Source of the DNA: Nymphaea colorata
Lineage: Eukaryota; Streptophyta; Magnoliopsida; Nymphaeales; Nymphaeaceae
NCBI RefSeq assembly: GCF_008831285.2
Contig: NC_045150.1
Location: 17,062,600-17,126,599 of the forward strand
Length of the DNA stretch: 64,000 nucleotides
Direction of reading: 5' to 3'
Of the stretch, positions 1-64,000 are shown piece by piece. A model generated the notes under the pieces. That model searched no databases. It worked only from the letters and a program-made list of their open reading frames with translations, and was not told the DNA's origin. The first letter of the stretch is position 1. Each line of letters begins with the position of its first letter. Both the position numbers and the translations under genes were made by a program.

Positions 1-858
1 AATTTTTGCTGATTTCAAATGATGAATAAAACATGCCCTTAACAAATGATCCTAAATTCATCACAGAAAATCCAACGAAATGATAATTAAAAAAGGTCCA
101 ACCCATCACCATTTCAACGTCCAATCTCTACATAGAACGATGTCTGCGAATTTCTTTACAAGATGACAAGAAGTCAGCTATTGCACGAGAGAAACAACAA
201 GTTCCAATACAAAATTTAAGAGCAATGGTTTTCTTGTAATTATCAGACAAATTGGAGGTTATAACCATTGTCACTGTACTTTACCTTGTTAGCTAGCTAG
301 CAGAACAAGGATTAATATACAGGTAAACAGTCACCCCCTCCTCCAAGGAGTGAGGAGAAACATGTAACTTGCTTATGCATTTCAAAGTCTAACGGTAACA
401 TCATCAAGTAGGAACATAAAACATAATGGTCCCCTTTTCACTCATTTACCATAATAAGAGGAAATTTCCAATGTTCTTGTCATACTGGCACATAACAAAC
501 AAAAGATGTAAAACTAATTAACTACTCTTAACAATGGATTTGGATGGCTTGACTAATTAAGTGTTGCTTAGATTTCCTGCTTGGGATCAAGTTGCCGTTC
601 CCAGATGACATCTTCCTTTGACATATCGGTCCACACTGATCTCCTTATCAGAGGAATAAGAGGTTAGACATTGTACTGCACAACATTAAATCACAACTCA
701 AGTGTATACGGAGACATCTCCACATCCTGACAACTATTACAAACAAAAAACACATCAGCGACAAACTAACCAAGAAGTTCAAAGCTCATACGCCAAAGGA
801 ACAATTCAAATCATGCATTGAAAGGTAGGGAACAAATTACAATCTCTACTTCCTTCTC
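1..858. repeat. 3' flank of CRK-A, duplicated downstream of CRK-B
   Basis: This stretch has no gene. It lies downstream of the CRK-A stop codon on the minus strand and is closely similar to about 30320-31290, the matching flank of CRK-B. The match shows that the duplication unit included DNA beyond the coding exons. It may hold the CRK-A 3' UTR, but no polyadenylation site can be assigned with confidence. Confidence 0.7.
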
Positions 859-2411
859 TCATGAGTAGTTAAAAGTTTCAGTAAGATGATGAATAAAACT
901 TTGAACCAACCCTGAGCTCGTTTGTGCTCCCAAAGAAAGGTTTCTGATTTTCTTGGTAGGGGGGGCAGGAGGCAAAATGGATGGAAGGATCCTGTTTTCA
1001 AGCATCGCAACAACCTTGGACATTTTGGTCCTGCTTGATGCATCTTCTTGAACACATGGCAGGCCAATATAGATGCATCTTAATATCTCGTCCTTGTCAC
1101 ATGTTCCTTCCAATATTTGATCCACAACTTGCAGTGCCTTGTTTTCCCCCCAAAGTCTCCATACCTAGACCAAAACAACATTGTTTGGATTATTTACTGG
1201 GAATGGACAACAGTTTTACCTATATGGTGAAGAGCTTTATTGGGTGCTGAAGATCAACAAAGAAAAGCAAATCCAAAATTACATCTGTATGTTCATGCAA
1301 TTCAAACAATAATACCAGTAATAGACAAAATGTGCCTACAAAAGAGTAAACGCACAAAAACAATGTTGATCACTTACATAATTTAATAGATTTTCATCAG
1401 CCTCTTTTTGGATTATGGAGAATTTTTTTTTTCCACTTATCATCTCCAGCAGTAAAACACCAAAGGTGTAAACATCTATCTTTACTGACACCCTTCCTTC
1501 AAGCAGATACTCTGGTGCCATATATCCACTGCAGAAAAAGATGAAAATCTGAAAAAAAACAAAAACTATTAAAGCTACAAGCGAATCTGCTTTCTTCTTA
1601 AGTTCATGAGCAAGTTCGCCTTCATGTAAATGCATTAGGTGCAACTTTAGTAGGGAACAGGAGAGACAAGATATTTTTTTGAAACAACCTAATTACATGA
1701 TTCAAGTGTGAAAACATTTGCAATGAGCATTGCCGAAAAGATTGATGCTCATCTATGCTAGTTGTCGATCATTTTTCGCTCCAATAGGAATTAAATTGAA
1801 GCATACAAATAGTAAGTTAGGATCCATGACAATAAATGTTCGAATCAATTTTTTGGCTGGGCGGTGAGCCATCACAGTTGGTAATATGGATAACTCTGGA
1901 ACTTTGTCAGAAGCTAAAAAGATACATGTTCCTTGAAGGCAAATGTATAGCAAAAACTTTAGTGAGGAAACGACTTGCTCATACAAATTCTGAACGAAAA
2001 AGTTATTATTCTTATTACTGTCCTGTATTCTAGATTATAGCCTTTTTAGGAGCCTATCTGAAAGCAAGCAAACAAGCCGGTTGGGATCTAATATGTGTGA
2101 TTGCTCCAAGTTCAGTTACAGTTCGGGCCGTCTCATCGTAACCCAGTTTTTGTTGGAAATGATTGAACAAAGTGAGCATAAAATGCAGATTTCCATGATT
2201 AAGATTATCTAGCAAACCTACATCACCGGGACAAGTTAATAGCAACCTATGGCTTACTCAGTTTGACAAATTCTGGTAACTGTAGTCATAGAGGAATCTG
2301 CCAGTTAAATTTGGGCTGTGGACGCTCGAATACTAATGTCGGTATACGATCTGAATTTTGCAAATGCAGTATCAGAAATTGCAGCAACAAGCAACAACCA
2401 ACTTACCGAGT

Positions 2412-2414
2412 TCA
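2412..2414 (-). other. Premature TGA stop in the CRK-A kinase domain
   Basis: In the activation segment the paralogue CRK-C reads E-T-I-E-I-M-G-T-R up to its exon end at 56919. CRK-A reads E-T-L-E-I-I-stop-T-R at the matching place, five bases before its intact donor at 2406-2401. The exon is 241 bases in both CRK-A and CRK-C, so this is a substitution rather than an indel. A translated product would lack APE, helix F and the rest of the C-lobe. Confidence 0.85.
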
Positions 2415-3480
2415 AATAATCTCAAGTGTTTCGGTTTGTGTTTGGTCTGTGTCGACAACCTTTGCAGTGCCAAAATCTGAGATCTTGGAGTTCATGTCTT
2501 CATCTAGTAAAATGTTGCTTGCTTTCATATCCCTGTGAACAATTGTCAGCCTTGAATCTTCGTGCAGGAATAAGAGACCTCTAGCTATTCCATTTATGAG
2601 CTTGAAACGTACTGGCCAATCCAATTGCATACACTTGGTTGGCTCCCCTTTCAAAGAAAAATAAAATCAAAGTTGAATTGTCCTTTTATTTTCTAGTAAT
2701 GCTAAGCAAATACGTAACGTTACAAGATAAAGTACAAAAACATTTCATGTTCAACCATTTTCTTATAAACCATGCAGCAATGTATGACTTTATATAACCA
2801 GTGGTGTAGCCAGAAATTTTTGGCTATGGAGCACTATTGTAAAAATTCTTATTTTGGAAAGGGCACAACATATATAAATAAATACATAATTATAAGACAT
2901 CGATGTAAAAATATGCAAAAATGAATAAAAATATTGTTGTTAGCATGGACAACTGCCCACACTGGCCTATATATAGCTCTGCTACTGCATGTGTAACATA
3001 ATAACTGCATATAACATAATAAAACCAGGGGGCACCAATAGTTATATATGCATCAATGTCTCGAAGTTTCCTGAACCATATCATTCTAGAATAAATTTTG
3101 ATCTTAGCGTGAGATAATTGAAAGAAATTAGCGAGATACTAATGCTAAGGTTATTTGCACAGTCTTTTGTTACGGAGGCCAAGCAAAACTCATGACGTTG
3201 ATATATTTATAAACCTGGTCGGGTTCGGATCCCTTGATTTTAAGCATTGCATCGCTGTAATAGATCTACAAACAAAGGAATTGGATACCCATCCGCTACA
3301 AGGTCCATGGTGGCCTTCCATAGTAAAAAATCATGTTTTTTCTCTTATCTTGCTTATATTTTTTTAAAAGAAATCCACTGGCAATACTTCCTTGATACAT
3401 CTTAAGTAATGGGTATGAATACTGAGATATAGGTACCAACATGGCAACGTTAAGAAATGTGAATATGAAGGTACGACAAG

Positions 3481-3504
3481 ATATATATATATATATATAT
3501 ATAT
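3481..3504. repeat. (AT)n microsatellite
   Basis: A run of 12 AT dinucleotides in the long fourth intron of CRK-A. The matching CRK-B intron (around 33250) has only a short remnant, so the tract expanded after duplication or shrank in CRK-B. Confidence 0.9.
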
Positions 3505-4470
3505 GCAAAAAATCAAAAAATCAAAAATCAAAAATATGAAAGCAACATTTAAATAAAGAAGTGATTTTCAATAAAAACATTACATGTTAATAAACAATAA
3601 CTCTAAAAATAGAATGAAAAATGAGTTGAAAAAAATTGAATCACGTAAAATTAAATAGTTTGGATCATTTTTTATTTTAAAAGTACCTAAGTGTATCCAA
3701 CTACCCACTTTAGGTACGGATACATCAACATAGTATGTGAACCTTATTGAAGTACTTATGTGACTTATGATACATACTACAGTCTACAGTCCTACTTGCT
3801 CCATCAGCAATGATAAGATCTCTCTGACAAACTAAAGTTTGCTAAAGAAATTATCTCTAACAAGAAAACCGAAAACCAGGTGCTGTTACACTGCTATTTC
3901 TTCTTACAAGTTACAGGTGTACTATGAGTCCAACCTCTCCGTTTCTGAAACTCACCTCCAGATGGTCTCCCTGTTCAATTTTGTCCAAGGGATATACATT
4001 TGAAAAATCATACAGAGTAAAATGGTAAAAGGGCATATCTTATACGAATAAACAAATTAGTGGAAGACTACCCATGTGAAAATAAACAGAATTTGTGGAC
4101 CTGTATGGACAGCTGCCTACACATGCACACATGTTATGTTCTCATGCTCAGAACGACACACTTTGACTCCTTTTGCCACTGATTGCCAAACACCTTCACT
4201 GGAACTCTCCTCTTGTCATGAAACAGTCAATTTCCCTACCTACTATGAGTAGCAGAGTCGCCATTTAAAATTTTCTTATTTGCAAATTAATAATTTTTAA
4301 GTGCCCCATAAAATTTGAAATTTAAATTACAGTTCACCCTAAACCACAAATTTGTGGCTTGCCATTCCCAGTCGCCACCTCTCACAACATCTCTCTGGTT
4401 CCACCACTACACTACAAGACGACCACTTCAGGCAAAAGAAAGCATAACGAGCAAAAGCTAAAACAAACTT

Positions 4471-4472
4471 GC
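4471..4472 (-). other. GC-type 5' splice site, CRK-A intron 4
   Basis: The exon ending at 4473 is followed by GCAAGT where CRK-C has GTAAGC at the same position (57436-57431). GC with otherwise good consensus is the known minor GC-AG class, so splicing may still work. The exon length of 211 bases matches CRK-D exactly. Confidence 0.65.
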
Positions 4473-6119
4473 TAAAGAGAAAATTGTCGAGACTAGTATT
4501 CCGCACATACTCATAGATGAGTATCTTCTCTTCACCTTCCATAAAGCCTCCTAAAAGTCGGACAAGATTTCTGTGTTGAAGTTTAGTGATTGTCTGCACT
4601 TCATTGCCGAATTGCTTCGGACCATGCCCTGTATTGCGCGACAGCCTTTTTACAGCTATTTCTTGACCATCCAGTAGCTGGCCCTGACAATGCCATGGTT
4701 AGTGAAGGAACTTAGCAAGCTTAGTAACTCGGATTCAACAGCAGCTCTCTCGTTTTCCCAACTGATGTGTCATAAATTTTCAAGCAGAGCCAGGAAACTG
4801 AGTATAAAAGACTAGTGCACATATACCCTGTAAACTGCACCGAATCCTCCCTCTCCAAGCTTATTTTTGGGTGCAAAATCATTGGTGGCAGCTCTGACGA
4901 TAGCCAGATCGAGTGTTGCACCATCTATCGCATCTGCTCTCCTCAAAGCTGAAACGAACTCCACAAATAAACAAGGTAAATAGGCTCATTGCGTAATGGT
5001 GCCAGAGGTCCATGCGAGGTCAATTTGGTTTTCCCTTTCATGCTCTGGATCCAGGTCTAACAGCCGAATCCAAATCTGATTTTTAAACTGAATTCATACC
5101 AAATTACAGACATTGAGTATAGAATATTTATTTAGAATGATGTTTTGAATCCAAATCTGATCAATATTTACATAAATCTGAATTTGAATCCAAAGAGATG
5201 TCATTTCTTATGTTCGAATCCGATCTGATGTCAAAATTTTCTCTTATCCTATTTCCTTTATGTGGTTCGATCTTATGTTATATATAAATTGGACCTATTG
5301 GCATGCTTGGCAGAAGCCCACACATGCACACATCTTATGTTGCCAAAATTTAATGTCTGTGTATGATCTGCACAAATGATGCAACTTTTCTTGGATAGGT
5401 CATCTTCATAACAAGGAAGCAAACGACGACTTTAACGTGCGGACCAGAAAACTTGTTGGTTGTGATTTGGTTGACATAAATCTGGACTATGGATGGAAAA
5501 TTGAAAGCTTTGTCACAGACGATTATGAATATGGCATGCAATGATACATCCGTTCTTCCTATAGGATCATGTAAATGTATTATACAGTACGGTAAAGTTA
5601 GTTTTCTCGAGTAAATTTCAATAAATTTCAAAAGAAGTTAAAAAACTGAAAGCAAAATGTAAATTCCATGAAAATAAAAAATTGGTTAGTACTGAAAAAT
5701 GTGAAAAAACCTGAAGAAAACACTGAAAAACAAAATGGGTTTTCCGTAACACTGTAGTGAGATACTTGAACGGATAAACCGGTGTTTAAACCAAAACCTA
5801 TCTCTGTCCCTCTCTTTCTCTGATTTATAATGTTCCTTTTTTTACTAACCTCGTTGTTCCGATCCGTCATCTTCTTCTTTCTTCCTCTGCAATCCGCGAG
5901 GCTTCAACGTATTTCTCCAAAGGCAACAAAATTCTCTCATCCACCAGTAAAAGCCGCAAATTAAGCAAGTAATAACAACCACAATCATCATGACGGAGAT
6001 GCCGGTTATGATATACATGCGTTTTCTCCCTATACTTTTCTGATGGCCTGCATATATAAAATATTCTTGTCATATGAATTGGGGAGGGGGAGGGAGAGAG
6101 ACAGAGAGAGAGAACCAGC

Positions 6120-7021
6120 CTGATGTAGTAGTGTTGGATCCAGCATTGGGCGGAGGAGTTAATACGCTTGGCTTTTGACTTGATAGAGGTGCTGAATAGG
6201 GTGTAAGAGGTGGGCTTGGCCTTGATTTTTGATGGAGGGGGTGGGTTTGGAGTTGTGGTTCCATAAAAGAGCACTGTATCGTACCTCAAACGGCAACTTC
6301 CCCTGACAAATTCACAACCGATTGAATGTTGGCAAGTATCCGACGTAGGAATCTGGGATCTGGTGGTTTCCAAACACTTTTGGCAATTAGCAAGGCTGGT
6401 ATCCCTGGTGCACTGCATCAGTCCGTATATCGTTTCTTGGCCATTCCACGGGATGGATCCCGTGGCAAACAAGGGCGTTGAACGCCCTGTTGTCGCCTGG
6501 GAAATCAGATTCTGAAGCAGACTGCTCAACTTCTCGTTGAACGAATCATTAACGTCAGGTGAGTTCCAAAGATGAGCCCCAGATTGATCGACATCGAGGT
6601 GGCCAAAGAATTTGGTGTTGGAGTAGCAGAGCTGGCACTTTTCATACCATATGATGGCTTCCATGGGGTAGGTGCAGTCTGTGTCGTTGACCTTTTGGGT
6701 CGAAGTGTCGATGCACTCCTTGCAGGTTTGCTTATCAATGTCACCCCTGCACAGCACCATGGCATACACTCTCTCCGATCCTTCACCCTCTGGGGCATTG
6801 GAGAAACCAAGGGGATTGACATCCGCTATCAAGGTGGCAAAGGCGAGGTGCATGTTCGTTTGAAACTTGCTTCCGTCAATGTAATTGATGTCTCTGTTGC
6901 AGTAGCTATCAACAAAGTCATTACTGCTCATTGCCTGGTCGACCCGGAAGGAAAGGAGGAGGAAGAGGACGAGGAGGGGGAATCCGATCTTCATCCTTAG
7001 CACCATTACAGAGTAACCCAT
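6120..7021 (-). CDS. CRK-A exon 1: signal peptide and two DUF26 domains
   Basis: Extracellular exon of CRK-A. A hydrophobic leader (MKIGFPLLVLFLLLSF) precedes the first DUF26 domain. Both domains carry C-X8-C-X2-C, the gnk2-type disulfide signature. One residue is unusual: the common QLRYSNT stretch reads QLCYSNT here. The linker after FYG is proline-rich, but it reads well only in a different frame from the DUF26 part. The exon end at 6120 is inferred from phase with the membrane exon and uses GC rather than GT as the donor. Confidence 0.85.
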
Positions 7022-7139
7022 CTCAAGTTCTCCTAGCTAGGAAGCCTTATAAACATGATTGGAGATGTGTCGGATATGGAGAGATAAATGCGTAAGGAGA
7101 TATAGTTTCATTTCCGTTAGCATGTATTCTGAACACTTT

Positions 7140-8320
7140 ACCATTAAAGGGAATTCATTATGCAACTTGCACTATTCATGGAGTTACACTTGAATTCAAG
7201 GAAGACATCCCACTGGTCAGCTGTATGTAACATGCACTAGATATATTACTCTGGGGCCTTATAATGTCTGGCCATTAAATAAGAGGTTCCCACTTGGTAT
7301 TGGGTCACTGAGCATGAAAGAGATGTTTGTGCCCCCCAGTTAGGGAACAAAGCACTTATGGCCAACCATCATTATGTTCTAGTGATTACCTAAACAAGAT
7401 GACCAAATCATGAGCCACTGTTCTAACCTAAAACCATTTTCAGCAAATCCAATTTAAATCGGCCAATTCAAGCCAATTTTAACAAAAAATCGTCTTAAAT
7501 GCTTAACCTGTACTATTTCTGAGCTCAATCAGATTTTGAAAAGTTCAAAGAAACTAGTAGCTTTGCTGGACACCAGCTATTCATTGGGCCAATATTATTG
7601 AACTTTCCGATAGAGTAGTGATAATGACATACCATGAATTCTATTTTCCTTCGCATTAAAGCACAGGTTCGTTGAAACTTCAGCTTCTGCCATTAAAGGA
7701 GGGTCGCTGGACCAGCAGATTTCTTGGCTACCACCTATACATTGGGACATTTCTTTTAATTGATTGGATAAAACAGTGGCAGTGGCATTCCCTAATTTCT
7801 TTTCTTATGCCAACATCAAAACTCAATTGCATGCTATGAAATTTCAACGTCGTTGAGCTTCGGCCATTTGAACGAGCTGCATGGACTTGCTTGAGCTTCC
7901 CTACTGAGAGTTGAAAATTGAATTCAAATTTGGCAGCTGCCGGATGGCCAAATTTAAAATTGTAGCTGAAAAAACCATAAATTGTTGTTAAAAGTAGCAC
8001 ACGTAATGGGTTCACAGTAAATCGTTGCTAATACCCCCTATGGGTTTTTGGCCAGCCGGCTGGCAACGTGCAGCAGCTGGAACTTTTCAATTATCTTGTG
8101 AGAAAATAATGGCAGTTTCCTCCAATTTGGTAATATTGAAGCAGCCATTTCCTTTATCGATTACATGAACTAGTGAAAAAGCCATGGGTGACCTAAACAA
8201 TCTGAGAGGAAAAGTGGAGAAACATGAAGGCAATAAACAAAGGAAATAAATGTGATTCACCTACATTGACTCGATCAACGAAAATTTTTATGAATTGGCA
8301 TAATCTAATCAGAATTATCT
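7140..8320. repeat. Duplicated intergenic block upstream of CRK-A (copy 1)
   Basis: No gene is visible. This DNA lies just upstream of CRK-A and is closely similar to 19080-21035. Shared landmarks include the phrase attcattgggccaatatta and the stretch around 7700-8040, which matches 19930-20680. The block may hold the former CRK promoter, but I cannot assign promoter elements. A shorter related piece lies near 36900-37030. Confidence 0.75.
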
Positions 8321-10774
8321 GTCACCAATGGCGCATTAATGTCGATCAGCCCTCTTGGTCAAGGTTCCTTCGCTTGCGTATGATTGGGACTTGCTCGACC
8401 GTCCGTCTTTGAGCTTTTCTAGTTGATTGTGCTATCGCTGTTTCAAGGGCAGCTGTGCAGTGAGCAAAAATGTATACGTATACGGGTTTTGATTTTTCCA
8501 CTCCATATTGAGGATCATCCCTTATTGAAATTAAATATCAATTGCAAAAGATAATTAACGCATGAGATCAATGAGTTTTTCACCTTAGATTTTCATGTTG
8601 TTGGAGAGATAATGCCACAAATTGAACAAGCACAACCAGATTACCAAAAAAAATTAAAGAAAAAGGTTATAGCAGATAAAATAAACAATATGGGAGGACA
8701 TCATGATTCCAAAACGTACCTAACTCCTAGCATCTTCTTGTAGCTGAAAGAGCACTAATGAATATTGAACAAATCCAAACTAGTCATTACAACAAAAATT
8801 TTTTGCTGATGGACAGGTGTTTTGGCTAATACGTGTCCTACCATATGGTCAATGCATTTACTATTTTTTTATTTTCAAATTAAATTTAGGATAAAGTATA
8901 ATTAGAAACCAAAATACCTAATTTATAGAACTGCACAAGTCCTAGTTCGTTTCCATGACAAATTCAATGCCAATTGGTCTATCTTTTAAGAACAGATGAC
9001 AATGATTTTTGAAATCGAATCCTCATTGTTGTTTTTTTTAATGAAAATATTTTCCAAGTTTTGATTTGGAGTATCTTTATGACCACGAGCGGTTAATGTC
9101 TAAGCAGGTGGCAAGATAGACACTGTGTCCAAGTTGAAGGTATCACTCACTATGGTATCCGAACTTACTTTGATGTTGTTTCCGTAATGTTTGAAGATTT
9201 ATGAAAACTGTGTAATATCTGAAGTGAATCCTTGTTAGTTTTAAGATAGATAAAAGATTAAGGATTTGAAAAATAGAAAAGATTGGGAACAACTACATTT
9301 CAATATTACCCTCTGTCAGTACCTGATTACTTTTTTATTGTTTTAAATCTAGGCCCTACAATGGAAATTACCATGTTATCCTACAAACAAACTGCAAAAT
9401 TTTCATCTACTCTTATATGCACCATTCAGTTGGTCGGCAGGTTAAATAGATTATTTTTTCATGTTCTTTTAACTGATTTCTAGGTTTTTGTTCGATTCCT
9501 CAAGTGTCATACTTCAAGGGGTTGTTTGAGATAAGGAACATTGTGTAACTGCTCTGCAAATCTGCTTCAAATATTGAAACAGATTTATGAAACACCATTT
9601 CAAGTGGTTCATGAATCAACTCAATATTAGGGATAGCTTCATAGAATAATTACCACAAAAAAAACTGGTCTGAAGAGAGTAATATGATTCAAGATGTCAG
9701 TGGCACTGAACCAAGATTTCTGTGTTGAACACGTGCACTCGATGACACTGTAGGACGATAAAAGTTTTAGACCAAGGCAGCTACTCCATCTCTATATTTG
9801 GCCCAGTATCAGCAGATTCGAGGCTTACAAGGTATATATATATATATATACACGCACACACCTGTGCATATTTAATTGGCATACAATTTAAAAAAGCCAT
9901 GCTGTTTTATAAAAACATAACCACTGGTTCATATCAAAGACTTGTACTCGAGCACTTGGTCCTCTAAAACGAGAGAACATAACAGCACAACCTGAAATCC
10001 AGCTAGGGGATCAAAAAATGCAGCCAAACAAGAAGAAAAAACAGGGTGTGGAGGGGGGGGAGGGTGTGAGAAAGAGTAAGGAAAAGATAGAGAGAGAGGT
10101 TAGATAGCACATACCTGTAAAGACCTAATGCTCTAGAGGAAGTAGACTTGTGCTGCTGCCGAGAAGCTATCTCAAACACACGGACGAGAGTGGCAATAGT
10201 GAAGGTCACAGCTTCAGCTCCAGATCAGACTTTTATCCGTGGATAAGAATTTAAGTCGGTTGACCGGGGCTTTCAACCGTGCATGATGGATTCCTGAGAA
10301 AATTTAAACACACAGACATCTGTCCTCTACAGTAAAATACTTTGCCATCAAACGGGCCCTAACCTATTTCGTCTCCCAACACCCCTTTGACATTCAATTT
10401 CTAATCTGTTTGGTCATGTACCAAACACAAAAGGGGGCATGCTGTAGCTCAGCCTTTTTTAATTTGACATCGCCGACTTGGGCTACTGCACAAGCTTAGC
10501 TCGTTTCATAGGCAATGCTTGGCTTCACCTATTCCATCAGCGTTAGACAAAATTTAGTTCAATGAGTTGGATTCATTATGCACCTATTGACTCTTGAACT
10601 TCAGCATTTGATAGATCATAGAGACCTGACTTAATTCTTCTTCTGCCCTATTGAATCTCAAAGGTCTCGAGATTCAACCTGCCTTGAGGTTTCTGTCAAT
10701 TAAATTGGGTAGGTGGAACCTTTTCGAGCATCCCTGTTTGTGCATATTTGAATTTTCTTTTCCTTATTTACCTT
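8321..10774. other. Intergenic region, no gene recognised
   Basis: AT-rich DNA without a convincing open frame. It includes a TA microsatellite at about 9833-9850 and a G-rich tract near 10045-10065. A short exon-like minus-strand segment at about 10115-10212 ends at a good donor (CAG before GTATGTGC), but I cannot match its peptide to a family. Confidence 0.6.
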
Positions 10775-10779
10775 AGGAC
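10775..10779. other. Target-site duplication of Copia-1 (left)
   Basis: AGGAC directly before the 5' LTR, repeated as AGGAC at 16112-16116 directly after the 3' LTR. A matching 5-bp duplication is the expected mark of LTR-element integration and fixes both element ends. Confidence 0.9.
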
Positions 10780-11375
10780 TGTAAAGAGTCATCACCGACT
10801 CTCTTGGAAGAGTCGAGATGACTCAAGAGGCACCGAGCCTCTTTCATTTCCTCTTTCTTTTTTGTAAGTCGGTGCATGTGTAATGATGAAAAAAAAAATT
10901 GTGGAAATCGGTGGAAGCATCCATCACCGACTTCCTCTCCCCTACTTAATAGGGATGCTGGGCATATTTAGTGTGGGTGAAAAAGAAGTGTGTTGAGTGG
11001 ATTGTGTTGAGTGGGTGTCCTCACTTCGTGAGCTGCTTGGGTGATATGAGTGCAGCAAGGTGTGTCTTCTTTTGTAAGTGGGGTAGCTCATTACATGAGC
11101 TAGTGAGGTGAGTCTTTCTTAGACTCTTGGTGTTCATGTAATATTTAATTGTTCAAAATAGTTATTATTGGTTAGTGTTGATGCACATGTTATATCGTTG
11201 CTTGGTCAAGTTCATTTTGTGAATTTTGTTGGTGTTGTTATTAAGTTCCTACTAAGTATACTTTGTTAAGCTTATTATTGAGAATTATTTTGGACGTCGA
11301 GACTGCCAGTTTTTCTTCGCATAAATACGAGTTTGGATCTAAATTATATCTGGGGCCCACATTCGTTTTTCCTAC
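10780..11375 (+). repeat. Copia-1 5' LTR
   Basis: Starts TGTAAAGAG and ends CTACA. It matches 15517-16111 over its length with scattered substitutions and small indels. It contains a strong hairpin at 10786-10824. The end is followed by tgctatcaaagcgagg, a diverged form of the usual plant Copia primer-binding site for initiator tRNA-Met. Confidence 0.92.
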
Positions 11376-11452
11376 ATGTGCTATCAAAGCGAGGTTCAGT
11401 TTAAGGGCCGATTTACTAGTGAGATTAATTAGGCCAATTGTATTATGAAATT

Positions 11453-12590
11453 ATGGCGGCATTAGCGGTTGAATTAAATGATATTGAGAAGATTTACAAT
11501 AGCAATTATGGCTATTGGAAATCTTGTATGGAGTCATATTTTCTTGGATAGGAATTATAGGGGATAGTATTGGGATCAGACAGAAACATTCATGTCGATG
11601 AGGAAGCTAAAATGAAATGGATGATTAAAGTAGGAAAAGCTCTATTCGCAATTAAGGTATCAATTGAAAAAGATTTATTAGAGCATTTACGTGATGCTAC
11701 GACTCCTAAAGAAGCATGGGTTGTTTTTGCAACACTATTTTTTGGAGCTAATGATGCCCGCCTACAACTGCCAGAAAATGAGTTAGCTACCTTAACTCAG
11801 GGAAACATGTCGATAGCAGAATATTTTATTAAGGTAAAAAACATCTATAGAAAGATTTCTCAAATTGGCCGTGAGTCTAAGATTAGTGAGGCCCGTATGC
11901 GGAGAATTCTTGTTCGTGGACTTCGTCCAGAATTTGGCAGTTTTATAATTGGTATTCAAGGCTGGCCAGTTCAACCAACATTGTTGGAGTTGGAGAATCT
12001 TTTGATCAATCAAGAAACATTAGCGAAGTAAATGGCTTCACTTTCACTCAAATTAAATAACGAGGAAGCTTTATTTAGTAAGGGTTAGAGATCACGTTGG
12101 CCAGCTAAGCCAGTCATTAGGTCTCCAAATATGAACATTGATGCAAAGAAAGAGAAAAATATATAAAAAAAAGAAAAACTACACAATAGTGGAGGCCAAA
12201 GAAGAAATGTTTCAAATGTGGAAAATTGGGTCATTTTGCTCGTGACTGCAAAGTCAGAATAGATGAAGGAAATGCAGTCATGACAAGTACGCAACATGGG
12301 GGAGCTAATGAGACTATACAGAAAAGTTCGTTTCTATACTCAATGGAAGTTAAAGATGATATTAAACAAGCAAGATGTAATTCCGCTCATACAAAACCAG
12401 TAAAAGAAAGGGAAGAGAAGATCAATTATCAAACTGATTGGATAATAGATTCTGAATGTTCAAATCATATGACTGGTGATGAGAGCAAGTTCTTAAGTAT
12501 GAAAGAATATGACGGAAATCGAGTTGTTGTTACAACTAACTACACAAAGCTTCTAGTGGCACATATTGGAGAAGCAGAGTTGTAGCCAAC
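11453..12590 (+). pseudogene. Copia-1 gag, zinc knuckle and protease start
   Basis: Gag-like protein begins at ATG 11453 and meets TAG at 11549. The frame resumes near 11570 and runs to TAA at 12029. Downstream, 12205-12260 encodes a CCHC zinc knuckle, CFKCGKLGHFARDC, the nucleic-acid binding motif of gag. Protease follows with WIIDSECSNHMTG near 12440-12480. The usual catalytic D-S-G reads D-S-E, so the enzyme is probably dead even apart from the frame breaks. Confidence 0.85.
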
Positions 12591-12883
12591 TTCGGTAAAG
12601 ACCAGATTTTATGAAGCGTTTATCATGTTCCAGGAATGACGAAGAACTTGTTGTCTGTGCCACAACTTACAACTTTAGGGCTCTATGTTTTGTTCGGCCC
12701 AAATGATGTGAAAGTTTATAGAAATGAAAATATTCAAGGAACTCTCATTTTTTAAGGAAGAAAAGTTGAGTCCATATATGTCATGTCAGCAGAAACAACA
12801 TATGTTGACAAAACAAAAAAGCATGTTACTTCAGATATTTGATATAAGAGACTTACTCATATTAGATACAACAAACTTCAGAG

Positions 12884-13808
12884 ATGTCTAATAAAGGGAA
12901 GTTGATTGGCCTGCCAAAACTTGAAGTACGAACAAACAAAGTATGCCTTGGATGTCAATATAGAAAGGTGCACAGAAGGCCATTTAAAGAATCCAAGTAC
13001 AGAGGCACCATTCGAGCTTGTGCATTCAGATGTATTCGGCAAAGTACCAGACCCATCAGTTGGAGGTAAATGGTATTTTATTACATTTATTGAAGATTTT
13101 TCAAGATATACTTGAGTCTATTTTATGAAAGAAAAGTCTGAACACTTGAAAAGTTTAAGGAGTTTCACTAGATGGTGCGAAAAGAACTTGGGTATAAAAA
13201 TTTGGTGTCTAGCCACCGATAATAGTAGCGAATATACATCTGACATGTTTATGGCATACATGAGGCAACACGGTATTCGAAGGCAATTTACATATGTCTA
13301 TACGCCACAACAAAATGGAGTGGCAAAACGGAAAAATCGCCACATAGCAGAAACATGTCCAAGCATGATGCATGCAAAGAACATGCCACCAAGATTTTGG
13401 GTCGAGGGTGTCAACACTGTTGTACATGTCATTAATCGACTTCTGTTGCCAAGATTTAATTTTAAGTCTTCATATGAAATGCTCCATAAAAAGAAATCCT
13501 TTGTGAGTTATTTTAGAGTATTTGGTTGTGTATGCTATGTCTTTCTATCTAAGCAACACAGGACTAAGTTTGACAAGAAGGCACAAATGTGTGTCTTTGT
13601 TGGATATGGTCCATATCGAAAGAGTTGGAGATGTGCTAATCCTAGCACAGGACAAGTTTATGTTTCTCGTGATGTCATCTTCGATGAAGCATCGTCCTGG
13701 TTGTCAGATGAAAGAAGGCGCTTCCAGATGCTCCAGTTTTTGAGAGAAATGTTCGAAATAAAATACAATTTGAGATCAATCATTGAGAGCTTGAGCCAGA
13801 AGTCATAG
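12884..13808 (+). pseudogene. Copia-1 integrase (DDE), catalytic Glu replaced by Lys
   Basis: The core domain is readable with one stop near 13112. The first catalytic Asp lies in HSDVFG and the second in ATDNSSEYTS. The third catalytic position, normally in QQNGVAERKNR, reads QQNGVAKRKNR, replacing the essential Glu with Lys (about 13327). The C-terminal part keeps the Copia pattern of FGCVCYVFLS and VFVGYGPYRKSWRC. The frame ends at TAG 13806. Confidence 0.85.
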
Positions 13809-14089
13809 AAGCAAGACGACCAGATAAACAAGTTCATAGCCCAAGACAAGAAAAAAGAGTAGATCCATGGAGAACAGGAGTAAGTCCTCTTCAACAACGA
13901 AGTATAGAAGAAGAAAGACCATCACAACTTGAAGAGCCAAAAGAAGCACCCATAACACTAAGAAGATCGACGAGAATACCAAAACCAAATCTCAGGTATG
14001 CAGATGCAGATTGTGCCAACATGGAGGAGATCGAGCCAGCTTCTTTTGAAGAAGCAAAAGATGTTGAAAAATGACAACCAACAATAAAA

Positions 14090-15480
14090 GATGAAATGAA
14101 GGCATTGGAGTATAACGAGACTTGGGAGCTCGTACCAAAGCCTGCAGGAGTGAAGCCCATTACTAGTAAGTGGGTTTACAAAATAAAAAGAAAGGCAGAT
14201 GGCTCAGTCGATAGATAAAAGGCTCGACTAGTCAAGAGAGGATTTTCTCAGCAGTATAATATTGAATTTGAAGAAACTTTTAGTCATGTTGCGAAGATCA
14301 TATCCGTACATATTCTGATAGCCATTGCTGCAAGCAAATCCTAGAAGTTATGGACAATGGATGTAAAAAATGATTTCCTATATGGAGATCTCGATCGTGA
14401 AATCTATATGGATCAGCCTAAAGGATTCAAATCTTCAAACAAGCCAGACTACATCTACCAACTAAGAAAAGTACTCTATGGATTGAAGCAAGCACCAAGA
14501 GCATGGTAGGGAAAAATAGCTGAATTTTTTGTGTTTAGTAGATTTCAAGTCGCCTCAGCAGATTCGAGTCTCTTCGTCAAGACAAGAGGTACGAAGCTTA
14601 CTATTTTGTTAATTTATGTTGACGATTTAATTATTACAGTAGATGACAATAAAGAAATTAATCTCATTCGTGAACATCTCATCGTGAGATTCGAAATGAA
14701 AGAGTTGGGAGAGTTGCAACACTTCCTTGGATTAGAAATTGATTACGAATCTAAAGGATTATTTTTAAGTCAAAAGAAGTATGCTCATGACTTACTACGT
14801 AAGTATGATATGCTCGGTTGCAAATCTATCTCAACACCAATTGAGACAAATATGAAGCTTAGAATTGATGAAGGAGACAAGCTAGAAGATGTCATTATGT
14901 ATCGACAACTGGTTGGAAGCCTAATCTACTTAACACTGTCAAGACCAGACATTGCCTATGCAGTTGGTGTCATGGGCAAGTTCATGCAAACTCCAAGGAA
15001 GCCACATTTAGAAGCAGTAAAAAGGATATTAAGGAATATCAAAGGAACTCAAAAGAATATTAAGGTATATCAACACGAAGATCAACCACTAGATGTATAT
15101 TCAGTCCTGGAAGTGGTGCAATTTCATGGTGCAGTAAGCGACAGCCGACAGTTTCACGGTCTATAACAGAAGCAGAGTATAGAGCAGCATCTCAAGAAGC
15201 ACAACAATGTGTGTGGTTGATGCGACTGTTGAATGACATTAAACATGATGTGGATTATGCAGTGAGAATCTATTGCGATAATCAAAGTGCAATTAGACTT
15301 GCAGAGAATGTTGTCTTCCATGTTCGAACAAAACACATAGAGGTAGAACATCTCTTTATCAGAGAGAGTGTACTCAAAGGAGAGATTCAGTTGCAGCCAA
15401 TCGCTTCAGAAGACCAAGTTGCAGACATTTTACCAAAGGCTTTCCACTACAACCATTTGCCAAGCTTAGAAGAATGTTAG
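14090..15480 (+). pseudogene. Copia-1 reverse transcriptase and RNase H
   Basis: The RT starts near 14090 (ETWELVPKPAG) and has stops near 14216, 14342 and 14507. From 14531 a long frame includes LLIYVDDLIIT with the YVDD catalytic motif near 14616, then HFLGLEID and the LSRPDIAYAVG region. RNase H is frame-broken near 15115: [19 protein letters not shown] continues in another frame. A third frame, 15211-15480, holds the Copia C-terminus ([14 protein letters not shown], then ADILPKAF). Confidence 0.88.
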
Positions 15481-15516
15481 GAGTTATAAGTAGAGAGTCG
15501 GTAATGAGGGGGAGAT

Positions 15517-16111
15517 TGTAAAGAGTCATCATCGACTCTCTTGGAAGAGTCGAGATGACTCAAGAGGCAATGAGCCTCTTTCTTTTCCTCTTTCTTTTTT
15601 TAAGTCGGTGCATGTGTAATGATGAAAAAAAAATGTTGAAATCGGTGGAAGCATCCACCACCGACTTCCTCTCCCTATGAATAGGGATGCTGGCATATTT
15701 AGTGTGTGTGACAAAGAAGTGTGTTGAGTGGATTGTGTTGAGTGGGTGTGCTCACTTCATGAGCTGCTTGGGTGATACCAGTTCAGCAAGGTGTGTCTTC
15801 TTTTGTAAGTAGGGTAGCTCATTACATGAGCTAGTGAGGTGAGTCTTTCTTAGACTCTTGGTGTTCATGTAATATTTAATTGTTAAAAATAGTTATTCGT
15901 GATTTAAGTGTTGATGCACATGTTATATCGTTGCTTGGTCAAGTTCATTTTGTTAATTTTGTTGGTGTTGTTTTTAAGTTCTTACTAAGTATATTTTGTT
16001 AAGTTTATTATTGAGAATTATTTTGGATGTCGAGACTCTGTCATTTTTTCTTCGCATAAATACGAGTTTGGATCTAAATTATATCTAGAGCCCACATTTG
16101 GTTTTTCAACA
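15517..16111 (+). repeat. Copia-1 3' LTR
   Basis: Starts TGTAAAGAG right after the purine tract and ends CAACA. It is followed by target duplication AGGAC (16112-16116) and matches the 5' LTR over its whole length. The terminal hairpin is kept at about 15523-15561. Confidence 0.92.
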
Positions 16112-16129
16112 AGGACATCCTTATCATGT

Positions 16130-16640
16130 GCCATTGACAGCTTGTTTTCCTGGCGACGAGGGCAAGAAGCCCCTGTCAGCTCTATTTCTGGCATTTGGAC
16201 AGTGGCCCTTACAGTGGTTGGAAGGAGGGCAGGTATGAAAGTGTTTCAATCATATACTTGAGACACTCATCCATGCAGCCCAAACGAGTATGCCGTTTGT
16301 AATATGACTAACCATTCCGTGCAGCCCAAACAAACACCCCCTTATGTGTAGTTGAGTTTTGAATTACATTGTAAAATATGATTTTTCCCCAACGTACAAA
16401 ATAGTGTGACTCGTTGTTGCTGTATCTGTTCCTCTCATAAAGTTACATGAAAAAGCGCAAGTCTGCACCCATCGTTCTTTTTTTTTGAAAATCCTGTGGT
16501 TCTTAATAATAAATGAAGCTTGGATGTCGATCTCAGTCGTCAACACCATGGTTATAATTGTATCCTTCACGTCCGTTCCAAATTTATAGTAATTGCACAT
16601 TCTTCATCAAGCTCATACCACAGCAGAAATGGGACAAGAA
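16130..16640. repeat. Duplicated intergenic block (copy 1; pairs with 25960-26370)
   Basis: Shares long runs with 25960-26370, for example gactcgttgttgct and gaaaatcct followed by ttcttaataa-like text. No coding potential is apparent. Each copy lies immediately to the right of an LTR element, Copia-1 here and LTR-3 at the other copy. Confidence 0.75.
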
Positions 16641-19079
16641 ACGCTTGAGAGCTTTGGTACATCATGGAACTCGGCTGCTCTGGTATCATAACAAAAAAGT
16701 GAGCGGGGAAGGAAAAGCGAAGAGCAGGGTTTACGTGGTTTGGTGGGCAGGACCTATGTTGATGCAGAGCCTGAAGCAGATAAATGTAAATCCAAGTTTG
16801 TAACTAGACCAAAAAAATTTCAAATACTGTCAATAAATCCAGATCCCTAATGCATCCATTTCTCTATATAAAAGGGGAGTGGGTTTCATTTTGCAGAGTT
16901 GAAAGAGAAATCAAATTTAAACTTTAGTTAGTTTTCCTTTGTTCTTCCGTTTTTGTCTAGTCATTTGTTTGGCTTTTAATTAGTTTTTAGCATAATCTTG
17001 CTTAGTTGTGAGCGCATCGAATTAGGATTCATTATCTTAGTCCGTCTTGCGTCATAGATCCACGGATAAAATTCCATTATCTTGATGATATTGGTAGTGA
17101 GTTGTCATCTACATATATAATTATTTGCCTACAAAGATCACCAAGATCCTTCTAGTGAGGCGCAGTTAGACGTTTTGTTATCCCTGGATCTATTATAAAC
17201 GACCGTCCCTTCTAATTTATTTTCTTTTGCTATGATTCTTTTTACTGCCATAATGATATGCTTATTTGCCTTCACAAGCCCATCAGGAGATCTACCAGGG
17301 TAAAAAAGCCACGCATTTTCTTGGATTAGACATGCTGATCGCATCTTCGAGTATCAAAGGCTGTTTTTAATTTGGCTGTAATTTGTGAAACAATGATGTC
17401 TGTCATAGCTCAGTTCAGGGTTTTGTCTCTCAGATTTGCCATGTGGTGATGCTCTGCTTCAGACCCGCAAATGGTCACGGGGTTGGATTTTGATTTTAAT
17501 TTTGTGGGACCATTACATTGTTGCAACATGCGTGGTTGTTAGATCGTCGATACGCCTTTGGATCGTCGATATGTCAAGAACCAGAAGTACAAAGTTGAAC
17601 ATGGGCAATAGGTAAATAATTAGAAATCAAACCAACGTAATGCAATAGCATATGAGACATGAATATTTGAAACATAAACTATTCTAGCATCGTATCCGAA
17701 ACAAGGTTGGAGGGTGCTAATAAAAATGGCTACAAGTGGTGGAAGCGGAAATGTCAAAAGACAAATCAAACTAAATCGATCGTTGCAATAGAAGACGTAG
17801 TTGTCCACCTTATAGAGCTTCTAGCCCGAATGGACTTCACTACGTGATCTATAAAGCAGCAACAGTGGACTCATGTGAAGCTTTTGACAGAGCATTTATT
17901 CAACACTATACATGAGGGTGAAGAATAGAAACTTTACAGCCTTACTTGCAGACAGGCATTTCCTTTCCCTAAAAAATGTCATCGCCATTTTCAGCATTCT
18001 TTTGAGTTTAGCAAAGCTCAGTAACAATAAAATTCTGACTTCTAAAACTTGAAACAAGATAACAACGAAGCTAAAAAATGAATTAAAAAAAAGGAAAAAT
18101 CGCATCTGAGCAACAACGAAATCCTATATCTCGCTAGCCCCCACATAACGTCCAATGTTAATTTTTTTGTGAATGGTACATCCTTTTCTTCAGTATTTTA
18201 CCCTTTCCTATGTCATTCATCTAGTGTTTATGGTGGGTGATCAGAGTTGGATACCATGCGTTTATAAAAGTCTTCGTGCTCTTCTGATCCCAAGTACTGT
18301 CTCATCCTATCGCATTGATTATGCCACCAGTGCTTCCATGTGATTGTGGTGTAACTAAAGAAACTCAAGCAAGTTAGAGCTACCATATTTTGACTGTAGA
18401 AGCTCATCGAGGGAGCCCAAGCTTCATTATGATTGAGTGGTTGAGTCTTAATATGGCAGAAGAAAGAAGCTCGGGCAGTGCATCCACATATGTGCAGGTG
18501 TGGGCAGTTCCCACACCTGCTCCATATAAGTTTTTTTTTTTTAATTTATATTGGTGCCTTAAATGATTTGCTCATTATCTTATAATGTGCCCCTGAAGTT
18601 ATGAGTTTTTAAATTACCGTCCCTCTGCAACCCAAATTCATGGATAAACTACTGAGCTTGGGCGTGTCATTGCCAACTTATTCCATGGCCTCCCATTGCT
18701 AAAGCCTTTATCTTGAAGGTTTAGTGCATTGTGGGCGTTTGCCTAATTATGGGTACTTGGACTTTCCCTTTTAAACTGCCCTCTGCTAATGAATCTAAAT
18801 TTTTTATCAAATGGTTACAAGTGGCCGTGGTTAATGTATGTCAAAAACTCAAAACAGATTCTTATGGAGTACGTTCTGTATCATTCCGGTGCTCAAACGC
18901 AGTATTGTAGTCCCAATTCATCAAAATAGATGCAAACATCGAATTCTAAATGCATCCGACAAAAAAAAACTAAAAAAAAAAACTATCGACAGTGTTTCAA
19001 AATTCAAGGTTTCAAGGTTCCCTGGTAGAGAGTGAAACATCGAAGAATGGAGAGGCAAAATAATTCCTTAAAAACTTGC
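16641..19079. other. Intergenic region, no gene recognised
   Basis: Only short open frames with no family signature. A plant-like pyrimidine-rich stretch follows a possible TATA-like run near 16864 (ctatataaaag), but no downstream coding exon can be supported. Poly-A and poly-T runs occur at 18530-18545 and 18960-18985. Confidence 0.55.
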
Positions 19080-21035
19080 AATGTTGGTTGAGTTACACAT
19101 CAGTGTATGTCTTGTTACAGTGCATTAGACATACTCTAGGATCTTACAAACTCTGGCCATTAAATAGGAGGTTCCCACTTGCTATTCAGTGAGCATGAAA
19201 GAGATGTTTGTGTGACGCTTCCCCTACAGCCGCAGCTTCCCTCATTAGATGTAAGGGCAATGTGCCCCCTTAGGGAACAAAGCACTTATTGCCAACCATC
19301 AATATGTTCTAGTGATTACCAAAACAAGACGACCAAGTCATGAGCCACTGTTCTATCCTAAAACCAATTTCAGCAAATCCAGTCTAAACCGGACAATTCA
19401 AGCCAATTTTAACAAAAAATCGTCTTAAATGCTTAACCCGTATTATTTCGAAGTTCAATCAGATTTTGAAAAGTTAAAAAAACTAGTAGCTTTGCTGGAC
19501 ACCAGCTATTCATTGGGCCAATATTATTAAATTTCCCACTTGCTATTGCATCAGTGAGCATGAAAAAGATGTTTGTGTGATGCTTCCCCTAAAGCTGCAG
19601 CTTCCCTCATTGGATAGAAGGGCAATGTGCCCCACTGTTAGGGAACAAAGAACTTATGGTCAATTATCAATATGTTCTAGTGATCACTGGAACAAGCTAA
19701 CCAAGTCATGACCCTAAAACTTTTTTCAGCAAATCCTATTTAAACCAGCCAATTTTAACAAAAATCCCCTTAATTAATGGTTAACCTATATTATTTCTGA
19801 TCAACCCAGCTCAATCAGATTTTGAAAATTCAAATAAATAATTAGTGGACTAGTAGTTTTGCTGGACCCCAGCTATTCATTGGGCCATTTTTTGAACGGA
19901 TAGAGTAATCACAATGACACGTTGAAGCTTCTGCTTTTGCCGGTAAACTAAGGTCACTGGACCAGAAGACCTCTTGGCTGCCACCTATACATTGGGCCAT
20001 TTCTTTTATTGGTTGGATATGTTAAAAAGCATATGATAGATAAACAAAGGATACGAACGAGGTAAAAACAGAGAAAGACACCAATTTACGTGGTTCAGCT
20101 TGTAGTCTACATCCACGACAGAAGAGACGAGTTCTTTTATTGAGAACTTGAATTAATTGGAGATACAAAAGAGGTATTTATAATTTACAATTGGCTCAGA
20201 ATAGGGGAGAAACGTTAGGGATAAAGCACAAAAAATTATGAAGAGTTCTCCAGAAAGTTCCAGAATAATTTTTTTTTTAGAATAAGAAGAGTTCTCTAAA
20301 AAGTTTCAGCACAATCTCTTTTCTAAAAAGATCCAACGTAATCTTCTCTCTAGAAAATTGGAAGATTATTCGTAATCTCCTTTCTAGAAGCTTCCAGCAT
20401 AATCTCCTCTCTAGAAAGTTCCACAAGATAAAATAGTGACAGCGGCATGCCTTAAATTCTTTTTCTTTTGCCAACATGAAAACTCAAATGCATGCTATGA
20501 AATTTCAACAAGGATAAGCTCCGACCATTTAAACGAGGCAGCTGGGACATGCTTGAGTTTCATTCATGAGAATTGAAATCTGCCAGCAGTCTGATGGTCA
20601 AATTTAAAAGTGCTGCTGGAAAAACAAAACATTGTTGCTAAAACTAGCACGCATAATAGCTTTCCAGTAATAGCCCTGTGGCAAAGGTTTTTTAGCCATG
20701 CTTTTTAAGTCTTCTGCCAATCAGGCAACGTGCAGCAGATGGTCTATTTCAATTACCTTGTGAGAAAAATAATGACAGCTTCCTTCAAATTGCAAAATTT
20801 GGAAGAATGAATTTGTGGACTGCTAAATTTCCTAACTGCCACCAGCCGCTTGGCCATTTCCTTGTTGATTACATAAGGTAGTGACAAAGCCAAAGGTGAC
20901 ATTGACAACATGAAGGAAAAGTCAAGAAAACATGAAGCAATAAGCAGAAGGAAATAAATGCAATTCTTCTCGATTGATTCGATCAACACAAAATTTTTAT
21001 GAATTGGCATAATTTAATCAGACGATTGTCTGTCA
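19080..21035. repeat. Duplicated CRK-upstream block (copy 2), internally duplicated and interrupted by a solo LTR
   Basis: Matches 7140-8320, the DNA upstream of CRK-A, but no CRK gene follows on the left. Inside it, about 19140-19530 is repeated in tandem at about 19535-19890. A solo LTR (20020-20425) splits the part matching 7760-7790. This looks like the upstream remnant of a lost CRK copy. Confidence 0.75.
20020..20425. mobile_element. Solo LTR
   Basis: 406 bp starting TGTTAAAAAG and ending TTCCACA. It is absent from the paralogous site near 7768, which shows the empty target. Flanks are GGATA (20015-20019) and AGATA (20426-20430), a 4/5 match as a decayed 5-bp target duplication. It contains tttacgtggttcagc, a phrase common in plant Copia LTRs. 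Its right half has diverged repeats of about 40 bp based on tctctctagaaagttcc. No internal region or partner LTR is nearby, so LTR-LTR recombination is the likely origin. Confidence 0.75.
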
Positions 21036-21577
21036 ATCAGGTCAAAATTCAAAGAAACCCAAAAACGAATTGAACCTCGTTCCAAATAAAATGGGTTCAA
21101 TTTGAATTAAACCGCTCAGTTTACGCTAATCTCAACATGATTAGTTTATGTAAGTAACCTGTCCTCTTTCTCGCCACCCTTTTAAACATGAACCAAGAGC
21201 CTATTTCATCACAATCGACTGATTGAGCGCACAACGGAGTGCACGCTGAAGCTCAACCTTTTTTTTTCCATATAGGAACTTGGGCTATATCTATATATAT
21301 GTGGGGAAGGGGGGAGGGGGTAAGTATTCTTCGCGATTACCAGAAGTTGCATATTAACTTCAAATTTGAATTGCAGGTTATAAAGATTCAAAAATTAGGA
21401 GAAAGATCGGACTCCATGAGACAAACTGCTGGCAAAATGTTCATGTGCATTATCAGTGAGAAAATCTCACAACATTAAGATAGATAGAAGCACGTCATCA
21501 AATGAGAAAAAGATTTACAGTTAAACGTGTACACAAAGGAAGCTCACGATCGTCCCATCAACCTTTTCTTAACGGTG
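21036..21577. other. Intergenic region, no gene recognised
   Basis: No supported gene. It contains a short TA run (21290-21300) and a G-rich tract (21302-21320). Confidence 0.5.
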
Positions 21578-21582
21578 GAAAT

Positions 21583-22033
21583 TGTTGGATAGTGCCCTGA
21601 GCCCTATCCTTCACTTCATAACTGCAAAAGGGCGAAATTGCAGTTACGAGATTAAGTTAAGAAAGAAAACTGATTTCCAAAATAAAGTTTTCATTAAACA
21701 GAATTAAAGTCCGATTTATTACCATTCACGAGCTTGCCAAGCATTTCTCTGGCCAGAACTGACGCTGGGATTTGGGAAATCCTGGGAGGTGGACTATAAA
21801 GTCCCAGCTTACATCCATGTGAAGGTTGATCATGAGATCGACATTGAAGCGCCTCCCAAAAGCAAACCCACGAATCAATTGTTTCCCTTATTCTGCCCCT
21901 TTTTGCTTCTTCCTCTCCTCATCTACTATTCACAGGTGTTGTCCCTTTGCATGCAAAGAGACTGCAGGCTGACATGCCGCTAGGAGTGAACTTACTAGAA
22001 GAAGAGATTCATTCCACTGCTAATATTCCAAAA
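21583..22033 (+). repeat. LTR-3 5' LTR
   Basis: Starts TGTTGGATAGTG and matches 25271-25715 throughout, including the shared phrase gatttgggaaatcctgggag. The 3' end is worn (ttccaaaa here, ttgcaata in the other copy), so the exact last base is uncertain by a few positions. Confidence 0.88.
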
Positions 22034-22160
22034 TTGGTATCAGCACCAACAGGTTCTTTGTCTCCTAAGTAAGCCTGTTCCGACCTCTTCGCTGCCTGTG
22101 CTGCCATTCACTGTCTGTGCATCCAAGTATATTGACATGAAACTATTGCATGTTGGTATG

Positions 22161-23454
22161 CTAAGAGGTGTAAATCAACACTCTTAGGCTCGGTTCATGA
22201 TAGATTTAAGATTCAGATTAACTTGTTTGGATCATTGGCTCCAAATATTTGCACTTACATTGATTCCAATGTATGTAATTATGTTTACTTTTTGGATCCA
22301 ATAATATTGTGATATTTATTGTCATTTTATATTCAAATTATTTTAGAGTGCTATTGAACAAGGCTTTATTTACACCATTACTGAGGTGAAGTTGTTTTTA
22401 AATGTATGTTCAAGAGGTGTAATATAACACTCTTGAACTGAAACCCATATGAGTTTGAATGTCTTTACTTGGGGACTTGCTTTATTTGCTCTAAAGGCTG
22501 ATTGATTAGTATGGATATAGACATACATCATCTCAAGGTAAAGAAATTTTTCTTGTTTCACCTTGTTCAAGAATTGGGCTGTTGTTTGAATCCAAACATG
22601 ATTGTTGAAAGCATGTCGTACAATACTTCATACGGATCACTTGTGTTTTTAAATTCAGATTAGTTGTATTGTGGATATTGCTGGTTTGATCTAAATTTCT
22701 ATATTTGAATTGATCCACATTACATAAAGTTTAGTTTTAGATTTAAACTGACTTGTTTGGATATGTGGAAAAAAAAAGTCATGTCTTATTTGCTTTGTTT
22801 CCAATATATGTTATCATGTTTGCCTTTAAATATGATCATATTGTAGTGTGTGTTGCCATTCTAAATTCAAAGGTTATTCTAGAGAATTATTGAATAAAAC
22901 CTCATTTGCCTTTCTTTCTTAGGAAAATGAATTTGTCTTATAATACATGCTCAAGAGATGTAATGTAACACTGTTGGAGTAAAATTCATGTTGACAAGAA
23001 TGCATTTATTTGAAGCTTTATAGTACTAAAGTGCTACTACATGATAACTTGTTTTTTTCAAAGAGATATGGGTTAGCATCAATCCAAATATGATTGTTGA
23101 ATCGCATTGTATAATATTTCAATGAGGATCATGTGTTTTAAGATCATATTAATTGTATTGTAGGTATTACTAGTTTGGATCTATGCTATTATAATTTGAA
23201 TATTTATCTTCATGTAGCATTTGGAATTGGATCTATTTATTGTTTAAAGATTCACCATACAAATAGCTTTGATTCATATTTGAATATTTTTTGGTATCTG
23301 GTTAAGCATCCATATCCTGTTTATATTAGATCCAAGCATATTATGTTATTTGCTCATTTGTGGATCAAACTACTAATATGCTATTAAGCAAGTTCTTGTT
23401 TGAGAATGAATTTGATTTCCATATTTGTCATGAGGTGTAAGATAACACTCATGA
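22161..23454 (+). repeat. Diverged tandem units with a recurring hairpin, interior of LTR-3
   Basis: Four related hairpins lie at 22161-22187, 22409-22437, 22952-22977 and 23428-23454. Each has a core of GAG, one unpaired purine, TGT, a 6-base loop, and ACACT. Outer stems differ but still pair in three of them: CTAAGAG with CTCTTAG, TTCAAGAG with CTCTTGAA, and TCATGAG with CTCATGA. The third copy is mispaired. Longer surrounding similarity is visible too: the phrase catgattgttgaa near 22600 recurs as tatgattgttgaa near 23088. Confidence 0.75.
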
Positions 23455-23694
23455 ATGTAATGAGATCTACACTAATTAGATCCATATTCAATTCTTTGGA
23501 GATATACAATGCATGTTAAGTATATATCTAAAAAACTAAATAACATGTTTCTTAATGCATATGTATTGAATACCCAAATGAAGGTAGGGTATATGATATT
23601 TTAAGCATCAGATTGAAGTGTTCAAATAATAGTATCAAAGACAATGATCCAGTGGGAGATTGTATCGATCTATTGGAGGATCTGATTTATTCAG

Positions 23695-24000
23695 ATGATC
23701 AGTCTGGTAATAAATTGACTGATGATCAATTTGGTAATGAACTAACTGAGCATGAATTATCTAAAGATCTGTCTGGCAATGAACCGGCTGGAGAACAGTT
23801 TGGTAATGAACCAGCTGAACATGATTCATATGAAAAATAGTCTGGCAATTAACCGACTAGAGAACAGTTTGGTAATGATCCAACTGAACATGATTCATAT
23901 GAAGATCAGTCTGGCAATGAACTGACTGAGGAACAGTTTGGTAATGAACCAACTGAGCAAGATTCATTTAAGGATGAGTCTGGTAACGAACCGACTAGGT
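23695..24000 (+). repeat. 69-bp minisatellite encoding a repeat peptide (LTR-3 interior)
   Basis: About four and a half tandem 69-bp units; unit starts near 23764, 23833, 23902 and 23971 keep register. Each is a 27-base part plus a 42-base part, encoding roughly DQSGNELTE followed by EQFGNEPTEHDSYE. The first 75 residues are open from 23613. Later units have stops (23838 and 23848). Broken copies recur near 24035-24065 and 24200-24255. The acidic, low-complexity peptide matches no family I know. Confidence 0.8.
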
Positions 24001-25270
24001 AATGAGTTCATTGATCATTTTGTGGATTGATTTATGGATCGGTCAGGAAAATAACCAACTGAGTCCAAATTCTTATATTCTTCAGACATTGATAATAGTC
24101 GTAAAAGTCAAGAGTTCTATGGTCATATTTGAATCATTGTTGCATGCACAAGAACCGATTATTCATTTGATGATCAAGTTTGATCGATTGAATATGTTAA
24201 TAAGCGGTCAGGTAATGAACCGACTAAGAATCAGTTTGGTAATGAACCAACTAAAGTTTATTAGTGATCTCAATGATCATCTTGTGAATACTTGAATGAA
24301 GATATTTGAATTATTGATGCATGCATTTGTTGGTGGAGCTATGTATTGACATCGATGAGTTAAAAGAAATTCTTTATATGAGGGAGTATATTGATGAAAA
24401 CTATACTAGATGAAAAGTGCTTGTATGATAGACTATGAGTTAATTGCTCATTTTGTTAAATAGTCATATTAACGAATAGGAATTGCTTATCAAGTTGATG
24501 ACTACGTAAACAATTGAAAAGTGGAAGCACACTTGAATGTGCCATTTGCTCTGTTGAAAAACAAATATGTGTTTTGTCATATGATTATATAATGCATGAA
24601 TTTAGAATGAAAGTTTTGGAACTCCTGTTGTTTAAGGAGTTAAGTGTATATTCGTTTGGGTGCTGGACTTGTTACAAGCTTTTAATTTGGCTTGTCAGTA
24701 TATATTTTAAGAAAGTCCAGGTTGGCCTTGTTTTAGGGTAGTTAAATGTTTTCAAATATATGAATGAAACAATAGACATATTCATATAATTGCTAGCATT
24801 TTTAACAAAAGGAATTCCTAATGATTTATTTGCCAAGCATGTAGCCTGTATGAGGCTAAGAATATCCTGGTTTGCCTCTTTGTGAGGAGGTTGAAAAGTA
24901 TCTAGGTTGATTTCATTGTTGAATATGAATAGAATATATATGTACGTATCAAATGCGTACATGATTACTAGCATTATTATCAAGAGAATTGTTGATGTTT
25001 TTTTATGTAAAGCTTGGTTCACACGAGACAAAGTTTTAACATGTTATGATGGAAATATTTGTGATGAAGAAAACCTCGTAACTAATGTGAAATATATTGA
25101 ATACTTGAAAGGTTGCGATGAAAAACCATTGAAAAGAAAACTTTGCTTCAAACCTTGAACGAAAATTGAAGTTACGATGGACAAACCAATTATGGAAAAC
25201 CTCATAACTAGAGATCAAGGAAACCCACACATAGCGGAGCAAACTGGCGGTCTCATGGCCAAGTGGGAGA

Positions 25271-25715
25271 TGTTGGATAGTGGCCCTGAGCCATATCCTG
25301 TACTTCGTAACTGCAATTGGGGCAAATTGCAGTTATGAGATTAAGTTAAGAAAGAAAACTGATTTCCAAAATAAAGTTTTCATTAAACAGAATTAAAGTC
25401 TGATTTATTACTGTTCACGAGCTTGCCAAGCATTTCTCTGGCCATAACCGACACTGGGATTTGGGAAATCCTGGGAGGTGGACTATAAAGTCCCAGCTCA
25501 CATCCATGTGAAGGTTGATCATGAGATCAACATTGAAGCGCCTCCAAGAAGCAAACCCACGAATCAATTGTTTCACTTATTCTGCCCCTTTTGTGCTTCT
25601 TCCTCTCCTCGTCTACTATTCATAGGTGTTGTCCCTTCACACGCAAGGAGACTGCATGCCGCTGGGAGTGAACTTACTGGAAGAGGAGATTCGTTCTGCT
25701 GCTAATATTGCAATA
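25271..25715 (+). repeat. LTR-3 3' LTR
   Basis: Starts TGTTGGATAGTGG after the purine tract, aligns with 21583-22033, and is followed by GAAAT at 25716-25720. Confidence 0.88.
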
Positions 25716-25720
25716 GAAAT

Positions 25721-27579
25721 GAACCACGATCAACCTTCAACAAGTTCTAGTGTCAATGGCCGAAGTGCGTGCACCCAATAAATTTTAAAGGGTTTGAAGA
25801 ACTTTTGAAATTTTTATAAAGTAAATGGACATTGTAATTTTTTTTTTTACTTTTTCACAATTCTCTTTAACCTTTTTAAAATATTTATTTTTATATTTAA
25901 TAGGGATGTTTTAGTAATTTCACACCCCTGGACTGTGTACATAACATAACCAGGTTAGATGTAATTGTCACCACTCTATCGGATCAAATAAAAGAAATGG
26001 CCCATAAGGTAGTGGGAGCTAGGAAAGTGTCTCATGCAACCATATATTTGACACTTGTCCATTCAGCCGCAACAGGCGTGCCATTTGTAATATGACTCAT
26101 CGGCCCAAACAAACCCCCTTAAGTGTCGCTGAGTTTTGAATTGCATTGTAAAATATGATTTGCTTACCTACAAAATTGTGACTCGTTGTTGCTATATATA
26201 CTTCTTTTGTAAAGTTACATAAATAAAGTTACATGAATAAGGGCAAGTCGGCACTTAATTTTTTTCTTTTGAAAATCCTATGGATCTTAATAAAAAGATG
26301 GAACTTGGATGTCAATCTCATATAGTAATTGCACATTCTTCATTCAAGCTCATATCACAACAGAAACGAGAAAAGATTGATCTACGCAAGTCACCAAATT
26401 AATATGAACCCAGTGAAATTTAAGAAGGCTGCAAAATCCAATTGGGCCCGTTTGGAATTGGACACACCCAATGACCAAACATGATCAGATCGAAAGTCTC
26501 TAACATCTGTTAAACTAACGATTAACCAGAAAAAATACACAAAGTCGAATGGTGCTAACATAAACAATGCTTAAGACATTTAGGAGGACGAGGCGGTTTT
26601 GGTGAGAAGCAATCATCAACCACTGGAGTCCGCCAATGTGCTTTTGGTGACAACAATGAAGAACAAAGAAATACACTGACAGATCACACATGAAAAAACT
26701 AACGATGTACACATGTAATCTGCTCAAACGAATGGAATATGACTTAACCACGATGGCATTGTGAGTAGATATGTAGTCGTCAAGGAAAAAGTGACAACGG
26801 TGATTAGAACCATAGATGTGTCGCTTGAGTGGTTAGGCTTCTCTGCAAGGAGAAAGGAGAAATATTGGCAGAGAGAGATGAAAAGAAGGGAGAGAGAGCC
26901 CATAAAATGGAAATCCCAAGCATCAACAGGTAAACACAAGGAGAAAAAAAGTCATCCTTAGAATGCAAGAAAGTGAATGGTTTTGTGAATGGTGCATGTT
27001 TTCATCCCCCATGGTTTGCCATTTCTTACGTCGCTCTATCAATCCAGGAAGTGGGCACTTCATTCGCTAAAAAGCAACTTTTCACAAAACTTCAAAAGGC
27101 TGGCTTCGCGTTTCTTAAACGAAGGCCCTTCGTTAGAACTAGTTACTTTGTTTACTTTGTTTAACGATGATAGACTATGTTCCTTTGTCAAACTTTTAAT
27201 CATAGTCACAAAAAATATGATATTTTCAAAAAAGATGTGAGAAAATGAAAAGCCTTTAAAACTTAAAAAAATGAAAACGTGATTTAATATGTTTATTTTC
27301 ACTTTTTTCATTTTTTATTTTTTAATGTCAAATAGTTTTTTTTTTTTTCATTTATGGTAAACCTACTTTTGATGTTTATGTTATTATTTCTTCCTTATTT
27401 TATTTTTTATTTTTAGTTTTTTATATTTTTTTAAATATTATTTTTTTTATTTTTCAAGTCCATCCCAAAAAAACCTCACCACTTTAAAACTCTAAGATGT
27501 TATTTGTGACTAAACTTTTAATGCATCTTATATTCATTTTGCATTCATTAAAAAAAAAAATTGACCAGTTTTCACTCGT
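25721..27579. other. Intergenic region with one duplicated block
   Basis: 25960-26370 duplicates 16130-16640. The rest shows no supported gene. A strongly AT-rich tract with long T runs lies at about 27230-27560. The open frames here are short and unlike known proteins. Confidence 0.55.
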
Positions 27580-27960
27580 TTAACGAAAACTAATTATAAT
27601 CGAACCGAAAGTTGACTCAGTCCAACTTGATGAGCAGCAATCAGATGTACATATGATTAGCTAAACAAGACTATCTACGAAGGAAATTAATTTGACTGTA
27701 TAATGAAATTTATATGGGAAAGATGACGACGTGGAAAGGAAGACTAGTGTTTGATTCATACATTTCGACTGAGCAGGGACAGACTCACCGTTCAGTAAAA
27801 AAAAAGCTAAAGCTCCCACTTAATCTTCTCTTCTTAACATAACTTACATTTTGATACCCATAAAAAAAAAATCAGTCACAACTTGGTAGCAGCGGTACAT
27901 GGAGTGGTTGAACAGGTCAACATGACCATTAATCATCTTAGCTGTTGTAAAAGAACAGTG
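27580..27960. repeat. Duplicated intergenic block (copy 1; pairs with 28980-29500)
   Basis: Shares the phrases actaattataatc, gttgac, gtgtttgattcatacatt and the later segment around tagcagcggtacatggagtgg with 28980-29420. The two copies flank the GC-rich element at 28590-28970, suggesting a local tandem duplication with an insertion between, or duplication of the flanks. Confidence 0.65.
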
Positions 27961-28589
27961 TTTGTTAATGGGCCCGAAGCATTCATATCTAGCTTTTCAT
28001 TTGTTCCTTCTTTTTCTTTTTTAACATCGCTGTAGGATTTGTCGGAACGGCCTACTCGGGTCCGCCTTGACTTTGACTTGGTATTCTTTGTGTTGCAGAC
28101 CGACTGTGTATGGCCCGGCCCGGCCAAGCCAGTAGAAGGATATGCTGCTTGGCCAGCTTAGGCATTATTCGGAAAGCATGTGAGATCCAATCGAATCCTA
28201 AGTCAAGCAGAAAGCAATGCACGTGGATGTGCAGCATGGTGGTACAGTGACGAAGCGTATAAATGCATCATGGTCATCAGTCCCTTTGAAAGTGCAAGTC
28301 CTCGTTGGAGAATCAAATGGGTTCCCCACACATAGCGTTTGGATAAGCAAGGGGGTGCGTGTGGGTTGGGGCAATTCTCCCAGTGGACGCATCTGCTGCA
28401 TCCACAACTACGTAGAGTCACGCGGGGATGAGCAAGTGAATGCCCATCGTCGAATAGAGCGATGGTCGGCCGTCTTACTTAAGAACATATAGTCGTTAAC
28501 TTTCTTTTCATACTTTTAACTTACCTTGTATCCATTTTAAATAAAAAAAACCAAAGAAAGGGGGAAAGCGTCAAGTTCACGCTTAAGCA

Positions 28590-28970
28590 TGCATTGGGCC
28601 CGCCCGGTTCGGCCCAGCCTGATAACGAGTTAGCCCGGTTCGACCCAGCAGCCTGATACCGAGTTGGGCTCAGGACGGCCTGACATCTAAAACTCGAGCT
28701 CGGGCCTAGCCCGACTCGAAAAACCCAAGCTCAAGCCCGGCCCAGGTTCAGCTTGATTACATTAAAAAATATTTTTAATATAAAATAATAAACAAAAGTA
28801 ATTAAATTGTAATAAAATATTATAAATATATATAAAAAAATTTTAAAATCATTATTGGACCCGATCCGGGCTTATTGAGCCCACCCGGGTCCCTTTTTTT
28901 GGGTCCAGGCCTAGGCTCGACTCGAGCTGGGTATTGGGTACCCTGCGGCAGTTCAACCAAGTGTCCAGGC
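28590..28970. repeat. GC-rich-ended interspersed repeat
   Basis: Two GC-rich ends (cccggttcggcccagcctg on the left; gggtccaggcctaggctcga on the right) enclose an AT-rich middle (28760-28850). Pieces of the ends are inverted relative to each other, for example ctcgagctcgggcctag on the left and ctaggctcgactcgagct on the right. The pattern resembles terminal regions of plant DNA transposons, but no target duplication could be fixed. Confidence 0.45.
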
Positions 28971-29109
28971 TTATTCACCCGTTTTAAGACTAATTATAAT
29001 CAAACAAAAAGTTGACCCAATCTATTTGATGGCAAGCAGTCACAATTAATTGAACAATACTATCTACCAAGGAAAAATGACGCGGAAAGACAAGTGTTTG
29101 ATTCATACA

Positions 29110-29255
29110 TTCCGAGTGAGAAATGGAGCCCCACCATCTGGTAAAAAAGCCTAAGCTTTCGAGTGAGTAGGGACCTTACCTTCCGGTAAAAATGCCGAAG
29201 CTTTCGAGTCAGTAGGGAACCCTACCATCCAGTAAAAAAAAGTCAAGCTTCGATC
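29110..29255. repeat. Short tandem repeat, about 45 bp unit, three copies
   Basis: Three consecutive units share gag-t-agtag/aa-gga, cc-tac-atc-ggtaaaaa and aagctt. A single related unit lies at about 27765-27815 in the paired block, so the array expanded in this copy only. Confidence 0.6.
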
Positions 29256-30319
29256 TAAACTTTCAAGTCTGCTTTCAGCTGCATTTTAACTTAGTGACGT
29301 CCTTTTTTAAAATAATTAGATGAATACATTCGCCGTGAATCACAAAACAACAGCCACAACATGGTAGCCCCGGTACATAGAGTGGTAGAACAGGTCATTA
29401 TGAGCATTAATCATATGTTTCCTTGCGTTTTGAACATTGCTGTAGCCTGTAGGATTTGTCGGGATGGAGTACTCGGTCTGCCTTGACTTTCACTCGATAT
29501 TCTTTGCACCAACCTAATTAGGAAGGAGGATGATTCTCAAAAGAGGCCCATTTTTCATGGGAGCCTCTTCATATTTTAACTAGTTTTTAGTCTTTGGTGA
29601 GCAAAGTATACACTGTGGTTTTGAAAGTCTTCGTGTGCAAGTGACCAACAGATGCGTTGCGTCTACGTTCTCGGTTCCTCAGCCTCCATCCACTGCCTTG
29701 TCCTAGCGCTTTCGTGGACAGTGAGTGCTAACTACTTCACAGAAGGGGTTGCAATAATTTAGTGAACTTCACTCCGATGCCTGGCTATCAGAAAATGTCG
29801 TCGTTGTTATCAATCAATCGAGTACGTAGGGTCGGCCTCGTTGGTCCACACACCAAGAGGACACCAAGTCCACTTAGGGTTAAAGAGTTTCACTCGAACC
29901 CACCTGCACGTCAAATTAGTGTACAGCAAGCTAGTTAGCCCCACCATGCTGCTTGCCAGCACCCATCTGCACAAGCATCTTACCATGACTCACCCGCATC
30001 TCTTTTGAAGTAATACTATAAAAATCAATTTTTGAATATGACCGAACCGTCAATTTTGGAGCATTGGCCGATTTCATGGTTTAATTGAATCGGCAAGTGA
30101 AACAGCACATGATATTCAATGTCTTAGTTCATACCAAACAAAAAATGTGAGTAAAAAGATCTAACTAAAACTAAACAAGCTCAAATAAATTCGACAGTAT
30201 AAAAGTATGTAAACAAAACAACAAAATTGAACAAGACAGACAACAAATGGAAAGAAATAAAAGGAAGGAAAGAAAAAAAAGGAAGAATTCACAAGAAAAC
30301 TAGGGCGAACTCGAGTAAT

Positions 30320-31289
30320 TAATCTTTGCTGATTTCAAATTATGAATAAAACATGCCATTAAAAAATGCATCCTAAATTCATAACAGAAAATCCAACAAA
30401 ATGATAATTAAAAAAGGTCCAACCCATCACCATTTCAACGTCGAATCTCTACTTAAAGCGATGTCTGAATTCCTTTAAATGTTACAAGATGACAAGAAGT
30501 CAGCTATTGCACGAGAGAAACAACAAGTTCCAATACAAAATTTAAGAGCAATAGTTTTTTTGTAATTATAAGACAAATTGGAGGTTATAAGCATGGTCAC
30601 TGTACTTTACCTTGTCAGCTAGCTAGCAGAACAAGGATTAATATACAGGTAAACTGTCACCCCCTCCTCCAAGGAGTGAGGAGAGGCATGTAACTTGCCT
30701 ATACATTTCAAAGTCTAATGGCAACATCATCTAGTAGGAATATAAAACATAACGGTTCCCTTTTCCAATGTTCTTTTTACTTGTCATACTGGCACATAAC
30801 AAACAAAAGATGAACAAACTAATTAACTTTCCTCCTTATCTTTCCTGCTTGGGATTGAATTGTCGTTCCCAGATGATATCTTCCTTTGACATATCGGTCC
30901 AATGTACTTTCACATGAAAGCTTGTGCCAAATGCACAAGAACCACTTCCCGTCAAGTGAGAAACTAATTTCCCATCTCAGTGGTAAATATTGAAAAAGAT
31001 TGGGTAGGGAAGTACTCATTTCATTGAACTGAAATATAAATATACATTATGAGAATGAGAAGGTATACATTGATCTCTTCATCAGAGGAATATAAGGTTA
31101 GACATTATACTGCACAACATTAAAATATACGGAGGCATCTCCACATCCTGATAACAATTAGAAACAAAAAACACATCTGTGACAAACTAACCAAGAAGTT
31201 CAAAGCTCATGTGCCAAAGGAACAATTCAAATGATACATTGAAAGGTAGGGAACATACAATCTCTGCTTCCTCCTCACGTGAGTAGTTC
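30320..31289. repeat. 3' flank of CRK-B, duplicate of 1-858
   Basis: Begins with near-identical text to base 1 onwards (tttgctgatttcaaat) and runs collinear with it up to the last exon. It marks the left end of the duplicated CRK locus at about 30320. An extra stretch of about 150 bases at 30890-31050 is missing from the CRK-A flank, where 600-640 is shorter. Confidence 0.75.
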
Positions 31290-34223
31290 AAAGCTTCAGT
31301 AAGGAGGTGAACCAAGCTCCGAACCAGTACCTGATATAGTTGAGCTCGTTTATGCTCCCAAAGAAAGGTTTCTGATTTTCCAGGTAGAGGGGGCAGGAGG
31401 CAAATTGGATGGAAAGATCAAGGAGCCGTCATCGCAACAACCTTGGACATTTTGGGCCTGCTTGATGCATCTTCTTGAACACATAGCAGGCCAATATGGA
31501 TGCATCTTAATATCTCATCGTTGTCACATGTTCCTTCCAATATTTGATCCACAACTTGCAGACCCTTGTTCTTCCCCCAAAGTCATCATACCTAGACCAA
31601 AACAACAATGTTTGGATTATTTACTTGGAATGGACAACAGTTTTACCTATATGGCGGGGAGCTTTATTCGGTGCACAAGATCAACAAAGAAAGCAAATCC
31701 AAAATTACATCTGTATGTTTATGCAATTTAGACAATAATTCCAGTAATAGACAAAATGTGCCTATCTTAAGCACTCTGGAACTTTGTCAGAAGTTAGAAA
31801 GACACATGTTCCTTGAAGGTAAATGTATAGAAAAACTTTAATGAGGAAACGACTTGCTCATACAAATTCTGAATGAAAAAGATAGGAATCTTGTTAGTGT
31901 CCTGTATTCTAGATTATAGGCTTTTTAGGTGCCTATCTTAAGCAAACTAACAAGCAGATTGGGATCTAATATGCGTGCTTGCTCTGAGGTCAGTTACAGT
32001 TCGTTCCATCTCATGGTAACCCAGTTTTTTGTTGCAACTGATTGAACAAAGTTGGCAAAAATGCAGATTTCCATGATTAAGATTATTAGCCAACCTACAT
32101 GACTGGGACAAGTTAATAGTAACGCATGGCCTAATCTGTTTGACAAATTCTGGTAACTGTAGTCATGGAGGAAGCTGCCAGTTAAATTTGGGTTGTGCAC
32201 GCTCGAATACTAATGTCGGTATATGATCTGAATTTTGCAAATGCAGTATCAAAATTGCGTCAACAAGCAACAACCAACTTACCGAGTTCCCATAATCTCA
32301 AGTGTTTCGGTTTGTGTTTGGTCTGTGTCAACGATCTTTGCAGTGAAATCTGAGATCTTGGGTTCATGTATTTACCTAATAAAATGTTGCTTGCTTTCAG
32401 ATCCCTGTGAACAATTCGCAGATGAGAATCTTCGTGAAGAAACATAACTCCTCTGGCAATGCCATTTATGAGCTTGAAACGTACTGGCCAATCTAATTGC
32501 ATATGCTTGGTTGGCTCCCCTTTCAAAGAAAAAATAAAATTAAAGGTGAATTGACCTTTTCTTTTCTGGTAATGCTAAGCAAATATGCAACGTTAAAAGA
32601 TAAAGTACATATACTAGGCAACACTTTTACTCTAGTAAATTGCAAAGCTACACTTCTTCCTTTTTTATAAACCATCAAGTTGATGCAACTAGTGATGATT
32701 GCATATGACATAATAAAACCTGGGGGCACCAAATAAATTTTGACCTTAGCATTAGATAAAGGTAATTCGTTTCTGATGCAACCCCTGCTGGGGGTTGGCC
32801 CTGTTTTATCAATAAAATTGAAAGAACGAAGGTGCTAGAGGGAAAAAAAAAAGACGAAACCTATACAAACAGAAAGAAAGAAGGGCCATTTTCAAGAACA
32901 ATGAAAGAAATTAGGGAGATAATAATGCTAAGATTATTTGTGCAGTCTTTTGTTACGGAGGCGTGCAAAACTCATGACGCTGATATATTTATAAACCTGG
33001 CCATGTTGGTATCCCTTGATTTTAAGCATTGCATCGCTGTAATAGGTTCATAAACACAGGAATTGGATACCCTTCGACTACAAGGTCGATGGTGGCCTTC
33101 CATAGTAGAAAAAAACTCTTATCCTGCTTATATTTTAAAAAAATGTACCACTGGCAATACTTTCCTGATACATCCTAAGTAATGGGTATGGGTACAGAGA
33201 TATAGGCAGACACAACAGCATTGGGAAATGTGAATATGAATGGACGACAAGATAGCTAGATATATGCAAAATTGAAAAAAATCAAAATAAACACAATATT
33301 TAAATAAACAAGTGATTTTAAATAAAAACATTACATGTTAATGAACAATAACTCTAAAAATAGAATGAAAACAGAGTTGAAAAAAGATGAATCATGTAAA
33401 ATTAAGCAGTTTGGATCATTTTTTATTTAAAAAGTACTTAAGTGTATCCAAGTACCCACTTTAGGTATAGATACAACAACATTGGTATGTGGACCTTATT
33501 AAAGTACTCATGTGACTTAGGATACATACTACAGTCCTACTTGATCAGCAGAGATAAGATCTCTATGAACAAACTAAAGTTTGCTAAAGAAATGAAATCT
33601 CTATACAAGAAAACTGAGAACTCGGTGCCGTTACACTCCTATTGCTTCTTACAAGCTACAAGTGTACTATGAGTTCAACCTCTTCATTTCAGAAAGTCAC
33701 CTCTAGATGGGCTCCCTCTTCAATTTTGGCCAAGGGATACACATTTGAAAATCATACACATAATGATTACAGCCGGGGCACTAGGCAAATAATTAAAGGG
33801 CATACCTTATACGAATAAACAAATTAGTGGAAGACTACCTACGTGAAGACAAACAAAATTTGTGGACCTGTATACACATGCTAAGCTCTCGTGCTCAAAA
33901 GGACACACTTTGCATCCTTTGGCCACTGATCGCCGCGCACCTTCACTGGAAATCTCTACTCTTGTCATGAAGCACTCGATTTCCCTACCTACTATAAGTA
34001 GTTTCACAAGTTTAAAATTTGCTTATTTGCATATTAATAATTTTTAAATGCCCCTTAAAATTTGAAATTTAAATAACAGTTTGCCCTCAACCACAAACTT
34101 ATGGCTTGCATTGCCAGTCGCCACCTCCCACAACATTTCTTGTTCCACCACTACACTACAAGTAGACCCCTTGAGGCAAAAGAAAACATAACGAGCAAAG
34201 GCTAAAACAAGCTTAGCAAAGAG

Positions 34224-34230
34224 ATGAACG
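34224..34230. other. Deletion junction in CRK-B (loss of N-lobe exons)
   Basis: Left of the junction the sequence follows CRK-A up to about 4478 (aaacaagcttagcaaagag). Right of it the sequence follows CRK-A from about 5768 (acggctaaaccggtgttta). The intervening 1.29 kb, with two exons, is absent. The bases at the joint are short and ambiguous, consistent with end joining. Confidence 0.85.
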
Positions 34231-34530
34231 GCTAAACCGGTGTTTAAACAAATTCCTCTCCCTCTCTCTCTCCTCTCCTTTGTCTTTCTCTGATTCATAA
34301 TGTTCCTTTTTTTACTAACCTCGTTGTTCTGAACCATCATCTTCTTCCTTCTTCCTCTGCAATCCGCGAGGCTCCAACGTCTTCCTCCAAAGGCAACAAA
34401 TTCTCTCGTCCACCAGTAAAAGGCGCAAATTAAGCAAGTAATAAGAACCACAATCATCAAGACGGAGATGACGATTATGATATACATGTGTTTTCTGCCT
34501 GCATATATAAAATATTCTTGTCATATGAAT

Positions 34531-34563
<33 letters not shown>

Positions 34564-34564
<1 letters not shown>

Positions 34565-34569
34565 CTTGC
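34564..34569 (-). other. GC-type donor of CRK-B intron 1
   Basis: The exon ends TCAG and the intron begins GCAAGT, the optimal GC-AG donor. The matching sites of CRK-A (6119-6114, GCTGGT) and CRK-C (58413-58408, GCTAGT) also start with GC, and the three exons join the membrane exon in the same phase. The GC donor therefore appears ancestral to this subfamily. Confidence 0.6.
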
Positions 34570-35911
34570 CTGACGTAGTGTTGGATGCACCATTTGTTTG
34601 AGGGCTTGAATCTGATGGAGGTGGTAGAGGAGATGTGCTTGGGCTTGGAGGTAGTGAATTAGAAGATTGGGTTGATGCTCTTTGTCTTGAATTTAATTTA
34701 GGCTTTGGAGTTGCTGGGGAACCATAAAAGAGCTCCGTATCGTACCTCACACGGCAACTTCCCGTGGCAATTTCACAGCCGTGTGCGTTGCGGGATCCAG
34801 AACCTGGTGTCATTCAAACACTGCTTGCAATCAGCATGGTTGGTATCCCCAGTGCACTGCACCAGCCCGTATAGTCTGTAGATCATTGTAGGTGATGTTG
34901 CCAGTAGCAAACATGGACATTGGAAACATTGAAAACATTGAATTAGGCTGTGTTGTCGCTTGATCAGTGAGATTCTTCAGCAGACTACCCAACTCTTCAC
35001 TAAAGGCTTTGGGCTGTTCCATTTTATCATCGATCCAATACCAAGAACCATAATCCTCGACATTGAGGTGACCAAAGAAGTTGGTGTTGGAGTAGCGGAG
35101 CTGGCAGTGTTCATACCATATAATGGCATCCATATTATAAGGACAGTATCCGACGATTTGTTGGGCAGAATTACGGATGCACTCCTTGCAGCTATCCTGG
35201 CCAATGTCACCCCTGCACTGCACCAGGCCATAGACTGTGTCCGAACCTTTATCCACTGTGGCTTGGGAAAAACCAGCAGATCTGTCAGTGAAGGTAGAGA
35301 AGAGGCTGGCATAATTACTTCAAATGGACTTCCATCCGTGTAATTCGCAGTAACGCTGCAGCGGCTGTCAATATAGTCGTTCGTGCTCATTGCATGGTCG
35401 ACATGGAAAGGAGGAGGAGGAGGAGGGAGGCATCAAGATGGAGCAAGGGGAAGGATTAAGCCATATAAAAAAATCTCCGCTGGGGAGCTTTGGCTTATTT
35501 AACGATAAAATAAAAACTAGTTCCAAACGCGTACGTCTTGAGGGGCTGCCTCCCAAAATCACCTCAAAGGGGAAGGAAGATTTACTGTTCTACGGCAGGG
35601 GTTGCTCTGATCAGGAAGCCCATGGCCCCAATTATAAGATGTTGCTCCATGGGTTGGCATTCTTGAATCCGCTACCCATTCAATTCAAACAAGCCAATTC
35701 TGGAAACTAATTCTGGTCATAGTTGTTAATTGAAAGTGCTGCTGAGCACAATACAGATTCAAAAGAGCTCGGCATGATTTGAGTTTATGTCAAATGAGCA
35801 GCCATATTGATATACCGTATATCAATTGATACACACCAGCTTTTATTGGTTAGTACGGATCGAGTTATCTTGCATTTATATTTAAAATTCATTTATAAGT
35901 ATGTGCTTAAA

Positions 35912-35966
35912 TATTTATAAAAATGAATTTGTTGCATTTATATTTACAAATTCATTTTTATAAATA
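35912..35966. repeat. Perfect 21-bp inverted repeat
   Basis: Arms at 35912-35932 and 35946-35966 pair without mismatch around a 13-base loop. Weaker pairing continues outside (cttaaatat with atatttaag after a bulge). AT-rich foldback DNA, possibly a small MITE core; no protein context. Confidence 0.8.
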
Positions 35967-36366
35967 TAATAAGAATATTTAAGCAAATGGTCAATTTGCA
36001 TAGGGGACAGAGTTGACATACCGATGTGTAAAGGAATTGACTGCATGAAAGGGCTACTTTTAGGATACTCTCTCTATCTCTCTCTCTCTCTCTCTCTCAA
36101 TACATTGCGGTATTTCTTTGTTGAAGGTTTACCACCATCAGAAAATCATAAACATGAGGCGAGCAAGTGAGAAAACCAACATAGAAACCCATTTCCCATC
36201 AAATGATACACTCGATCGCTTCTCATGACCTCATGATATATAAAGTATTCTATCACCCTTTCTAGGGTTGGGTAGGGAAATGCTTGTTTTTATTGATCTT
36301 AAAACAGTAAAATTCATCAAAAACTAGTTCCTATGATGGACTTGATCGCATGGAAAAAATGTCGAT

Positions 36367-36559
36367 GGGGTGTTTCGATCTAAAACAGTAAAATTCATTG
36401 AAAACCATGATTTTGTGAAAATCAAGTTTTGTAGGCCCTTTATGAAAACTAGGTTTTTGTTAAAATTGGAGTTTGGTAATTTTGATGTCATCCAATCACA
36501 CCTAAAATGGCATTTTTGAGGCAACAAAACCTGGTTTACGGCTGCCATTGAAACATCCC
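36367..36559. mobile_element. Possible MITE
   Basis: About 193 bp. The left end reads GGGGTGTTTCGAT. The right end, read in reverse, is AGGGATGTTTCAATGG, an imperfect terminal inverted repeat. The interior is rich in short inverted runs (gaaaacc, tttttgtt). A clean target duplication is not visible, so class and limits are uncertain. Confidence 0.4.
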
Positions 36560-39500
36560 TGGGAATTTCTATTCGCCTAACTTAATATACAATTTCAAGC
36601 CATCAGCTTTGACCTTTTGTAAAACATTATTGACATAAAAAATATTTTATCTAATTGTTGTTTTACCGCAGATGGTTGGTAAAATTTTCTATTGAATGCG
36701 TATAATCAGTTAAGATTATCCGTTTTGGCTTCCCCCTTAGTGAAAACTTTTAGATAGAGATTCTCTTTTAACTTAAATTTCTGGCTCGACCAGTGCTCTA
36801 GATGTCAATCATCAAAGATGCTAGTAATATATGGTGTCGCACCCTATATCTATATTTTTTATAATTGCCATACCGTATTTATATGGAAACCCGTACCCAT
36901 GTGACTTGGGTAAATAGTGGGCCATTTCTTTTATTGATTGCGTACGACTTTGGTCTGCATGGTGCTTGCTTTTTTTGCTGCCACATACCTAGTGGGCCAT
37001 TTCTTTTATTGATTGAGTAAAAAAGTTGTAGTGACATACCACAATAAACTAGTACAGTTAATTTGCCTGGGGAAAATATTATGGCAGCCAATCAACCATC
37101 CATCTTCTTAAATCCTGTTGCTATGAACAAAGTGTACTGTCAACAAGTATTTTTGTTGAATTGAAAGTATATTTTCAATTTTTATAGAATTTTGATTCTA
37201 GAACTGAAAATGATGTGTTATGTAAAACAAGAGTTAAAATTATATGAATTAAAACTATCATGACACATGTACCCTAAAGAGAGATTAAAAAAAATCTAAA
37301 ATTCTAAAATCACAATTCCACTTGGCAGGATAGAATCACAATTTACAAATTTTGATTCAAGAATAACCCATAATTCCGGAATCAACTATTGACAGAGGCT
37401 TTAAAGGCAGGGGGTGACCATAAAGATCTTTAAAAAGTGTATAGACATTAGTGGGCTTAAGAAAGAAGGGTCTGGCGGCCATGAAGAAAAGGGGTTAAGT
37501 GGAACGCCAAAAAGAGTTGTACAAGTCAATCTGGCAGCAGTAGGAACGATGTACAAGTGTTTGATGAATTTGTCTTAAAATTGTAGTAAATTTTAAAACA
37601 AATGTCCCATTAATTTACACCCAATTTTGAGGTAGATTAATACTTCCACAATGTCTCTATTACAAACACCCCCGTCAAGGACTACAAGAAATTATCCGGC
37701 ATATTTGGGAGACAAGACTGCCCGCGGACAGTCAAACACGTGAACTGTTTGTTTGTGGGGACTATCTTGGCATGTAGCGGAAAATTTTCACCCGCAACTT
37801 CATGTCGATTGAAAAGTGTCAACCGGAAGCATTGCAGGAGGCTGGCCAACCAGTGTGGGTGTGTGGGAGATGCGGAATGAGAGGGTCTTCGCCTTCCTGG
37901 GATTTAGTGAGCTTGGCTTTGTCAAGAAAACAACAGGATTCTGTTCAATATTGTAGAACTTCAGGTGTAATTAAACAACATACTGACTCACTTACCATAT
38001 ATTGCACCCTGTGCATTTTTTCATTGGGACATCTATGCGAGATACTTGTGCCTTTTTAGTTCTGCTACAGAATACCAAAAGCACTTATATCCTTGCATTG
38101 TGGATTTGTCGGCGAACCAGACTAATTGTAATACTTGCACTACTTCGCTGTCTCTTCGACCATAATAACACTGTGCACCCATTTTCTATTTCATCAGCCC
38201 AGAGTGATAAAAATTCAAACTTTATATAATTCCCTAGACTAACATGCGAAACCCAGAAGGAAATTGTAAATGTCAGATCATAAAATTTGTGTCAATCAAA
38301 TACAAGGACCGGGTTATCACCCTGTGACCAACCCATTTTCCACAAGAATTCCAAATTGAGAAAGGTCTTTAAGTAGCATTTGTTATCTAGCTTCAATCTC
38401 TGAAATGGTCATTTCAGTAATAGATTTTGGGACTGAACCACTCCATGACGTGTCTGACTCCATGCTTGCTGCAGATGAGCCAGCGATTAAGGTCTCTGAG
38501 TATAGTCTGCTTCTCCCAAAAAGGAAAGCAGGAGCCGACGGCGCAGGAAGGGTCAAAGAGCTGCTATTGAGCATGAGGACTATGGAGGACATTGTTGACC
38601 TTCGTGTTGCATCCTCCTGAACGCATAGCAACCCAATATGGATGCACCTTACTACTTCACCTTCGTTGCTTGAATGAGTCAGTGATGCGTCTAATAGTTC
38701 AGTTGCCCTGCTTTCCCTCCATGCCTGTGTCATTTCCACATAAACTTAGAAATCTGAAGTAGCATATGCGCATACGAAATTAATCTGTTGTTGTTGATGC
38801 TTACATAGTCAAGCATGCTTGGACCGTATTGTAAATGAGGAAATGAAGAGTTCTTCAGGCCACTAATAGTCTCTAGCATCAAGACTCCAAAGCTGAACAC
38901 GTCTGACTTGACAGAAAATTGGCCTTGCATAACATATTCCGGTGCCATGTAGCCACTGACAAGACAACAAAGTGAGCTCAATTTTTCTAATTTGTGGCAC
39001 TCCAAACATTATAGGTCAGTCAGAGAGGTTTCCATAAAGGGAAAAAAATGAATTGGCTGAAGCCCTTATGGCGTTAAAGGGATCTTGTTGTTTGTTACTT
39101 AGTGGCATTCTAATCAGCGGAGGTCAGTTAGGGAGCTTTGTACAAGGAGAAAAAAATGAACTGGCAGAAGCTTACGCAATATTAAAAACTTTCGTGTTGC
39201 TATTAAAATAAAATACTATATGTGAAGGTCCTTGAATGGGACAATAAGATACTCACACTGATCTACTGTTCACTGTTTTTCAATGTACAGGTTCAGTGTT
39301 TGGCATGGAGATTAAGATGCAGAACTTACTATGTGCCAGCAACTTTACTCGTCTTGCCTTGTGTTTCTTCCACTCCAACAAGCTTTGCCATGACAAAGCT
39401 GAGATCTTAGCGGTCATGTCCTGATCTAGTAGTATGTTACTGGCCTTGAGGTCCCTGTGAATGATTTTAAGTGGAGAATCTTCATGAAGATAGAGAAGTC

Positions 39501-41261
39501 CTCTGGCTATGCCAGATATTATTTTACTCCGGATCTGCCAGTCCAAATGCGTTTTTCTAACTGGATCTGCACGGAATGAACCATAAATAAAACCATGTTA
39601 TAATTGAGCAAAAAATAATACGGTATTCACGTTGATGCAAGGGTAAATGAGTGAATGACACAATGCACCAAAGACCACGGCAAATATTCATAGGTGGCAC
39701 TTTCAGGAATCTAGTCAGTTTTTGGAGAATGAAGATGAACTATTGGATCATTGGGCAACCAGGTTGAGGCATAGCCTGTATCTAATTCAATGTTAATCCA
39801 GTGAAAGATGCGATCTGGAAGCACATCAGGGTGTAATAACCGGTAAGAAACAAAAAAACAGAAAAAAAATGTTTTGTGACATTCCACCATATGATTTTGG
39901 GACAGCCAATTGAGAGCTAGAACATGGAGGCAGCACTGTTAAGACAATGGGCACTGTTGTTTTAGTTGCTCAAATAAGGAGACTATATGGTCGTTCAAGA
40001 ACGTGAAGCAATCTCCTTAATTATAATCTACCGGTTACTCATCTTAAGAAGGAAACCAAGGTTACTAACAACAGCACATCTAATTACTATTGGTAACTCG
40101 GATGCTGATATTTGCAGAAGACTGGACGCTGTGAACCTGTTTGATTCGAAAATGAAGCGAGAAGACTAACCAAATAATAACTTGTCAAGGCTTCTATTGG
40201 GTGCGGATTCGTAGATGAGTATCCTTTCCTCCCCTTCAAAACAGCAACCAAGAAGGCAAACCAAGTTCTTGTGCTGAAGCTTTGCCACCAACTTCACATC
40301 ATTCTTGAACTCAGTTGAGCCTTGCCCCGAGTTCCTGGACAACCGTTTTACTGCTATTTCCTGTCCGTCCGACAGTTGACCCTGTAGAAATCCCATTCAG
40401 TTTTTTTTTTATACTTTTCATGAAATTCTACTGAAATCTATAAAACTGATATTGGTATGGTATGCAATCTCAAGTACATAGAGAACCTTTACCTTGTGAA
40501 CAGGACCATACCCTCCCTCCCCAAGTTTGTTGACATCGGAAAAGTTGTTTGTGGCAGCCTGATGATGTCCAAGTCAAAAACCAATGAGATATTGCTATCA
40601 ATTTCTTCGTCACCATTACCTGAATAGGAATATTGAGTCTTAGCAACCAGAAACGACAACTGAAAAAGTAAAATGCGTGACCCAAATATTTGTAGATATT
40701 GGCGAACCTTGGGTAGTGCTTTCCTTTATCATCGTGCTTGTTCTTGACTTGCTGGGACCTGCATGTATTTATACGTAACACAAACAATTGTTGGAGTTTA
40801 TGAAAAGAAAACTTTTCGAAATGAATGTAATAGAAAATAACATGTAATTGTTGCAAGGATGCAAGATATCACTCTTAAAAGCGGAGGGGAAGAACGACAA
40901 CTGATATTCAGGAAACAAGTGATGAAACAGAACAAAATGAAATCTTATAGTAGAAAGAGGTGGTGGAAAAGAGCAAATGAGCAACCATAATGTCATGCTT
41001 TCCACAAAGCAAACCATGTTTCAAGAGAACTTTTTGAATGTTCTTTTCATATAAGGGTAATCACCTTAGGAATTAAGCGATTTATGTAAGGATCATTTGG
41101 TGGGCCGACATATATCAATGAGGAATTTCAGTCATTATGGTTGTTTAATGTAAATATCCATTTAAGTGATTGCCTTTTGGGATATCACTAGCAGCATCGA
41201 CAACACCGATTGCTGATTTATTTGGTAGAGTTCATTCTTTAAAAAAAGAAAGAGAAAGAGA

Positions 41262-41495
41262 AGGCTGAGGACGAGATACAGGTCGTGCAATTGTCCCCAT
41301 GAACGTCACCACGGCAGAGGACGAGGCCATGGACCTGATCCAGGCTCCGGCCTTCCATGGCAGTGGCAACGCCACTTACGGATGCATTGGAGGAGGAGGA
41401 CAAGGTGCGTAAAAGGGCATCGTGGTTTCACTGATAGGTGCTATTGGCTGTGAAGTTGGAAGTGGGTGGGCAATAGTACCGCATAGGTTTAGGCA
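41262..41495 (-). pseudogene. Orphan DUF26 domain fragment
   Basis: Minus-strand reading gives RYYCPPTSNFTANSTYQ, a TGA, then NHDALLRTLSSSSNASVSG and HGLVLCRGDVHGDNCTTC. The last part has the C-X8-C-X2-C signature, and the whole aligns with the first DUF26 domain of CRK-D. It has no exon partners. It lies between the CRK-D ectodomain and kinase exons, so it is either debris of another CRK copy or a partial duplication into the intron. Confidence 0.8.
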
Positions 41496-42785
41496 TGCCA
41501 GATTCTGGTGAAGCTGCAAGAGAAGCAAAACGTTATGAATGTGGAAAACTTGCAAGTAGAAAAGTCAAATAGGAGGATCAAAGAAAAGGTCGCAAAGTGT
41601 TCTGATTTATAATTGAAAAAGTATTTTTTTTATTTTATTGATGTGAATATATAAGAATGTACAAAATTGAGAAATATCAAAGAAGCACTAACAACAGAAT
41701 GGATATGTCATTTTCTGTTCAATATAGTTTTGGAAAGAATATGTCATTTACTACTTTTTTCTTAATATTGTGTCCTATTTGCAGATTAGGTCTTACCCGG
41801 AGTCCTCGACAATACGAAAAATATCTAGATTAATGTGATTTTATTTAGTAAAGCTTTTATTTTCACCCCTTTCTCCAGTACGTAGAAAATATGTCAAATC
41901 TAATTATGATCTTCTAATAATAAAAAGTCGAGAACTTATCGGCTAAATTGATCAATTAATGATCAGAACATAAAACTAGAGATATTAATGGCTAGGACAA
42001 GGCAGTGGATTCTTATTGTTTGATGTGCTGAATTCGACTAACCGGAATGTTGACATAGTTATTTGGACTCAGACCTTAATTTTCTTAATTAAAAGAAAGA
42101 ATAAGCTTTTTAAAACTCAATATTAAATTAAATTTTGGAATCACAAATCTATAAATCTTTTTCTCTCAATAGCGACCATGAGTTTTTTAAGTTTTATTTT
42201 GGGGAAATAGATTATTCGATATGTTAGCTGGGGTAATCTTATTTATATTAGAATCACGTTATTTTACCCTTGTTTAAAAACCATTAACTAAATCAATGTG
42301 TACATCAATTTAAAAGTAATTGAAGTTGGACGTTTTTCTGATCCATAAAATCTGTGTTGGCCGCTGATGGTCACACGTAGCTATGCACGTAACTGAGAGC
42401 GTTCATAATGTAGGTACAAGGATGAGGTTATGAAAGCCGTTTCTGGGCAAGAAAGACCAAGCGTAATGTTTGAGATATTTTGTTTCCATTTGCATGGTTC
42501 AATTTATCAAGTTAAGGAACCATAAATATATACACACACACACAGACCTTAACATTTTTGTTGCAACAACTCTCACTGTGGCCTTTGTGAGTCTCTTCTA
42601 GATGAATTTTATAGAAAAGAGAACAGAGAAGAAAGATATATTAACTAAGAATTAAGGGTTGCCCATACTATAGGGAGAACTCGGGGGTCCGCTGTTCTAC
42701 ATAGGCAAATTAAATGTAGAATCAGCATCTAACACTAATGAACAACGAAGAAGAAGAGAAAACTAAGAGAGGCGGTACCAATTAC

Positions 42786-43599
42786 CAAGGTTGAAGATGG
42801 AAGGAGAAGGGTTACCTATGGGCGAATTCACCGGTGGCGGATCCGTCCCCAAGTCATTAAAGAAAAGGTACAGCTTGTATCTTACACTGCAGCTCACCTT
42901 AACAACCCGGCCACCCTGCTTCCCTTCACAGAACGTCGGGATTTCAGAGAGGGCATCCTTCAGGCAATTAGAGCATTCACTGCTTGAGATATCCCTTGTG
43001 CAGTGCGCCAGCCCATATAAGTTTTTGGACTCATCGAACTTCGTATGTCCGGCCGCGTAAAGCCGGCCGGACGGACGGATTGGCCATTGCCATCGAAGTT
43101 AGGTTGTTCATGAGGGATCCAAGCAGTGACTTGAAGAGGGTGGGGTTCCATACGTAGTCGGAATTGCACATGTAGAACTCGTTAATGGTATCGACCACTC
43201 CAATGAAGTTGTGACCGGAGTAGCGAAGGATGCAGTTGTCGTACCATATTATTGGGACTTTCCATTAGGGCAGTGGTTGACCAGCTCCGTGGCCGCGTCC
43301 GACGTGCAACTCGTGCAGTCGCTTGGGGAGATGTCACCGTGGCAGAAGGCGAGGCCGTAGGCCAGGTCGGGGCTCTGGCCAGCGGTGGCGGTCGTGAAGC
43401 CGCTTTTGGACGCAGTGGAGATGAGGGAGAAGAGGATGGTGTTCAAGTTTTGCTGGTAGGTGCTGTTGGTAGAAAAGCTTGAAGAAGTTGAGCACATGAA
43501 GTACGGATAAACGGCAGATTCGGCACTACAAAGTTGGGCTGAAGCTGCTGCTAGAAGCAGAAGCAGAACGATCTCCTGTGTGGCCTTGGAAAACTGCCT
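42786..43599 (-). pseudogene. CRK-D exon 1: leader and two DUF26 domains
   Basis: The leader runs EIVLLLLLAAASAQLCSA into FMCSTSSSFSTNSTYQQNL, a typical DUF26 start. Frame one stops just after CPNGKS (about 43255). The next frame carries WYDNCILRYSGHNFIG up to about 43060. A third frame carries the second domain and proline-rich linker to a good donor at 42785 (G before GTAATT). Three frames across one exon show at least two indels. Confidence 0.85.
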
Positions 43600-45559
43600 T
43601 TCAAGTTACAAGCAATCCAACATGCGTGCAAATGGAGGAGAGGAGAAAGAAAAAAGATATCGAGTTGCGTGAAACGGGTGTGCAGGGGTTTGAAGTATTT
43701 TAGGAATTTTTTTTTTAGAAAATGTATATTTTAGACTTTTAACGTTTTTATAATTTTTTTTGTTTTTAAAAAAGTATACATTTTTTACATTTTGGTTATT
43801 TCGCATAATTTTGTTTTTTTTTGTCTAAGGTACGAAAGCAATTTCAAAGAAAAAATATCAAGATGCGTGCACAAAGTGATCATGAGCGAGAAATGTGAAC
43901 TTCTGACGGGTCAATTGCATGATCCAGCCACCACATTGACAGAAGGCTGACGAAGTTTTCATTTTTTTCATTTCTTGAGCCTATCTCGAGTAATTTAAAT
44001 AACATTTTAAATTCATAAAATTTAAAAAAAGGAGCCCATCGCAATTAGGCTTGCTTATTGTAAATATGCTGATGGGGTGAACAAACTGATGTTGTGGCGA
44101 TATATTTTTATTGTGAGGAAATAGATTATACATTTTCTTTGCTCTCAAAATTCATACTATCAAATGCCCCCATGTTCACGATCTCATAAATTAGGACTGA
44201 CTCATGAAATACTATAACACAATGTTTTGGAGTAGATTTATGAAATAATAAAAAATAAATATTATTATAAAAAATACCCTTAAATTTTTATGTTCCCCCT
44301 ACTATATAAACTTGTCCATTAAAATTAGTTTCAATTTACCAATTTAGCGACATAAAATTTTGCAAGTTGACTGTTTCTCTCTTCTGATTACAAAGAACTT
44401 ATTGATTTTACTGCAAAGATAAAATTGACACGTACGTTAGTGATGATTTATGATGCTTTTAGTTATGAATTTTAGTTTTTAACTATTCAGATGATACGCC
44501 AACCAATTCATGAGAGCTGATTCATTGATATAGACAAGTCAAAAGAAAAACAAAAGAAACCCACTAGTGATAGTGATGAGAAGAATAGTCCCAGTCCTGC
44601 AGTAGCAATCATCATTCAACATCATCAGCTGAATTGAAATGTGCAAGCTGCCGGATTTGTCGGATGAAAAAACTTTTAAATCGTTGCTAAAAAAATGTCA
44701 CTATGTTTGTATTAGAGATAATTTATAAATATAATGACAGTTTAAGATATTTTCAACGGCAATTTGTTTTTTTCATGCACAGTTTTTAAATTGTTGACCA
44801 TCTGATAACGTCTAGTAGCCAATAGATTCGATTTGTTGTGTTATATATATATATATATATATATATGGATTTGACCAGAATTTTTCATAACCAAAACAAT
44901 ATTTTTGGTAAAATTTTCCAACTTGGATGTAGATTCGACCGGTAAACACGTTGGCAGGTCGAGTCTAATAATTTGGCTTTTTTTTTAATTACAAATCAGC
45001 CCCTATGCAAAATTCATAAATTGTATTGCGCTCATCGTTAAAAAAAAGTTTCTTGCTCCGTCTCCGGCTCCGTTACCGGCACCGGCACCAGCTGCTAGCC
45101 ATAGAGGCTGTCAGTCTGTCGACAAACTATGAGAAATATTCCCTACTGTGGCGTTCAGCCTGGTTTGGGCGGTGAGAAGAAGGGGCCAATGAAAAATCTT
45201 GAACCCAAAATTTGAAAAAAAAAGGGAAGACCAGAATCTAATTCGGATCATCTCATGAGATCCAAATCCAAATTAAGGACTGAAATCTATGCCCACCTAA
45301 ACTACATTGAATAATTCACAAAAAATAATAATTTGTGTCCAAAATTATATTGATGAATTAGATGCGCTTGGGCTAGTATGTGCATTCTGGCTGCCTCCCG
45401 AGAGAAGAGCTAAACTAAACATCTTAAAATAATTCAGAAAAATAATAAACTAGGTCCAAAATCACATTGATGATGACGCTTGCCTGTTAACGCTTTTTTC
45501 AAACTTCTCAGTGAAAGGGAGGATTAATATCTCAATACATCCGCGAGACAGTGAGAGCC
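43600..45559. other. Intergenic region, no gene recognised
   Basis: AT-rich DNA upstream of CRK-D. It contains an AT microsatellite (44842-44866) and several T runs (43705-43830). It could include the CRK-D promoter, but no element can be assigned. Confidence 0.55.
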
Positions 45560-45957
45560 TAAACTTTTCCTTTCTTTGTTTTACACATGGAGTGTTCTTC
45601 CTAAACTTTTCCTTTCTTTGTTTCTACATATGGAGTGTTCTTCCTAAACTTTTCCTTCCTTTGTTTCTACAGATGGAGTGTTCTTCCTAAACTTTTCCTT
45701 CCTTTGTTTCTACACATGGAGTGTTCTTCCTAAACTTTTCCTTCTTTGTTTCTACACATGGAGTCTTCTTCCTAAACTTTTCCTTTCTTTGTTTCTACAC
45801 ATGGAGTCTTCTTCCTAAAGTTTTCCTTTCTTTGTTTCTACACATGGAGTCTTCTTCCAAAACTTTTCCTCTTTGTTTCTACACATGGAGTCTTCTTTCT
45901 AAACTTTTCCTTTCTTTGTTTCTTTACATGGAGTCTTCTTCCTAAACTTTTCCTCTT
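45560..45957. repeat. 43-bp minisatellite, about 9.5 copies
   Basis: Tandem units of about 43 bp built from cctaaacttttcctttcttt and gtttctacacatggagtctt. Units vary by single bases and 1-3 base gaps. Earlier units read gtgttc and later ones gtcttc at the joint, so the array grew in at least two steps. An incidental open frame (45721-45945) crosses it, but its sequence only reflects the repeat. Confidence 0.92.
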
Positions 45958-47440
45958 CTTGACCAAGGAAAACAAACAGAAAATGGAAGAGGGGGCATGC
46001 AATTGGACCATTTAAACCGTCGGATTTGCAATTGATTGAACCGTCCAAATAAATAGCATACTTATTGTTTTTTATTTCTTTGTTTTTTGCCGCTGCTAAA
46101 AGAAGGAAGATGGGGCATGCACAGCCCTTCGTTCTCCCCTTTCTCGCTCAGTGGGAGTAGTTGCTTTGACCAGAGTTCCAGTGCTTCCTTGTTTCACTGC
46201 TGTCCTCGGGCATAGATGGCACAATTTTTTGTTTTGTTGATTTAAATATCTTTTTCTCCTGGCCAACACAGGTTTTCATTTGCTGCATGGTGTCTTCCAC
46301 TGACAATTTGTATTAGCTATGGCAAAGCAAGCCGAAGATTTTTGAAGATTGCAGTTGATTTAGGCCAGATTTGGGACCAAAAAAGTTATGTAGGATGGGG
46401 ATGACACAGCGATGAGGGAAGGACCATCGATAGGCATTGTGTTAGTTGCCGAGGCAGTACCCAAGTCTGCTAGCCGCTGCAGACGTAGTCAGAGAGAGAG
46501 GAAGAGGCAGAGATAGAGATGGTGAAGATGACGCAGAGAGAAGAGACAGAGAGGAGAGCAGACAGATAAGAAGAAGAAGATGATGCTTTCTCGAATCACA
46601 GGCACTGATGCTATCTCGCATGGAGATCTTGTTGAGAACCCAGAAAGGAATAACCAATCCTCGCTTGAAGATCTTGCTCTGCCATCAAGTCTCCAAGTAA
46701 AACTGACACCCTTACTTCCTTCTCTACTTTACTGCAATGTTTGGGGTTTAATGAGCACAAACTTTTTGAAACAGGAGCAATCATCTGGAGTTGTTGAGTA
46801 CCAAACCTTAAATATTTGCTTTTTCAAGTGACAACTAGCATCATTAATCACATATAGATTGATTCTTGATCAACAGGGCCTAAAAACATACGAATTATAA
46901 AAAATTAATGCGAAGCATGCATTGTGGCCTTTATGTAGCTTGATTGAAATTAATGATGGAAGATTAATGGGGTCAACTAATTGATCATGAAGATAAGACG
47001 CATAGTGGCTAGTACCTATGTTGGTAATCCAAGTATATGGGGTGAGATCAAGAAAGATAAGTAGATAAACCTATTAGATTGACCATGGGAATGGATACAT
47101 CTTTGAGAAGTAATAGCGACTAAGTAAATTGATCCCTGGTGAAAGCCGGAGCAACAGAGACATTTTCTATGCACCTTTTGAAGTAAAATGAGTCTTAGGT
47201 GCTCTATGCTTCAAAGACTGATTTCATGGGGCAGAGTTGGGGTTTATTCATGAAGACAATGATAAGGTGGATACCTATGAAAAAGATAACGTTTTCTTCA
47301 GTATAACAGATCCAATAAGAGTGCCCAAAAGTAGTATCAGTACATTGGTACTGAATCACTTGATAAGATTTACCATACATAAAATTACAGTTAGAACAGC
47401 TTGCTGCAATGCTAGATATGGTACACTCGAGAAGCCAATA
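45958..47440. other. Intergenic region, no gene recognised
   Basis: Includes a purine-rich GA tract (46490-46575) followed by an open frame 46580-46831 and another at 47237-47449. Neither resembles a known protein, and splice context is unconvincing. A transcribed 5' leader near 46560 is possible but not supported. Confidence 0.5.
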
Positions 47441-49195
47441 CTAACGTGATATTTGCTTGCCTATATGCTTAATAACATTAACACCTGCTATGCACATATT
47501 TCATCTCAAGAAAATCTTGGAAGCTTGTAACAGAAAATTTTCATTGATGTCTTCTATCTATAGTCAATAGCAACATTTGGCCATGATGTACTCATTAACA
47601 GAACGAAGAAATGTTCAACGCGCTTTTTTCTATCGGTTCTGCTTGGTGCCAGATTGGTGCAAATATTAGGCCGTGATGGAAGCATTTTCTTTTTCCGCTA
47701 TGCTATACCATTACTTCTAAAAACACGATTCAAATATCACAAATCCAACCAAGGCACTACAATAGCTGAACTAAATTAGAAGTTTGGAGAGAGCAGAATT
47801 TAGTTGCATTTATAACAAAACCACATGGTTGGGATCGGTCATTAGCATGAGGTGAATCTTTTTTTGGGTGAAAACTCACAGTAAAGCTGAATCGATCAAG
47901 AGCGAGGACGTGTAAGCTGATTGTTTCGTTCTCTTTCCCTGTGAGACCAAATGGTGAAATTAAATCTTGCAACTAGAAGATTTCTGTTCTTGGCACCCAT
48001 TACGTGTTAATGTTCATTCAACATGTGGTATCTGGCTGTTATCTGCCTTTTAAAAATAGTTAAGCTTGGTAGCTTTAATAGCTCCTCGCGAATTGGCTAC
48101 TCCAAACAGCAGTACGTTAACTCTTCCAAGACTAACATGATATTTGCTTGCCTACATGCTTAATAACATTGACACCTGCTATGCACAGATTTCATCTCAA
48201 GAAAATCTTGGAAGCTTGTAACAGAAAATTTTCATTGATGTCTTCTGTCTATAGTCAATAGCAACATTTGGCCATGATGTACTCATTAACAGAACGAAGA
48301 AATGTTCAACGCGCTTTTTTCTATCGGTTCTGCTTGGTGCAGATTGGTGCAAATATTAGGCCGTGATGGAAGCATTTTCTTTTTCTGCTATGCTATACCA
48401 TTAGTTCTAAAAACACGATTCAAATATCACAAATCCAAGGCACTACAATAGCTGAACTAAATTAGTAAGTTTGGAGAGAGCAGAATTTAGTTGCATTTTA
48501 ACAAAACCACATGGTTAGGATCGGTCATTAGCATGAGGTGAATCTTTTTTTGGGTGAAAACTCACAGTAAAGCTGAATCAATCAAGAGCGAGGACGTGTA
48601 AGCTGATTGTTTCGTTCTCTTTCCCTGTGAGACCAAATGGTGAAATTAAATCTTGCAACTAGAAGATGCTCTGTTCTTGGCACCCATTACGTGTTAATGT
48701 TCATTCAACATGTGGTATCTGGCTGTTATCTGCCTTTTAAAAATAGTTAAGCTTGGTAGCTTTAATAGCTCCTCGCGAATTGGCTACTCCAAACGGCAGT
48801 ACGTTAACTCTTCCAAGACTAACATGATATTTGCTTGCCTACATGCTTAATAACATTGACACCTGCTATGCACAGATTTCATCTCAAGAAAATCTTGGAA
48901 GCTTGTAACAGAAAATTTTCATTGATGTCTTCTGTCTATAGTCAATAGCGACATTTGGCCATGATGTACTCATTAACAGAACGAAGAAATGTTCAACGCG
49001 CTTTTTTCTATCGGTTCTGCTTGGTGCCAGATTGGTGCAAATATTAGGCCGTGATGGAAGCATTTTCTTTTTCTGCTACGCTATACCGTTACTTCTAAAA
49101 ACACTATTCCAATATCACAAGTCCAACCAAGGCACTACAAAAACTGAACTAAATTAGTAAGTTTGGAGAGAGCAGAATTTAGTTGCATTTATAAC
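47441..49195. repeat. 690-bp tandem repeat, copies 1, 2 and left part of 3
   Basis: Units start at 47441, 48132 and 48819 (ctaac followed by tgatatttgcttgcc), giving periods of 691 and 687 bp. Copies 1 and 2 are nearly identical over long stretches (for example ggccgtgatggaagcatttt). Copy 3 is cut at 49195 by Copia-2 and resumes at 54053. No protein is encoded in any frame. Confidence 0.92.
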
Positions 49196-49383
49196 TGTTG
49201 AATTAGAAGAGTTTATGTTTCTAGGTGGTTCTTTGCAATATTTAATAGTTAGGAGGTCTCTTTAAACATTTCTCTATTTTCTGTTGATGTACTTTGTAAA
49301 TCTCTCTTCAACCCTAATCTCTTTATTATGGATATTAGGGTTAGTGAATGAAGTTCATTTCTCTAAGGCTACCGGCTGTAACA
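49196..49383 (+). repeat. Copia-2 5' LTR
   Basis: TGTTGAATTAG to GGCTGTAACA, 188 bp. It differs from the 3' LTR by few substitutions and small gaps, mainly near its right end. Confidence 0.93.
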
Positions 49384-49817
49384 CGGTATCAGAGCCAGCA
49401 ATCTCCACCCTTCTCTGCCGGCGGCTGTCGTGATTTTCCGACGACCCCTTCTCCTCTTCCTCTCCCATCTCTTCCCACTTCTTCTCTTCCTCTATCCCTC
49501 CTTTCTCTCTTCTCTCTGCTGATCGAAAGATAGTGAAGAAGCGTGAAAGGGGAACCTAGTCACATGTGAAGGTATTTGTGATTAGGTCCCCAACGTGGAT
49601 GTAGTGGAGCGTAAGCAACTGCGTGGGAGTTGCAGTGGAAAGTTGTAAGTCAGATCTAGCTTCGTGGATGAATAGCAGCAGATGGACTCCATTATTATTC
49701 AGATCTAGGCTCATAGGAAACATAGCTGCATGTGGATTCAGTTCAGATCTAGGCTCGTGGAAGATTAAATGCACGTGGACCATATTCTTATCATATTTTT
49801 GATGACTGTGGAAAAGT

Positions 49818-50170
49818 GGCTGCAAGTGGAGTAGCTACACATTGGGTATATTTTTTTATCAGATTGAATGTCTGTTTTTTAATCTGGTGGACTGATTTGG
49901 AACAACAAAGTTTTTTTATATGCATATGTGGATACGTAGAAGCCAGGTGGACTGTTTTGAACAGCAAGTTCATAAGTTCATATTTTCCTGTTCATTTATT
50001 GATTGTTGAGATTGGTGGACTGATTTGAACAACAAAGTTATTTTTATATGCATATGTGGATACGTAGAAGCCTGGTGGCCTGTTTTGAATGAGAAGTTCG
50101 TATATCCTTGTTCATTTATTGATTGCTATGATTGGTGGACTGATTTACTGAGCAGCAAGTTCATAGAAAT
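49818..50170 (+). repeat. Tandem repeat of about 150 bp in the Copia-2 leader
   Basis: Two full units and a partial third share ggtggactgattt, gaacaacaaagtt, tatatgcatatgtggatacg and ttcatttattgattg. Just upstream (49540-49790) a shorter phrase cagatctaggctc recurs. This region replaces the expected gag coding sequence. Confidence 0.75.
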
Positions 50171-50197
50171 TCTTTTTAAGGACTGCTTTTGGTGCAA

Positions 50198-50199
<2 letters not shown>

Positions 50200-50236
<37 letters not shown>
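50200..50236. repeat. (AT)n microsatellite
   Basis: About 18 AT dinucleotides immediately after the tandem repeats in the Copia-2 leader. Confidence 0.92.
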
Positions 50237-50238
<2 letters not shown>

Positions 50239-50399
50239 TCTTCTGAAGTTGATTGCTGCATGCTATACTCTTGATTGTATCATAGTGCAACCAGATTAAG
50301 ATCACATTGTCAAGTCATGCACTATCGCCGTTGAAGGCAAGACAGAGACACAATATGAGCATAAGGACATAGGCAATCTCTTTTCTTATGGCTCCACTG

Positions 50400-50806
50400 T
50401 AAAGTTAGATGCTCCTAAGTTGGAAGACAGATGTTGGGATAAGCTTGGTCGTCCTTCCGCTATACCCCTAGGAAAAGGTGTTGCATCTAAGCACGACAAG
50501 AATTCATTACAGTCTCCTATTGGATCTATCCAGGCAGCTTCATCAGTAGTAGAGGGGACTTTACCTTCTTTCAATCCTGAGACTGTGACTGTGAATATCA
50601 ACAAGTCAGAGTATGAGGAGTTCTTAGCACATAGATCTACTCAACCGTCGGCCTCTATAGTTATGATAGACAGTTCTATGTCCGTTGATGCTGCTCCACA
50701 TGATACATGTACTACTTGGATTATTGATTCAGGAACATCGAACACTTTTGTAGTAGGACTTCTATGTTTATCGTGCTACACTCATTACATCAGACACGTC
50801 ATGTGA
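50400..50806 (+). pseudogene. Copia-2 gag end and protease
   Basis: The frame contains EDRCWDKLGRPSA, which resembles the end of the Copia gag zinc-finger region, and later TWIIDSGTSNTF with an intact D-S-G protease motif. It stops at 50804. The rest of the protease continues in other frames. Confidence 0.75.
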
Positions 50807-51109
50807 GACTCGCAGATGGTAGATGGTCTCCTATAATGGGCTATGGAGATATTAAGATTTATCAGTCTATGACAATTCCTAATGTGTTATATGCTCCTAA
50901 GTTTCCCATTAATCTTTTATCAGTTGACAATTGATTAATGATTTACATTGTTGTGTTACATTTGACTCTGGTGTATGTTCATTTCAGGACTTGCAAACTG
51001 GGAACACGATTGGTGGATGCTATGAGAAAGGGGGATCTACTTCTTGTCCGATTCTGTGGGTATTGCAGCCGTCTTGACTTCTTCATTGTCCTCCTCTTCC
51101 AGTGGCATA

Positions 51110-52065
51110 TCAGACTTGGTCATCCATCTGTCTCCAAGCTCCATCACCTACTTCCCCATCTATCAGTTCCAGAGTCATTCTAGTGTGAGGCCTGCAACTT
51201 GGCAAGCACACCCGTAGCAGTTATTCATCGAGTCTTAGTTCATCTAGTTGTGGACTATTTGATCTTCTTCATGTTGATGTGTGGGGTCCTAGCAGAGTTG
51301 CTAGTAGGTCTAGATTTCATTATTTCTCGTCATTGTTGATGATTATTCTCGAGTCACTTGGGTTTTTCTTTTGAAAGAAAGGTCTGAGGTCATATGTACT
51401 CTCAAGAACCTTATTATTAAATAAAGACTGAGTTTGGTATTCTTGTTAAAAGTGTTCGTACTGATAATGCTCTTGAGTTCAAGGCATCTACCTTAATGAA
51501 ATTTTACTCGGATAATGGCATTTCTCCTCATTTTACTTGTCCCCATACCTCCCAACAAAATGGAGTAGCTGAGCGGAAACATCACCAACTTTTAAATGTG
51601 GCACGCTCCCTAATGCTTCATACTAATCTACCTGCATATTTTTGGTGAGATGTCATCCTCACTGTCTGTTACTTGACCAATCGTTTACCCTCATCCTCCA
51701 TTGACAACAAGGTTCCCATTAAACTTGTGTACCCACAACGATCCTTGTTTCTAGTAGCTCCCAAAGTATTTGGTTGCACATGTTTCGTTCACATACTTGG
51801 ACCCACACGTGATAAATTGGGTACCCAAGCCATTAAGTGTATCTTTATTGGCTACTCCAGAAATCATAAAGGTTACGAATGCTTTAACCCCTTGACTCAA
51901 AAGGAGTATATCAGTGCGGATGTGACATTCTTTGAGTCTCAACCTTATTATAGTTCCTCGCCTACCTCTACTGAGATGCCATTGTCATCTTACCCACTAC
52001 CTATTCCTCCTATTCCTTTGGAGTCATTCAGTTACGAGTCTCCTTTTGGGATTCTCCTGTTGTAG
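51110..52065 (+). pseudogene. Copia-2 integrase
   Basis: WHIRLGHPSVSKLHHLL and the following CEACNLAS form the HHCC pre-integrase zinc finger (51110-51210). Core DDE residues are visible as DVWGP, RTDNALEF and QQNGVAERKHH, the last with the catalytic Glu kept. From 51673 to 52065 one frame holds the FGCTCFVH and IFIGYSRNHKGYEC region. Stops fall at about 51181 and 51647, with frameshifts between. Confidence 0.85.
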
Positions 52066-52359
52066 CGTACAAGTTTTATGATCCTCCGCTGGTCTACACA
52101 CGTCGACAGGACCCTTCTCATGATCATTCCCCAACTGCTTCTCAGGAGGTAAGTACATCTGATGTGAGTATACCTAGTCCATCTGATCTTTTCAGGACTT
52201 ACCTATTGCTCTTCGTAAAGGCAAGCGACAATGTACTCTGCATCCTATATCTCATTTTGTTTCTACTGACGATGTTGGTAAAAGTATGCAACAATTTATT
52301 CAAGCTCTGGCGGCCCATGCAGTTCCTACTTGTTACCAATAGGCCTTATTAGATACCCA

Positions 52360-53720
52360 AAGGAGACAAGCTATGCAAGAAGAGATGGATGCATTAGTTA
52401 GCGAGACACTTGGGAACTTGTTCATCCTCCTCCTGGTTGTGACATTGTTGGTTCCAAGTGGGTATTCACAGTAAAATATAATTTTGATGGTTCTATGGAA
52501 AGATACAAGGTTCGGTAGGTTGCTAAGGGCTACACGCAGACTTACGGGATTGATTTCTTCGACACTTTCTCTTCTGTTGCTTGGTTGGGGACCATTTGTC
52601 TTATCATCTCTGTGGCTATACACCATGACTAGCACATGTATCAGCTTGATGTTAAAATACTTTTTTGTCTGGTGATCTCAATGAGACTGTCTATATGCAA
52701 CAACCACTAGGGTTTGAACGACAGGGGAGTGTGGGAAAGTGTGCAAACTGAATAAAGCTATTTATGGACTCAAGCAGAGCCCTCGTTCTTGGTTTCACAA
52801 GCTCTCTGAAGTAGTCTCAAACTGTGGCTTTGCGAGATCCCCTCTTGATCATTCTCTGTTTATCAAGAAGAATTCCAGGGGTATGACCGTTCTAGTGGTT
52901 TATGTTGATGATATTTCCTGACAGGTGATTCCGATCAAGAAATTTCTGATACAAAGTTGTTCCTTCAAAAACACTTTGTGACGAAAGATCTTGGTCAACT
53001 ACGATATTTTTGGGAATAGAGGTGGCTCGCAACAGGGAAGGTGTAGTTCTCTCTCAACGAAACTATGTTATGGATTTATTGCAAGACACCGGGATGCTCG
53101 GAGTTAAACCGACCAATCTACCTATGAATCCACGCATACATCTTCATGATAACCAATCAGAATTAGTAGATTCTCGATCATACAAGTCTCTTATTGGAAA
53201 GCTCCTCTATGTTACTGTGTCCAGACCAGACATTAGTTTTGCAGTGGGGAAACTAAGTCAATTTATGGAACGACCCAGGAAAGTTCATTGGGATGTTGCT
53301 TTAATGGTGGTCAAATATCTGAAATCATCTCTTGGCAAAGGACTTTTGTTCACAAAAGGCAAGACCCTAGAAGTGGAAGCCTATAGTGATGTTGACTATG
53401 CTAGCTCAGTCGAAGACAAGAAATCTACCACAAGATTCTGTGTATTTGTGGAAGGCAACCTTATATCCTAGAGAAGCAAAAAGCAAGCTGTGGTGTCAAG
53501 TTCTAGTGCAGAATTTGAATACAGAGCTATGGCTCAAACTGTCGCTGAAATGACTTGGGCTAAATCCATGCTATCTAGCCTAAGTGTGTCGATTCCACTT
53601 CCCATGAAGATGTATTTTGACAATTGAGCAGCCACATACATTGCAAATGATCCAATTTTCCATAAGAGAACTAAACATATTGAAGTAGACTACATTACAT
53701 TCGGGATCTCGTTCAAGGAG
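52360..53720 (+). pseudogene. Copia-2 reverse transcriptase and RNase H
   Basis: NKAIYGLKQSPRSWFHKL and VLVVYVDDIS give the RT core, with YVDD near 52896-52910. LLYVTVSRPDISFAVGKLSQ and GNLIS followed by SKKQAVVSSSSAEFEYRAMA are the RNase H side. The reading is split by stops near 52518, 52919 and 53469. The terminal HKRTKHIEVDY motif lies near 53660-53690. Confidence 0.88.
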
Positions 53721-53858
53721 GAACCATAACCACCATTCATCTATCATCAGAAGATCAAGCTGCAGATGTCTTCACTAAAGCTTTTCCAATTGGTGACTAT
53801 TCTAGATGTTGTGACAAGCTGAGCATGATTAATATGTATGCCCGAGCTTGAAGGGGAG

Positions 53859-54052
53859 TGTTGAATTAGAAGAGTTTATGTTTTTAGGTGGTTCTTTGTA
53901 ATATTTAATAGTTAGGAGGTCTCATTAAACATTTCTCTATTTTCTGTTGATGTACTTTGTAAATCTATCTTCAACCCTAATCTCTTTATTATGGAGATTA
54001 GGTTTAGTAATGAAGTTACGTTTTCTCTCTCAAAGGCTGCCGGCTGTAACAA
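53859..54052 (+). repeat. Copia-2 3' LTR
   Basis: TGTTGAATTAG to GGCTGTAACA, 194 bp, after the purine tract gaaggggag and followed by ATAAC. Confidence 0.93.
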
Positions 54053-54850
54053 TAACAAAACCACATGGTTGGGATCGGTCATTAGCATGAGGTGGATCTC
54101 TTTTTTGGTGAAAACAAGCTGTAAAGTGAATCAATCAAGAGCGAGGACGTGTAAGCTGATTGTTTCGTTCTCTTTCCCTGTGAGACCAAACGGTGAAATT
54201 AAATCTGCAACTGGAAGGTGCTCTGTTCTTGGCACCCATTACGTGTTGCCTTGAGCCTAAAAAACATCAGATCATTCAACTGTACAATCTCATTATTTCT
54301 TGATAAACGTACGATGCGTGACCTCCAACAGGGTTGCATCCGAACTGAACTGATAAATCAGTCATTGTCGCTTATCTTGTAAACCAAGAAGCAAATTGGA
54401 ACCTATTGTGACTCATTAATATTTTCCTTCATAATTAATCAAGACAACTAAAGCCATGGTGATGTGAACCGCAAATTCCTCAATACAGAATACTGTATAG
54501 GCATATAATAATTTGGCTTGGTAGGCACCTATTGTACAAGTGAACTTTTAGATCACTTAGATTCCCCTTTTTATGGCCTTTCAGTATTCTCTTCTGGTTT
54601 TCACTTTCGGGCAAGCTCTCAAAGTTCAAATGTTCACAGAACGAAGTCTGAAAGCTAATGGTGCTTTGTTCTCTATGATCTCCCCTATTTCAATACTGTA
54701 TTTGGGCAATAATTAAAAATACTTTCCTTGTTACAACATGTGGTATCTGGCTGCTATCTGCCTTTTAAAAATAGTTAAGCTTGTAGCTTTAATTGCTCCT
54801 CACAAATTGGCTACTCCAAACAGCAGTGCGTTAACTCTTCAAGACTAACC
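54053..54850. repeat. 690-bp tandem repeat, right part of copy 3, with an extra segment
   Basis: 54053-54246 continues copy 3 directly after Copia-2. Similarity then stops. It returns at about 54735-54850 (acatgtggtatctggctg onward), matching the end of copies 1 and 2. The intervening 54247-54734 is absent from copies 1 and 2, so it is either an insertion here or an ancestral piece they lost. Confidence 0.8.
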
Positions 54851-55538
54851 CAATTTTTTCTATCCTCCACTGAAAGGAGGTCATCAATGTACACAAACAG
54901 AGTTCTATATAGATAAATTTGCAGTCTGTGCTTTCTCAAGACTATCTATTTATGGTGTTAATGACTATAGGATGATTGAATTACCTTTCAGATGATCCAA
55001 ATGTACAAGTGATATGTGCTTAAGAGAATAAGAAGGCATACATTGATATCATCATCAGAACAATATGAGCTTAACATTGTATTGCACAACATTATACCAC
55101 CACTTTAAGAGGCATCTCTGCGTCCTACTGAAACTGTTACAAATAAAGAACAGGAATTCGACAAACTAAACAAGAAGTTCACAGCTCATACACCAGAACA
55201 GGATACGGTGCCTTGAAAATCAGGGAACAAATTGCCATCTCTACTTCCTCCTCTCAAGAGTCAAGAGTATTTCAAACCTTCACTAAGCAGATGAACTGAA
55301 CTCTGAACCAGTCCCTGATATAGTTGAGCTCGTTTGTGGTCCCAAAGAAAAGTTTCTGATTTTCCATATAGAAGGGGCAGGAGGAGAAATGGCTGAGAGA
55401 AGCAAGGAACCATTTTCAAGCATCGCAACAACCATGGACATTTTTGGTTTGCTTGATGCATCTTCTTGGACACAGAGCAGGCCTCTATGGATGCATAGAA
55501 GAAGCATCTGATCCTTCATGCATGCTCCACTTGGCTCG

Positions 55539-55594
55539 GGGGATATAGCTCAGTTGGTAGAGCTCCGCTCTTGCAATTGGGTCGTTGCGATTAC
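55539..55594 (+). pseudogene. trnA-UGC: Plastid-derived trnA-UGC 5' exon plus start of its intron
   Basis: 55539-55576 matches my recollection of the 38-nt 5' exon of plastid trnA-UGC (ggggatatagctcagttggt at the start, anticodon region ttgcaa at the end). It continues into what I recognise as the intron beginning (ttgggtcgttgcgattac). The 3' exon is absent, so it is not a functional tRNA gene. It is one half of a composite organelle-DNA insert inside the last exon of CRK-C. Confidence 0.88.
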
Positions 55595-55664
55595 TCATAC
55601 TCGAACGAGATGCTCTAGCACTGCTTCCTAAGAACAGCGTGTCTACCGATTTCACCATGGCGGC
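55595..55664 (-). pseudogene. trnL-UAG: Plastid-derived trnL-UAG, nearly full length, opposite orientation
   Basis: On the minus strand from 55664: gccgccatggtgaaatcggt, then anticodon loop cttaggA (anticodon TAG) between ctgtt and agcag, a long variable arm, and a T-arm cut short (one G missing in ctcgttcg). The acceptor 3' strand is missing. It matches plastid-type tRNA-Leu(UAG) as I know it. A copy routed through the mitochondrial genome cannot be excluded. Confidence 0.85.
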
Positions 55665-56153
55665 ATCTTAATATCTCATTTTTGTCACATGTTCCTTCCA
55701 ATATTTGATCCACAATTTTCATAGCCTTGTTCTCCCTCCAAACTCCCCATGCCTACACCAACATAATAGTTTTGTTATTTACTCTGGAAAGCTGTGACAA
55801 CAATATGGAGGATAATTTTTATTGGAGGTGTGGAAGGCCGACAATGAAAGCAATGCCTTAATTAATCTAACATGCTCCTTGCTTGAAAATGGTCTAGACA
55901 ACAAGTTGTCCAAGATATGGTCTTCTATGAACAATAACACGAGTAACAGACAAAAATGACCCACTAAATTGCAAAAGCACAAGAACAATGTTAGTTACTT
56001 ACATAATTCAATAGATTCTCATCTGTCACTTGTTGAAGAAGAGAGAAATTCCGTTTTCCACTTATGTTTTCCAGCAGCAGAACACCAAAGCTAAAGACAT
56101 CGATTTTTACTGATACCTTTCCTTCAAGCAGATATTCCGGTGCCATATATCCA

Positions 56154-56155
56154 CC
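56154..56155 (-). other. Mutated 3' splice site before the APE exon of CRK-C
   Basis: CRK-A reads tttttctgcag before TGGATATATGG (acceptor at 1530-1529). CRK-C reads tttttctgcgg at the same place. Everything around it is conserved, so a single A-to-G substitution removed the invariant AG. Confidence 0.85.
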
Positions 56156-58413
56156 GCAGAAAAAGATAAAACCATTCTACTCAGCTTTGAAATTCGCTTA
56201 GTTGTTAAGTGCATGTGCAAGTTCGCTTTGTAGCAAGTGTGCTAGGTGCCACTTTAGACAGACGGGACACGTTATGTAACAAGAATTATTATAGTCTATC
56301 CTACTTCTTAACTTGTACCTCCTGTAGGAACTAAACCAAAGCATGTAAACCCTAAGTCACGATCCATGAGACCAAATATTCATGTCAGTTAACTGTAGGT
56401 CATTACGGTGGGCATTGTGGATGACTCTGAAACTTGGTATGTAGGTTAAAGAGACTTGTTCCTTAATAGAAAATAGAAAAAGCTATAATGGGAAATAAGC
56501 ACATATGAAATTCTGAGTGGAAAGATTATTTTTATATATATTTGTTTCTTACTATTATCCTGCATTCTAGTTCATAGCCCTTTTAGGTGTCAATCTGAAG
56601 TAAAACTAATCGACAAGTTGTCATCTGAGATGCCTGCTCTTCGGTCAGTAAAAGGCCGGGCCATGAAACATAGCAACTCAGGTTTATGTTGGAACTGGAA
56701 AAAAGAAGGCAACGTGCGGACTTCCGTGATTAAGATTAGCCAGCTAACCTACATTATGGGGACAAGTATAGAAGTGGATGGCCTAATCTGTTTGAGGAGG
56801 AAGCCATCCATTAAAATTGAGCCAGGTGAATGCACAAACACTTAGTATCGGTATATGATCTTCATTTTTGCAACGGCAATTTAGGAAGTTGTGCAACAAC
56901 AGGGAGCGACCAACTTACCGAGTCCCCATAATCTCAATTGTTTCTGCTTGTGTTTGACCTGTGTTAAAGATCCTTGCTGTGCCAAAGTCTGAGATCTTGG
57001 GGTTCATGTCTTCATCTAATAAAACGTTGCTTGCTTTCAGATCCCTGTGAACCATTCTCAGCCGAGAATCTTCATGGAGATATAAAAGTCCTCTGGCTGT
57101 TCCGTTGATGAGCTTGGAACGTATTGCCCAGTCCAGTTGCAGACTCTTTGGTGGCTCTCCTTTCAAAGTAAAATAACATAAACGTAACTTGTGTTTTACC
57201 TTTCTAGTAATGTTAAGCTAATATGTAACGAATAAAAAATAAAGTACAAGATAATTTCAGATCAAGCAAATTAATAAGTAACACTTTGACCCAATCAAAT
57301 GGCAAAGCTAGATAGGCAACATTTTTTTGACATGCACTCCCTGTGAAAGTCATCGGCTGCCACCATTAAACCCTCAAACACCACCTTAATGATAAAACGA
57401 TAAGGAAACAAAAGAAAAAACAAGGAACAAGCTTACCGAAGAGAAAAATGTCCAGGCTAGTAATGCGCACATACTCATAGATGAGTATCTTTTCTTCACC
57501 TTCCATGTAGCCTCCTAAAAGCTGGACAAGATTTTTATTTTGAAGTTTCGCAAGTGTCCGCACTCATTGTGGAATTGCTTCGGCCCATTCCCTGTATTGC
57601 GTGACAATCTCTTTACAGCAACTTCTTGACCATCCGGTAGTTGGCCCTGACAAAGTGAGTGTCAGTTAAGGAAACAGACTTAGTAACCAAGTTTCAATGC
57701 CAGCTCCCTCTCCCTCCCCCTCTATCAATTTTCCTACTGTAGCTTCCCCAGATGTTATCTTTTTCAAACGCATGGACAGTAAAAGAGACACGATACCCTG
57801 TAAACTGCACCGAATCCTCCTTCCCCAAGCTTATTTGCCGCCGCAAAATTGTTGGTGGCAGATCTGATAGTAGCTAGATCAAATCTTAGTCCATCCATCA
57901 CATCTGCTCTCTTAACAGCTGAAATTATCTCCACTGTTAAACAAGGTAAACTGATGGGGAGTGTGTGCGTATGTGTATATATATCACAATTCAGTCAAGC
58001 CAGATGCCAGATGGGTAAAATTTAAAAATTATTGTTAAAATACAATAACTTTATTATACTTAGCGACCTTTTATATATAGCGCAGCAAAGACTTATGATG
58101 GCCTTAACAACATATATAATCCTTTTAGTGTTTAACCATTTTACATCCGGTAGCAGTGAATCTAACCAACCTTGTTGTTGTAAGGCCTCCTCCTCTTCTT
58201 CCATCCTCTGCAATCCGCTAGGCTTCATCTTCTTTCTCCCAATGCAACAAAACTCTCTCTTCCGCCAGTAAAAGACACAAAGCATGCAAGTAATAAGAAC
58301 CACAATCAAAACAGAGATGGCGATTATGACAAACATAAGCTTTCTTTCCTTGTTCCGCTGCCCTGCAAGTATAAACAGCTCTTGTTATGCCAGAGAGAGA
58401 GAGAGAGACTAGC

Positions 58414-59262
58414 ATGGCATAGTGTCAGATTCACCATTTGATGGAGGGCTTGAATTTGGTGGAGGTGGTGAGCTGGACTGAGGAGGTAGGCTTGGTGCTG
58501 TTGTGGTATCATAAAAGAGCTCTGTATCGTAGACCACCCGGCAACTTCCCATGGCAATTTCACAGCCGTGTGCAGCGTCGCAGGTGTTGGGATCTGGGAC
58601 CTGGTGGTATCCAAACACTGCTTACAGCCAGCAAGGCTGATATCTCCGGTGCACTGCACCAGCCCGTATGTCATCTGCAGATCGGTGTATGGGATGTTGC
58701 CCGTGGCAAGCATTAACTTTGCAGCTGGCTCTGTTGTTATTGTTGCTGCTAGAAAAGGTAGATTCTTCAGCAGTTGGCCCAACTTCTCGTTGAACCCTTT
58801 AATGTCTGTCACTTTATTTCTGGTCCAATACCAATTACCAGAATCATCCATGTTTAGCCGACCAAAGAAATCGGTGTTGGAGTAGCGCAGCTGGCATTTT
58901 TGATACCATATGATGGCATCCATTGTGTTGTGGCAGTATTTAACGAGTTGTACGGTGGAATTGTAGATGCACACCTTGCAGTCCTGTTGATCAACATCGC
59001 CCCTGCATTGAACCAGGCCATAGACTGTCTTCGATCCTTGGCCCACTGTGATGTTGGAAAAACCAATGAGAAGAGCATCTTTGTTGAAGGTGGAGAAGAT
59101 GGCCTCCATGTTCATCTCATACACGCTCCCAGCTGTGTAATTACCAGTTGTGGAGCAGCGTTGGTCGATGTGGTCATTGGTGCAGCTCATCGCATGGTCA
59201 ACATGGAGGGAAAGGAGGAGAAGGAAGAGGGAGAATCCAATCTTCAACCTAATGAGCCCCAT
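58414..59262 (-). CDS. CRK-C exon 1: signal peptide and two DUF26 domains
   Basis: Best-preserved ectodomain in the window. It is open from 59262 through the first DUF26 domain and most of the second. A one-frame shift near 58586-58591 moves the last conserved cysteines and the proline-rich linker (SLPPQSSSPPPPNSSPPSNG) into another frame. The junction to exon 2 is in phase in that frame only. Confidence 0.85.
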
Positions 59263-59339
59263 TACAGAATCGCTCGCTTCCTTGGCTAGTGGAAGGAAAT
59301 GTCTTGGGTTCCTTGGCATGTTTAAGAAAAAGCTCTAAA

Positions 59340-61384
59340 AGCATCTTGCGGAGGCCCCTACCAAAATCACCTACCGTGGACGTCATATTCATTGATGTAT
59401 ACAGATATGTGCATGCAACTTAATCTAGAGGTAGTTATATACGGTGCTCTTGTGTATGAATTTTCATGCGTCATTTTAATAATGACAAAAAATACTCGTG
59501 ATGATACAAAAGAAAAAAACTTTTCGTAAGAAAAAAAAGAAACCTCAAAAAAAAGATTTGGAGATTCGATAAAAGTAAAACTTATCAGTCTGTATCATAT
59601 CTTATAACCAATATAGTCTTCTAGATGGTGAAAAAAACGTCTTCATTTTTGTTGTCTTCTTATAATGTTATCTTATTATCTCATAAACATTATCTCATAC
59701 TTATGTTTAGTATTGTCTCATATATCCACCCATTATCTCATTACATCATACATATTTTGTTATCTCACATACAAGCATATGCAATATTTGAGCATAAAAG
59801 TAAATATGCATATTGGTAACATGGCTTACATCCAACATACACTCGTTATACACATAGGGGCGACGTACAAAACTTGATCTAAGGTCCTAATCATATACCT
59901 TACAGTCAAGTGGTAGGATTTGAATAGGATATCTTTTTATGTTCACATATTGAGGTCAGTAAATAAGAATATTAAGGATCTATATTTGCTTATCAAATAT
60001 AACTGGAGGTTTAAGGAAGAAGTTAGATGGAAATCATATGATGGGTGAACTGGCCTATGTGTGGAACTATCCGAAAGAAAAAGAGAAGTTAATATCCATT
60101 GACTAATGAGGATCACGTTCCAAATCTGGTTCCTTTGTTAGGGATTTGATTTGGTGTACATGAATTCAGGCCTGATTTTTAGGACATTGCTTCATCTTAA
60201 TTTTTTTTCCTGAAGCTAAAGCTTTAAAGCAGAAACCATGACTTTAATAATCGAGTCAACAATATAATAATTAGGATAATATAAATAATAAAAGAATGAA
60301 CACAGATGCAAACTAGCTAGGCAATGAATATTAAATTAACCACCAAATTTGCCAGTTTTAAAACAACCAACTTAACAAGTTGTACAGATTCCACTTCAGG
60401 TAAGAAGAGTTGAGCATGTTCAAATTAATCGACCCAATTTACTGCACGCATTTTTGTATCTCTGAAATGCATCGGCGAAAGAAATGATTTTATTTAAGTG
60501 TTTCAAGGCTTATTCCAAATTGATTGGTTTCATCCCAATGTCAAGTTCCCGTGGTGCATTTTAACGTAAAAGGGTACCTAACGTCAAACGGCATAATAAA
60601 TGAGCAGAGCCCTACAGGATTATTATTATGTCTTAACAATATATTTTAATAACTCCTTGGATATTAAGGATGAGACATTTTAAATTATATTGGACAGCCA
60701 CCCATCGGAGTGCACGCACAGTCAAGGTCTGAAAAGTTAAAAAAAAAAAACGAAAGAATTAAATTGGGAGATCCGGAGAATTTAATCCACGGTCACCGAA
60801 ATCGATTAATTTATTCTGCTATCCTACACAAATATTGATTAATTCTGCTATCAGAAAAATTTAATTTAAAGCCTCGGCAAGTCTTCGTTGTTTGCTTTTT
60901 ATATCCCATTTGCTTCCTAGGAAACGCTTCTACCAGTTGTCGGCGCTGATGCCCTCTAACATTATTTATGGAATATAATATTGCAGCATGACGCCCTTCC
61001 GGTTTGTCCGTCAACTCACTGAGCCATGAAATATGAGATTGATATATTTGACAAAGTGGCTAGACCTATCATGTGAATTGCACCTGTCTTTTCAGTCATC
61101 CAGTTGCTCTAATTTCCAACTTATCGTTTGCTAATGTTATACACTGATCTCATTTTGTATTAATAAAATTACTAAAGCATTATTTCATTTCACTTATAAC
61201 CATAAGTAAGTGGGCTGAACCTACTAGTCGAGTAGAGCTTAAACTGGGCCAACACGATCTTGGCACGAGCCACTAAAATCAGGTAAACAATTTTTTTATG
61301 TTAACTTTGGTTCGATTCGTCAAGTTCATTTGAAGCTTGTTTCAATAAGCTTCAATGAAGCTTGTTAACTTAATCGAACCCAAT
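59340..61384. other. Intergenic region upstream of CRK-C, no gene recognised
   Basis: AT-rich. It has many short repeats of tatctcata-type text at 59660-59780 and no supported coding region. The CRK-C promoter should lie just right of 59262, but no element can be assigned. Confidence 0.55.
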
Positions 61385-61919
61385 TAGGGATGTCAACAGA
61401 TCGATTCAGATCGAATATCCATCCGAAATGCCTTTAAAAAATTGGATATGGTAAGCAATTTAACATCCAAATAAAAAATCAGATCGGATTCAGAGTTAAG
61501 AAATAACATTCGGTTTTAAGTAAATATTCGGATACTCAACCATCTTATCTGATCGGATACAGATTCGGTTTTAAGTAAATATCTGATCCGATAATTAACT
61601 GTACATCTGAATCGTGAGTTGATATCTGAATCCGAATTACAGTTTGATATCCAAATCCAAACTGTGAGTTGATATCCGAATCCGAAATCTGAATCCGAAC
61701 CATGAGTTGATATCCAAAACGCTGAAATCCAAATCCAAACCTTGAGTTGATGTCCCACGTTTTGAAGTTGAGACCTATGAACGGTTTGTCAAAAAGACTA
61801 ACCAAACGCACCAACTTAAAGGTCTAATGGAATAAGAATTTATAATTTGATTAATAGGTAATGACTTCCATGAAGTTGCATATAATAATAGCCAAATAGT
61901 TACCATATACACCATTTAA

Positions 61920-62960
61920 CTTAAAGTATTAAAAGTTTTATTGATCAAATTATCAATTATTTATTTAATTAATTAAGTAAATTATTTTGTATAATTATAT
62001 AATATGTCCACAAGTCTTAGGATTTGATATACAATACGTAATTCACAAATTTAAAAACAAAAACCTTTAACTAATAGAAAAACAATAAATTGTTTGATTT
62101 AATAAATTATATGATTCGATTAAATAATACAAATTTATGTAAAAGAACACTTATGCAATAAAGCTAAGAGGGCTAACCAAAAATTAGTGAGGATGTGGAA
62201 GAATGAAGGTTTGACTCAATGAAATTATAAAAAAACATTAAATAATGTCTTTCTTAAATGAGAAATAATGTAAGTCACTTGATTTAATAATTTTCAATAA
62301 GTAATATCATCAAATAATAGTTTACTCCATCAAAATATGTTATTATTTAAAAATAATCAAATCAATGTTCAATATGCACAATTGAGATGAAAAAAGTATG
62401 AAATGTCATATGAATAACTTATGAAAAAACAAATTAATGGAAAACTTGTAGAAAAAATATAAAAATCATATAAAAAATATGTTTTATTAATAAATAGAAA
62501 TCTCAAACGCATTATGATATTCTTTTTCACGTTTCAAATAAATATGTTTAATATAAAAAAACTGCTAAACACAAAAAAAAAATCTATCAAATTATTAATT
62601 TACTTATTTAATCAATCAAATAAATTATTTTATAAAATCATATAATTCATTAAAAGTCTTAGGTATTTTATATATAACACATAATTCGCGAACTTGAAAA
62701 CAGAAGCCTTTAACTTAATAGGAAAACAACAAATTGTTCGATTTAATAAACTATTTTATATATCATTGAAGTAATTATACAATTTTATGTAAAAAACTAT
62801 TGTAATAAAGGTAAGAGGTCTAATAAATTATCTCATAGAACATTGAACATTCTTTTTACGAATGTGACATAAATTTTTTCAATTAACTCAATGAAATAAA
62901 AAAATCATTAAATAATGTCTTTTTAATGAAAAATAACATGGGTCACCTGATTTAACAATT
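61920..62960. repeat. Direct repeat of about 650 bp within the foldback element
   Basis: 61940-62290 is similar to 62580-62960: both contain aagtcttagg, an ataatacgtaattc-like stretch, cctttaact, aacaat/caaattgtt and a run ending with aataatgtctttctt or aataatgtcttttt. Very AT-rich, noncoding. Confidence 0.65.
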
Positions 62961-63019
62961 ATTACGAAGAAAGTATGAAAGTCAAATATATTAGTAAAAA
63001 AAAAATTACGAGTTGTTTA

Positions 63020-63280
63020 GATGACACACTTAAATTATTTCTTTAAAATTTTAAGTGAAGCCAAAACATTTTTTTTTTGTACGAACTTACGAGTTGTTTT
63101 GTTGCAAAAGTCAAACTATAGTTTTAAAATTTTAAGTGAAGCCAAAACATAGTTTTTCAATTTTTTTTATATAGGATAAACTTACCGTTGTTTTGTTGCA
63201 AGATCCAAACTATAGTTTTAAAATTTTAAGTGAATCCAAAACATAGTTTTTTAAATTTTTTTAGATATGATAAACTTACC
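63020..63280. repeat. Tandem repeat of about 90 bp, three copies
   Basis: Units share gttttaaaattttaagtgaa, ccaaaacatagttttt and gataaacttacc. They sit between the direct repeats and the right arm of the foldback element. Confidence 0.7.
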
Positions 63281-64000
63281 AACAGCTATTCACTTTAAAT
63301 ATATTTTTTTGTGATTAATTTACATATTTTTAAAATACTCATTTTATTGAAATTTCTTGATACAAGTTTTTTTATTAATTTTAATTAAATAAATACATTA
63401 TTTAAGATATAATATTTAGTTGATGTCTTAACTATAATAGTTTGCTTGTTTACACAAAAACATTTAACTAAAATACAATATGAATCATTAATTAGTTTTA
63501 TGTGATAGTTTTAAATTATTTAAGTTAGATGGTAATATGGTAATTATTTAACTATTATTGTATGCAACTTCATAAAAGTCATTACCTCTTAATCAGATTA
63601 TACCTTTTATATACAATTTATATTATTCTTATATGATAATTTTAAGTTGGTGCATTTGGCTAGACCTTTTGTCCAACCATTCATAGGTCACAACTTCAAA
63701 ACGTGGGGACACCCAATCACATGACTTAAAATTTGGATTCGGATCAGATTTGGATATAACTTAAAGTTTGGATCAAACTTAAAATTTGGATTGGATTCGG
63801 ATTCAAGTATAACTAAAAATTGGATTGGATCAGATTCAAGTATAACTAAAAATCAGATTCGATGTAGATTTTAAAGTCAGATTCAAATATGGTATAAACT
63901 TCTTCTCATCCAAATTCAATCCTAATTTGAATCCGAATATACGAATATCCGAAAAATCGGATATGATAAAAGGTATATCTATCGAATCTGATCCGTTGGC

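Follow-up and report, generated by a model that had tools for sequence, protein, structure and literature searches.

The last exon of a CRK-type gene on contig C13 of Nymphaea colorata carries a 170-bp insert, which is very probably a small complex NUPT, two scraps of plastid DNA having sealed a break in the exon. The insert occupies positions 55497-55666 of the window, the 64,000-nucleotide stretch analysed here (C13:17062600-17126599), and has no counterpart at this point in any of the 30 paralogous exons compared. It combines a trnI-trnA fragment of the plus strand (piece A) with a trnL-UAG fragment of the minus strand (piece B).

The host gene lies on the minus strand and is composed of two DUF26 stretches and kinase exons (Pfam), an architecture for which we take CRK to be the usual label. 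Its first exon lies in an open frame at 58327-59334 (minus strand), which contains both DUF26 (Stress-antifung) stretches (PF01657, E = 1.3e-31). The upstream part of the last exon (55667-55754, minus strand, AWGVWRENKAMKIVDQILEGTCDKNEILR) presumably starts, on the 55754 side, at an AG found in the sequence, and the downstream part (55283-55496, minus strand) encodes CIHRGLLCVQEDASSKPKM...SSSA and a stop. The window belongs to an 18.0-Mb contig of a 407.8-Mb assembly of 783 contigs and holds at least three CRK-type loci, at about 600-6800, 31000-35300 and 55283-59334.

The empty site can be read from the gene family. At least 30 CRK last exons exist besides this one, and all 30 were examined, 28 in fetched stretches and two in the window. 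When the two flanks of the insert are joined, 30/30 align across the joint and none has an extra base at it; most of them read TATGGATGCAT/CTTAATATC across it. The weakest paralogue (L048, 69.7% identity) reaches by BLAST only 3 bases beyond the joint, and another (L022) has a few small gaps just to its left. Indeed, CRK coding resumes at C-IHRGLLCVQED precisely where ...KNEILR-C stops, and the flanks show no loss or repetition beyond a possible 4-bp GCAT. The closest paralogues are the same two on both sides of the insert, namely a copy on C9 (94.0% over 117 bp on the left, 96.8% over 94 bp on the right) and a copy at C13:17.134 Mb (94.8% over 97 bp and 94.5% over 91 bp, respectively). The alignments thus indicate that this is one exon of one paralogue lineage with one insertion. 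As to the distribution of the family, 22 of the 30 other last exons are located on C11 (14) and C13 (8), in a clustered arrangement with some broken members.

A 301-bp query across the insert splits into three match sets, corresponding to piece A (query 16-115), piece B (114-185) and the right flank (178-301), the last of which falls in CRK exons. Among the 40 of 67 candidates that were scored, no match covers both pieces. Chance similarity is excluded by the best E values outside the window copy, 5.6e-35 for piece A and 2.9e-24 for piece B. Furthermore, the junction between the two pieces occurs a single time in the searchable (unmasked) genome when up to 3 mismatches are allowed. Insertion of a transposable element is not supported, as no scored match spans both pieces and the joint is found once. 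Both pieces are incomplete, and neither ARAGORN nor Rfam calls a tRNA in the window or in the insert, which counts against the complex-NUPT reading. The first-pass annotation had already placed trnA (plus) and trnL-UAG (minus) side by side in this exon, an assignment that the matches to C783 and to tRNA-Ala genes bear out, but its 126-bp length has to be replaced by 170 bp, piece A starting at about 55495, some 44 bp further left than the block it implied.

Piece B (55593-55664, minus strand, about 71 bp) begins with the first base of the tRNA gene and ends near the base of the acceptor stem, lacking roughly the final 7 bases. It aligns with the trnL-UAG of contig C783 over 72 columns, with 2 substitutions and 1 missing base. 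From its size (159,842 bp) and content, we take C783 to be the plastid genome. ARAGORN identifies tRNA-Leu (tag) in the C783 donor copy (L002:1619-1698), Rfam also calls a tRNA, and the gene adjoins a ccsA-type gene, seen as a Cytochrom_C_asm frame. Piece A was not found in the 3.5 kb fetched around this trnL-UAG, so that the two pieces are not neighbours in that part of the plastid contig. Piece B alone has 28 other matches in the genome, and none of these trnL loci (0/28) has piece A within about 300 bp or more on each side. Its sequence is distinct from all 28 copies, the plastid contig included.

Piece A (55495-55594, plus strand, about 100 bp) passes from the trnI-trnA spacer (about 55495-55538) via the 5' exon of trnA (about 55539-55576) into the start of the trnA intron (about 55577-55594); these exon limits, as well as the plastid origin of the spacer and intron, are presumed from the usual layout of the operon. 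In the plastid contig, the stretch where the donor of piece A should lie reads N throughout, and this donor was thus identified only via other nuclear copies, a tRNA-Ala test and the usual operon layout. For that test, the 25 bases from 55539 were compared with bacterial genomes, where at least 117 stretches hold them exactly. ARAGORN reports tRNA-Ala in 109 of the 117 listed, tRNA-Met in 2 and no tRNA in 6, which identifies the 25 bases as the 5' end of tRNA-Ala. Six cyanobacterial stretches were run whole through ARAGORN; all of them (6/6) have a tRNA-Ala where the match lies, and in two of them, both from Pseudanabaena, tRNA-Ile(gat) stands just upstream of tRNA-Ala(tgc). The succession of tRNA-Ile(gat) and tRNA-Ala(tgc) is the order of plastid rRNA operons. 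The alignment of the insert to the plastid genome and to the CRK last exons, proposed with the first-pass annotation, matches piece B to C783 and shows the empty site, but meets N at the plastid trnA.

Piece A alone has 9 other genomic matches, with identities of 94% on C4, 97% on C8 and 89-90% on C1, and piece B is absent from the fetched stretches of all nine (0/9). The C4 and C1 copies extend beyond piece A on both sides, upstream into what is presumably a trnI 3' end and downstream into what we take to be trnA intron sequence. Nuclear trnI-trnA copies are located at C4:7354397, C8:10588637, C1:28668036, C12:17245232, C2:3834572 and C9:2346620, and their identity to piece A ranges from 81 to 97%, which suggests that they were not all inserted at the same time. 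An Rfam group II domain V match in the C4 copy (L005:577-617, 40.1 bits, gathering score 53) was dropped as evidence for the trnA intron, being on the opposite strand from the trnA piece. This domain V is of the plastid ndhA/ndhB type and is separated from the trnA piece by about 80 bp, and the C4 insertion may thus be another case of fused plastid fragments.

Each of the three joints has two bases in common between the joined sequences, AT, AC and GC, respectively, a degree of sharing that easily arises by chance. At the left joint, the exon reads GGATGCAT and piece A starts with ATAGAAG, with AT common to both; in the C4 and C1 copies the base preceding this AT is a. Between the two pieces, at 55593-55594, AC fits both, as judged by sequence comparison. 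At the right joint, the GC of GGCGGC fits the exon sequence GCATCTT, in agreement with the GC that the first-pass annotation had noticed there. No exon sequence is lost at the insertion site. Since GCAT stands on both sides, the placement of the 170 bp can slide by up to 4 bp, and this GCAT may be a 4-bp target site duplication or, equally, the sum of shared AT and GC.

The length of the insert leaves a remainder of 2 when divided by 3. Reading on from EILRC gives 15 residues (RHGEIGRHAVLRKQC) and then a stop, at 55615-55662 (minus strand). The predicted effect is a shifted frame and an added stop, so that the kinase would lack its C-terminal part. Independently of the insert, exon 4 (57510-57660, minus strand) carries a 1-bp frameshift; it appears as a one-base gap against a single paralogue, the in-window 4540-4700, and the open frame changes there. 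Since exon 4 is broken in addition to the last exon, the host CRK gene is, on this reading of its frames, a pseudogene. Open reading frames hint at a possible further frame change near the end of exon 1, where alignment with one paralogue is ambiguous, and it was left uncounted.

The two closest paralogues differ in extent from the host gene. The copies at C9:6.16 Mb and C13:17.134 Mb match it only over about 54052-56864, and they match each other past that limit (L001, C9:6159000-6168000, and L067, C13:17126000-17135999). Their shared 3' part comprises exons 6-7 and downstream sequence, and no exons 3-5 turned up in the stretches fetched; that of L067 extends just about 0.75 kb past the limit. 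A chimeric origin of the host gene at about 56864 was considered and rejected: 56558-57248, a stretch that spans the limit, is colinear with the in-window paralogue at 31.9-32.6 kb, and therefore it is the C9 and C13 copies that look 5'-truncated. The C9 copy has, besides, a 1-bp gap in its last exon. Elsewhere in the window, 47350-49195 is a repeated stretch with copies near 47.6, 48.3 and 49.0 kb, and it has sequence in common with the stretch that lies downstream of both truncated CRK copies (C9 and C13).

How the exon acquired these pieces could be explained in other ways. The first-pass annotation had proposed that two distinct CRK paralogues were end-joined around plastid filler, so that a homologous kinase segment is present twice, and a frame, EPSGACMKDQMLLLCIHRGL, does indeed stay open across the boundary between plastid and CRK sequence. 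However, the supposed second segment, EPSGACMKDQMLL, is one reading frame of the spacer within piece A, and the counterparts of this spacer at C4, C1 and C12 have no CRK-flank match in the 1.3-1.5 kb fetched. A hybrid exon was thus rejected on the flank identities, with the same two paralogues nearest on both sides, and on the empty-site alignment, in which 30/30 run through the joint; a joining of two paralogues is scarcely credible. What did hold from that proposal is the capture of two unrelated plastid pieces by end joining with microhomology, which our results support. A misassembly, in which plastid reads were misjoined into the CRK exon, would find its material in the many short contigs of this assembly with a plastid trnL. 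It is highly improbable, as the exon is otherwise continuous on both sides and piece B is distinct from the 28 other copies, a difference that speaks against plastid reads having been recently drawn into a chimeric assembly.

The two plastid pieces could also have been fused beforehand, for example as plastid DNA in the mitochondrial genome, and have arrived as one piece. The plastid rRNA-operon region, which reads N, leaves room for such a donor, but the joint is single in the searchable assembly, none of the 28 other trnL loci has piece A beside it, and a pre-existing fusion elsewhere in the assembly was not found when all 28 trnL and 9 piece A loci were checked; we consider this route unlikely. 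Finally, one end of piece B coincides with the first base of tRNA-Leu, and tRNA sequence is present in both pieces; piece B might therefore have been copied from a tRNA, or the scraps might stem from breakage at plastid tRNA genes. We regard this as very unlikely; if it were true, tRNA-gene breakage or tRNA copying would bias which plastid DNA reaches the nucleus.

The complex NUPT that we favour has its parallels in the literature. In PMC6215612, complex nupts are one of five classes of organelle insertions, with end-joining signatures at their joints, the inner joints only being analysed. The present locus resembles them in uniting two plastid fragments at a single site, the joints being blunt or having a few bases in common, but it differs from those described there in its very small size of 170 bp, its position in a coding exon and an empty site readable from 30 paralogues. 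As summarised in a review (PMC7037861), integration proceeds by 1-7 bp of microhomology or by blunt ends, chloroplast segments become linked either beforehand or in the course of insertion, and 45 organelle insertions have been recorded in 49 protein-coding exons of 34 genes. In the present case, the insert disrupts the frame and provides no usable exon. NUPTs are likewise described as fragmented, mosaic structures in PMC3989485, and the locus fits the descriptions given in the three sources. Plastid-derived DNA stands at a nuclear locus, on a contig of 18.0 Mb, with both pieces matched; the fragments are not contiguous in the plastid as far as it can be read, the plastid trnA locus being N; and the joints share only AT, AC and GC, with no loss of exon sequence.

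We infer from these observations that a double-strand break occurred in the last exon of one CRK copy. The break would have been patched with two unrelated plastid scraps, one from the rRNA operon (trnI-trnA), probably with the plastid as direct donor, and the other the trnL-UAG by ccsA. End joining would have linked the two scraps and attached them to the exon ends, and at each of the three joints it used, or at least is compatible with, 2 bp of microhomology. The resulting 170-bp insert would then have shifted the frame, introduced a stop after 15 residues and removed the C-terminal part of the kinase.

The general picture is unchanged by this locus, which is an ordinary break-repair scar and an added case in a well-described class. 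It provides a small, fully readable case of organelle DNA serving to patch a broken exon, for which 30 paralogues with an empty site are available as controls. Moreover, it illustrates that an open frame through a plastid spacer can be mistaken for a gene segment.
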